Shown one piece after another: positions 1 to 50,823 of a stretch of 50,823 nucleotides of DNA (position 1 is its first letter; every line of letters begins with the position of its first letter). The notes under the pieces were generated by a model, which saw only the letters and a list, made by a program, of their open reading frames with translations, was not told the DNA's origin and did not search any database. Source of the stretch: an uncultured Mycoplasmatota bacterium (GTDB lineage: Bacteria; Bacillota_I; Bacilli_A; RF39; UBA660). The position numbers were made by a program, and so were the translations under genes. Location of the stretch: the NCBI GenBank assembly GCA_947574215.1, contig CANPIX010000006.1, positions 1 to 50,823 on the forward strand, in the 5' to 3' direction.

Positions 1-105
1 TCTTTCACTTGTATTTTCGTTTCTTATACTGGATTTTACTTTTTCACTTTACCATCAATAATAAATTGTTTAATAGTATAAGAGAAGGTGTGTACAAAAC
101 TTCTA

Positions 106-1479
106 TTAATTTAAAAGAGAATATCCTACTTTATTAATAGTTCCAGCTCCAATAGTAATTATGATATCTTTATTTTGAACATTTTCTTTTAAATAAGAGA
201 TTATTTTTTCATAACTATTTAAGTAAATACAATTCGAATTGTTTTGTTTTATTAAAATTTCTAAATCTTTAGAAGATATATTGTACGTATTTGTTTCTCT
301 AGCTCCATAAATATCCGCTAGAATAATACAATCAAATTCTTTTAAAACATTTGCAAATTCCTCTAAATGTTCTTTTGTTCTTGAATACGTATGAGGTTCA
401 AATACAGCCCAAGTTTTATTATGTGGAATATCTTTACTGCATGCTAGAGTTGATTTGATTTCCGTTGGATGGTGCGCATAATCATCAATTATTGGAATTC
501 CATTATAATTTCCAATAAGTTCGAAACGACGCTTAGCTCCTGTAAATTTTTTTAGTCCATTTTTAATGTCTTCTTTTGAAATATTATAAAAATCACCAGT
601 TGCTATAGCTGCAAGTGCATTATAAATATTATGTTTTCCATATACATTTATTTGAAATGATTCAAAAAATTGGTTATTTTTTAGACAATCAAAAGTAGGA
701 TATCCATCTTCATTTATTTGAATATTTATGGCTTTATAAATCGCGTCATTCATAATACCATATGTAATATTTTTCGAAGTTGTTTTTTTCAAAACTTCTT
801 GTGTATTTTTATCATCAATATTAGCAATAATTACGCCATTTGGTTCCAATTTGCTCATAAATTTATAAAATGAAAGTTTTATATTTTCTATATTTTTAAA
901 GTAGTCTAAGTGATCATTATCAATATTTAGAATTACTTCTGTGTTGGGATAAAATTTTAAGAATGAATCAACATACTCACAGGCTTCTAAAATAAAATAT
1001 TCACTATGTCCTGTACGATTGTTTCCTTTTATATCTTTTAAATAGGCTCCTACTTCAATAGTAGGGTCTTTATCAGCTTCTAAGAAAATTAATGAAATCA
1101 TAGAGGTAGTGGTTGTTTTTCCATGGGTTCCACTAATGCATATACATTCTTTAAATTCTTTTGTAATTATTCCTAAGAATTCGCTTCGTTCCATCATTTC
1201 TTTTTTTAACTCTTTTGCGTAAACGTACTCCAAATCGTTTTTTGGAATTGCAGCGGTATATACAATTAAATCAGCATTATCTATCATTTCTTTATGGGAA
1301 CCAATTCGTATATCTAATCCTAACTCTTTTAAGTGAAGAGTATTTTCACTTTCTTTTGCGTCGCTACCTGTAACGAAAATATTATAATCAGTTAAAAGTT
1401 CTGCAAGACCACTCATACTGACTCCACCAATTCCTATCATATGAATTTTTTTGTACTTTTTTATTGTTTCTAATGCCAT
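106..1479 (-). CDS. murC: UDP-N-acetylmuramate--L-alanine ligase
   Basis: N-terminal IHMIGIGGVSMSGLAELL, ATP loop CISGTHGKTTTTSMIS, DDYAHHPTEI motif; full-length 457 aa. Confidence 0.95.
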   Translation of the reverse strand: MALETIKKYKKIHMIGIGGVSMSGLAELLTDYNIFVTGSDAKESENTLHLKELGLDIRIGSHKEMIDNADLIVYTAAIPKNDLEYVYAKELKKEMMERSEFLGIITKEFKECICISGTHGKTTTTSMISLIFLEADKDPTIEVGAYLKDIKGNNRTGHSEYFILEACEYVDSFLKFYPNTEVILNIDNDHLDYFKNIENIKLSFYKFMSKLEPNGVIIANIDDKNTQEVLKKTTSKNITYGIMNDAIYKAINIQINEDGYPTFDCLKNNQFFESFQINVYGKHNIYNALAAIATGDFYNISKEDIKNGLKKFTGAKRRFELIGNYNGIPIIDDYAHHPTEIKSTLACSKDIPHNKTWAVFEPHTYSRTKEHLEEFANVLKEFDCIILADIYGARETNTYNISSKDLEILIKQNNSNCIYLNSYEKIISYLKENVQNKDIIITIGAGTINKVGYSLLN

Positions 1480-1577
1480 AATAAACCTCTTTCTTATTTT
1501 CTTATATTATATCGTAAGTATATTAAAAAAGAAAACTTTTAAAAGAAAAACAATTATGATATAATTTTTTTAAAGAG

Positions 1578-1880
1578 ATGATATACATGCTAAAAACAAA
1601 ATATGAGAGAATGAAGCCTTATGAAAAGAAAAAAATAAGAGACCTTTATAAAAAAACACAAAAAGGAAAGGAAATGCTAAAACGTTTGATTCGATTAAAC
1701 TTAATAGGACTTGCTTTAATTTTATATGCATTGTATTTCTTTATTAAGGATTTTTCTCATTTATCTTGGACTAATTATTTTATTTGTATCCCTATTTTCA
1801 GTATTGGTTTATTTTTTATAGTAATGGCTTATCGATTAAGAATAAAGGCTTTGAATTATTTTACAATTAAAAACAAATGA
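1578..1880 (+). CDS. small two-TM membrane protein, unknown function
   Basis: ORF with two hydrophobic segments and basic N-terminus; start could be 1587. Confidence 0.5.
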   Translation: MIYMLKTKYERMKPYEKKKIRDLYKKTQKGKEMLKRLIRLNLIGLALILYALYFFIKDFSHLSWTNYFICIPIFSIGLFFIVMAYRLRIKALNYFTIKNK

Positions 1881-1883
1881 TAA

Positions 1884-1930
1884 AAAATTTTGTATATAAC
1901 AAAATTTTGTATATAACAAAATTTTTTTTA
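1884..1930 (+). terminator. terminator-like hairpin with tandemly duplicated 17-bp unit
   Basis: aaaattttgtatataac occurs twice in tandem and ends in aaaattttttt; AAATTTTGT/ACAAAATTT arms. Confidence 0.5.
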
Positions 1931-2016
1931 TTAACTTTTAAGGGTGTGACTTGCTAAGGGCAAGTCACAAAAAACCACTAGCTAAGCTAGTGGAGTTAAT
2001 GTGCTTTCAGCAAAAT

Positions 2017-2079
2017 GACATCTCGCATGCTATAATATGGCTGTTCAGGCCCAATATTAAGCATGAAAGGAGAGATGTC
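2017..2079 (+). promoter_or_regulatory. 5' UTR hairpin sequestering the tnpA ribosome binding site
   Basis: GACATCTC..CATGC..AATATgg / ccAATATT..GCATG..GAGATGTC inverted repeat covers the GGAGAG SD just before ATG 2080; typical of IS200 elements. Confidence 0.75.
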
Positions 2080-2535
2080 ATGGCTAAAAGTTTAGCACAT
2101 ACAAAATATATGTGCAAGTATCACATTGTGTTTATACCAAAATTTAGAAGAAAGGTAATCTATAATAAGTTAAGAGCAGATATACAAAAATATATACAAG
2201 ACTTATGTAAGTGGAAAGGAGTAGAAATAATAGAAGGGCATATGATGCCAGACCATGTCCATTTACTAGTAGAAATACCACCAAAAATGAGCGTATCGTA
2301 TTTTATGGGGTATTTGAAAGGAAAAAGTAGTCTAATGGTATTTGAAAAACATACAAATTTGAAATATAAGTTTGGAAACAGAAACTTTTGGGCAACAGGG
2401 TATTATGTAAGTACAGTAGGATTAAATGAAGCAACAATAAGAAAGTACATAAGAGAGCAAGAGAATGAAGATATGATACAAGATAAATTAACCAAAAAGG
2501 AATACATAAACCCTTTCAAGGGTAAACTGAAGTAG
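2080..2535 (+). CDS. tnpA: IS200-type HUH transposase TnpA
   Basis: HUH motif PDHVHLLVEIPP, YFMGYLKGKSS, GYYVSTVGLNEATI; start re-assigned to 2080 (MAKSLAHTKY), the track ORF is over-extended upstream. Confidence 0.9.
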   Translation: MAKSLAHTKYMCKYHIVFIPKFRRKVIYNKLRADIQKYIQDLCKWKGVEIIEGHMMPDHVHLLVEIPPKMSVSYFMGYLKGKSSLMVFEKHTNLKYKFGNRNFWATGYYVSTVGLNEATIRKYIREQENEDMIQDKLTKKEYINPFKGKLK

Positions 2536-2850
2536 TCATTACATAGGGCTTGAACAAAGTGAAAGCAAGCCTTCATTTGCGGGCTTGTTGGTATTTTGGC
2601 CTTATAGGCCATGTGAAAACCACGTCTTTTAGGCGTGGTTATTTATTGGGATGAGAAAAACAGAAATTTTATAGTAATGAACAACCTACATGAGTAATAA
2701 TAGTAATTCATTACTAGTATAAGAAAACAAGAAAAAAGAGTGTGTAACACTCTCAATTCGCTAAGAAATGATTTTTTTATTGCACAGCAAAGCAAATTTA
2801 AAAAATTATTTTTTATATTAAACATTAATAAATCAATGTTTTAAACTTAA

Positions 2851-2941
2851 TGGCGGAGCAGGAGAGATTTGAACTCTCGCGCCAGTTACCCGACCTATAC
2901 CCTTAGCAGGGGCACCTCTTCAGCCTCTTGAGTACTGCTCC
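2851..2941 (-). tRNA. tRNA-Ser (anticodon GCT)
   Basis: Reverse complement GGAGCAG...CTGCTAA anticodon loop, long variable arm, GTTCAAATC T-loop, CTGCTCCGCCA 3' end with encoded CCA. Confidence 0.93.
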
Positions 2942-3021
2942 ATAAGACTACATTTTCATTTTATCTTATAATGTTATTATAGTCAAGAATGAATTTTTTA
3001 TGATTTAAAAAAAAGACTTAT

Positions 3022-3876
3022 TTAGTCTTCAAGTGTTGCGTTTTTAATATTCTCCATATACTCATTCATAATAGTAAAATAAGTATCATTGTTTTCTTTT
3101 TCTTCCGTTGTTAAAGTTTGCATTGTTTTTACAGTAATTATTTTTACGCCATTTTTTTCAAGATTGGAAATAAATTCTGTTTTTTCATCTGTATCTTTTA
3201 TGAAAATGGTTTTATAATTTTTATTTTGAAAATTATTTTTAATTGTATTCGAATTAGCATTATCTTCTAAAGATATTACCTCAAATCCATAATTTTCTAA
3301 ATATTTGAACATGTTGGAAGACGCAACAATTGTATTCTTATTTAAATCTTTTGCACTCTTAGCGATAGTTCTTAATTCCGCATCCATAACAGAAAGTTTT
3401 TCTGAAAGCGTATTGTATTTTTTTTCTAATTCATCTTTAGCGTATTTGCTACTCACAAATTCTTGTAAATTGTCTTTAATTGTTTTGGCTAACATAAGGT
3501 AATAATTTGGAGATAACCAAAGTTCTTCAATTCCGTTGTTGTATTTTAAACCATAAGCTACATCTATTATATAAAGCTTTCGATTGCTATTAATTAAATT
3601 TCTAGCAATTTCTTGTTCTTTGGATAAACCGTTATATATAAAAATATCATTTTTACTATATTGTTTATTTTGTTTATTCGTTAAATTGTAAGTATTTACA
3701 TCTGCTCCATCTGGATAAATACTCAAAACAAGTCCATCTCCGTAAATTTGTTCTGTCAAAAAGCCAATAGGATAAACAGTTGTTAAAACTTTCAATCCAT
3801 CGCTCTTTTTGTTATTACAACCCGATAGAAAAATTAAAATACTGATTAGTACTATAACGATTTTTATTTTTTTCAT
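3022..3876 (-). CDS. ZnuA/TroA-like metal ABC transporter substrate-binding lipoprotein, degenerate metal site
   Basis: Lipobox ILIFLSGC; VLTTVYPIGFLTEQIYGD, ELWLSPNYYLMLAKTI, DTYFTIMNEYMENI match the ZnuA-type fold; canonical His ligands not present. Confidence 0.75.
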   Translation of the reverse strand: MKKIKIVIVLISILIFLSGCNNKKSDGLKVLTTVYPIGFLTEQIYGDGLVLSIYPDGADVNTYNLTNKQNKQYSKNDIFIYNGLSKEQEIARNLINSNRKLYIIDVAYGLKYNNGIEELWLSPNYYLMLAKTIKDNLQEFVSSKYAKDELEKKYNTLSEKLSVMDAELRTIAKSAKDLNKNTIVASSNMFKYLENYGFEVISLEDNANSNTIKNNFQNKNYKTIFIKDTDEKTEFISNLEKNGVKIITVKTMQTLTTEEKENNDTYFTIMNEYMENIKNATLED

Positions 3877-4094
3877 AAATCCTCCTCATTTGGGACAGGA
3901 TCATAACCAAACTTTCCTTTAGGATGGCATTTTTTTAGCCTTTTCAGTCCCAATTTTATTCCTCTAATAAATCCAAATCGTTGTATTGCTTCTTTCATAT
4001 ATTCACTACAAGTGGGAGTAAATCTGCACAGATTGTGTGAAGCAAAAGGTAAAATTTGGTAGCAATTTATTAGGAACACACATATTTTTTTCAT
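3873..4094 (-). CDS. yidD: Membrane protein insertion efficiency factor YidD
   Basis: CRFTPTCSEYMKEAIQRFGFIRGIKLGLKRLKKCHPKGKFGYDPVP is the YidD signature; 4-bp ATGA overlap with the next gene. Confidence 0.95.
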   Translation of the reverse strand: MKKICVFLINCYQILPFASHNLCRFTPTCSEYMKEAIQRFGFIRGIKLGLKRLKKCHPKGKFGYDPVPNEEDL

Positions 4095-4239
4095 ACAGTT
4101 ATTTTACTACACATTTTAAATAAAGTAAAATTTTTCTCAAGTAAGAGCAAGTGAATTTAAGTATATATTTTTATGAATTTACTTCCAATAGGAATGTGTG
4201 ATACAATATTTTAAGAGAAAACTAGAAAAGGTGTCGAGC

Positions 4240-4890
4240 ATGAAAGAAAAACTTAAAGAATTTAATATAGAAATTAAAAATGAATCTTTATTAAATATGG
4301 CGTTAACACATAGTTCTTATTCAAATGAACATCATGGAGAAAATTACGAGCGTTTGGAATTTTTAGGAGATGCGGTATTAGAATTAGTTACCAGTGAATA
4401 TTTATTTTTAAATACCGAGTTTAGTGAAGGAGATATGAGTAAAATTCGTGCTAGTTACGTTTGTGAAGAAGCACTTGAAAAATACGCTGAAGATATCGAA
4501 CTTGCAAAATTTATTTTGGTTGGGCATGGACAAGAAAAAGATATTAATGCAACTATAGTTGCGGATGTATTTGAGAGTGTTCTTGCCGTAATTTATTTAG
4601 AATGTGGTTTGAATGTTGTTAAAAATTTTATCTTGAATATTATTCTTCCTTATATTGAAAAAAAAGTTCAGTTTAAATTTGATTATAAATCTCTTTTACA
4701 AGAAATGGTACAAACCAATAAAAAAAGTTTAGAATATGTTTTAATTTCTGAAACAGGACCAGCCCATAAAAAAGAATTTACTGTTGAAGTTCATATTGAA
4801 GATATGATCTATGGAAGAGGAATTGGTAAAAGTAAAAAAGAAGCAGAGCAAAGAGCTGCCAAAGATGCTTATGAAAAGGCAAGTAAGTAG
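4240..4890 (+). CDS. rnc: Ribonuclease III
   Basis: ERLEFLGDAVLELVTSEYLF signature, C-terminal dsRBD; adjacent to smc; start 4240 preferred. Confidence 0.95.
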   Translation: MKEKLKEFNIEIKNESLLNMALTHSSYSNEHHGENYERLEFLGDAVLELVTSEYLFLNTEFSEGDMSKIRASYVCEEALEKYAEDIELAKFILVGHGQEKDINATIVADVFESVLAVIYLECGLNVVKNFILNIILPYIEKKVQFKFDYKSLLQEMVQTNKKSLEYVLISETGPAHKKEFTVEVHIEDMIYGRGIGKSKKEAEQRAAKDAYEKASK

Positions 4891-4900
4891 GAGATGAGTT

Positions 4901-7843
4901 ATGTATTTAAAAAGTATTAAAGCCAATGGTTTTAAATCATTTGCAGATAAAACGAACATTATGTTAGACAATAATATAACTTGTGTAGTTGGACCTAATG
5001 GTAGTGGAAAATCCAATATTGTGGATGCGATTCGTTGGGTTTTGGGGGAACAATCGGTAAAAAGTTTGCGTGGTTCAAACGCCATGAGTGATATTATTTT
5101 TGCTGGATCAAAATCAAGAAATGGAGCTAATCGTGCAGAAGTTGCATTAACGTTTGATAATACAGATCATTATTTGAAAAGTGACTTGTCTGAAATTGAG
5201 GTAAAACGTGTTTTGTATCGTAGTGGTGAAAGTGAATATTTTATCAATGGCGCCAAAATTCGTTTAAAAGATATTACAGATTTATTTTTGGATACAGGAG
5301 CTGGAAATGATTCATTTAATATCATTAGTCAAGGGAGCATAGAATCGATTGTCAATAGTAAACCTCTTGATAGAAGAGTTATTTTTGAAGAAGCTGCTGG
5401 AGTTTTAAAATATAAAAAAAGAAAAGAAGAAAGTTTACGTAAATTAGAAAAAACGAAAGAAAATATTGAAAAGGTAAATTTAATTATCGAAGAATTAAAG
5501 GTGAATTTAGAACCATTAAAAGAACAATGTGAAAATGCGAAAAAATATTTGGATTTGAAAGAAGAATTAAAAAATATTGAAATTGCTTTAATTACTGAAG
5601 AAATTACTACAATTCATGAAACTTATACCGATTTAAAAAATGAAATAGAGGCTATAAATTCGCGTTTACTGGATGAAGAATCCTCAAGTAGTGACGATGC
5701 AACTCATTTAGAAACTTTAAAATTAAAAACGCTTCGTCTAGAAGAAACAATTAGTCAAGAAAACCAAAAAGTGCTAGAAGTTACAAGTCGTTTTATAGGT
5801 TTACAAAATGAAAAAATGATGTATACCGAACGAAAGAAATTTGCTGGAAATGCTAGTGATGTAGAAAACAATATTGTACGTTTAAAAGAGGAAATATTAG
5901 AATTAGACAAAGGAATTAATTTACTTGAAAATGAAAATAAACATTTAGAAGAATCTATAAAAAGAGAAGAAGAATATTTACGAAATACTAATGAAAATGT
6001 TAGTTTTTTGAAAATTAAAAGGAGTAGTTTACAAAACAAATTTCAAATTGGAGTTCGAGAATTGTATGAGTTAAAAAGCAAAAAAGAAATTTTAGAATCT
6101 TCTATTGTTAACGATGCCAAAATGCCGATTGCTGTGAAAAATGTATTAAATAATGTACGTTTAAAGGGTGTTTATAATACAATAGGAAAATTAATAGAAA
6201 TACCTGATCTTTATGTAAATGCCATTGATGTTGCGTTAGGAGCGAGTTCTAATTTTATTGTTGTAGAAAATGAAAAGGTAGCTAAAGAGTGTATTTCATT
6301 TTTAAAAGAAAATAAATTAGGAAGAGCTACTTTTTTTCCAATAAATATTATTAAAGAAAAGACGATTTTTGCCTCTAGCTTGGAAAAAGTAAAAGCAATC
6401 GATGGATTTATTGGAGTGGCTTCTGATCTAGTAACGTATAATTTAAAATTTGATAATATTATTAAAAATCAATTGGGTAATGTTTTAGTAGTTGAAAATA
6501 TCGATGTTTTAAATAAAGTAGGAAATATTTTAGAGTATAAGTTTCGTATTGTCAGTTTAGAAGGAGAAATTCTTCATGCAGGAGGTTCTTTGACAGGAGG
6601 AACTTTAAAAAACGATAATAGCGCATTAAAGGATAAAAGAGATTTAGAATTCATTAAGAAAGAAATTTTAAGAAAAGAAGAAGAAAATGAAAGATGGAAA
6701 ATTGAATTAGATGATTTTGAAGAAGAACTGAAAAATTTAAATCAAAAAGAAGAAGATTTGAATCGAACTATTATCTCTTTAAAAGAAAGTATTCATGAGA
6801 AAACGAATTTTTTGGAAGCAAAAAAACAAAAACAAAAAGAGCTTTCTAAAGAACTTGAAGGTTCTAATGCATTAAAAGAAGGTCATGTAGATGAGAAATT
6901 ATTGGCTTTAATGGATGAATTAAATGAAGCAGAAACGAGTAAAAATATTATAGAAAACAATTTGGAAAAATTGAAAGAAGAGAAAAGCAATCTAAATAGT
7001 GAAATTCAAGAATTAGATCGAAAATATCGCGAAAAAAATAGTGTTTATAATAAATTGCAAAATGAATTAAAAACCAAGGAAGTTCATTTAGGAAAATTAG
7101 ATATAAAATTAGATAATTTATTATTATCTTTGAATGAAAACTACAATTTAACATACGAAAATGCTAAACTTTCTTATGTTTTAGAATTAGAGTATGAAAT
7201 TGCGAAAGATAAAGTAAGTAATTTAAAAACAGAAATAGGGAAATTAGGTGAGGTTAATGTTTTTTCTATTGAAGAATATGACCGAGTAAGTACGCGTTAT
7301 GATTTTTTAAATCATCAAAAAGAAGATTTAGAAAATGCAAGTAACAATTTGATTACTATTATTGAAGAAATGGATACAATTATGGTAGAAAGGTTTAGTA
7401 AAACATTTACTTTGATTAGTGAAGAATTTAAAAAAGTTTTTAAAAAGATGTTTAAGGGTGGTAATGGGATGCTTACTCTTACTGATCCAGAGAATATTTT
7501 GGAAACCGGAATTGAAATTGTAGCTGAGCCTCCAGGAAAAAAATTGAATTCCATTGGACTTTTAAGTGGTGGAGAAAAAACATTAACCGCTATCTCTTTA
7601 TTATTTGCAGTATTAAATGTTAAAACTGTACCTTTCTGTGTTTTAGATGAGGTAGAAGCGGCATTAGATGAAGCGAACGTAGATGCTTTTGGTAAGTATT
7701 TACAAGAGTATAAGAAAAATAGTCAGTTTATATTAATTACTCATAAAAAAAGAACAATGGAATATGCAGATGTTTTGTATGGAATAACAATGCAAGAATC
7801 AGGAGTTAGTAAAATTGTGAGTGTAAAGTTAGAAAATGTATAA
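4901..7843 (+). CDS. smc: Chromosome segregation protein SMC (short, 980 aa)
   Basis: Walker A GPNGSGKSNIVDAIRWVLGEQ, LSGGEKTLTAISLLFAVL, VLDEVEAALDEANV; FKSFADKT N-terminus. Confidence 0.95.
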   Translation: MYLKSIKANGFKSFADKTNIMLDNNITCVVGPNGSGKSNIVDAIRWVLGEQSVKSLRGSNAMSDIIFAGSKSRNGANRAEVALTFDNTDHYLKSDLSEIEVKRVLYRSGESEYFINGAKIRLKDITDLFLDTGAGNDSFNIISQGSIESIVNSKPLDRRVIFEEAAGVLKYKKRKEESLRKLEKTKENIEKVNLIIEELKVNLEPLKEQCENAKKYLDLKEELKNIEIALITEEITTIHETYTDLKNEIEAINSRLLDEESSSSDDATHLETLKLKTLRLEETISQENQKVLEVTSRFIGLQNEKMMYTERKKFAGNASDVENNIVRLKEEILELDKGINLLENENKHLEESIKREEEYLRNTNENVSFLKIKRSSLQNKFQIGVRELYELKSKKEILESSIVNDAKMPIAVKNVLNNVRLKGVYNTIGKLIEIPDLYVNAIDVALGASSNFIVVENEKVAKECISFLKENKLGRATFFPINIIKEKTIFASSLEKVKAIDGFIGVASDLVTYNLKFDNIIKNQLGNVLVVENIDVLNKVGNILEYKFRIVSLEGEILHAGGSLTGGTLKNDNSALKDKRDLEFIKKEILRKEEENERWKIELDDFEEELKNLNQKEEDLNRTIISLKESIHEKTNFLEAKKQKQKELSKELEGSNALKEGHVDEKLLALMDELNEAETSKNIIENNLEKLKEEKSNLNSEIQELDRKYREKNSVYNKLQNELKTKEVHLGKLDIKLDNLLLSLNENYNLTYENAKLSYVLELEYEIAKDKVSNLKTEIGKLGEVNVFSIEEYDRVSTRYDFLNHQKEDLENASNNLITIIEEMDTIMVERFSKTFTLISEEFKKVFKKMFKGGNGMLTLTDPENILETGIEIVAEPPGKKLNSIGLLSGGEKTLTAISLLFAVLNVKTVPFCVLDEVEAALDEANVDAFGKYLQEYKKNSQFILITHKKRTMEYADVLYGITMQESGVSKIVSVKLENV

Positions 7844-7867
7844 AATAAGTGTAATTTTACTAAAAAA

Positions 7868-7897
7868 AAATGCGAGAATTTATATTTCTCGCATATT
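7868..7897. terminator. bidirectional terminator between smc and def
   Basis: ATGCGAGAA-tttatat-TTCTCGCAT flanked by A-run and T-rich tract. Confidence 0.7.
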
Positions 7898-8431
7898 ATT
7901 TGTATTTTTATATGGATTTTTAGGGTCAATTTTATCAATAAAAAGAATTCCATTTAAATGATCTATTTCATGTTGAAAAGCAATGGATAAATCTTCACGA
8001 ACTCGTATAGAAAAAAGATTTCCATCTAAGTCATAGGCTTCTACTGTAATTCTTGCATATCGGGGGACAATTCCTTCTACTTCACGATTTACACTTAAGC
8101 AACCTTCGCCTTCACCAACATAAATTAATTCTTCGCTGTTACTTATAACTTTTGGATTGATTAAAATATAAGTTTCAAATTCTCCTTCTTCTATTTCATC
8201 AACAACAACAAAAATTCTTTTAGGAATACCAATTTGAATATAAGATAGACCCATTCCCGCACGCAAGTCGTATTTTTCTCTCCATTCTTCAATTTGACTA
8301 ATTTTTAAATATTCGATCATTTTATCAATGTTGTCTTTATCTTCTTTAGATAACGGGAATTTTACTTCTTGGCTGATCAAGCGTAATTTTTTATCTTTTT
8401 CATCCAATATAGTAATGTTAGGTAGCTTCAT
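7880..8431 (-). CDS. def: Peptide deformylase
   Basis: GMGLSYIQIGIPKRIF, EGCLSV, FQHEIDHLNGILFIDKI (HExxH) motifs. Confidence 0.95.
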   Translation of the reverse strand: MKLPNITILDEKDKKLRLISQEVKFPLSKEDKDNIDKMIEYLKISQIEEWREKYDLRAGMGLSYIQIGIPKRIFVVVDEIEEGEFETYILINPKVISNSEELIYVGEGEGCLSVNREVEGIVPRYARITVEAYDLDGNLFSIRVREDLSIAFQHEIDHLNGILFIDKIDPKNPYKNTNNMREI

Positions 8432-8495
8432 AAAAATCCCTTTCTTTCGTATTTTATTTTATCAAGAAAACCAAAAAAAAGGAAGATGAAACTTC

Positions 8496-8684
8496 CTAGT
8501 TGTTATAATTGTTGTTCCAGTTCCATCCAGCACCAATGATGATGATTAGAAGGATAAATAGAACAATCCATATAGCTCCACCAATACCGTATCCGCTAGT
8601 GTATCCAGCGTATCCGGCATTTCCACAACAAGGAGCACTTCCATAACCTGCGTTATAGTAACCGTTATTTCCGTAATAATACAT
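8496..8684 (-). CDS. YjcZ-like small Gly/Tyr-rich membrane protein
   Basis: GGAIWIVLFILLIIIIGAGW resembles the YjcZ-family core (VLFILLIIVGA); SD upstream. Confidence 0.65.
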   Translation of the reverse strand: MYYYGNNGYYNAGYGSAPCCGNAGYAGYTSGYGIGGAIWIVLFILLIIIIGAGWNWNNNYNN

Positions 8685-8818
8685 ATATTATACCTCCTTT
8701 ATGTATCTAATATAGTTTATTTCTTTTTTCTTTTTTTGCTACATAAAATACCTAAAATGTGTCTAGTTTTTTATGATTTTTATAAAAATGTTTTCGTTTT
8801 ATGGTATGATTAGACTAG

Positions 8819-9988
8819 GTGAAAAGTATGAAAAAACTTTTGATGAAAATTGACATTCCTTTATTTCTTTTGATGGTTTTTTACTCAATTTTAGGCTTGG
8901 TAATGATTTTAAGCGCTTCAAGCGTCTCAGCTGTTTTAAGATACAAAGTTTCGTCTTATCATTTTTTTATTCGACAAATAGTCTTTGTTTTTTGTTCTTT
9001 TTTCTTTGGAATTTATATTGTTTTAAATATTAAAACTTCTAAATACAAATTATTTGTACCATTATTTCTTATTGGAATTTTGATTGCGTTGATTGGGCTT
9101 TTTTTTCATGGGATGATAACAAATCATGCACAAAGTTGGTATGATTTAGGTTTTTTTAAATTGCAACCTGCCGAATTTTCAAAGTCTATTTTGATATTGT
9201 ATATGGCTGTTTTTTATGGAAAGAATTCCAGAAAAAAGAATAGCAATTTTTATTATGATCTTATTCCACTTGCTATTGCGGGAATTATATTTGTGTTAAT
9301 AGCCATGCAACCAGATTTAGGAGGAGCTCTAATTATTGCAGGAGTAGCTTTTTTAACTTTTTTGTCGGTTCCACTTGAAAAAAAGAAGCAAATTAAATTA
9401 TTTAAAGTAGTAGGTGTAGCTATTCTTTTAGTAACTGTAGTTTTGTTATATAGTGGAACGAGTATTTTAAATTCTAGACAACTATCTCGTTTACAGTTTA
9501 AAAATCCTTGTTCTAGATATATAGAAGAAACAGGCTATCAAGTATGTAACGGATTTATTGCTATTCATAATGGAGGATTGTTCGGCGTAGGCCTTGGAAA
9601 TTCCACCCAAAAATATTTATATTTACCAGAGGCTCATACAGATTTTATTTTTCCAATTTTGGTGGAAGAACTAGGGGCAATTGTGGGAATTTTGGTATTG
9701 GTTGGTTATATTTGTATTTTGTATCGGGTTTTAAAAATTGGCAAAGGTGCAAAAGGGAATGTTCAAAATATGATTTTGTGTTATGGAACGTTTTCTTATA
9801 TTCTATTACATCTTCTCGTTAATTTATTAGGAATATTAGCGCTTATTCCACTAACAGGTGTTCCGATTCCATTTTTAACCTACGGTGGAAGTTTTACAAT
9901 TAATTTAATCTTGATGTTGTTTGTAGTGCAAAGAGTAGCGTATGAAAACAAACAAGCAAAGTGGCAAAGAGAAATGGCAATTCTATAG
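8819..9988 (+). CDS. FtsW/RodA/SpoVE family (SEDS) protein
   Basis: FKLQPAEFSKSILILYMA, AMQPDLGGALIIAGVAF, TDFIFPILVEELGAIVG, GVPIPFLTYGGS. Confidence 0.9.
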   Translation: MKSMKKLLMKIDIPLFLLMVFYSILGLVMILSASSVSAVLRYKVSSYHFFIRQIVFVFCSFFFGIYIVLNIKTSKYKLFVPLFLIGILIALIGLFFHGMITNHAQSWYDLGFFKLQPAEFSKSILILYMAVFYGKNSRKKNSNFYYDLIPLAIAGIIFVLIAMQPDLGGALIIAGVAFLTFLSVPLEKKKQIKLFKVVGVAILLVTVVLLYSGTSILNSRQLSRLQFKNPCSRYIEETGYQVCNGFIAIHNGGLFGVGLGNSTQKYLYLPEAHTDFIFPILVEELGAIVGILVLVGYICILYRVLKIGKGAKGNVQNMILCYGTFSYILLHLLVNLLGILALIPLTGVPIPFLTYGGSFTINLILMLFVVQRVAYENKQAKWQREMAIL

Positions 9989-10077
9989 AAATTTGTCATT
10001 TTTATTTTTGTTATTTTTATTAAAAAGGAAATCACCAATTTATTTTGTATATAAAAAGTAGGAGGTGATAAATAGTT

Positions 10078-10737
10078 ATGAATGTTATTGAAAGATACTT
10101 ACACAATAAATATATACTTTTTATTGTTATTGGGATTTTGTGTTTCTCTAATCTATTTTCAATTTCTTACTTTGTACATAATAAAAAACAAAATAAAGAG
10201 TGTGTTTGTGAAGAATGTCCAGTTTTTATGAATCAGGAAGAAGCCAACATATCAAAAATTAAAGTAGATATAAAAGGGTATGTAAAAAAACCGGGTGTGT
10301 ATGAAGTAGATGAAGGTTCCATTATCAATGATTTAATTAAAAAAGCCGGTGGTTTAAAATCAAATGGAACAACGGATCATATCAATTTAAGTAAAAAATT
10401 AAATAATGAAGATATGATTGTTGTTTTATCGAAAAATGAATTAAAAAAACAAAATTCAGTTTCTAAAACTCAAACTTCTAATAAAAATGCTTCGGTCATA
10501 ATCCCGGAGGAGAAAGATTCAGTTATAGAAGAAACAACAGGTATTAGAAAGAAAATCTCATTAAATACTTCTACAAAAGAAGAATTAATGACTTTAAATG
10601 GAATAGGTGAAGCTAAGGCTTTAGCAATTATTTCTTATAGAGATAAAACTCCATTTCAAGATATTACTGAAATTATGAATGTTTCAGGAATAGGAGAATC
10701 CGTTTATGAAAAAATTAAAGATTGCATTACAATCTAA
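10078..10737 (+). CDS. comEA: Competence protein ComEA (SLBB + helix-hairpin-helix)
   Basis: VDIKGYVKKPGVYEVDEGSIINDLIKKAGG; ISLNTSTKEELMTLNGIGEAKALAIISYR...GIGESVYEKIKDCITI. Confidence 0.93.
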   Translation: MNVIERYLHNKYILFIVIGILCFSNLFSISYFVHNKKQNKECVCEECPVFMNQEEANISKIKVDIKGYVKKPGVYEVDEGSIINDLIKKAGGLKSNGTTDHINLSKKLNNEDMIVVLSKNELKKQNSVSKTQTSNKNASVIIPEEKDSVIEETTGIRKKISLNTSTKEELMTLNGIGEAKALAIISYRDKTPFQDITEIMNVSGIGESVYEKIKDCITI

Positions 10738-12772
10738 TTTGTTTTACTTTCTTTTTTTTCTTTTTCTTAGCTGTTTTGTTTTTTACTTCACAAAAGTAGT
10801 TCGGTATCAATCTAATATTCCAGATGATACTAACGAAATTGTTGCTAATCTTATTTCTTTTACTTTAGATGGAGATAAATTAAGTATGCTTTTAAAATGT
10901 GATGAAAAAATTAGGGCTACTTATTATATTCAATCAAAAGAAGAAAAAGATTTTTTAATAAACAATTTGAAAATTGGCCAGAGTCTTAAACTTTTTGGAG
11001 AAAAAAAAGAAGTATTAGGAAAAACTATCCCTAATACTTTTGATTATAAAAAATATTTGTATTATGAACAAATATACTTTTGTTTTCAAGTAAATAAACT
11101 GGAAATTTTAAATTCTAAAATTGGTTTTTTTGATTTTTTGAGAAATAAAATGGAAAATCGTGTGAAAAAATTAGGTAACAATGCTTATTTACGTGCTTTT
11201 GTATTAGGAGATAAGACAATGATTTCTTCAGACGAATATGAAAAAATTATGAAAAATGGGGTAAATCATTTATTCGCTCTTTCAGGAATGCATCTTTCTT
11301 TGCTTTATTTCATTTTAAATAAAATTTTTTCAAAAATTAAATATAAGAAATATTTTATTTATATTCTCTTATTGATTTATTTGATTATCACAGGGGTCTC
11401 CGTTTCTTTTTCACGAGCTATTTTATTTATGTTGTTTTTAGATATTTCAAATAAAATGAATTTTAAAATTTCTAAAATAAAAATTCTTTTTTTAACAGCA
11501 AGTTTCTTTTTAATTATGAATCCATTTTATATATACAATGTTGGATTTTGGTATACATACGTTGTAACTTTTTCACTCTTTTTTTGTCATTCTTTTTTGC
11601 AAACAAGAAACAAAATGAAACAAGTTATTCTTGTAAGTTGCATAACTTTTTTGTTTAGTTTACCTTTATCTATTTATTTAAATTATGAAGTGAATTTGTT
11701 TTCTATAATTAATAATATTTTTTTAGTTCCATTTATAAGTATGTTTGTTTTTCCGATTGCTTTGTTATCTTTTCTTTTTCCAATATTTCTTTCTCTTTTC
11801 TTGTTTTTACTTTCTATTTTGGAAAAAATTAATTCTTTTATGAGTTTGTATACATTTTTTATAGTGGTAGGAAAGATAAGTATTTTTGAGGTAATGTTCT
11901 ATTATTTTTTTTTAGTACTGTCAATTCAAATGCGTTCTAAAAAAATATTTTTCTTTCTTTTTCTCTTTTTTTTATTTTTGTATTCTAAAAACATATGGCA
12001 AAGGGATTATGAAGTCTACTTTATTGACGTTGGTCAAGGAGATTCTACTTTGTTTGTTTCTCCCAAAAACCAAGAAGTTCTTTTAATAGATACAGGAGGA
12101 AATATTTCCTATTCTAAGGAAGAATTTCAAAAACGCAATCAAGAATTTAATTTGGCTGATAATATTGTGTTATTCTTAAAAAGTAAACGGATACGTAAAA
12201 TAGATTTGCTTTTAATTACGCATGGAGATTTTGATCATTTAGGCTACGCTTTATCAATTGGACAATCTATCCCTATTAAAAAGATCATGATCAACAAAGG
12301 AAATATAAATGCAGAAGAACAAAAGCTTATAAAAAAATGGCCAAAGGTAGAGAAGTATAAAGCAAAATATTTTGATTTTGAAACCTATTCTTTAAAGGAT
12401 TATAATAATGAAAATGAGAATAGTATCCTTACTTATATAAAAATGAGAAACACTAATTTTTTACTTATGGGTGACGCTTCCAAAAAAGTAGAAATGGATT
12501 TTTTAAAACAATTTGAGAACAAACCGATTTGTTTTTTAAAAGTTGGACATCATGGTTCGAATACAAGTTCTTCCTTTGAGTTTTTAAAACATATAAATCC
12601 TAAGTATGCAATTGTATCCTCAGGAAGAAACAATCGCTATCATCATCCATCTAAGGAAACACTAAGAAATTTAGAAGCATTACATATAAAATTATTGAAT
12701 ACTCAAGAAATGGGAACTATTGAAATTAAGATTAAGAAAGAGGAGTTTCACATAATAGAAACTTTGTCATAA
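10706..12772 (+). CDS. comEC: DNA internalization competence protein ComEC/Rec2
   Basis: Competence-domain LFALSGMHLSLLYF; MBL domain VYFIDVGQGDST, THGDFDHLGY, VGHHGSNTSSS. Confidence 0.95.
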   Translation: MKKLKIALQSNLFYFLFFLFLSCFVFYFTKVVRYQSNIPDDTNEIVANLISFTLDGDKLSMLLKCDEKIRATYYIQSKEEKDFLINNLKIGQSLKLFGEKKEVLGKTIPNTFDYKKYLYYEQIYFCFQVNKLEILNSKIGFFDFLRNKMENRVKKLGNNAYLRAFVLGDKTMISSDEYEKIMKNGVNHLFALSGMHLSLLYFILNKIFSKIKYKKYFIYILLLIYLIITGVSVSFSRAILFMLFLDISNKMNFKISKIKILFLTASFFLIMNPFYIYNVGFWYTYVVTFSLFFCHSFLQTRNKMKQVILVSCITFLFSLPLSIYLNYEVNLFSIINNIFLVPFISMFVFPIALLSFLFPIFLSLFLFLLSILEKINSFMSLYTFFIVVGKISIFEVMFYYFFLVLSIQMRSKKIFFFLFLFFLFLYSKNIWQRDYEVYFIDVGQGDSTLFVSPKNQEVLLIDTGGNISYSKEEFQKRNQEFNLADNIVLFLKSKRIRKIDLLLITHGDFDHLGYALSIGQSIPIKKIMINKGNINAEEQKLIKKWPKVEKYKAKYFDFETYSLKDYNNENENSILTYIKMRNTNFLLMGDASKKVEMDFLKQFENKPICFLKVGHHGSNTSSSFEFLKHINPKYAIVSSGRNNRYHHPSKETLRNLEALHIKLLNTQEMGTIEIKIKKEEFHIIETLS

Positions 12773-12879
12773 AATAAAGTACACTGCTAGTAGTGTTTAT
12801 ATAGATGAAGAAGAAAATTTCTTCTTTTTTCTTTTGGTGTGAAGTTTTATGGTGTATAATAATTAAAAGGAGTAAGTCT

Positions 12880-13812
12880 ATGTATTTTGTAAGTGGTGAA
12901 AGTTATCGTTTAGTAGACGAAGAGATAAAGAAAATAGTAAAAAACGAAACCAATGTGATTACCATTGATTTAAACCAATCTTCTCTTGTAGATGTGATTC
13001 AAGAAGCAACCTACGTTTCTATGTTTCAAGAAAAAAAATTTTTGATTGTTAAAAATGCTTCCTTTTTTTCAGCAGGTAAAGGAAAAGATGAAGATTTAGA
13101 AATTCTTTTTAAATATATGGAGAATCCTATTAAATTATCTGTCATTATTTTTGTTTCTTATGAAAAAGCAGATGCAAGAAAAAAAATTTATAAAGAATTT
13201 TCTAAAAAGTATAAAATTATTTTAGTAAATAATTTATCTGCAAACGATTTAGCAATAAAAATTCGTGATATTTGCTTTCAAAATAAGTTTAAAATAAATG
13301 ATGAAACGATTTCATATATTCTAAGAGTAGTAGGATCGAATTTTGATTTTATTTATAATGAATTAAATAAAATTTTTTTGTACTACCAAGAACCGCAAAA
13401 AATAGAATTAACTGATGTAAAAGAAATAGTATCAAAAACACTTTTTGATAATAATTTTAAGTTTATTGAAGCTGTTGTAAATAAAAATGTTAATCTTTCG
13501 TTAAAAATATTAGAAGATCTATACGCTTTAAAAGTTGATCCCATTGCTTTAATTATGCTTCTGGTAAGAGAGTATCGATTGATGTTAAGTGTATATTTGT
13601 TGGCTCAAAAAGGAATTCGAAAAAATGAAATTGGTAAACAATTAGGATTACAAGATTGGCAAATTGATAAATTGGAAAAAGCAAATAGAAATTATTATGA
13701 AGATGATTTAAAAAATCATTTAAAAAAATTAGCAACTATTGATTATAAAATCAAAAGTGGAACAGGAGAAAAATTTTTAGAATTAAAGACATTTTTATTA
13801 GAAATTTTTTGA
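12880..13812 (+). CDS. holA: DNA polymerase III subunit delta
   Basis: Position after comEC, HolA-like MYFVSGESYRLVDEEIKKIV and C-terminal EKFLELKTFLLEI; start 12880 preferred. Confidence 0.88.
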   Translation: MYFVSGESYRLVDEEIKKIVKNETNVITIDLNQSSLVDVIQEATYVSMFQEKKFLIVKNASFFSAGKGKDEDLEILFKYMENPIKLSVIIFVSYEKADARKKIYKEFSKKYKIILVNNLSANDLAIKIRDICFQNKFKINDETISYILRVVGSNFDFIYNELNKIFLYYQEPQKIELTDVKEIVSKTLFDNNFKFIEAVVNKNVNLSLKILEDLYALKVDPIALIMLLVREYRLMLSVYLLAQKGIRKNEIGKQLGLQDWQIDKLEKANRNYYEDDLKNHLKKLATIDYKIKSGTGEKFLELKTFLLEIF

Positions 13813-13819
13813 TAAATAC

Positions 13820-13853
13820 TAAAAAAAATAATTTCAAATTGAAATTATTTTTT
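13820..13853. terminator. bidirectional terminator between holA and rnhC
   Basis: AAAAAATAATTTC-aaatt-GAAATTATTTTTTT. Confidence 0.75.
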
Positions 13854-14798
13854 TGTAGCTAGTTTTATTTTTTCTGTATTTTTAAAATTTAATTTTGCAA
13901 TTTCGTTCAATTTATTAAATCCATATTTTTCAGTAATTTTTTTACCAGCTTCATCTACTATATCATTTGCTCCTTTTGGTATATCGATTCCAATTTCTTT
14001 ACTCATTTCATCTATTTTTAGAAGAAAAATATAACGACTAATAATACTTGCAACAGCAACACTAGCGCATTTGCTTTCGGCTTTCGTAGTAAACGTAATA
14101 TCTTTTACTTTTTCCGTAGCTTCACTTATATGTTCAAAATATTTTTTAGGATAAACAAATTGATCGACTACGATTTTTTGATAGGGATAGTTTTCTTCTT
14201 TATGCGTTAGACTGTAAAGAACTTTGTTGTGTAAAATTGCTTTTATTTTGTTCATATTGTAACCAATGCTTTGGTATTTATTGTATTCTTGATTATTTAA
14301 AGTGAAAGTTACATACGGAATTTGTTTCATTAAAATTGGAGCAATTTTTAAAATTTTTTCATCGTTCAATTTTTTAGAATCTTTTACACCTAACTCGTTT
14401 ATTAAATCAATATTTTTTTTATCTACATAAGAAGCTGTTACTACTATTGGTCCAAAATAGTCTCCTGTTCCTACTTCGTCAGATCCAATGGTTGACATAC
14501 TATAGTAATAATTCAATTCTTCTTTGTATTTTTCTTTTTCTTTTTTTGATTCATTGATATCTATTGTACGATTGTTTATTTTTTTTTCCATATCTATCCA
14601 AATATTAGCATCGATATCTGCGCTTATTCCTTGAAACATGGCTTTTCCACTTTCGTAAAGAGTAATAATTGTATCTGCTTCCATCGCTTGAAACAAAGCA
14701 TAAGGGGGCGTTTTTTCTCTTCTTACATTTTTGTAATATTCTACCATTTTTTGTTTTATATTTTCACTTACTTTAATAACTATTGTCAAAAATTTCAC
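13845..14798 (-). CDS. rnhC: Ribonuclease HIII
   Basis: IGSDEVGTGDYFGPIVVTASYV, GVKDSKKL, AESKCASVAVASIISRYIFL. Confidence 0.93.
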   Translation of the reverse strand: MKFLTIVIKVSENIKQKMVEYYKNVRREKTPPYALFQAMEADTIITLYESGKAMFQGISADIDANIWIDMEKKINNRTIDINESKKEKEKYKEELNYYYSMSTIGSDEVGTGDYFGPIVVTASYVDKKNIDLINELGVKDSKKLNDEKILKIAPILMKQIPYVTFTLNNQEYNKYQSIGYNMNKIKAILHNKVLYSLTHKEENYPYQKIVVDQFVYPKKYFEHISEATEKVKDITFTTKAESKCASVAVASIISRYIFLLKIDEMSKEIGIDIPKGANDIVDEAGKKITEKYGFNKLNEIAKLNFKNTEKIKLATKK

Positions 14799-14878
14799 CT
14801 CGTTTTTTTATTTTAACATAAATTACTTTTATTTTCATCTACTTTGGGATATAATTGAAATAGAGTAGGAGGCTTATT

Positions 14879-15595
14879 ATGTTAAGCATTATTGATGCTA
14901 TTATTATTTTATTTTTATTCATGGGAGCCATTGTTGGTTTTAAAAAAGGAGTGATCAAAAGCGTTGTTTCTTTTGTGGGAACTATTTTAGTACTTATGTT
15001 ATCGTTTTCATTAAAGAATCCATTATCTGTATTTTTGTATACATATTTTCCTTTCTTGAATGTAGGAATTGCTGTTTTAAATATTTTAATTTATGAAGGA
15101 ATTGCATTTTTAATTTTATTTTTATTATTTTCATCTATTTTACGAATTGTTATTAAAATTTCTGGGATTATTGAAACACTTTTAAAATTTACTATCATTT
15201 TGGGAATTCCTTCTAAAATTTTAGGAGCTATTTTTGGTTTTTTAGAAATGTATGTTTTTACGTTTGTGATTTTATTTTTACTTGCTCAATTTAATGTACA
15301 TAATAGTTTAATAACCGATAGTAAAGTAGCCAATTTTATTCTTGGGCGAACTCCTTTGGTTAGTTCTATAGTAAATGAATCTTACAATGCAATTAAAGAA
15401 GTTGTAGATTTAAATAAAAAGTATACTACAACTCAAGATAAAGATAAATTAAATCAAGATGGATTGGATATTTTATTAAAATATAAGGTATTAAGTGTGG
15501 AAAATGCGAATAAACTTGTAGAGAAGAAAAAATTAAAAATAAATAATGCAGAAGGAATAATTAAAAAATATGAAAAGAGGAACGTAAATGATTAA
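14879..15595 (+). CDS. CvpA family membrane protein
   Basis: IIDAIIILFLFMGAIVGFKKGVIKSVVSFVGTILVLMLSF N-terminus typical of CvpA. Confidence 0.85.
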   Translation: MLSIIDAIIILFLFMGAIVGFKKGVIKSVVSFVGTILVLMLSFSLKNPLSVFLYTYFPFLNVGIAVLNILIYEGIAFLILFLLFSSILRIVIKISGIIETLLKFTIILGIPSKILGAIFGFLEMYVFTFVILFLLAQFNVHNSLITDSKVANFILGRTPLVSSIVNESYNAIKEVVDLNKKYTTTQDKDKLNQDGLDILLKYKVLSVENANKLVEKKKLKINNAEGIIKKYEKRNVND

Positions 15596-15881
15596 ATATT
15601 TAGAAAATGAAAATTTAAATGAATTGGTATCTAATGGAATTCATATTGTTGATTTTTATGCCGATTGGTGTGGTCCATGTAAAATGCTAGGTTCGGTTTT
15701 AGAACAGTTGGAAAATGTGAGTATTATCAAAGTAAATACCGACTCTCATCAAAAATTGGCACAAGAATATGGTGTAATGAGTATTCCATTGTTAGTCTTT
15801 TTTAAAGATGGTAAAGGGATAAAAACAGAAATTGGATTTAAAACAAAAGAGGAATTAGAAAATATTTTATCTGAAATATAA
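15588..15881 (+). CDS. Thioredoxin
   Basis: VDFYADWCGPCKML active site, YGVMSIPLLVFFKDG. Confidence 0.95.
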   Translation: MIKYLENENLNELVSNGIHIVDFYADWCGPCKMLGSVLEQLENVSIIKVNTDSHQKLAQEYGVMSIPLLVFFKDGKGIKTEIGFKTKEELENILSEI

Positions 15882-15909
15882 AAAATGACATTATGTCATT
15901 TTTTATATT
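15882..15909. terminator. bidirectional terminator after thioredoxin
   Basis: AAAAAATGACAT-TATGTCATTTTTT near-perfect palindrome. Confidence 0.75.
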
Positions 15910-16003
15910 TCAGATAATCTGTATTTTACAAGATTTAAAGTTTTTTTCACATGTGATTTTAACTTCTTTATTAATACAGAAATGTGGTATACAATAATTC
16001 TTC

Positions 16004-17047
16004 TTATCTTTTGTATTTTGTAATTATTCTTTTAGCTTCTTCTAAGGGTTCTTCATGAAAAGAATAGAATTTTTGAGCAATTTTTAAATTTTCCATAAGA
16101 AATTGTACTCTATATTTATATATTTTGTCCTGTTGCATCCTTGCTTTTACATAAGGGATTTCTAGAATGTCCTTAATATTGTATTTCTGACATAAATACT
16201 GGTAAACGTAAGCGATTAATGGTATACGTTCTTGTAATGGTATACAAAACCAAGTAGATATTTCCAGCAAAGTAGCCATTGCTTTAGATATTCGAATCGT
16301 CTCTATTTGGTCTTCAAATTCTTCATAAGTTCCAAAATCTAAACACTTTTCTTTTATAAAATCACCAATTGTAAAACGGTCGAAAACTTTAATATTTGGT
16401 CTTGTTTTAGTAGATAATGTAATGCTATTTATATGTCTTCGATAACAATAAAAGATTTCATTGGTATTTGTATAAGATTTCACTTTTGTAATTAGTGGAT
16501 AAATAAAAGCATTGTCTTCATACCAAAGTCCCTTTGGAAATCGCAAATTTCCAAAAATGTTATGTTTATATAATTTGTTCCAAACTGTACCTGATATGAG
16601 CAATAAGTCTTTATTTTCGGTAAGATCTCGTTGTGTAATAATAATTTTTTCTGGATTTTTTTTGAATTCAAAAGTTCCAATAGTATTTGTATAAGCGCAG
16701 TTAACAATTGGGCTTTCGTATTTTTGGACCAAAAATAAAAGTTTTTCTATAGTATCAACTGAAATCCAATCGTCACTATCTAAGAAAAAAATATAATCTC
16801 CTTGAGCATTGTCCATTCCGGTATTTCTAGCTTCCGATAGTCCTTCATTTTTTAATTTTGTTATTACTTTGATATTTTTATAATTTTTTTCATATTCACT
16901 TATAATAACATTAGAAAAATCTGGGCTGGCATCATTTACAATAATAATTTCTAAATTTTTATAAGTTTGATTTACAACAGAATCTAAACATTTTTTTAAA
17001 TATTTTTCAACATTGTAAACAGGGATAATTATAGTTACAAGTGGCAT
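16004..17047 (-). CDS. Family 2 glycosyltransferase
   Basis: VTIIIPVYNVEKYLKKCLDSVVNQTYKNLEIIIVNDASPD...FFLDSDDW. Confidence 0.93.
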   Translation of the reverse strand: MPLVTIIIPVYNVEKYLKKCLDSVVNQTYKNLEIIIVNDASPDFSNVIISEYEKNYKNIKVITKLKNEGLSEARNTGMDNAQGDYIFFLDSDDWISVDTIEKLLFLVQKYESPIVNCAYTNTIGTFEFKKNPEKIIITQRDLTENKDLLLISGTVWNKLYKHNIFGNLRFPKGLWYEDNAFIYPLITKVKSYTNTNEIFYCYRRHINSITLSTKTRPNIKVFDRFTIGDFIKEKCLDFGTYEEFEDQIETIRISKAMATLLEISTWFCIPLQERIPLIAYVYQYLCQKYNIKDILEIPYVKARMQQDKIYKYRVQFLMENLKIAQKFYSFHEEPLEEAKRIITKYKR

Positions 17048-17048
17048 T

Positions 17049-17408
17049 TTATTCTATCCTTTCTTTAATGACTTCTTTTGCGACGTTTAAATAAGCTCTA
17101 GTAAGCCCACCAGTTCCAAGTTTAATTCCTCCAAAATATCGCACAACAGCAAGAAAACAATTATCCAAATGGTTTTGATCTATCAAGTGATATAATGGGG
17201 TGCCAGCTGTATTAACAGGTTCTTTATCATCACTCTTTTTTACAAATGTATTGATTTTGTAAGCGTAGGGAATATGCTTTGCTTTTTTATGCTCTTTTTT
17301 TAAAATTTCTAAAATAGTTTTTACTTCTTCTAGTTTATCTAATTCATAATAATAAGCGATAAACTTTGATTTTTTTAGTTCTAAAATATATTTATTTAAC
17401 AATTTCAT
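17049..17408 (-). CDS. YigZ/IMPACT (UPF0029) domain protein, short form
   Basis: AVVRYFGGIKLGTGGLTRAYLNVAKEVI; only 119 aa, lacks the usual C-terminal domain. Confidence 0.85.
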   Translation of the reverse strand: MKLLNKYILELKKSKFIAYYYELDKLEEVKTILEILKKEHKKAKHIPYAYKINTFVKKSDDKEPVNTAGTPLYHLIDQNHLDNCFLAVVRYFGGIKLGTGGLTRAYLNVAKEVIKERIE

Positions 17409-17578
17409 TTAAAACACCTGTTTGGCTATTATAACTTATTTTTTTAGAAAGTAAAAGATTTACATGCTATAATAATTAAAAAGAAAGATACGCTAAGTGA
17501 AAAACAATTATTTTTTATTATTTTTTAATGCGTTTATTCATTGAAAAGAAGGAAACAATAAAGATAGGTGGAAAGTTT

Positions 17579-19342
17579 ATGTTTAAGGAAAAATTGTCTT
17601 TGGTTCCCAATTTACCTGGGAGTTATCAAATGCGTAACCAAGATGGTGCTGTTATTTATGTTGGAAAAGCTAAAAATTTACATCGTCGACTTTCTTCTTA
17701 TTTTAATCGAACACAAACTGGTAAAACAAAAAAAATGGTTAGTGAGATAGCTGATTTTACTTATATTGTTGCAAACAGTGAATTAGAAGCTTTTGTTCTT
17801 GAGTTGAATTTAATAAAAGAATACAGTCCAAAATATAATATTTTATTAAAAGATGATAAAAGTTATCCTTATATTGAATACATTGCCAAGCCTTATCCTA
17901 GAGTAAAGGTTTCTCGTTATTTGCAGATTCGAAAGAAGGACAATAAAAAATTGTTTGGACCTTATCCAAATGCTTATGCGGCAAGAAGAATTGTTACTCT
18001 TTTGAATCGGGTGTATCCTTTAAAAAAATGTGATGGTATCAAAAAAGAGTTGTGTTTGTATTATCATATTCATGAATGTTTAGGGTATTGTAGTAAAAAA
18101 ATGGATCAAACAAAATTATTAGAAATGGAACATGAAATTTTAAGTTTTTTAAATGGCAATAATAAAATTTTGGTAAAACGTTTAGAAGATAAAATGGCTA
18201 GCTATAGTGAGGCTTTGAATTTTGAGATGGCATTAGATGTAAAAAAAGAACTGGATTACATTAAAATTATTATGGACAAACAAAAAGTAGAACTGCATGA
18301 TCTGATGAATAGGGATGTTATTGGTTATTTTTTTGATAAAGGCTATATAAGTATACAATTTTTTTTCTTGCGTAATGGAAAAATGGTAGGAGGCAAATCG
18401 GATATTTTTCCAGTTGTTAGTGATGCTATGGATGATATTGATGAATACATTATGAATTTTTATACAAAACATGAGATTCCAAAAGAAATTTTAATTTTAG
18501 AGGATATGAATGGAGAACTTTTGTCAAGTTTATTAAAGGTAAAATTTTTAACTCCTACTCGAGGTCCTAAGAAAAAGCTTCTTGAAATGGCGGTAATGAA
18601 TTCTAAGATTAATCTAGAAAATGAATTGGAATTGATAAAAAAAGATGAATACATAACTGAGTCAGCAAATGAAGAATTGAAAGAACTTCTAAAACTTCAA
18701 AATTTGTATCGTATTGATTTATTTGATAATTCTAACCTTTTTGGTAATTTTTCAGTGAGTGGTATGGTGGTTTTTAAAGATGGTCGTCCTAGTAAAAACG
18801 ATTATCGAAAATATAAAATTCAATTGGATAAAAATGATGATTATCATACTATGAAAGAGGTTGTCTATAGAAGGTATTTTCGTATGCTTTTAGAAAAATC
18901 AGGAGAACCTGATTTAATTATTGTAGATGGAGGAATCAATCAAATTAATGCCTGTAAAGAGGTTTTAGAAGAATTGAAATTATCTATCATGGTTTGTGGT
19001 TTAAGAAAAAACGATCATCATCGAACCAATGATTTGATTAGAGGAGATACTTATGAAGTTATAGAATTGGATCGAACGAGTAATGTTTTCCACTATTTAA
19101 CGCGAATGCAAGATGAAGTGCATCGATATACGATAAATTATCATAGAAGTATTCGAAGTAAAGGAAGTATTGCAAGTGTTTTAGATAATGTTACTGGTAT
19201 TGGAGCCAAAAGAAAAAAAGCATTAATAAAAAAATATGGAAGTGTGGCAAAAATGAAAAACTCCTCTATAGAAGAATTAGCAGAAATTTTGCCTATTGAA
19301 GTGGCTAAAAATTTATATAATTTTTTAAAAGACTTTAAATAA
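17579..19342 (+). CDS. uvrC: Excinuclease ABC subunit C
   Basis: GIY-YIG domain PGSYQMRNQDGAVIYVGKAKNLHRRLSSYF; EYIAKPYPRV; LIIVDGGINQINA; C-terminal HhH; start 17579 preferred. Confidence 0.96.
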   Translation: MFKEKLSLVPNLPGSYQMRNQDGAVIYVGKAKNLHRRLSSYFNRTQTGKTKKMVSEIADFTYIVANSELEAFVLELNLIKEYSPKYNILLKDDKSYPYIEYIAKPYPRVKVSRYLQIRKKDNKKLFGPYPNAYAARRIVTLLNRVYPLKKCDGIKKELCLYYHIHECLGYCSKKMDQTKLLEMEHEILSFLNGNNKILVKRLEDKMASYSEALNFEMALDVKKELDYIKIIMDKQKVELHDLMNRDVIGYFFDKGYISIQFFFLRNGKMVGGKSDIFPVVSDAMDDIDEYIMNFYTKHEIPKEILILEDMNGELLSSLLKVKFLTPTRGPKKKLLEMAVMNSKINLENELELIKKDEYITESANEELKELLKLQNLYRIDLFDNSNLFGNFSVSGMVVFKDGRPSKNDYRKYKIQLDKNDDYHTMKEVVYRRYFRMLLEKSGEPDLIIVDGGINQINACKEVLEELKLSIMVCGLRKNDHHRTNDLIRGDTYEVIELDRTSNVFHYLTRMQDEVHRYTINYHRSIRSKGSIASVLDNVTGIGAKRKKALIKKYGSVAKMKNSSIEELAEILPIEVAKNLYNFLKDFK

Positions 19343-19373
19343 AAAATATAGTATAATTGTTATGGTGGAAGTT

Positions 19374-20510
19374 ATGACAAAACTAATGAAATTGGATAAA
19401 GAAAATGAAATTCAAGTTAAAAATCATATAGAAGAGTATCTTACTCCTGATTTTGTCTTTGTTCCATTTCCTCCTAAGAAAGAAGATTTAAAAAAAGAAG
19501 TATATATAAAAAAGGGAGAATTGCTTTATAAAAATGTTTATGCTCCTGTATCGGGGAAATTAATCAAGGTAGAAAATTGTTTACTGCCAAGTGGAAAACC
19601 AACAAATTTTTTAGTATATGCAAACGATTTTCAAGAAAAAAGAGAAAAAATTTTTCCAACGCGTAAAAAAATTAGCAATTTGTCTAAAGAAGAAATCGTA
19701 GAAAGTTTGTACAATACCCATTTAAAGGAAAAATTGAATTATAACAATATTTCTACGATTCTTGTTTCTGGAATAGATGATGAACCTTATATAGAAAATG
19801 AATCTTTTTTGCAAAGAGAACATACCAAAGATATATTGGATTTACTGGACGCTTTATTAAATAATTATTCTAATTGTAAAGTGTACATTGCTTTAAAAAA
19901 TACGGATAGTAAAACGATTATGATTTATCACAATCTGTTAGGTTCTTATAAAAATATAGAATTAAAGTTGGTTGAAGATTTGTTTTTAATTGGAAAAGAA
20001 CCTTTTTTGGTTAAATATTTGCGAATAAAAAATGACTTTATTTTTTTGAAAGCCAGTGAAGTGTATGAAATGTATTTAAATGTAAAAAAAAGAATTCCGT
20101 TTCTAGAAAAATATATTACTATTAGTGGAAATGGCATTCAAAGACGCTTATTGTTAAAAGTGAAACTCGGAACTAAAGTAATTGAGATTTTTAAAAAGTT
20201 TTATCCTGAAAATTTATCTGATTGTGTTCTTTATGTTAATGGTATGATGCAAGGTGTACAATTGGACTTAAATCAATTGATTGTTACAAAAGATTTGGAT
20301 GGAATTATACTTATGAAAAAGCAGAAGAAAATCCGAAGAAAATGTATTAAATGTGGAAAATGCATTCGTATTTGTCCCATTCATTCCAATCCTTTATTGG
20401 CGTACAAACTCGGCATGAATGTTAGGTGTATTCATTGTGGCTTATGTACTTATATTTGCCCTTCGTATATTCCACTTTATAAATACTTAAATGGTGATAA
20501 ATATGAATAG
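19374..20510 (+). CDS. RnfC-like electron transport subunit
   Basis: Two intact 4Fe-4S motifs CIKCGKCIRICP and CIHCGLCTYICP; N-terminal biotinyl-like YKNVYAPVSGKLIKVE; DEPYIENE. Confidence 0.85.
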   Translation: MTKLMKLDKENEIQVKNHIEEYLTPDFVFVPFPPKKEDLKKEVYIKKGELLYKNVYAPVSGKLIKVENCLLPSGKPTNFLVYANDFQEKREKIFPTRKKISNLSKEEIVESLYNTHLKEKLNYNNISTILVSGIDDEPYIENESFLQREHTKDILDLLDALLNNYSNCKVYIALKNTDSKTIMIYHNLLGSYKNIELKLVEDLFLIGKEPFLVKYLRIKNDFIFLKASEVYEMYLNVKKRIPFLEKYITISGNGIQRRLLLKVKLGTKVIEIFKKFYPENLSDCVLYVNGMMQGVQLDLNQLIVTKDLDGIILMKKQKKIRRKCIKCGKCIRICPIHSNPLLAYKLGMNVRCIHCGLCTYICPSYIPLYKYLNGDKYE

Positions 20511-21393
20511 ATTGCATAAAAAAATTTCTTGTTCTTTACAACAAAAGTTGTATATTTTTATGATTTTGTTATTATTTTATGGTTGGTATAAAAATGGATG
20601 GATTCCTTATTTCCAACATTTTTATTCTCTTTCTCATCTCTTCTTAATTTTTCTTTATCCACTATGTGGTTTTGGAATAGGTATTTTGTTTGACGTTGTT
20701 TTTAAAAATAAAAATCCATTTAATAATAAATTTTATGGTTTCTTATTTAGTTTGTTTGTTCCTATATCTACTAATATTTTTATTTTTTTATTACTGGTTA
20801 CGTTTCTGCTTTTTTTGAATACATTTTTGTTTGATAAAAAAGATTGGGATTTTAATTTTATTGTTTTTGGAAAACTTTTGTTGTTTTTCATTTTATTCTG
20901 TATGAAGTCCTATGAGTATACAAATATATTAGAGAAAAGTCAATTGTTTGTATATACTTATATTGATGGAATTTTAGGGCATCAAGTTAGTGGATTATTT
21001 ACTTCAAATGCTTTGTTAATTCTTTTTTCTTTTTCAGTATTGAGTTTTGATCTCTATTATAAAAAAGATATTGTTTTTTATGGCTATGTTTTTTATCTAA
21101 TTACTTTACTTTTATACGCTTTTTACCAAAGCGACATGCAATTTCTTTTAAATCATCTTTTTTCAAGTGATATTTTGTTTGCTTTGGTTTTTATTGCACC
21201 TTTATCGTCTTTTTCTCCTTATTCAAATAAAAGAATTGCAATTTATAGTACGATTCTAGGTTTTACTATTTTACCATTTAGTCTTTTAATAAATTTTCAT
21301 GAAGGAATCTATATTTCTTTACTTTTGGCCAATCTTTTTATCCTTTTTTTAAATGTTGTACAAATGCGAATAATTCGAGCTAAAATTAGTTGA
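20503..21393 (+). CDS. RnfD/NqrB-like membrane protein
   Basis: Polytopic; C-terminal LFALVFIAPLSSFSPYSNKRIAIYSTILGFTILPFSLLINFHEGIYISLLLANL parallels RnfD; overlaps rnfC-like gene. Confidence 0.65.
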   Translation: MNRLHKKISCSLQQKLYIFMILLLFYGWYKNGWIPYFQHFYSLSHLFLIFLYPLCGFGIGILFDVVFKNKNPFNNKFYGFLFSLFVPISTNIFIFLLLVTFLLFLNTFLFDKKDWDFNFIVFGKLLLFFILFCMKSYEYTNILEKSQLFVYTYIDGILGHQVSGLFTSNALLILFSFSVLSFDLYYKKDIVFYGYVFYLITLLLYAFYQSDMQFLLNHLFSSDILFALVFIAPLSSFSPYSNKRIAIYSTILGFTILPFSLLINFHEGIYISLLLANLFILFLNVVQMRIIRAKIS

Positions 21394-21483
21394 AAATTGC
21401 CATACTTTCTTAATTTTTATAATTTTACTAAAATTTCTTTTTGTGTTAACATCCAATTACTCACTTCCTAAAAAGGAGATTTT

Positions 21484-22455
21484 ATGAAAAAAAGAATGAT
21501 AATGATAAGTTTCTTTTTTGTAGGTTGTTTTTTATTTATGAAGTATCCCCAAGCGAAAGCCTTTCAAGAAAATCAACTTGCTTCAAAATTTGATTTGTAT
21601 ATTTATAGTAGCAAAATGCATCTACGTAAAAATTTTAGAAAAATAACGGATGAAAACGGTATACCTTTGTATGATGTGTCACCAACCATTACTAGTTTTT
21701 CTAATTTGAAAGATTATAAGATGGAATTGTCTCAGTTGGATAGAGAACAAATTGAAATACTTTCTAAAATAATGTATTTTGGTTATGGATACAACAATCA
21801 TAAGTCAGATTCTTATTATTTTGCTACTCAATATTTGATTTATAAAACGTTTCCAATTCTTAATACTACCTATGATTTAATTGATCTTGCAGAGGACTAT
21901 ATGTCAAAAGAAATACAGGAAATTGAAAAACGCGTAGAAAAAGTTTCTTTTTCTTTGCAAGACTTTACTACGAAATCATCTTCTTATATTATAGATGATG
22001 CGTACATTCTAGATAATTTTACTATTGAAGGGGATGACGTGAATGTTTTTTACGAAAATAATAAAATTAAATTGTTATTTATAGGTGAAAGAGAAACTTA
22101 TTCTTTACGTTTTTATCCTAAAAATAGTTGTCAAGATACTTATGTTTGGACATCTACAAATATAAATCTTTTAAGTAGAGGAACGGTTTGTGAAAAAGAG
22201 TATGAGGTTGTAGTGCGTATTGAAAAAGAGACTGAAAATGAAAATGGGGATGTAGAAGAAATAGAAAAACCAGAAGAAGAAATTCCAGATAAAGAAGATA
22301 AAGTAGAAGAAACACTCAATAAGGAGCCAATATTTCAAAATTTTGAAGGTCAAAATACAGTAAAGGTAACAGTACCAAATACGAAAAAAAATAGTTTTTA
22401 CTTTTTTGAGTTTATTTTTTTATTAGGAAATTTTTATTTTGTTTTTAAAAAGTAG
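21484..22455 (+). CDS. secreted thioester-domain-like surface protein with C-terminal anchor
   Basis: Signal peptide; YGYGYNNHKSDSYYFATQYLIYKTF resembles TED TQxxIW region; acidic linker; VPNTKKN + hydrophobic segment + FKK tail. Confidence 0.6.
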   Translation: MKKRMIMISFFFVGCFLFMKYPQAKAFQENQLASKFDLYIYSSKMHLRKNFRKITDENGIPLYDVSPTITSFSNLKDYKMELSQLDREQIEILSKIMYFGYGYNNHKSDSYYFATQYLIYKTFPILNTTYDLIDLAEDYMSKEIQEIEKRVEKVSFSLQDFTTKSSSYIIDDAYILDNFTIEGDDVNVFYENNKIKLLFIGERETYSLRFYPKNSCQDTYVWTSTNINLLSRGTVCEKEYEVVVRIEKETENENGDVEEIEKPEEEIPDKEDKVEETLNKEPIFQNFEGQNTVKVTVPNTKKNSFYFFEFIFLLGNFYFVFKK

Positions 22456-22810
22456 TTTTGTTGCCTTTTTACTGACTTCTTGGATGTTGCCTTTTTCTTT
22501 AAGAAATTCTAAGGTAGTTACTTTTTGTGTATCTAAAGAAAGTTTGTGTGAAAGAAATAAGATGAATAATCAAGTAATTTATTTAAAAAACTCTTTTAAC
22601 AATTTACAATTATTTGATAAAATAACGATTAGGCAAGATTCTTTTCGTTATTATTATAAAATTGTTACGATTTCTTATCAAAGCAATCAAGAAATAATAG
22701 AAAAACAAAAAGAATGTGATAATGAAATGCTTTACTTGATACAAAAGAAAGAAAATAATCTTAACTTGGTAGCAGAAGCTATTTCTATTGGAAAATTAAT
22801 AGAGAATTAG
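22439..22810 (+). CDS. small secreted/membrane-anchored protein, unknown
   Basis: TTG-start ORF overlapping the preceding gene; hydrophobic N-terminus; no recognised domain. Confidence 0.45.
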   Translation: MFLKSSFVAFLLTSWMLPFSLRNSKVVTFCVSKESLCERNKMNNQVIYLKNSFNNLQLFDKITIRQDSFRYYYKIVTISYQSNQEIIEKQKECDNEMLYLIQKKENNLNLVAEAISIGKLIEN

Positions 22811-22906
22811 AAAATGCATAAATTTGTAAAATTTTGCATTTTTTTGTTACAAAAAAAAGGAAAATGAGGCCAAAGCGTTAATATATATTATTAGGAGGTT
22901 ATTTTT

Positions 22907-24652
22907 ATGACCTTTATTGCACAAGATGAAATTAACAAAATTCGAAGTCAATCCTCTATTGTAGAGGTTATATCTTCCTATATTCCTTTAACACAACGCG
23001 GAAAAAATTATTTTGGTGTTTGTCCTTTTCATGAAGACCATTCTCCTAGTATGAGCGTTTCTGATGAAAAGCAAATATATAAATGTTTTTCTTGTGGAGC
23101 TACTGGAAACGTTTTTACTTTTATTGAAAATTATTTAAATGTTGGATTTTCAGAAGCTGTTGGAATTGTTGCAAATAAATTAGGAATTTCTTTAAATATT
23201 TCGCTACCTCAAAAAAAAGAGGTAAAATTTAAAGAAGAGTATGATTTAATGCGATTTGTGACAAAATTATATGAAAATAATTTACAAACAGAGAAGGGAG
23301 CATCTGCTCTTGCCTATTTAAAAAAACGAAATTTATTGGAAGACACAGTTTTAGATTTTTCAATTGGATTGTCTTTTGATCGAAATATGTTGTACGAAGT
23401 ATTAATAAAAAAAGGATACCAAGAAAAGTATTTGGAAGAATTAGGATTGATTTATAAAAAGAATCATGATGTATATGATGTTTTTCGTAATCGAATTATG
23501 TTTCCCATTCATAATTTAGAAGGAGAAGTTGTTGGTTTTACAGCGCGATGTTATTTAAGCGATGAAACTCCAAAGTATTTAAATAGCAAAGAAACCTATC
23601 TATTTAAAAAAGGATGTATTTTGTTTAATTATCATAGAGCTAAAGATGCGATTCGTTTACAAAAAGAAGTTATACTTGTTGAAGGAAATATGGATGTTAT
23701 ACGACTTTATTCAGTTGGAATCAAAAATGGAATTGCCTTAATGGGGACAAGCCTTACCAAAGAACATATTGAGGCTTTAAAAAAGTTAAGATGTAAAATT
23801 ATTTTAATGTTAGATAATGACAACGCAGGAGAAACAGCTACGTACTCTATTGGTAATATTTTTGAAGAAAATCAAATGGATTTTCGTATTGTACGACTCA
23901 GTGGAGAAAAAGATCCTGATGCTTATGTGATACAAAATGGTAAAGAAGCAATAATGACTGCCATTAAAAATGCGATTTCTTTCGTAGAATTTAAATTAAA
24001 TTATTTCAAAAAAAATAAAAATTTAAAGGAAGCGTCTGGTTTGGCTGAATACGTTAAAGCGGTAATAGAAAGTTTGAAAAATACTCCTGATGAAATTTTA
24101 AAAGAAGTGACTTTGCAAAAACTAAGTGCGGAATATAATATTTCCTATGCAATTTTAAGAGAACAATTGGGAGAAGAAAAACAAAAAGTTCAAAAAGAAG
24201 TTAAAATTGAAAAAAAAGAACAAAAGCAAAGTTCTTATGAAAAAACATGTTCAAAAATTTTATACTATATGATGCATTCCAAAGATTTTGTAAAAATGTA
24301 TCAAACAAAGTTAGGAATTTTTCCTACTAAAGAACATCGCTTGATTGCAAATGAAATTTTATATTATATAGAGAAACATAAAAATATTTCTATAGCGGAT
24401 TTTATTACTTATGCAGAAACTACGAATTTAAAACAAGAAATTATGGATATAATAAATAATGAGCAAGAATTAGAGATGACAGAAGATGGAATGATGGAAC
24501 TTTTAATTCGAATTAAGAAGAAAATAAAAAAAGAGGAAATTGAAAAATTAAAGCAAGAAATAAAAAAAGAACAAGACATAAATAAAAAAGTAGCTTTATT
24601 AGAAAAAATAGCAGAAATAAAAAAAGGAAGTGTAGAGAATGAAAGTGATTAA
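22907..24652 (+). CDS. dnaG: DNA primase
   Basis: CHC2 zinc finger [63 protein letters not shown]. Confidence 0.97.
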
Positions 24653-25733
24653 AACTTTTGAAGAAAGAAAAGAAGAATTATTAAAATTAGGAAAAGAAAA
24701 AGGTATGATTACTTTTGAGCAATTGGCTGAAAGTTTAAAAGGATTGGATGTAGATAATGATTCTTTAGATGAACTTTACAGTTTGTTTGTTGAAAATAAT
24801 ATTGAAATTGTTGCAGAAGATGATAGCAATGGAGAATCAAGTAAATCTTTAGTTAAAGAAGAACCAATTCTTTTAGATGATGTGGAAATAACCAAGGATA
24901 TTAATATTAACGACCCAGTACGTATGTATTTAAAAGAAATAGGAAAAATTAGTTTATTATCAGCTGAACAAGAACTTGATTTATCTAAGAAAGCAGCAAC
25001 TGGAGATGAAATGGCCAAAAATATTTTGGCGGAATCGAATTTACGTTTGGTGGTAAGTATTGCAAAACGTTATGTAGGACGTGGACTTTTATTTTTAGAT
25101 TTGATTCAAGAAGGAAATATAGGATTAATGAAAGCTGTAGATAAATTTGATTACGATAAAGGTTTTAAGTTTTCAACTTATGCTACTTGGTGGATTCGTC
25201 AAGCCATTACTCGCGCTTTAGCAGATCAAGCAAGAACTATACGTGTTCCCGTTCATATGGTAGAAACAATTAACAAAATGGCTCGTATTCAAAGACAATT
25301 GACACTTGAATTAAATCGTGAACCTAGTGAGGAAGAAGTAGCAAAAAAAATAGGTATTTCTGTTGAGAAAGTTCGTGAAGTTATTAAAATAAGTCAAGAT
25401 CCTGTATCACTAGAAACACCTATTGGAGAAGAGGAAGATTCACATTTAGGAGATTTTGTTCCTGATGCTAGTAGTATGACGCCAGAAGAATACGCTACTA
25501 ATGAGATTTTAAAAGAAGAAATTCGAGCTGTTTTAGAAACTCTTCAAGAACGAGAGCAAGAAGTTTTAGAACTTCGATTTGGTCTTGTAGATGGAACAAG
25601 CCATACTTTAGAAGAAGTAGGAAAGCGTTTCAATGTTACACGTGAGAGAATTCGTCAAATAGAAGCTAAAGCTTTACGAAAGCTAAGACATCCTTCTCGC
25701 GCAAAAAAATTGAAAGATTTTTTGGCTGATTAA
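24639..25733 (+). CDS. rpoD: Primary sigma factor SigA/RpoD
   Basis: [59 protein letters not shown]; region 4 HTH. Confidence 0.98.
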
Positions 25734-26374
25734 TGATTAGTTTACGTCTTAAAACGATTGCTTCTTTTGTTGAAACTTCAGATCGTTTGATCGATATTGG
25801 CTGTGATCATGCTTATTTAGCAATTCATTTATTAAAAAATCATTTGTGTCAAAAGGTATTAGCAACTGATATTCATGAAAAAGCTTTAATGTGCGCAAAA
25901 AAAAACATTGAAAAAGAACATTTAGAAAATAAGATTTCTTTAATTTTATCAGATGGTTTAGAAAAAATTGATCAAAAAAATTGGGATACTGTTGTTATGG
26001 CTGGTATGGGAACCAATACAATTTTACATATTTTAAATAACATACAAAAAAAGTACATAAAAAAAATTATAATTCAATCCAATCATGATTTGTATACTTT
26101 AAGAAGAAAAATGCCCAATTATGGATATTATTTAGAAAGAGAAGAAGTTGTATTTGAAAAAAAGCATTATTACGTTATCGGCGTTTATAATTTAAAAAAA
26201 AGCAAATTAAGTAGTAGAGAATTGCTTTTTGGATTGTACAACTTAAAAAACAAAGAATATTATTCTTATTTAAAAAAGGAATTGGAAAAAATCAATTGTA
26301 AAATCAGTTATATAAATTTAAAGGAAAAATTTTCGGTTTTACGTAAATTGTATTTATTAAAGAAATATTTATAA
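25733..26374 (+). CDS. trmK: tRNA (adenine(22)-N(1))-methyltransferase
   Basis: LIDIGCDHAYLAIHLL SAM motif, VVMAGMGTNTI; downstream of rpoD as in Bacillus. Confidence 0.92.
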   Translation: MISLRLKTIASFVETSDRLIDIGCDHAYLAIHLLKNHLCQKVLATDIHEKALMCAKKNIEKEHLENKISLILSDGLEKIDQKNWDTVVMAGMGTNTILHILNNIQKKYIKKIIIQSNHDLYTLRRKMPNYGYYLEREEVVFEKKHYYVIGVYNLKKSKLSSRELLFGLYNLKNKEYYSYLKKELEKINCKISYINLKEKFSVLRKLYLLKKYL

Positions 26375-26647
26375 AAAGAAAGTAGGAGAGGTGGAAACTT
26401 CTATTTTTTTTGTTGGCTTTTTTTCCAATTTTTCTGAATTTGGAACTGGAGTTTTTGTTTCTATTGTTTTAGTAACATTTTTTCCCATACTTTTCACAAC
26501 ACCAATAATACTTCTAGCGTTCGCAATCATTGGTTTTGCTTTTTGATATAACGGAATAACTTGATTTGCTATTTGAAGAGTTTTAGATATTCCACCTATT
26601 ATTTTTGGAAAAGTAAGTGCTTTTGTGATTCCTGAGGCGTTAAACAT
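26369..26647 (-). CDS. YqfQ-like small protein
   Basis: ISKTLQIANQVIPLYQKAKPMIANARSIIGVV resembles YqfQ/VrrA; adjacent to sigA/trmK. Confidence 0.55.
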   Translation of the reverse strand: MFNASGITKALTFPKIIGGISKTLQIANQVIPLYQKAKPMIANARSIIGVVKSMGKNVTKTIETKTPVPNSEKLEKKPTKKIEVSTSPTFFL

Positions 26648-26768
26648 ACTATCACCTTAATCTATTTTATGCTTTTTTACAAATTTATTGCATATTCTAC
26701 TAGGCAAATTTAGATATTTTGTGCTATAATTTTAAATAATAAGAATAATAAGGAGGAAGTGAAAAGAA

Positions 26769-28337
26769 ATGGATAATAAAGAAAAGAATGCAATGGCAAT
26801 TTTGCTTCCTTTTTTAATCATCAGCGACATTTTTATTTTTGCTTTTAAAGGAGTAAAATTTTTCTTTTTCGATATATTTCGATACATATTTAATAAAACA
26901 AGTAAAGAAGTAGATTCTGCATATCAGAAAACAAAACAAAGGTTAGAACAAGAAAAATTAGCAGAAAGAAAAAGAATAGAACAGGTAAAAAAGCAAAAGA
27001 AACAAGAAAAGTATAATAACTTATGGTTTGTAAAAAAACAAAATAAAAAATTGGAAGTAATGCGTCAAAATTTACTTGTGAATTTACAAAATGAAGGAAG
27101 TGTTCGTAGTGATGTTCCTCGTGTATTCCAATATAAAGCTCGTAATAAAGAGGGAAAAATAGAAACAGGAACCATTAATGGATTTTCTAAATTAGATGTA
27201 AATACCTTTTTAATACAAGAAGGTTATATTGTTTATGATATCAAAACTAGTAAAACTATAGATTTTTTCTATGGAGAGTCAAGTGCATTTGCAGTAAAGA
27301 TGTCCAACAAAGATTTGTTATTTTGGTTAACTCAATTATCTACTTATATAAAAAGTGGTATTACTTTAACAGAGGCAGTTAAAATATTAAATAATCAAAT
27401 GCAAAAGAAAAAGAAATATCGCAAATATTTTAAGTCTATTGTTTATGAATTAACAATGGGTGAGCCATTTTCTAAAGCTTTAGAAAAACAAGGAACTATG
27501 TTTCCACCATTATTAATTAATATGATTCGAGCAGCAGAGGCAACAGGAGAATTAGAAGCTACCTTAAGTGATATGTCTAATTATTATGAAGAATTAGAAA
27601 AAACAAGAAAACAGATGATTAGTGCCATTACTTATCCAACCATTATTATGATTTTTGCTTTAGGAGTAGTTACTTTTATTTTATTGTACGTTATACCTGA
27701 ATTTGTTAAAATTTATGAAAAATCTGCGGCTGAAATTACTGGACTAACTTTATTTATTATTAATTTAAGTGATTTCTTAAAGAAAAATATTTTAGTAATG
27801 GTGCTTGTACTAATTTTAGTTATTGGTATTATTTGCTTATGTTACAAAAAGATAAAAGCATTTCGAAAAAATTTACAATATTTTTTAATGCATTTACCAT
27901 TAATTGGAGATATAATAATTTACAATGAATTAACGATTTTTACTAAAACATTTTCTTCTTTATTAGCGAATAATGTATTTATAACTGATAGTATGACGAT
28001 ATTGAGTAAAATTACCAATAATGAAATTTATAAAGAAGTAATGAATTCTACGATTGATAATATTGTTAAGGGAGATAAAATCTCTACATCTTTTAAAGAT
28101 CATTGGGCTATTCCGGATGTAGCTTATTATATGATTGTTACAGGAGAATCAACAGGCAGATTGGCTGATATGATGAAAAAAGTAAGCGATTATTATGCTG
28201 AAATGCATCGTAGTTTAGTAAACAATTTAAAAGCCTTTATTGAACCAGTATTGATTGCCTTTTTAGCCTTAGTTGTTGGAGTTATTATCTTGGCAGTAAT
28301 TATCCCAATGTTTGGTTTAATGAGTTCTATAGAGTAG
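26769..28337 (+). CDS. pilC: Type II secretion/type IV pilus inner-membrane protein PilC/GspF-type, with N-terminal extension
   Basis: YKARNKEGKIETGTINGFSKLD, SNKDLLFWLTQLSTYIKSGITLTEAV, EPVLIAFLALVVGVIILAVIIPMF. Confidence 0.92.
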   Translation: MDNKEKNAMAILLPFLIISDIFIFAFKGVKFFFFDIFRYIFNKTSKEVDSAYQKTKQRLEQEKLAERKRIEQVKKQKKQEKYNNLWFVKKQNKKLEVMRQNLLVNLQNEGSVRSDVPRVFQYKARNKEGKIETGTINGFSKLDVNTFLIQEGYIVYDIKTSKTIDFFYGESSAFAVKMSNKDLLFWLTQLSTYIKSGITLTEAVKILNNQMQKKKKYRKYFKSIVYELTMGEPFSKALEKQGTMFPPLLINMIRAAEATGELEATLSDMSNYYEELEKTRKQMISAITYPTIIMIFALGVVTFILLYVIPEFVKIYEKSAAEITGLTLFIINLSDFLKKNILVMVLVLILVIGIICLCYKKIKAFRKNLQYFLMHLPLIGDIIIYNELTIFTKTFSSLLANNVFITDSMTILSKITNNEIYKEVMNSTIDNIVKGDKISTSFKDHWAIPDVAYYMIVTGESTGRLADMMKKVSDYYAEMHRSLVNNLKAFIEPVLIAFLALVVGVIILAVIIPMFGLMSSIE

Positions 28338-28349
28338 GGGGATGAAGTT

Positions 28350-29162
28350 GTGCTTCCGATATTATTTGTTTTAGGTATTATAGGGTGTGTTTTTGGTTCT
28401 TTTTTTTATGTTGTAGGAACTAGACTTCCAAACAATGAATCATTAATAAAACCAGCTAGTCATTGTACTTTTTGTAAAGAAAAGTTGAAGTGGTTTGAGT
28501 TGTTTCCGATAGTTTCTTTTTTATTATTAAAAGGCAAATGTCGTTATTGTCAACATAAACTTTCTAAAGAATATATTTTGTATGAAGTTTTTACGTGCCT
28601 ATTATTTATCATTTGTTATCTTAAATTTGGAATTTCATATGAATTTTTTGTTTCTATCATTTTAGCTTCTTTGATGGTTCTCATTTTTATTACAGATTTT
28701 AAATATATGATTATTTTAGATTCACCTTTGGTTGTAGCTAGTATTTTACTGTTTCTATTAAAATATATTTACTTTGGCTGGAATGAAGTTTTTTTCTCTT
28801 TTCTATGTGGCCTTTTTACTTTTTTAGTTATGCTTTTTATTGGTAAAATTGGAAATATTTTATTTCACAAAGAATCTCTAGGTGGGGGAGATATTAAATT
28901 TTCTTTTGTTATGGGTATAATTCTTAGTTACGGTATCTTTGATTGCTCTCATCTGTTTTGGTGTATTATTTCTATTCTTTTGGGAAGTAAAGTATCTATC
29001 ATGGCTTTAATTTTTTCTACATTTTTGGCTTTACCATATGCGTTAGGTTCGTTATTGCTAAAAAAAGATAATGCAGTTCCTTTTGGGCCTTTTCTAGTAA
29101 GTAGTACGTTTATTATTTTTTTCTTTTTTGAAAAATTTCAATATATATTGTATGCATTTTAA
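28350..29162 (+). CDS. pilD: Prepilin peptidase (A24)
   Basis: GSFFYVVGTRLP, CTFCKEKLKWFELFPIVSFLLLKGKCRYC, GGGDIKFSFVMG. Confidence 0.95.
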   Translation: MLPILFVLGIIGCVFGSFFYVVGTRLPNNESLIKPASHCTFCKEKLKWFELFPIVSFLLLKGKCRYCQHKLSKEYILYEVFTCLLFIICYLKFGISYEFFVSIILASLMVLIFITDFKYMIILDSPLVVASILLFLLKYIYFGWNEVFFSFLCGLFTFLVMLFIGKIGNILFHKESLGGGDIKFSFVMGIILSYGIFDCSHLFWCIISILLGSKVSIMALIFSTFLALPYALGSLLLKKDNAVPFGPFLVSSTFIIFFFFEKFQYILYAF

Positions 29163-29173
29163 AAAAACAAGTC
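29161..29173. terminator. left arm of bidirectional pilD/pilB terminator split by the IS (right arm 30437-30449)
   Basis: AAAAAAACAAGTC here and GACTTGTTTTTTT at 30437-30449 are exact reverse complements on either side of the IS. Confidence 0.8.
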
Positions 29174-29263
29174 ATTTATGAACTGCATCCCTTAGAGTAG
29201 ACATAATAAAAAAGCAGTTCAATAAAAGTGTTATAATACACTTCCGAAAGGAGGTGTATTTTT

Positions 29264-29560
29264 ATGGCTTCAAAGGGTCAAAAATTTAATAAATACAATG
29301 AAGAAATAATTTGCAAAGTATTAAAAGAACTACAAACAGGGAAGTCTAGCTTACAAATATCTAGAGAAAGAAATATTCCTGCAAAAACTATTAGAACATG
29401 GAAATTAAAAAGAATTCTTCATCCTGAAATGTATCCTAATCAAGGTCAAAAACGTGGCAGGCTTAAAGAATCTAACTTAACAAAAGAAGATTGGAAAGAA
29501 AGATATGAAATACTAAAAAAATACCAGACCTTCCTCAAGGCACAACGAGAGAAAAAGTAA
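29264..29560 (+). CDS. IS3 family OrfA (HTH)
   Basis: FNKYNEEIICKVLKELQTGKSSLQISRERNIPAKTIRTWKLK helix-turn-helix. Confidence 0.88.
   Translation: MASKGQKFNKYNEEIICKVLKELQTGKSSLQISRERNIPAKTIRTWKLKRILHPEMYPNQGQKRGRLKESNLTKEDWKERYEILKKYQTFLKAQREKK
29515..29521 (+). promoter_or_regulatory. A_AAA_AAA -1 frameshift slippery heptamer (OrfA to OrfAB)
   Basis: In orfA frame CTA AAA AAA TAC; the -1 frame is open from here through orfB (KKIPDLPQGTTREKVTFINLYRSNFKLVNMCDVLN...). Confidence 0.8.
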
Positions 29561-29601
29561 CTTTTATAAATTTATATAGAAGTAATTTCAAACTAGTTAA
29601 C

Positions 29602-30417
29602 ATGTGTGATGTATTAAATATAAATCCTAAAACTTATTATAAATATAGAAATAAAGAAGACCCTGACTACTATGATTATTTAATAATTAAGGAAATATTT
29701 GATGATTCCAAAGGTACATATGGTTATCGTAGGATTGTTGAAGGTTTACTCCAAAAATATGGTGTAGTTATGAATGGAAAGAAGGTATTAAGAATAATGA
29801 AAAAATATAACTTGATGGCTGAATACATAAGAAAATCAAAGAAAAAAAATAAAAACGAAAGAATAGAAGATAATGTAAAACCGAACTTACTTAAAAGAAA
29901 TTTTACAACTGATGCACTAAATAAAATTTGGGATACAGATATAACATATTTAATATTTAAAGGTTCCAGAGCTTATTTATCTACAATTATTGATTTATAT
30001 GATAGACATGTGGTCGCATATAAGATTTCAAAAAGAAATGATTTAAAACTAGTAATGGATACTTTAAATAAAGCTATAACAAAAGAAAAAGATGTACATG
30101 GATTAATCATTCACAGTGATCAAGGTTTCCAATATACATCTTATGAGTACAAAGCAATTTGTGAATCAAATGGAATACAAATATCTATGTCTAGAAAGGG
30201 TACTCCAATTGATGACTCTCCAATAGAAAGCTGGTATGCTCTTCTAAAAAAGGAAACTTTGTACAACAATAATATTACATCTTTACAAGAATACATTCAA
30301 CTTGTAGAAGAATGGATATTATTTTATAACACAGCCAGACTAAAGTCAAAAGTTAAGAAAAAGAGAAAAATAACTTTTCTCTTTTTAATATACTGCTTTT
30401 TTATTGATGTCTACTAA
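29602..30417 (+). CDS. IS3 family OrfB DDE transposase (unusual C-terminus)
   Basis: WDTDITYL, HSDQGFQYTSYEYKAIC, GTPIDDSPIESWYALLKKETL; rve core. Confidence 0.9.
   Translation: MCDVLNINPKTYYKYRNKEDPDYYDYLIIKEIFDDSKGTYGYRRIVEGLLQKYGVVMNGKKVLRIMKKYNLMAEYIRKSKKKNKNERIEDNVKPNLLKRNFTTDALNKIWDTDITYLIFKGSRAYLSTIIDLYDRHVVAYKISKRNDLKLVMDTLNKAITKEKDVHGLIIHSDQGFQYTSYEYKAICESNGIQISMSRKGTPIDDSPIESWYALLKKETLYNNNITSLQEYIQLVEEWILFYNTARLKSKVKKKRKITFLFLIYCFFIDVY
30358..30386 (+). terminator. hairpin at 3' end of IS3 orfB
   Basis: AAAAAGAGAAAA-ataac-TTTTCTCTTTTT perfect 12-bp stem. Confidence 0.7.
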
Positions 30418-30447
30418 ATAGGGTTCACATCATTAAGACTTGTTTTT

Positions 30448-31737
30448 TTATAAAGTTTCTATTGTTTCGGTTGTATCTACTTGTATCTCTTCTGTCTTTC
30501 CCATTAGAGCATTTTTTATAGCAGTATCTTCACTACCTAAATCATCATCAATATCAATAACTCTTAAAATTTCTTCAAAACTGGTTTGACCTTCCATGAT
30601 TTTTGTTAAACCATCTTCTAAAAGTGTTATAGTACCATTTTTGGCATATACAAGCTTTCTTAACTCTTCTTTTCGGACATTATTTGTTATAGCGTCTCGT
30701 ATATTTTGATTAATAACCAATACTTCTTGAACCGCAACACGTCCTTTATAACCTTGGTAACATTTGTCACATCCTACAGGCGCGTATATGTCGGTGATGT
30801 CCATATTAAGAACTTGTTTAAATACATTTTTTTCATAGGGGGTAGCAGGTCTTGAAGTACGACATTTTGGACAAAGTCTTTTTACCAATCTTTGGCTAAT
30901 AACTCCTGTTAAAGCAGAACCTAATAAATATCTTTCAACTTCCATATCTAATAATCTTTCGATTGTGTTTAACGAATTATTTGTATGGATAGTAGATAAA
31001 ACTAAATGTCCTGTGATGGAAGCACGAACAGCGATTCTAGCGGTTTCATCATCACGAATTTCTCCAATCATTATAACATTTGGATCTTGTCTTAATATAC
31101 TACGTAATGCATTAGCAAATGTAAGCCCGATTTCACTCATCGTTTGAACTTGATTGATTCCAGCTAATTTCATTTCTACGGGATCCTCAACCGTAATAAT
31201 GTTTCTCTCTGTAGTATTTAATATTTGTAGCATGGAGTAAACGGTTGTAGATTTTCCTGTACCCGTAGCTCCAGTAATTAAAAGAATACCATTTGGTTCA
31301 TTGATTAACTTTTGTACTTTTTCTAAGTTTTTTGCAGAAAAACCTAAAGACTCTAATCCGTTAGTACTCATTTTATAATCCAAAATACGAATTACAACTT
31401 TTTCACCGTAGACAGTGGGTAAAGTGGAAACACGTAAATCTAAATCGTCGTCTTGAATCAGGTTTTTAATGGCGCCATCTTGTGGTAGACGAGATTCTGT
31501 TATATTCATTCCTGAAATAATTTTGATTCGCGTAATCATTGGATTTTTTACAGATTCAGGAACAACTGCGTAATTTATTAATTCTCCATCAATACGAATT
31601 CTTACGTTTAGCACTGTAGGTGTTGGGTCAAAATGGATGTCACTCGCATTTTTTTTAGCAGCGTCTAAAACCATCTCATTTACAATATCCACTACAGGTA
31701 ATTTTTCATAATCGTATTCTTTAAACATATTTATCAC
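30448..31737 (-). CDS. pilB: Type II secretion/type IV pilus assembly ATPase PilB/GspE-type
   Basis: Walker A LLITGATGTGKSTTVYSML, IGEIRDDETARIAVRASITGHLVLSTIHTN, CPKC...GCDKC. Confidence 0.95.
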   Translation of the reverse strand: MINMFKEYDYEKLPVVDIVNEMVLDAAKKNASDIHFDPTPTVLNVRIRIDGELINYAVVPESVKNPMITRIKIISGMNITESRLPQDGAIKNLIQDDDLDLRVSTLPTVYGEKVVIRILDYKMSTNGLESLGFSAKNLEKVQKLINEPNGILLITGATGTGKSTTVYSMLQILNTTERNIITVEDPVEMKLAGINQVQTMSEIGLTFANALRSILRQDPNVIMIGEIRDDETARIAVRASITGHLVLSTIHTNNSLNTIERLLDMEVERYLLGSALTGVISQRLVKRLCPKCRTSRPATPYEKNVFKQVLNMDITDIYAPVGCDKCYQGYKGRVAVQEVLVINQNIRDAITNNVRKEELRKLVYAKNGTITLLEDGLTKIMEGQTSFEEILRVIDIDDDLGSEDTAIKNALMGKTEEIQVDTTETIETL

Positions 31738-31811
31738 TAATCCTCTTTATTCTTTATTATTATATAATAGAAATGAGAAACTTACAAGAAAAAAACCTAA
31801 ATTATTAGGTT

Positions 31812-31913
31812 TTATCGAGCGGAGAGCATATATCCAATTAAAGTAGCAAATATGCTGCCAACCATTAACAAAAGCATTATCCATACAAGAATTTTTCTTG
31901 TTCTTTTTTTCAT
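31812..31913 (-). CDS. Prli42-like single-TM miniprotein (33 aa), not in supplied ORF track
   Basis: Translation MKKRTRKILVWIMLLLMVGSIFATLIGYMLSAR; ggtg SD upstream; resembles stressosome-associated Prli42. Confidence 0.65.
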   Translation of the reverse strand: MKKRTRKILVWIMLLLMVGSIFATLIGYMLSAR

Positions 31914-31990
31914 GTATTTCACCTCTAATATTCATAAATTTAACATATTTTTTTGAATAAGTAAATATGATTAAAAAAAGGGAGATGTTT

Positions 31991-32560
31991 ATGAAAACAA
32001 TTTGGACAAGCCTAAAAAAGCATAAATCTTTATTTTTATTTCTATCCATTCTTTTTCTATTTGGATTTGTTACAGGAATTCTTTTTTATTTTAAACAAGA
32101 GGCTTCTGTTAAAGAAACAATTTTACTTTCTTTAAATAATTTATTTCAAGAAAATGTTTTTCCTATCAAAAATATTTTTTATCATTTTATTATTTTAATG
32201 ATTATTTGTTCTACTTTATTTTGTTTTATTGGTTTGCCTTTATTAATTTTTTATATTTTTTTTGAAAGCATCACCATTGGTTTTCTTTTTCCTATTTTTT
32301 TCTCGTTATTTAAAATTAATGCAATTTTTTATTTTTCGTTGTATTTTCTTTTGATAAAATTTTTTTTCTTATTTTTTTTGTTTTTATTCTTTGTAAAATC
32401 ATTTCGCTATATAAAAAGTTATCTATCTTGCTTAAAGAGAAAAAGCTATGATTTTGTTAAAAATCTAAAATACGTTGCTATTCTTATTTTAATCATCTTA
32501 ATTAACGATTTGTTTGTGTATTTTGTATCCAATCGTATTCTTATTTTTCTTTTAGGCTAA
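31991..32560 (+). CDS. SpoIIM-like/DUF95 integral membrane protein
   Basis: Polytopic ~190 aa; KHKSLFLFLSILFLFGFVTGILFYF N-terminus, ITIGFLFPIFFSLF; SD ggag before 31991. Confidence 0.55.
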   Translation: MKTIWTSLKKHKSLFLFLSILFLFGFVTGILFYFKQEASVKETILLSLNNLFQENVFPIKNIFYHFIILMIICSTLFCFIGLPLLIFYIFFESITIGFLFPIFFSLFKINAIFYFSLYFLLIKFFFLFFLFLFFVKSFRYIKSYLSCLKRKSYDFVKNLKYVAILILIILINDLFVYFVSNRILIFLLG

Positions 32561-32630
32561 ACTAAAAAATATAAATCTTTTATTTTTATTTTTTTCCTGC
32601 TATAATAAATGTTGAATTTAGGTGGTTTAT

Positions 32631-33734
32631 ATGACAAAAGTAATTGTTGGCATATCAGGAGGAGTGGATTCAGCAGTTGCTGCCTATTTATTGCAAAAAA
32701 AAGGGTATGAAGTTGAAGGTCTTTTTATGCGAAATTGGGATAGTATGCTAAATAACGATATTAATGGAAATCCAAATATTAATAACAGAATTTGTCCACA
32801 AGAACAAGATTATAATGATGCTTTAGAAACTTGTAAAATTTTAAATATTCCGCTTCATCGTGTAGATTTTATTAAAGAATATTGGGATTATGTCTTTTCT
32901 TACTTTTTAAAAGAATTGGAAAAGGGACGAACACCGAATCCTGATTTAATGTGTAATAAATATATTAAATTTGATTTATTTAAAAAAGAAGCGAATCGAC
33001 TAGGAGCGGATTTTATAGCAACTGGTCATTATGCAAGATGTGAAGAGAATAAATTATTACGAGGTGTTGATCAAAATAAAGATCAAAGCTATTTTTTGGC
33101 TAAGATTTCAAAACAGCAATTGGAAAATGTTTTGTTTCCTGTTGGAGAACTTAAAAAAAATGAAGTTCGAAAAATTGCTTTAGAAATTGGCTTAAATGTT
33201 GCAGAAAAAAAAGACTCAACGGGAATTTGCTTTATTGGAGAACGCAATTATCAAGAATTTATTAAAAATTATCTAAAACCAAATCCTGGACCTATTTTGA
33301 ATGTAGAAACAAAAGAACAAATTGGAATACACAATGGATTAATGAATTATACAATTGGTCAAAGAAGAAATGTTGGAATTAGTGGAAACGATAAACGCCA
33401 TTATGTATGTGGTAAAGATATTCATAATAATATTTTATATGTTGCATTTGGAGATAGTGAATTTTTGTATAGTGATATGTGTATTTTAGAAGATATTAAT
33501 TTTATTAGTGATAAGCGTCCAAAGAATTGTACGGCTAAATTTCGTTACCGAGGAGAAGATTATACCGTTTCATTAGAATATATTGATGAAACACATATTA
33601 AGGTATTTTATCCAGAAAGAGTAAAAGCTGTTACACCTGGACAAGCTTGTGTATTTTATTTAGAAGAAGAATGTTTAGGTAGCGGAATTATTAAAGAAAT
33701 TTATAAAAATGGAGAAAAATTATTTTATTTGTAA
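32631..33734 (+). CDS. mnmA: tRNA-specific 2-thiouridylase
   Basis: VIVGISGGVDSAVAAYLLQKKGYEVEGLFMRNWD, TPNPDLMCNKYIKF, ATGHYAR, DSTGICFIGER. Confidence 0.97.
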   Translation: MTKVIVGISGGVDSAVAAYLLQKKGYEVEGLFMRNWDSMLNNDINGNPNINNRICPQEQDYNDALETCKILNIPLHRVDFIKEYWDYVFSYFLKELEKGRTPNPDLMCNKYIKFDLFKKEANRLGADFIATGHYARCEENKLLRGVDQNKDQSYFLAKISKQQLENVLFPVGELKKNEVRKIALEIGLNVAEKKDSTGICFIGERNYQEFIKNYLKPNPGPILNVETKEQIGIHNGLMNYTIGQRRNVGISGNDKRHYVCGKDIHNNILYVAFGDSEFLYSDMCILEDINFISDKRPKNCTAKFRYRGEDYTVSLEYIDETHIKVFYPERVKAVTPGQACVFYLEEECLGSGIIKEIYKNGEKLFYL

Positions 33735-33752
33735 CTTTACATTCATTTACAC

Positions 33753-33780
33753 TTGACAAAAAAGTGTTAAATGATATAAT
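33753..33780 (+). promoter_or_regulatory. consensus sigma-A promoter TTGACA-N16-TATAAT upstream of the HTH gene
   Basis: Exact -35 at 33753-33758 and exact -10 at 33775-33780. Confidence 0.85.
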
Positions 33781-33809
33781 TTAAATGTAAAATCAAGGAG
33801 GTACACTAG

Positions 33810-34586
33810 ATGAATCGATTGAATGAATTGTTACAAGAATTAGGAATATCAAAAGTTAGACTTGCTAAATACTTAGGTGTTAGTCGTCAGATGGTTTATA
33901 ATTATTTGGAATTGGATGATATAAACAAATGGCCTAAAGAAAAGAAGATTTTATTATATAAGTTATTGGACATAGAAGATGGAGAAGAAGGGACTATTAA
34001 AGCCATCAAAGTAACTACAGATTATTTAATGAGTGTAGAATCTAGATTAAATCAAGGCGTTAAAAATTCTAGTGATATGGATAGTTATTTTGATATGAAA
34101 GGTTTAAATAAAGAAGAACAAACTTTGCTTGCGGATTTGACTTATTTATTAAAAGAAAAATTATTGGATGAAAGCAAAAAAGAAGAAAATTATTATGCGA
34201 TTCAATATTTATATCATATGATGCAATCTATAGATAATGTTCCTGAGATTAAATATATTTTTGGATATATGTCTAAAACAACAGGTTTTATTAATCCAGA
34301 AGATTATAAATTTGATGAGGACAAACAATTTATTTTTGAAGGTATTTTGTATTCCGCTTTGACTTTGTATAACAATGGTGGCGCCAGTCGTAGCAAATTA
34401 GCTGAAAGTCATAAACGTTTTGTAAAAGAAATTGAACAAAAAAATGAAGAAAAATTAAGTCGAACTCAGCAATTAAATACCATTAAAATTCAAGCATTAA
34501 AAGAATTAGGATATACGGAAATAAATGAATCCAATGCACAAGAAGTAATTGAAAAAATAGCTGAAATTGAATCAAGAAAGGTATAA
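33810..34586 (+). CDS. HTH (XRE-like) DNA-binding protein
   Basis: LNELLQELGISKVRLAKYLGVSRQMVYNYLELDD HTH; helical C-terminal region. Confidence 0.75.
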   Translation: MNRLNELLQELGISKVRLAKYLGVSRQMVYNYLELDDINKWPKEKKILLYKLLDIEDGEEGTIKAIKVTTDYLMSVESRLNQGVKNSSDMDSYFDMKGLNKEEQTLLADLTYLLKEKLLDESKKEENYYAIQYLYHMMQSIDNVPEIKYIFGYMSKTTGFINPEDYKFDEDKQFIFEGILYSALTLYNNGGASRSKLAESHKRFVKEIEQKNEEKLSRTQQLNTIKIQALKELGYTEINESNAQEVIEKIAEIESRKV

Positions 34587-34783
34587 ACACCTTTTTTATT
34601 TTATCAAATCTTCAATTTCGCATAATATATGTTATGTTAACTTCTTGTTTTCAAATAGATAGACTTGTCTCTCTTTTTATCTTTGTTTCAAAACATTACA
34701 AAAATTAGTTATAACTTTAAACATAAACGATAAAGATTTAGCAACTATATAAGAACACAAAAAAAAGAAAATAAGCAGTAAAC

Positions 34784-34919
34784 TTGCATATTTTCTAAAA
34801 ATGTGTATAATATATAACAGGACAAACAAAAAGAGACATACTTGATTTCGAAGGTTAGGTATTCTCAGTCCATAATGGTTTTGGAACACCTATTCAGTGA
34901 TGAGTAGGTGTTCTTTTTT
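34784..34919 (+). ncRNA. predicted small RNA (promoter + Rho-independent terminator), candidate antitoxin RNA
   Basis: TTGCAT-N16-TATAAT (34784-34811) then no ORF, terminator GAACACCTA...TAGGTGTTC-TTTTTT (34884-34919). Confidence 0.6.
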
Positions 34920-34992
34920 AATGGTTTTTTGGTGGATTCGTAATCTTGTTTATTAAGACTAAAATAACGATAAGAGCAACTAAGTACTCCAT
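34918..34992 (-). CDS. 24-aa hydrophobic peptide, candidate type I toxin (not in supplied ORF track)
   Basis: MEYLVALIVILVLINKITNPPKNH: one TM segment + short polar tail; AGAGG-N5-ATG; own promoter and structured 5' UTR. Confidence 0.5.
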   Translation of the reverse strand: MEYLVALIVILVLINKITNPPKNH

Positions 34993-35011
34993 TATATCCT
35001 CTCATAGGACC

Positions 35012-35047
35012 ACCTCCCTCCTGTATTTTAAAAATAAGGAGGGAGGT
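35012..35047 (-). promoter_or_regulatory. SD-sequestering hairpin in candidate toxin 5' UTR
   Basis: ACCTCCCTCCT-N14-AGGAGGGAGGT perfect 11-bp stem on the minus strand; 3' arm is a strong SD. Confidence 0.7.
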
Positions 35048-35082
35048 TAAAACACCTAACGTATCAAATACATCTCTAAACC

Positions 35083-35112
35083 ATTACAATACATAAATTG
35101 ACAAAATGACAA
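35083..35112 (-). promoter_or_regulatory. putative minus-strand promoter TTGTCA-N18-TGTAAT
   Basis: Reverse complement of TGACAA (35107-35112) and ATTACA (35083-35088). Confidence 0.5.
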
Positions 35113-35135
35113 TAAAAAAAAGATATTTATATCTT
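35113..35135 (-). terminator. terminator of the PuuD-like gene
   Basis: Minus strand AAGATAT-AA-ATATCTT followed by T-run. Confidence 0.65.
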
Positions 35136-35161
35136 ATTGATAATTCGTTTAATTAAGTGCT

Positions 35162-35800
35162 TTATAAAACCGTATAAAAGTAATCAAACAGTCTTTTTGA
35201 ATATATATTTTTGCTTAAACTTTCTGGATGCCATTCTACACCGATAAAGAATGTTTTGCTAGAATCTTCTACAGCTTCAATCACTAAATCATTAGAAATA
35301 GCACTTATGGCTAGATTGGTTGTAGTAACGCGCTCACTATGACGACTATTGACTAAAATAACTGGTTCTTTTATTATTTCGTATAATTTACTGCCTTTTT
35401 TAATCTTTATTTCATGTACATATTCTTCTTCACTTTGATGATTCTTATTTTTGACTATTTCTAAATCTCCTTCAAAAACTAGAGACATTGTTTGCATTCC
35501 AAAACATATGCCTAATGTAGGAATATTAGAATCATACAAATATTTGACTATTTTCAAATCTATATCATGAACTTCTCCCCCACCGCCTGGAATAATAATG
35601 CCATCACATTTTTGAATTAAATTTATAGCTCTTTCAAATTCATCAAATTCGTTATTTCCGAAATCAATGGGAATGCAAATAACTTCCATAGAATATTTCC
35701 GTAAAAATGTTATTAAATCCTTTCGAATTGCTAACAAATCTTTATTTGAAATACTTTTAAATTCTCTTAAAATAATTCCTATTCTTTTCAAAAAAAACAC
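35162..35800 (-). CDS. Class I glutamine amidotransferase / PuuD-like gamma-glutamyl hydrolase (C26)
   Basis: GIIIPGGGGEVHDID, PTLGICFGMQTMSL nucleophile elbow, VNSRHSERV, FFIGVEWHPE. Confidence 0.85.
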   Translation of the reverse strand: MFFLKRIGIILREFKSISNKDLLAIRKDLITFLRKYSMEVICIPIDFGNNEFDEFERAINLIQKCDGIIIPGGGGEVHDIDLKIVKYLYDSNIPTLGICFGMQTMSLVFEGDLEIVKNKNHQSEEEYVHEIKIKKGSKLYEIIKEPVILVNSRHSERVTTTNLAISAISNDLVIEAVEDSSKTFFIGVEWHPESLSKNIYSKRLFDYFYTVL

Positions 35801-35806
35801 CCTTTC

Positions 35807-36559
35807 TTAAAAACAAAAATGATTTATGATCAATAATACTATACCAGTAACCATTCCAAAATAAAATAATTTATGTTCTTTATACTTTCTAATTTCAGGA
35901 TAAATTTCTTCAATAGAAATTGTAATCATAATTCCAGCAACCAATAATAAAATTACGCTTATAAAAGTATCTGTAATTAAATTTTTGAATAAGAGAAATG
36001 CAAGAATAGCACCAAATGGTTCTGCAAGGCCTGAAATAAAGGCTTTTTTTATAGCTTCTCTCTTATTGCCTGTTGCATAATAAATGGGTACCGCTATACT
36101 AATTCCTTCAGGAATATTGTGCAACATAATAGCAATGCCTAATTTAATTCCTAAATCTATATCTTGGTATGCACTTAAAAATGTAGCAATACCTTCTGGA
36201 AAGTTATGAAGCATTAACGCTAGCATACTTAATATTCCAAGTTTATATAAATTAGTCGTATTTTTCTTTTGATTATCTATAAATTTAGTGAAAATTTTAA
36301 TAAGAATAACTCCAATAATAAAAGAGATAATACTTATTAATATGCCTTTACTAATGTTTTGTTTTAAAAGTTGAAATAATGACTCTGGAATTAATTCTGT
36401 AATACTAATTCCTATCATGATAGCTATGGAAAAAGATAGACAAAAAGTTATAAATTTATTAATATTCTTGCTTCTAATCTTAAAAAAGATTACTAAGGCT
36501 CCCAAAGTAGTCGATAAACCTGCAATGGTAGAAATTAACAAAGGACCAATAATTTCCAT
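35807..36559 (-). CDS. ZIP family metal transporter
   Basis: ALMLHNFPEGIATFLSAYQD and IAIMLHNIPEGISIAVPIYYATGNKREA signature helices. Confidence 0.92.
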   Translation of the reverse strand: MEIIGPLLISTIAGLSTTLGALVIFFKIRSKNINKFITFCLSFSIAIMIGISITELIPESLFQLLKQNISKGILISIISFIIGVILIKIFTKFIDNQKKNTTNLYKLGILSMLALMLHNFPEGIATFLSAYQDIDLGIKLGIAIMLHNIPEGISIAVPIYYATGNKREAIKKAFISGLAEPFGAILAFLLFKNLITDTFISVILLLVAGIMITISIEEIYPEIRKYKEHKLFYFGMVTGIVLLIINHFCF

Positions 36560-36629
36560 AGTATCACCATTACAATTTATGAATTAAGTCCTTTAAAAAG
36601 TACATAATACTAATGGGAGGTAAAGAATT

Positions 36630-36776
36630 ATGGAAAGAAATAATAATACTAATTCTCGTAATAGTAGAAATTCTAATAGCAATTCTAGAACTCATAATAA
36701 TAGACAAAATAATCAAAAACAAAATGAAAATTCTAGAAATAATAGAAAATCTAGTAAAAACGAACAAAGTCGTTAA
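36630..36776 (+). CDS. 48-aa Asn/Ser/Arg-rich low-complexity miniprotein (not in supplied ORF track)
   Basis: gggagg SD, ATG 36630: MERNNNTNSRNSRNSNSNSRTHNNRQNNQKQNENSRNNRKSSKNEQSR, followed by a strong terminator. Confidence 0.6.
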   Translation: MERNNNTNSRNSRNSNSNSRTHNNRQNNQKQNENSRNNRKSSKNEQSR

Positions 36777-36831
36777 TAGAATTTAATTATTCGTTAAATT
36801 CTTAAATTCTGTACGATTTATAGTGCAGATT

Positions 36832-36857
36832 AACCTAGTGGAAACACTAGGTTTTTT
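36832..36857 (+). terminator. Rho-independent terminator downstream of N/S/R-rich miniprotein
   Basis: AACCTAGTG-GAAA-CACTAGGTT-TTTT. Confidence 0.88.
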
Positions 36858-36889
36858 ATTTGATTACCTACTTAAATGAAGATAGATTA

Positions 36890-37777
36890 TTAATTTTTTT
36901 CTTTTTTGGCATGTGGATGTTTTTCATATTCGCTTTTTATTTTTTCATTTACCACATGTGTATAGATTTCCGTGGTAGATAAATCACTATGACCTAAAAG
37001 TTCTTGAATAATACGTAAATCGGCTCCATGACTAAGTAAATGAGTCGCGTAAGAATGCCTTAAGGTATGTGGGCTTATTTCCTTTTCTATTCCTTGTATT
37101 TTGGCAATTTGTTTTAAATTTTTAAAAAATCCTTGTCTCGTGATCGCATTTCCAAAATTATTGATAAATAAATATTCACTCGTTTTATTTTTTAGTAATC
37201 CGTTTCGATATTCGTTGATGTATATTCGTAAATATTTTTCACAAATTTCACTAATGGGACAAATTCGCTCTTTACTCCCCTTCCCCATAACTCGTATTAA
37301 ATCTTCATCTAAATGAATATTATTAAGTTTTAAGTTTACTAATTCACTTACTCGTATTCCAGTTGCATACAGTAGCTCTAACATAGCTTTATTACGATAA
37401 TCAAAGGGTGTATTTAAAGAAAAATCCAACAGCTTGTATACTTCTTCTTCTGTTAAGTAGTGAGGCAAAGATTTTCCTATTTTTGGCTGTTTTATAGTTT
37501 CACAAGGATTAATTTTTAATAACTCTTCATAGACTAAAAATTGATAGAAATTTCGTAGAACGGTAATGTAATGCGCTCTACTTTTTTCAGCCATCGAGTT
37601 ATTAAATTTTAAATATTGTTCAATATCCTTTTTAGTTACTTCTTTTATACTTTTTCCTTTAATAAATTCCTCAAAACGATTTAAGTTATCTTGATAGGAA
37701 AAAATCGTATTTTTAGATAATTTTCTTTCAAATCGCAAAGAATCTAAATATTTTGTATAATATTCTTGATTGGTCAT
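36890..37777 (-). CDS. xerD: Tyrosine recombinase XerC/XerD
   Basis: LLYATGIRVSELVNLKLNNI, HTLRHSYATHLLSHGADLRIIQELLGHSDLSTTEIYTHV. Confidence 0.93.
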   Translation of the reverse strand: MTNQEYYTKYLDSLRFERKLSKNTIFSYQDNLNRFEEFIKGKSIKEVTKKDIEQYLKFNNSMAEKSRAHYITVLRNFYQFLVYEELLKINPCETIKQPKIGKSLPHYLTEEEVYKLLDFSLNTPFDYRNKAMLELLYATGIRVSELVNLKLNNIHLDEDLIRVMGKGSKERICPISEICEKYLRIYINEYRNGLLKNKTSEYLFINNFGNAITRQGFFKNLKQIAKIQGIEKEISPHTLRHSYATHLLSHGADLRIIQELLGHSDLSTTEIYTHVVNEKIKSEYEKHPHAKKEKN

Positions 37778-37891
37778 ATTGTCACTCTATTCTATTTAAA
37801 GTATAAAAAAAAATTTATTATCTGTCAATTTTGTATGTTTGTTTAAAAAAAATTGGCGATAGATATGCTATAATAACTAAAGGTGATTTTT

Positions 37892-39097
37892 ATGGAACTT
37901 TTGTCGAATACATTAAGACCAAGTAAGCTCAGTGAAGTAATTGGCCAATCTCATTTAGTTGGTGAAGATAAAATATTATCCAATATGGTTAAAAATAAAA
38001 AAATATTTTCTTTTATTTTGTATGGAAAGCCTGGTATTGGGAAAACTTCAATTGCGAATGCAATAGTAAATGAACTTGGAATGAAACATCGTTTTTTAAA
38101 CGCAACTATTAATAATAAAAAAGATTTTGATATTGTGATTGAAGAAGCCAAAATGAACGGAGAAATGATCGTTATTATTGATGAAATTCACCGTATGAAT
38201 AAAGACAAACAAGATTTGCTTTTACCTTATATTGAGAGTGGCTTGATTCTTTTAATTGGACTAACTACTTCCAATCCCTATCACAAGATTAATCCTGCTA
38301 TTCGTAGTCGAGTGCAAATATTTGAACTTCATGAATTGACAACCGAAGATATTGTATTGGGTTTAAAGCGTGGCTGTAAGAATTTGGAAGATATTGAAAT
38401 TGATCAAGAGACGCTTGAATATATCGCTACTCTTTCCTCAGGAGATTTTCGTAGTGCTTTAAATTTATTAGAAGTGAGTTATTATTCTACAAAAGAAGAT
38501 AAAAAAGTAAGTATTGATTTAGTGAAAGCTATTAATAGCAAGCCTGTGTTTTTTCATGATAAAAACGAAGATGGACATTATGATGTTTTAAGCGCGTTTC
38601 AAAAATCTATTCGAGGAAGTGATGTTGATGCTTCTCTACACTATTTGGCACGCCTAATTGAGGCAGGAGATTTAGATAGTATTTATAGAAGAATGAGTGT
38701 AATTGCTTATGAAGATATTGGACTTGCTAACCCTTCTATTGGACCAAAAGTAATGGCTGCGATTCATGCAAGCGAATTAGTAGGTCTTCCAGAAGCTCGT
38801 ATTCCACTAGGTGTTGTTGTAACTGAAATGGCTTTGTCTCCAAAAAGCAATAGTGCTTATCTTGCTATTAACGCTGCCATTAATGATATACATATTGGAA
38901 ATACAGGAAATGTTCCCAATCACATTAAAACAAGCAGTACAACCTATAAATATCCTCATGATTATAAGAATGATTGGGTGTATCAAGAATATTTACCTGA
39001 ACCATTAAAAGGTAAAAAGTATTATCACAATAAAAGAAATAAGGTTGAAGACAATATGAATAAATTGTATAATGAAATGAAAGGTGGTAATGAATAA
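37892..39097 (+). CDS. rarA: Replication-associated recombination protein A (AAA+)
   Basis: LRPSKLSEVIGQSHLVGEDKIL, GKPGIGKTSIANAI, IDEIHRMNKDKQDLLLPYIESG, YEDIGLANP. Confidence 0.95.
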   Translation: MELLSNTLRPSKLSEVIGQSHLVGEDKILSNMVKNKKIFSFILYGKPGIGKTSIANAIVNELGMKHRFLNATINNKKDFDIVIEEAKMNGEMIVIIDEIHRMNKDKQDLLLPYIESGLILLIGLTTSNPYHKINPAIRSRVQIFELHELTTEDIVLGLKRGCKNLEDIEIDQETLEYIATLSSGDFRSALNLLEVSYYSTKEDKKVSIDLVKAINSKPVFFHDKNEDGHYDVLSAFQKSIRGSDVDASLHYLARLIEAGDLDSIYRRMSVIAYEDIGLANPSIGPKVMAAIHASELVGLPEARIPLGVVVTEMALSPKSNSAYLAINAAINDIHIGNTGNVPNHIKTSSTTYKYPHDYKNDWVYQEYLPEPLKGKKYYHNKRNKVEDNMNKLYNEMKGGNE

Positions 39098-40096
39098 ATG
39101 AAAATTGGAATTATTGGAACTGGAGTATTTAGCGTAGCCATTGCTCATACTTTATCTCAAAATACTGATAATTTTATTACAATGTGGAGTGAAAATAAAG
39201 AATTAGTAGAAGAATATAAGAAAACAAATAAAATGGAATCTATTTTTAAAGAGAAAGTTTTTCCAAATAATATAAAACTTACCGATTCATATGAAGAAGC
39301 ATTAAAAGAAATAGATTTGCTTTTTCTTATGACTAGTATTTCTTATTTAAAAGATGTTTCTAAAGTATTAATTGAAAAGGTAGATAAAAGCATTCCTATT
39401 TGTATTGGAACAAAAGGTATTGTTTTGTATGAAGGAAAAGAAAGGTTTGCTTATGAAATAATAAAACAAAATCTTAAAAATCCTTTAGCTTTATTAAGTG
39501 GCCCTACTTATGCAGAAGATGTTGTGTCTTTAGATCCTATTGCTTTTTCAATAGCTTGTAAAAATAAAAAAACAAGAGAAAAATTACTAAAAGCTTTTGA
39601 AGTTGAAAATATAAAAATTGAATTTACACAAGATTTTAAAGGTGTATCTATGTGTGGAAGTTTAAAAAATGTATATGCAATTGGTTCTGGAATTATAGCG
39701 GGTCTAGGTTATAAAGAAAGTACACTTGCCTATTATATAACCGCGGTATACAAAGAATTAGAAACTGTTTTATATTCTTTAAATTCTTCGTTAGCTACAT
39801 TACATAGCCTTGCAGGTTTTGGCGATTTAATTGCTACTTGTTCATCTATTAAAAGTCGAAATTATTCTTTAGGATTATTGTATGGTCAAAAGAAAAATAA
39901 AAAAGAACTCGACTCATACAAAGAGAATAATACAATCGAGGGTTTTGTTTCTATAGAAGCATTTATAAATTTGTTTGTAAAAAATCATATCAAAACACCG
40001 ATTGTAATGGCCATTTTTAAAATTGTTAACGATGAAGAAAAACCAGAATATTTATTAGAAATTTTAAAAGAAAGTAAATTAAATTCTATTTATTAA
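39098..40096 (+). CDS. gpsA: NAD(P)-dependent glycerol-3-phosphate dehydrogenase
   Basis: IGIIGTGVFSVAIAHTLSQN, LLSGPTYAEDV, GSLKNVYAIGSGIIAGLGY, AGFGDLIATCSSIKSRNYSLG. Confidence 0.95.
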   Translation: MKIGIIGTGVFSVAIAHTLSQNTDNFITMWSENKELVEEYKKTNKMESIFKEKVFPNNIKLTDSYEEALKEIDLLFLMTSISYLKDVSKVLIEKVDKSIPICIGTKGIVLYEGKERFAYEIIKQNLKNPLALLSGPTYAEDVVSLDPIAFSIACKNKKTREKLLKAFEVENIKIEFTQDFKGVSMCGSLKNVYAIGSGIIAGLGYKESTLAYYITAVYKELETVLYSLNSSLATLHSLAGFGDLIATCSSIKSRNYSLGLLYGQKKNKKELDSYKENNTIEGFVSIEAFINLFVKNHIKTPIVMAIFKIVNDEEKPEYLLEILKESKLNSIY

Positions 40097-40759
40097 ATCA
40101 TTAAAAACAAAATAAGTCATACATAATCCAGCAGTAGCAGGAACGAAAACAATAGATCCTGGTGCTTTTTCTTTTAATTTTTTTGGAACTTCACGACTCC
40201 AAACAACAGGAATATTTAAAGTAATATTATTATTTCTTAGAATTTCTCTTACTGCTTTTGCTAATGGATCGTTCATAGTTTGATTTAATTTGGTAATTTC
40301 AACTTTTGTAGGATCAAGTCGATTTCCGGTTCCCATACAAGAAATAATTTTTATATGATTTTCAGTTGCTTTTTTAATAAGTAAATATTTTGTTGTAATG
40401 GTATCACAAGCATCTAAAATATAATCGTAATTCTTATTAAATACCACATCTAAATTTTCTTCATTTAAAAATAAGTTATAGGTTGTTATATTTGCTTTTG
40501 GATTAATATTTAATGCTCTTTCCTTGGCCACTCTCACTTTTTCTTCTCCTATATTTGTTTTATTGCTTATTATTTGGCGATTTAAATTACTTTCTTCTAT
40601 CGTATCACTATCAACAATAGTTATGTTTTCTATTCCTAAACGTATTAAACTTTCTAAAGCAAATCCACCCACTCCGCCAATTCCAACTAATAAAACATGT
40701 TGTGAGCTTAGTTTTTCTAAAAGGTTTTGATCTATAATTTTTAATGTTTTTTCAAACAT
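40079..40759 (-). CDS. tcdA: tRNA threonylcarbamoyladenosine dehydratase (ThiF/MoeB-like)
   Basis: VLLVGIGGVGGFALESLIRLGIENITIVDSDTIEESNLNRQI; VVWSREVPKK; PGSIVFVPATAGL. Confidence 0.92.
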   Translation of the reverse strand: MFEKTLKIIDQNLLEKLSSQHVLLVGIGGVGGFALESLIRLGIENITIVDSDTIEESNLNRQIISNKTNIGEEKVRVAKERALNINPKANITTYNLFLNEENLDVVFNKNYDYILDACDTITTKYLLIKKATENHIKIISCMGTGNRLDPTKVEITKLNQTMNDPLAKAVREILRNNNITLNIPVVWSREVPKKLKEKAPGSIVFVPATAGLCMTYFVFNDLINRI

Positions 40760-40775
40760 AATTTCACCTCAAAAT

Positions 40776-40960
40776 AAAAAATACCCAAAGGAAAGTTTGT
40801 TTGGATAAAAGCCCGCTCACGCGAGGTGGGCATCACATGAAATGTTTTAGGATTCTAACAACACTTAATGGGTTAGCATTCAACACCACATTTCAATTAG
40901 ATTCCCAAGAATATCCAATAGTCGGTTTTATGTGAAACAAACTATATCCTTTAGGTATTT
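40776..40960 (-). ncRNA. ssrS: 6S RNA-like
   Basis: Minus-strand transcript ~185 nt: promoter TTGAAT-N17-TACAAT; closing stem AAATACCTAAAGG../..CCTTTGGGTATTT plus GTTTGTTT/AAACAAAC; position next to tcdA/rarA. Confidence 0.65.
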
Positions 40961-41054
40961 TCATTGTAACACACTCTATTTAGAAATTCAAATAAATTTG
41001 CTATTTTTATTATATTATATTTCTGCTCTATTTTCCTATAGATGATATTTTCAA

Positions 41055-41885
41055 TCATTTTACTAGTAAATCTTTTTTTAATTCTCGTTTCATTTCTTTA
41101 ATTTTGTCGATCTCGTGTTCACTTAAAACTAATCCTAATTTTAACCTTTTTATCGCATCAAAATAGTATTGTTGTTCTTTTAAATTTTTTGATTGCCATC
41201 TCCCTACTATTTGCTCAAAGTAATAGCAAGTTGGAGACAATTCTATTTCTTGTTCCTTTTTTGTACTCTGTAAAAATTGCAAGTACCCATAAGAATGAAG
41301 TGAATTTTCACAAAAAAGAATCTTATTTATTGTATTTATTTTTTCTTGTTCTAAAAATGCTGTTATTTCAAAAATACTTTCAAAGGAAGCAATCATTGCC
41401 TCTCTTTTTTCAGGAGATAAGAGAGATATGGCTTTGTATTTTCTTTTTTTTGAATGATGTAATTTGCTCTTTTTTAGATGAAAATAAGAGTATATAATAG
41501 GGAGATTCATTTTATAATTTGCCAATACCTTTAATAATTTTATTTCTAAAGGCTCATTGTTTGAATTCTTTTCTTGAAAAAAAATATATATATTTTTTAA
41601 AAGAAAGCGTGTTACAAATAAATAGTAATAAAACTCGTTTTCGAAATCATTTAAAAAAGAAGAAAATGGATTATTCATTTCAAAAATTTGTCTTTGTAGA
41701 AAGATACAATCAAAACTATCATTAAGAATACATGTTTTTAAAAAAATTTCTTCTAGAAGGTCTCCATGACCTTCTTCTTTAATAACTAAATCTAAAACCA
41801 TTTGCCTAAAGTCTTTATCTAAAGGTATTCCTGCTTTTACACGATAAAATATATTTTTAGCAATTTCTTCATAGTAATTTGGCAT
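41055..41885 (-). CDS. hypothetical helical protein
   Basis: 276-aa ORF in the same orientation as and 60 bp after the HerA-like gene; no recognised domain. Confidence 0.65.
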   Translation of the reverse strand: MPNYYEEIAKNIFYRVKAGIPLDKDFRQMVLDLVIKEEGHGDLLEEIFLKTCILNDSFDCIFLQRQIFEMNNPFSSFLNDFENEFYYYLFVTRFLLKNIYIFFQEKNSNNEPLEIKLLKVLANYKMNLPIIYSYFHLKKSKLHHSKKRKYKAISLLSPEKREAMIASFESIFEITAFLEQEKINTINKILFCENSLHSYGYLQFLQSTKKEQEIELSPTCYYFEQIVGRWQSKNLKEQQYYFDAIKRLKLGLVLSEHEIDKIKEMKRELKKDLLVK

Positions 41886-41944
41886 AAATATTCCCGCTTT
41901 CTTAACTATTATAGTTTACAAAATTTGATTAAAAAAAGCAAACA

Positions 41945-43750
41945 TTATTGATTGCTTTCATTCGTAGTATTGTTCTGTTTGTTTTGTATTTTTACATTCC
42001 ATCTGGCTGCCACATCACAATTTGAAGAATATGGAAGTGGATTTGGAAGTTCTAAGCGCATAATCATTGGTATTTTAAATGCGGAACCAAAACCTACACA
42101 ACTACCAGGTTGTAACGTTTTTTGTTTTTCAATAACATCGCTTGAAATATTGGGAAGCATTTCTTCAATATATTTAATATCTTTCGGATGAGTCATTTTA
42201 AAGATTAAGAAGTTAGATACTTGCGAGATAACGGTATCAGATATTTCAACAGGTCTTTGACTAATAATACCTAAAATAACACCATACTTTCTACCTTCTT
42301 TTGCAATACGTTCAAATATATTATATCCGAGTAAGTAATTGTCGTTGTCTCTTTGAATGTATCTATGAGCTTCTTCTAGAAAAATATGAAAAGGAATGGT
42401 AGCTCTTTGTTTTAAATTTTTGGAAAATTCAAAGAACAAACGTGACATTATTTTTACAATAACTTTTGCATATGTATCGTCTACATCTTCTAAATTGATA
42501 TTAATGATTTGCGCTTTGCGATTATTTTTAACAACCAAACTACTTACATATTTATCAATAGAAGTGTATCCATTGTTCGTAAAATATTTTCCTACTTTGG
42601 TATTTAAAATGGTACTTAAACGTACTTTTAGAATAACCGCATCGTCATACAACCTTTCATTGTTTTGGAATCCTTCACTAATCATCGTAAATTCTAAAGC
42701 CTTGGCAAAATCAAGTAAAGAATAACTGTACTCTTTTGGCTCTTCCATTTCTTCATAGGAATCTTCAATATGTTTTAATATATAGTCAGTAATCAAAACA
42801 CTTTCACCAAAATAACCATTGGAATCGATTTCAAAACATTCTGAGAAAGTTCTGGTATACCCTAACCCATTTATTGTACTATCAAAATTAAATTCATTGG
42901 TATGACAGACTTCGATAATTTGAAAAACTTCATTTTTCTTTCTAGATGTTGTTTGGTTACTAAATAAAATAGCAAGTAGTGCTTTGGCAATTAAATGATT
43001 TTTAAATTTGTTTGATTCATCGGAATTTTGACTAAATATTTTAGCCAAACGAATGGTTCTCTCAATGATTGGAAGTTGAGAATGTGTAGTTGCTTGCAAT
43101 AAAAGAGCAAAGTCATCCAAATTGAGTAAACTTACTGGAATTTGCAGTAAAAAATCTTCACGATCACTTGGATTAGTTGTAATAAATTTATAACTATAAT
43201 TTGGATTAATTTTATTAATACTTCCAAAAGCATTTTTATATTCACCATAAGCATCAAATACAAAAATATTGGCATTATAAGAAAGCATATGAGGATTACT
43301 AAAAAGATTTTGAACAATTCTAGCAACTCCACAAGATTTTCCACTTCCTGTATTTCCAAATATTCCGATATGATTGGATAATAAATCATTAATATTTGGA
43401 CATACCTTATATTCTTTATAAATCGCACTATTTCCTAATACGAAAGATTTATCGCTTTCACGTCCTACAAGTTCCATTAATTCTTCACTATTGATAATAC
43501 GTACTTGACTAGATAAAAGTGGTTTACGAATTACTCCATTAACATATCTTCCATTTAAGTATTCTCCAAGAAAACGAATTTTGATTTCTTCTTTATTGAA
43601 TTCTGTAACTTCTCCTAAAATACGTTGATCTTGAGCTTCGAAAATAACATTGATATTCATTAAATCTGAAGAGCCAGCATCTCCACCTTCATTTTCTACA
43701 AAAGCCATATTTTCACTAATGTATTTTATTTTTCCAAACATAGTAAACAC
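41945..43750 (-). CDS. HerA-like (DUF87) hexameric ATPase/translocase
   Basis: HAS-barrel-like N-terminus, Walker A HIGIFGNTGSGKSCGVARI, Walker B PFHIFLEEAHRYIQR, IISQRPVEISDTVISQVSNFLIFKM; start could be 43741. Confidence 0.9.
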   Translation of the reverse strand: MFTMFGKIKYISENMAFVENEGGDAGSSDLMNINVIFEAQDQRILGEVTEFNKEEIKIRFLGEYLNGRYVNGVIRKPLLSSQVRIINSEELMELVGRESDKSFVLGNSAIYKEYKVCPNINDLLSNHIGIFGNTGSGKSCGVARIVQNLFSNPHMLSYNANIFVFDAYGEYKNAFGSINKINPNYSYKFITTNPSDREDFLLQIPVSLLNLDDFALLLQATTHSQLPIIERTIRLAKIFSQNSDESNKFKNHLIAKALLAILFSNQTTSRKKNEVFQIIEVCHTNEFNFDSTINGLGYTRTFSECFEIDSNGYFGESVLITDYILKHIEDSYEEMEEPKEYSYSLLDFAKALEFTMISEGFQNNERLYDDAVILKVRLSTILNTKVGKYFTNNGYTSIDKYVSSLVVKNNRKAQIININLEDVDDTYAKVIVKIMSRLFFEFSKNLKQRATIPFHIFLEEAHRYIQRDNDNYLLGYNIFERIAKEGRKYGVILGIISQRPVEISDTVISQVSNFLIFKMTHPKDIKYIEEMLPNISSDVIEKQKTLQPGSCVGFGSAFKIPMIMRLELPNPLPYSSNCDVAARWNVKIQNKQNNTTNESNQ

Positions 43751-43781
43751 CTCTTTATTATCATATTAAATATATCATAAA

Positions 43782-44654
43782 CTAACTTGTTTTTCCACTG
43801 TAAATCTCATACCACTCTTTTAAATTTTCTGTAGCATTAATAATTAAATCCTTAATATAGTTCCAAGTGATGGAAAAAGTTTTTTTCATCTCTTGAAAAT
43901 CTTCTTTTGCTGTTTCACAAAGATTTTTATCATAATTACAAATTTTAGTGGTTGTATTTAAGTAATTTTCAATAATTTTTATTTTTAATCCTGTATAGAT
44001 TTTTCCAGTAGTACTTGTAATCGTTTCTTTGTATCCAGGAAGATAGCTTTCTATTTTAGAGTCAATTGATAAAGCTATTTTTAAAATTTGTAATTTTGTT
44101 TTTGACGTTACGTCATTGAATGTATAACCTGTGATAGTGCCATTGTAAAATAAAAAATCAACTATACTAATGAATCGTACTTTTACTTCTTCTTGTAAGT
44201 TTGGATCTTTCAAATCATTTTCTGTTTCTTTAAAAAAAGTTAATACATCTGCGTCCGCGTTTTTATTCTCTTTTTTCTCATTTATTACATTTATTTTATC
44301 GCTAGATACAATTGTTGGATTATCTTTGGATCCTTGCTCAATGACGTTTTTAATATTAGCCTCTACATCGCTTCCAATAGGATAATTTTCTGTAGCATCA
44401 ATTGAAATTAAGTATTTATTTTTCGCTAAATCTTCTATAATAATATAATCTTCTCCTTTATTGATAATAGTACCTGATAAAACTACTTCATTTTGTGTTT
44501 TTTCTTTAAAGTTGTTATTTTGTTTCCACACAGAATAAATCCAAAATAAGATAGCAAAAAATAAAACGATTCCTACTAACTTATAAATCGTACTAATACG
44601 CATTCCTTTTAAATAATTCAATGTATTTTTAAAATACCTTTTCATTTTATTCAT
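43782..44654 (-). CDS. membrane-anchored hypothetical protein
   Basis: Single N-terminal TM (LVGIVLFFAILFWIYSVW), then beta-rich and helical extracytoplasmic regions. Confidence 0.65.
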   Translation of the reverse strand: MNKMKRYFKNTLNYLKGMRISTIYKLVGIVLFFAILFWIYSVWKQNNNFKEKTQNEVVLSGTIINKGEDYIIIEDLAKNKYLISIDATENYPIGSDVEANIKNVIEQGSKDNPTIVSSDKINVINEKKENKNADADVLTFFKETENDLKDPNLQEEVKVRFISIVDFLFYNGTITGYTFNDVTSKTKLQILKIALSIDSKIESYLPGYKETITSTTGKIYTGLKIKIIENYLNTTTKICNYDKNLCETAKEDFQEMKKTFSITWNYIKDLIINATENLKEWYEIYSGKTS

Positions 44655-44758
44655 ATATCATCACTTATTTAGTATAACAAGAAAAGAAAAAAAGATAAAC
44701 CTTGTTTCATAAAAAAAACACCATTTTTTTTTGAAGTGCTTTTTTATTTTAGAAAAAT

Positions 44759-46189
44759 TTAACTCTCAAGCTTTTCTTTTAAGATTTCTTTAGTTAATAC
44801 GGGATTTGCTTTTCCACGAGTATTTTTCATAACTTGACCGACAAAGTAGTCAAATAAATTATCCTTCCCATTTTTATATTCCTGAACTTGATTTTTATTT
44901 TCATTTAAAATGGTGGTAATAATTTCTTCTAGAACCACTTGATCGGAGATTTGTGTCATATCATTACTTATAAAAGTTTTAGGTTCTTTCTTTTCTTCAA
45001 TGGATTTATAAAAAACTTCTTTTGCTTGTTTTGAAGATATAGTTCCTTTTTTTATTTCATCAATAATTTGTTTTAAAAGATTTGGAGTTAAATAAAATTC
45101 TTTTAAAGTAATTTCTTTTTCATTAATTTGACCTAATATTTGGGTTGTTAACCAATTACAAGCCGTTTTGGCATCTATTCCTACTTTCAAACATTCTTCA
45201 AAGTATTCAGCGTATTCTCTTTCTTTTACAATGACCCCTGCATCGTATTCACTTAATCCATATTCGCTTATATATTTTTCTTTTCGCTCTAAAGCCAGTA
45301 AGGGAATTTCTTGTTTTATTTCTTCTAACCAACTTGCAGCAATTTTAAATTTAGGTAAGTTTGGATCTACAAAATATTTGTAATCGATTGCATCCACCTT
45401 ACTACGCATACGAATGGTTTTTCCGGCTTCTTCATCCCATCTTCTGGTCTCTTGTTCCACTTCATGATATCTTCCTGCATCTTTTAATTCACTTTGACGT
45501 TTGATTTCGTAATTTATTGCGTCCCTTACTCCACCAAAAGAATTCACATTTTTTACTTCTACTCTAGTACCAAATTCTATTGCATTTTCGTCCATAATTG
45601 ATATATTTACGTCACAACGTATTTGTCCTTTTTTGGTATCAGCTTCCGAAACATCACAATATTTATAAATGCTGCGCATAGTTTCTAGAAATGTTACTGC
45701 TTCTTCTGCTGTATGTAAACAGGGTTCTGTAACAAGCTCTACTAATGGAACACCTGCTCGATTATAATCAATACAAGAAGTATCGTAGTAATGGTCTAAA
45801 CTGGCGGCATCTTCTTCTAAATGAATGTCATGGATAAATACTTTCTTTTTTTCACCATTACATTCCATTTCAACATAACCATCTCTTCCAACAGGTTCTG
45901 TCATTTGGGTGATTTGATATCCTTTTGGTAAATCTGGATAGTAATAATTTTTGCGATCAAAATACATGAATTCTGGTTGTTTACAATGAAGTACAATACT
46001 CATCATTAAAGCGTCTTTAATGCATTTTTCATTGACTACGGGAAGTGTTCCTGGAAAAGCCATATCTACACCGGCTATGTTATCATTTGGGATTTCGTTG
46101 TATGAATTTTTAGCGCTTGAAAAAACTTTCGAGTTGCTTTTAAATTCACAGTGCATTTCTAGACCTATTACCGCTTTGTATTTACTCAT
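44759..46189 (-). CDS. gatB: Asp/Glu-tRNA amidotransferase subunit B
   Basis: AVIGLEMHCEFKSNSKVFSSAKN, DRKNYYYPDLPKGYQITQ, DYNRAGVPLVELVTEP. Confidence 0.97.
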   Translation of the reverse strand: MSKYKAVIGLEMHCEFKSNSKVFSSAKNSYNEIPNDNIAGVDMAFPGTLPVVNEKCIKDALMMSIVLHCKQPEFMYFDRKNYYYPDLPKGYQITQMTEPVGRDGYVEMECNGEKKKVFIHDIHLEEDAASLDHYYDTSCIDYNRAGVPLVELVTEPCLHTAEEAVTFLETMRSIYKYCDVSEADTKKGQIRCDVNISIMDENAIEFGTRVEVKNVNSFGGVRDAINYEIKRQSELKDAGRYHEVEQETRRWDEEAGKTIRMRSKVDAIDYKYFVDPNLPKFKIAASWLEEIKQEIPLLALERKEKYISEYGLSEYDAGVIVKEREYAEYFEECLKVGIDAKTACNWLTTQILGQINEKEITLKEFYLTPNLLKQIIDEIKKGTISSKQAKEVFYKSIEEKKEPKTFISNDMTQISDQVVLEEIITTILNENKNQVQEYKNGKDNLFDYFVGQVMKNTRGKANPVLTKEILKEKLES

Positions 46190-47636
46190 GGCTTATCTCC
46201 TTTGCAATTTGATTTTTATAAGGCATAGCACTTTCTAGTGCATAGGCAATATTTAAAACATTTTCATCGTCATAACAATTTCCAGTAATATTTAAAGCCA
46301 CTGGCAAATCATTTATAAATCCATCAGGAATGGTAATAGAAGGAAATCCACCAAAATTTCCAATTTGTAAATGTTCTTCTAAAACCTTTGTATCTTTGGT
46401 TAAAAGATCTTTGGAAGCATCTAAATGCTTTGCAGGTCCTGAACCTACTGGTAGTATGATGGCATCATAAGTTTTAAATAAATTTTTCCATGTATCAACC
46501 AATAATCGTCTTACTCTTTGGGCGTTTTTTAAATATCGTTCTTGGTTTTCTTTTTGTAAGATGTAAGAGCCTATTACAAAACGACGTTTGATTAAAGGAG
46601 AAAAACCTTTTGTACGATGATCCATCATCATTTCAGTAACATTTTTTCCTTCTCCTCTAGGTCCAAAAATTATTCCTGTTAAATTAGACATATTACTAGT
46701 AGCTTCTGCACAAGAGATCGCTACATAAACACTTGGTAAAGCATCAAGTAATTTTTGATCAATCGAAATTTCTTCTACTTTCATGCCTAATTTTTCACAT
46801 AATTTTATTTTTTCTTTAAAATTTTCTAAATGCATTTTTAATTCTTCCGTAGGATTTTCGTAATTTTCAATAGAACATAATTCTTTGATATAACACAGTT
46901 TTTTATTCTCTACTTTTCCATCTATACTTTGGTATAAGTGAATGTGACTAGAATCCCATGAAGTCATATCCAGTTTATCTAAACCTTTCATGTTATCGAT
47001 GACTATAGCGGCATCTTTAACACTTCTTGTTAAAACACCACAAGTGTCTAAGCTAGAAGCAAAAGGAAAGAGTCCAAATCTTGAGACCATACCATACGTT
47101 GGTTTATATCCTACAATTCCACAATAGGCAGCTGGTTTTCTTATGGAATCTCCTGTATCACTGCCTAAAGCGTAAGGATAAACTCCAGCGGCAACCGCAC
47201 AAGCACTTCCAGCACTTGATCCTGCAGTCATACGAGTAGAATCCCACGGATTTTTAACAACTCCTGTATGCCCTGTTGTTCCAGTTCCACCCATACCAAA
47301 CTCATCCAAAACGGTTTTGTTTACAGGTATGGCTCCTACATTCAATAATTTTTCTACCGCTGTGGCATTAAAAAACGGTACATAGTTTTTTAATGTATTC
47401 GAAGAACCTGTAGATAAAATATCTTTTGTGCTGTAATTATCTTTAATCCCAAAAGGAATTCCAGATAGTAAATTTTCACTAACTGGAGTCTCTTTTGCTT
47501 CATCTAAAATAGTTACAAAAGCGTTGTATTTTTTATTTACTTCGTAAGATTTCTTTAGTGCTTCTTCAACTAATTCTTTACTCGTCACAAAATTATTTGT
47601 TAATAGTTCATGTAATTCTTCAATTGTTTTGTCCAT
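46182..47636 (-). CDS. gatA: Asp/Glu-tRNA amidotransferase subunit A
   Basis: Amidase signature GSSAGSACAVAAGVYPYALGSDTGDSIRKPAAYCGIVGYKPTYGMVSRFGL. Confidence 0.97.
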   Translation of the reverse strand: MDKTIEELHELLTNNFVTSKELVEEALKKSYEVNKKYNAFVTILDEAKETPVSENLLSGIPFGIKDNYSTKDILSTGSSNTLKNYVPFFNATAVEKLLNVGAIPVNKTVLDEFGMGGTGTTGHTGVVKNPWDSTRMTAGSSAGSACAVAAGVYPYALGSDTGDSIRKPAAYCGIVGYKPTYGMVSRFGLFPFASSLDTCGVLTRSVKDAAIVIDNMKGLDKLDMTSWDSSHIHLYQSIDGKVENKKLCYIKELCSIENYENPTEELKMHLENFKEKIKLCEKLGMKVEEISIDQKLLDALPSVYVAISCAEATSNMSNLTGIIFGPRGEGKNVTEMMMDHRTKGFSPLIKRRFVIGSYILQKENQERYLKNAQRVRRLLVDTWKNLFKTYDAIILPVGSGPAKHLDASKDLLTKDTKVLEEHLQIGNFGGFPSITIPDGFINDLPVALNITGNCYDDENVLNIAYALESAMPYKNQIAKEISHE

Positions 47637-47941
47637 TAATTTTCACCTCCGACAACTTTAGGTACTTCCACTTCTCTTCCCTCTATCTTTTCACAGTTTT
47701 TTAATGCATCTTTTATTGGTATAGAAGGTGTTACAACATCTTCGCGTAATGAAAAAGTAAAATCATCTAAACAATGTGTCATTGGTTCTACATTTTTAAT
47801 GTTTTCGATGTCTTCTACTTTTTGTAAATTTTCATCAATAATTGCAAATTCGTCTAAAACCATCTTATTTTCCTCTGGACTCAAACCTATTAAAAGTTTT
47901 TCTGCTAACTCATCCACAAGTTCGCTTGTAAATCTAGACAT
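47636..47941 (-). CDS. gatC: Asp/Glu-tRNA amidotransferase subunit C
   Basis: Position and KNVEPMTHCLDDFTFSLREDVVTPSIPIKDALKN typical of GatC. Confidence 0.9.
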   Translation of the reverse strand: MSRFTSELVDELAEKLLIGLSPEENKMVLDEFAIIDENLQKVEDIENIKNVEPMTHCLDDFTFSLREDVVTPSIPIKDALKNCEKIEGREVEVPKVVGGEN

Positions 47942-48182
47942 TTTTATCCCTACTTTCTAAAGCTCTTTTTCGAATAATTCCTTCTTCTTCTTCTTCCTCA
48001 CAAGTTTTAAATACTGGAGCTACACCAGGACTAAAAGTAATGCTGGATAACCCATAAAAATCGTCACAAAAAGCATCTTCAAAATAATAATCATCTGAAC
48101 GTTCTTTTACAATTTCTTCCCAAGCTTTTTCTATGTCAAAACTTGTTAAACACACATCTTTATTTGCTTGTTGATTATTCAT
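47934..48182 (-). CDS. 82-aa acidic hypothetical protein coupled to aspS and gatC
   Basis: ORF overlaps aspS (8 bp) upstream and gatC (8 bp) downstream; no recognised domain. Confidence 0.65.
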   Translation of the reverse strand: MNNQQANKDVCLTSFDIEKAWEEIVKERSDDYYFEDAFCDDFYGLSSITFSPGVAPVFKTCEEEEEEGIIRKRALESRDKNV

Positions 48183-49944
48183 TTTCTTCTTCCTTTAAAA
48201 TATATATTCCCAGTTCATCTAATTGGTTTTTAGATACAATATTAGGTGCTTCGCTCATTAAATCACTTGCGCTTTGCGTTTTTGGAAAAGCGATAACATC
48301 TTTTATGTTATCGGTTCCTGATAAAAGCATTGTAAAACGTTCAAGACCAATAGCAAGCCCTGCATGAGGGGGAGCCCCATATTTGAATGCATCCATGAAA
48401 AATCCAAATTTTTCTCGTATATCTTCTTCTGTCAATTCTAAAGCATTAAACACTTCTTTTTGCATTTTAGAATTATGAATACGAACCGAACCGCCACCGA
48501 GTTCATACCCATTTAAAACGATATCATAAGCAACACTTAAACAATTTCCTTTGTCATTTACTAATTTATCTAAATCACTTGGCATCGTAAATGGATGGTG
48601 CATTGCTTTGTATCTTCCTTCTGTTTCTGAATACTCAAACATAGGAAAATCAACTACCCATAAGAAATTCAACTTTTCTTTATCAATTAAATTTAAATCG
48701 TTAGCAATTTTTAAACGTAACGCGCCTAAAGAATCGTAAACAATTTTTTTCTTATCCGCAACAATTAAAATCAAATCGTTATTTTCAATCGCATAAGTTT
48801 TTTTCATTGCCTCTAATTTTTCAATTTCTAAATTCTTAGCAATGACCCCATTAAAAGTATCGTTATCGTATTTTAACCATGCAAGTCCTTTTGCTCCATA
48901 AATCTTTACAAAGTCGGTTAGATGTTCAACATCACTTCTAGAATATTTATCCCCATTGTTTTTAATAATTAAACATTTTACAATACCATTGTTTTCGATT
49001 ACGTTATTAAAAACATTCATTTTGGTTCCACGAAGAATTTCGGTTAAGTCTTTTAATTCCATTTCAAAACGTGTATCTGGCTTATCCGATCCAAATCGAT
49101 CCATTGCTTCTTTATAGGGCATTCTTGGAAAATTTTCTAAAGAAATATTTTTTACTTCTTTTACAACTTGTTTAATCATTTCTTCCACCAAAAGAATAAT
49201 ATCTTCTTGATTAGCAAAAGACATTTCTAAATCAATCTGCGTAAATTCTGGTTGTCGGTCTGCTCTTAAATCTTCATCGCGAAAACATTTGGCAATTTGG
49301 TAGTAGCGTTCAAAACCTCCTACCATTAATAACTGTTTAAAAATTTGTGGACTTTGTGGAAGAGCGTAAAAGAATCCTTTATTGATACGAGAAGGTACTA
49401 TATAATCTCTTGCTCCTTCAGGAGTGGATTTACAAAGAATAGGAGTTTCTATTTCTAAAAATTCTTTACTATTTAAATACTCTCGAACACTAGAAGTGAT
49501 TTTCGCTCTTGTTTTGATCGTATTTTGTAGTTTTTCTCTTCTCAAATCTAGATAACGATATTTTAAGCCAATATTTTCACTAATTTCTTTCTCTTCATAG
49601 ATATTAAAAGGTACTGGTTCGGCTTCACTAAGAATTTCTAGAGTTTCTACCATCAATTCTACTTCTCCTGTTGGAATTTTAGGATTAATCATATCGTCAG
49701 TTCGAGCAATTAGTTCTCCTGTTACTTTAATACAATATTCATTTTTTAAACTTTCTGCTAAAGCAAAGTCACTTTTTAAAAAACTTCTATTAAAAACGAC
49801 TTGTAAGAATCCAGAACGATCGCGAAGATCCACAAATATAACGCCACCCATATCACGTCGTTTGTTTACCCAGCCATAGACTGTGTAAATTTTTCCTATA
49901 TCTTTTTTTCTAAATTCTCCATTGTTGTACTGTTTCATTTTCAT
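48175..49944 (-). CDS. aspS: Aspartyl-tRNA synthetase (bacterial type)
   Basis: YGWVNKRRDMGGVIFVDLRDRSGFLQVVF, FYALPQSPQIFKQLLMVGGFERYYQIAKCFRDEDLRADRQPEFTQIDLEMSF, GLAIGLERF. Confidence 0.97.
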   Translation of the reverse strand: MKMKQYNNGEFRKKDIGKIYTVYGWVNKRRDMGGVIFVDLRDRSGFLQVVFNRSFLKSDFALAESLKNEYCIKVTGELIARTDDMINPKIPTGEVELMVETLEILSEAEPVPFNIYEEKEISENIGLKYRYLDLRREKLQNTIKTRAKITSSVREYLNSKEFLEIETPILCKSTPEGARDYIVPSRINKGFFYALPQSPQIFKQLLMVGGFERYYQIAKCFRDEDLRADRQPEFTQIDLEMSFANQEDIILLVEEMIKQVVKEVKNISLENFPRMPYKEAMDRFGSDKPDTRFEMELKDLTEILRGTKMNVFNNVIENNGIVKCLIIKNNGDKYSRSDVEHLTDFVKIYGAKGLAWLKYDNDTFNGVIAKNLEIEKLEAMKKTYAIENNDLILIVADKKKIVYDSLGALRLKIANDLNLIDKEKLNFLWVVDFPMFEYSETEGRYKAMHHPFTMPSDLDKLVNDKGNCLSVAYDIVLNGYELGGGSVRIHNSKMQKEVFNALELTEEDIREKFGFFMDAFKYGAPPHAGLAIGLERFTMLLSGTDNIKDVIAFPKTQSASDLMSEAPNIVSKNQLDELGIYILKEEENE

Positions 49945-49976
49945 TCTTCTTTCTTTTCTATTTTCTTTTTCTAGCG

Positions 49977-50240
49977 CTAATTATAAAACTCTTCAAATTT
50001 ATTCATGTCGAAGCTTGCCTCTTCTAAGAACTTTTCGTTATATTTCTTATTTAACTTATTAAATTTAAAAACAAAATTATTAAAATCAAATGTAAATAAA
50101 TCTAGATAATTTTCTATTATGTCTTCTAAAAAATCACAATTTTGACATTTTAAGAATTCAATGATTTTAATTACATTCTCTTTATCAATATTTACTAAAA
50201 CACTTTTTTCATATTTTTCTATAATCTCATCTATATCCAT
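49977..50240 (-). CDS. small hypothetical protein coupled to the repeat protein
   Basis: 87-aa ORF, start overlaps end of upstream CDS by 14 bp. Confidence 0.55.
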   Translation of the reverse strand: MDIDEIIEKYEKSVLVNIDKENVIKIIEFLKCQNCDFLEDIIENYLDLFTFDFNNFVFKFNKLNKKYNEKFLEEASFDMNKFEEFYN

Positions 50241-50823
50241 GCAAATTTTCCTTTTTTGTTATATTTTTTATATCTATACCATATTTTTCTTTTAGAATCT
50301 TATTACTTGCACTTAAAATAGGATTCAATTTTTTACCAGCATTTGTTTCAACAATAAGTTCGATTTCGTTCTCTATTAAATATTCAATTAATCGTTCCAA
50401 TTGAATTGTATTTCTTCGTAAACAATTAAGAGTTATAAAAGAACTTATGCCATATTTTTCTAATAATAAAATATTATTTGTAATTTGCAAGCTATTAATA
50501 GAAAAAATTGTTGGTTTAAGTAAATGAATATATCTTTCATCATTCCAAAATGGCAAATTCAACTTTTTCTCTATTTCATTTTTGTTGCTTGACCAAATAT
50601 TTGAAGTACGTAAATCTTTATATTCTTTTGTTTTTAAAGTCTCGTTTTCTATAATATACTTTATAGTTTCTACATTACTATTCCAAATATTTGAAGTACG
50701 TAAATCTTTATATTCTTTTGTTTTTAAAGTCTCGTTTTCTATAATATACTTTATAGTTTCTACATTACTATTCCAAATATTTGAAGTACGTAAATCTCTA
50801 TATTCTTCTGTTTTTAAAGTCTC
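50227..50823 (-). CDS. repeat-containing helical protein, 5' end beyond window (partial)
   Basis: Minus-strand frame stays open through the 90-bp repeats to the window edge; C-terminal LLKPTIFSINSLQITNNILLLEKYGISSFITLNCLRRNTIQLERLIEYLIEN helical repeat. Confidence 0.7.
   Translation of the reverse strand, partial: ETLKTEEYRDLRTSNIWNSNVETIKYIIENETLKTKEYKDLRTSNIWNSNVETIKYIIENETLKTKEYKDLRTSNIWSSNKNEIEKKLNLPFWNDERYIHLLKPTIFSINSLQITNNILLLEKYGISSFITLNCLRRNTIQLERLIEYLIENEIELIVETNAGKKLNPILSASNKILKEKYGIDIKNITKKENLHGYR
50593..50823. repeat. 90-bp direct tandem repeats (2.6 copies in window, continuing past edge)
   Basis: ccaaatatttgaagtacgtaaatc... starts at 50593, 50683 and 50773; copies nearly identical; encodes 30-aa unit ETLKTKEYKDLRTSNIWNSNVETIKYIIEN on minus strand. 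Confidence 0.93.

Follow-up and report, generated by a model that had tools for sequence, protein, structure and literature searches.

The IS150 element of E. coli, whose OrfB lies on the same branch of the IS3 family as that of the element described here, inserts in many genes, and its MG1655 copy at hokA has no obvious terminator palindrome. Terminator targeting is itself already known from other IS families: IS1272 and TnSha1 (IS1182 family) enter hairpins that share no primary sequence consensus, and several of these hairpins are confirmed terminators (PMC4923244). These differ from our element in transposase family and in their blunt insertion, which deletes part of the stem and makes no duplication. 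IS1630 (IS30 family, Mycoplasma fermentans) is reported to insert into inverted repeats, and it duplicates 16–26 bp of junction sequence (PMC3317919), rather than the 3–4 bp seen here. With a 3-bp target-site duplication (TSD) and an IS3 transposase, the element studied here belongs with neither the IS1182 nor the IS30 elements. Nearer in kind are IS1397 and ISKpn1, likewise of the IS3 family and likewise found in palindromes, whose transposase directs insertion into the loops of REP (palindromic unit) sequences (PMC1525189 and references therein). They use one defined repeat family, however, whereas the 84 palindromic targets collected here hold 80 distinct inner hexamers; here, moreover, close relatives differ in specificity, together with an HTH and a subterminal motif. 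In IS911, also of the IS3 family, OrfA is known to affect the choice of target (Loot 2002, cited in PMC6211511).

The window (the whole stretch of 50,823 nt that was analysed) belongs to a 1.11-Mb draft genome of a small-genome member of the class Bacilli, in which we found one copy of the element, a count that is a lower bound because repeats tend to break draft contigs. The element is an IS of 1254 bp at 29179..30432 on the plus strand, and the first-pass annotation had already called it IS3/IS150-type, with which our results agree. Read directly, its termini are of the TG...CA form (starting TGAACTGCATCC at 29179 and closing GGGTTCACATCA at 30432) and are flanked by a TSD of TTA (29176..29178 and 30433..30435), as fits the TG...CA ends and 3–4 bp TSDs of the IS3 family; among 38 sites of relatives the TSD was 3 bp in 16 and 4 bp in 13. 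End alignment delimits terminal repeats kept in relatives, TGAACTGCATCCCTTAGAGTAGACAT at the left (29179..29204, plus strand) and the reverse complement TGATGTGAACCCTATTTAGTAGACAT at the right (30407..30432, minus strand). There are the two ORFs usual for the family, orfA (29264..29560, plus strand, 98 aa) and orfB (29602..30417, plus strand, as delimited by ORF rules), in relative frame −1 and probably joined by −1 frameshifting at an A7 run (29515..29521, plus strand), judging from the frames and from IS3-family biology. OrfB, a DDE transposase with Pfam domains HTH_21 and rve, scores 257.4 bits with NCBIfam NF033516 (transpos_IS3, cut-off 160) and by inspection retains the D, D and E residues. 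It falls beside E. coli IS150, not IS3 or IS2, in a tree made by a quick method and carrying long-branch warnings (SH-aLRT 86).

What the element interrupts is a bidirectional intrinsic terminator, as predicted from sequence and fold, between two convergent genes. The left arm AAAAAAACAAGTC (29161..29173, plus strand) and the right arm GACTTGTTTTTTT (30437..30449, plus strand) can be read directly as exact reverse complements, and excising the IS with one TTA restores AAAAAAACAAGTC-ATTTAA-GACTTGTTTTTTT, a 13-bp stem with a 6-nt loop, both points as the first-pass annotation had put them. The rejoined 32-mer folds into one hairpin of −12.9 kcal/mol (z = −5.8, equalled by none of 200 shuffles), its stem score is 31 where random flank positions have a median of 9, and the site has the intrinsic-terminator order of stem-loop and then T-tract. 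An intrinsic-terminator scan of the interrupted region gave no match, because these stems do not pass its overly strict G+C rule. Upstream is a pilD-like prepilin peptidase gene (28350..29162, plus strand), named from sequence motifs, its product having no match in NCBIfam; downstream is a pilB/gspE-like ATPase gene (30448..31737, minus strand), whose product scores 484 bits with type_II_gspE and 466 bits with type_IV_pilB, both under the curated NCBIfam cut-offs. The stop codons (29160–29162 for pilD, 30448–30450 for pilB) each share bases with the outer end of an arm, and both genes are intact, so the earlier claims, that the stops sit at the stem ends and that the element landed in the loop without damage to either gene, stand.

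An uninterrupted palindrome had also been expected at the empty site, and here the architecture was recovered but the exact allele was not. In most cases, sister species of the genus have only a compact A-stem-loop-stem-T palindrome between convergent pilD and pilB that overlaps or adjoins both stops (for example, AAAAGGCGAATCTATATTTCGCCTTTTTATAA in L013). The arm sequences vary by species, which is why no exact empty allele of the window site was found among them. From these sister species, the uninterrupted pilD-terminator-pilB layout is likely ancestral.

Loci of related elements were collected from public genomes, the records being mainly of uncultured Bacilli, Erysipelotrichaceae and Tenericutes assemblies, and sites were counted where both ends were identified. 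For copies outside the IS150 group, terminal-repeat similarity alone failed to find the ends, and multi-copy boundaries were used. We called a palindrome when the stem score around the duplication was at least 18, and took random flank positions and intergenic positions as controls, which reached that score in 1.9% and 6.9% of cases. Among close relatives, 32 of the 38 unique sites had such a palindrome centred on the duplication, including all 32 of the sites that bore a TSD. Other copies are thus not at random sites, and the hairpin or terminator preference suspected from the single insertion proved real.

Within the IS3 family, this preference extends over the whole IS150 branch, with exceptions given below. 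A broader survey of complete and draft genomes found 84 of 115 IS150-branch sites to be palindromic vs. none of 19 IS3-type sites (Fisher P = 5e–10). Mapped onto the OrfB tree (SH-aLRT 83 and 86 by the quick method, long branches flagged), 82 of 113 rows on the branch with E. coli IS150 were palindromic, and the IS3-type copies (0 of 19) were placed apart. The same contrast appears within single genomes: in G057 and G046 together, 4 of 4 IS150-type sites but 0 of 9 IS3-type sites were palindromic, a difference that speaks against survival bias. On the IS150 branch the exceptions are G149, G172a and G046c, the last a third group in G046, with TAAAATGTACCC ends and no palindromic site among three. 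We note that G046c (L174–L176) and G092b (L265–L267) are close relatives that both have TAAAATGTACCC ends, of which only G092b sits in perfect terminators. Some insertions were off centre, such as L154 in a terminator arm and L263 in an A-tract.

When right flanks were exchanged between sites, the share scoring at least 18 fell from 83% to 14%; the score therefore detects complementarity within each site, not the composition of A/T tracts. Insertion orientation relative to these tracts showed no bias (34 vs. 31). Terminators at the target sites were predicted from sequence.

Just inside the conserved terminal repeats, these elements carry a variable inverted repeat, an A-tract plus several bases, that differs even among close relatives. 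End alignment places it in the window at 29205..29220 on the plus strand (AATAAAAAAGCAGTTC, A-tract plus GCAG) and at 30392..30406 on the minus strand (ACTGCTTTTTTATTG, the reverse complement of A-tract plus GCAG). Left and right motifs of one element covary (z = 10), and the end motif resembles the terminator arms of the element's own target, with shared sequence in L035 (AAAAAACGAG), L036 (AAAAAGAAG), L067 (CAGTT) and L110 (GAGCTAA). Similarity between motif and own target exceeded that of permuted pairings (z = 5.7, with none of 20,000 permutations as high), an excess seen for each end separately and in the close clade alone (1 in 10,000) and the far clade alone (2 in 10,000); four other element stretches compared with the target arms gave no excess (z from −1.4 to 1.5). 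The match is limited to positions 1–3 after the A-tract (z = 3.4, 5.1 and 3.3), and on each side of the junction the target A-tract stops 11 nt short of it (interquartile range 10–12). A 3-nt match at a fixed 11-nt spacing is the signature of a protein reading short inverted motifs, not of long homology or a fold. Identical copies of one element, furthermore, had targets with a common prefix (1 in 5,000 label permutations), such as AAAGG in all four targets of G050a. For the window element itself the match is partial only (GCAG vs. CAAG), and for G050, G057a, G046a and G214 the targets were consistent per element, with no matching A-tract+NNN visible in the ends. In G214 (L224–L232), which comprises nine near-identical IS150-branch copies, most targets have CC(A/G)C after the A-tract.

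A candidate reader of this motif is OrfA, whose hypervariable N-terminal part is a predicted trihelical HTH and whose conserved C-terminal part is a predicted helix. In the AlphaFold2 model (pLDDT 85), the HTH helices span residues 13–25, 29–36 and 40–52 and the C-terminal helix 74–97; Foldseek against the PDB gave weak hits, none with E ≤ 0.001 and mostly to small HTH domains, including those of serine recombinases, IstA and the Sleeping Beauty PAI domain. Among elements whose OrfBs are 90–100% identical, median OrfA identity was 0.42 in the N-terminal part and 0.96 in the C-terminal part. Divergence of the N-terminal part is nearly unchanged at lower OrfB identity, and this flatness suggests exchange of the HTH rather than gradual change. 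Elements with near-identical HTHs share a motif: left motifs were similar in six of nine pairs at HTH similarity of at least 0.8, compared with 0–4% of pairs below 0.5, and the right-end motif similarity of near-identical-HTH pairs was 7.75, compared with 4.0 at comparable OrfB divergence. The association rests on few, very similar pairs, and HTH and motif similarity showed no global correlation over all pairs (Mantel 204/1000), as would be the case if specificity were kept only between closely similar HTHs.

We consider it probable that an element of the IS150 branch chooses intrinsic terminators through the reading of A-tract+NNN pairs by OrfA. The hypervariable HTH of OrfA, which would also form the N-terminus of the OrfAB fusion, would bind directly to an A-tract plus ~3 element-specific bases, a motif that occurs in inverted orientation at both IS ends, ~31–42 nt in from either terminus. 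A target would then need an inverted pair of the same motif ~11 nt to either side of the strand-transfer point, presumably in a symmetric complex, and terminators at gene 3′ ends (A-tract, stem, loop, stem, T-tract) provide such pairs. Insertion at terminator centres is what the data show; in this way the element would select intrinsic, mostly bidirectional terminators and enter at the dyad centre, with the 3–4 bp duplication falling in or at the loop. Lying at gene 3′ ends, terminators allow an insertion that spares both genes. Most likely, then, the site is chosen by a protein that reads bases and not by the folding of a hairpin, and the recognised feature is probably the inverted pair of A-tract plus ~3 specific bases, ~11 nt to each side, rather than the hairpin fold. 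A further proposal, to which we give about even chances, is a family of swappable specificity, in which the OrfA HTH cassette co-evolves with the end motif and reads the same code in terminators, so that its exchange redirects the element.

The transposase might instead read an extruded cruciform or hairpin loop irrespective of sequence, with the A/T tracts incidental, an explanation that we regard as unlikely. It would suit the small loops, with the duplication within the loop, and an inner stem that holds 0–0.13 bits of sequence information yet is paired in 86–98% of sites, in a set chosen by pairing. Pairing scored at a strictly constant distance from the duplication centre gave no information, being blurred by offsets of 1–2 nt. 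Inner pairing is to be expected anyway, terminators being palindromes, and structure alone does not account for the agreement, at three fixed positions, between target bases and the motif in the element's ends, for the target prefixes common to identical copies, or for the tracts, an A-tract and a T-tract occurring together in 65 of 72 targets but in only about one-third of background palindromes (61 of 181). The covariation between ends and the match to the target, in a variable stretch within otherwise conserved ends, could also bring to mind a nucleic-acid guide, whereby RNA or DNA of the variable subterminal stretch would steer insertion by base-pairing to the target stem; a match of ~3 nt at one fixed place is too short for this, and the hypervariable HTH is a simpler reader, making a guide quite improbable.

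That the motif resembles the current target might alternatively mean that subterminal sequence was copied from the target after insertion, recording rather than choosing the site. Near-identical copies at distinct sites nevertheless keep one subterminal sequence and have targets that share a prefix, and such capture would require conversion of both ends across the conserved terminal repeats; we think it very improbable. We give hardly any credence to near-random insertion followed by survival of harmless 3′-intergenic copies, which is already contradicted: palindromic sites do often lie between convergent genes (51 of 79), but intergenic control positions only rarely reach the score, in 79 of 84 cases no more than 1.5 nt separates the palindrome axis from the duplication centre, and IS3-type elements of the same genomes sit elsewhere.

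In the literature that we found, by a search covering neither ISfinder nor most subscription papers, terminator targeting across the IS150 branch was undescribed, and no paper tied target specificity to a subterminal motif together with a hypervariable HTH in OrfA, although prior notice of either is possible. For IS911, we know of no description of a hypervariable HTH matched to an end motif and to terminator arms. If true, our model accounts for the way in which much of a very common IS family reaches safe sites, via a layout common to its own ends and to terminators, and it supplies a natural series of DNA-binding domains paired with cognate motifs, a basis on which to derive a recognition code. 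Transposition could then be steered to gene 3′ ends, and IS150-type copies would mark terminators, amounting to an annotation prediction.

Hairpins within the element bear on the consequences of insertion. The AGGAGG ribosome-binding site of orfA lies in a predicted hairpin, ATACACTTCC-GAAA-GGAGGTGTAT (29235..29260, plus strand), whose sequence is kept in most relatives; the fold of 29179–29280 has z = −4.2. A pilD transcript would enter the element and meet this hairpin, which likely limits orfA translation from read-through transcripts. At the left end there is also an alternative fold, of TGAACTGC (29179–29186) with GCAGTTCA (29214–29221), that in the window shares bases with both the variable motif and the terminal repeat, and that relatives are often unable to form. 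Near the right end, the element's own hairpin noted at first pass is present at 30358..30386, a symmetric, A+T-rich 12-bp stem (AAAAAGAGAAAA/TTTTCTCTTTTT) that occurs in close relatives and in others gives way to another hairpin at that position. As a possible bidirectional terminator it could end transcripts from both sides, and it is a plausible substitute for the interrupted terminator, whose function it may restore. Close by, orfB has lost its stop, and its C-terminus runs ~20 aa beyond those of relatives, which stop near residue 250. The region of this loss (30345–30417) shows an apparent length change between repeated AAAAAGAGAAAAA tracts.
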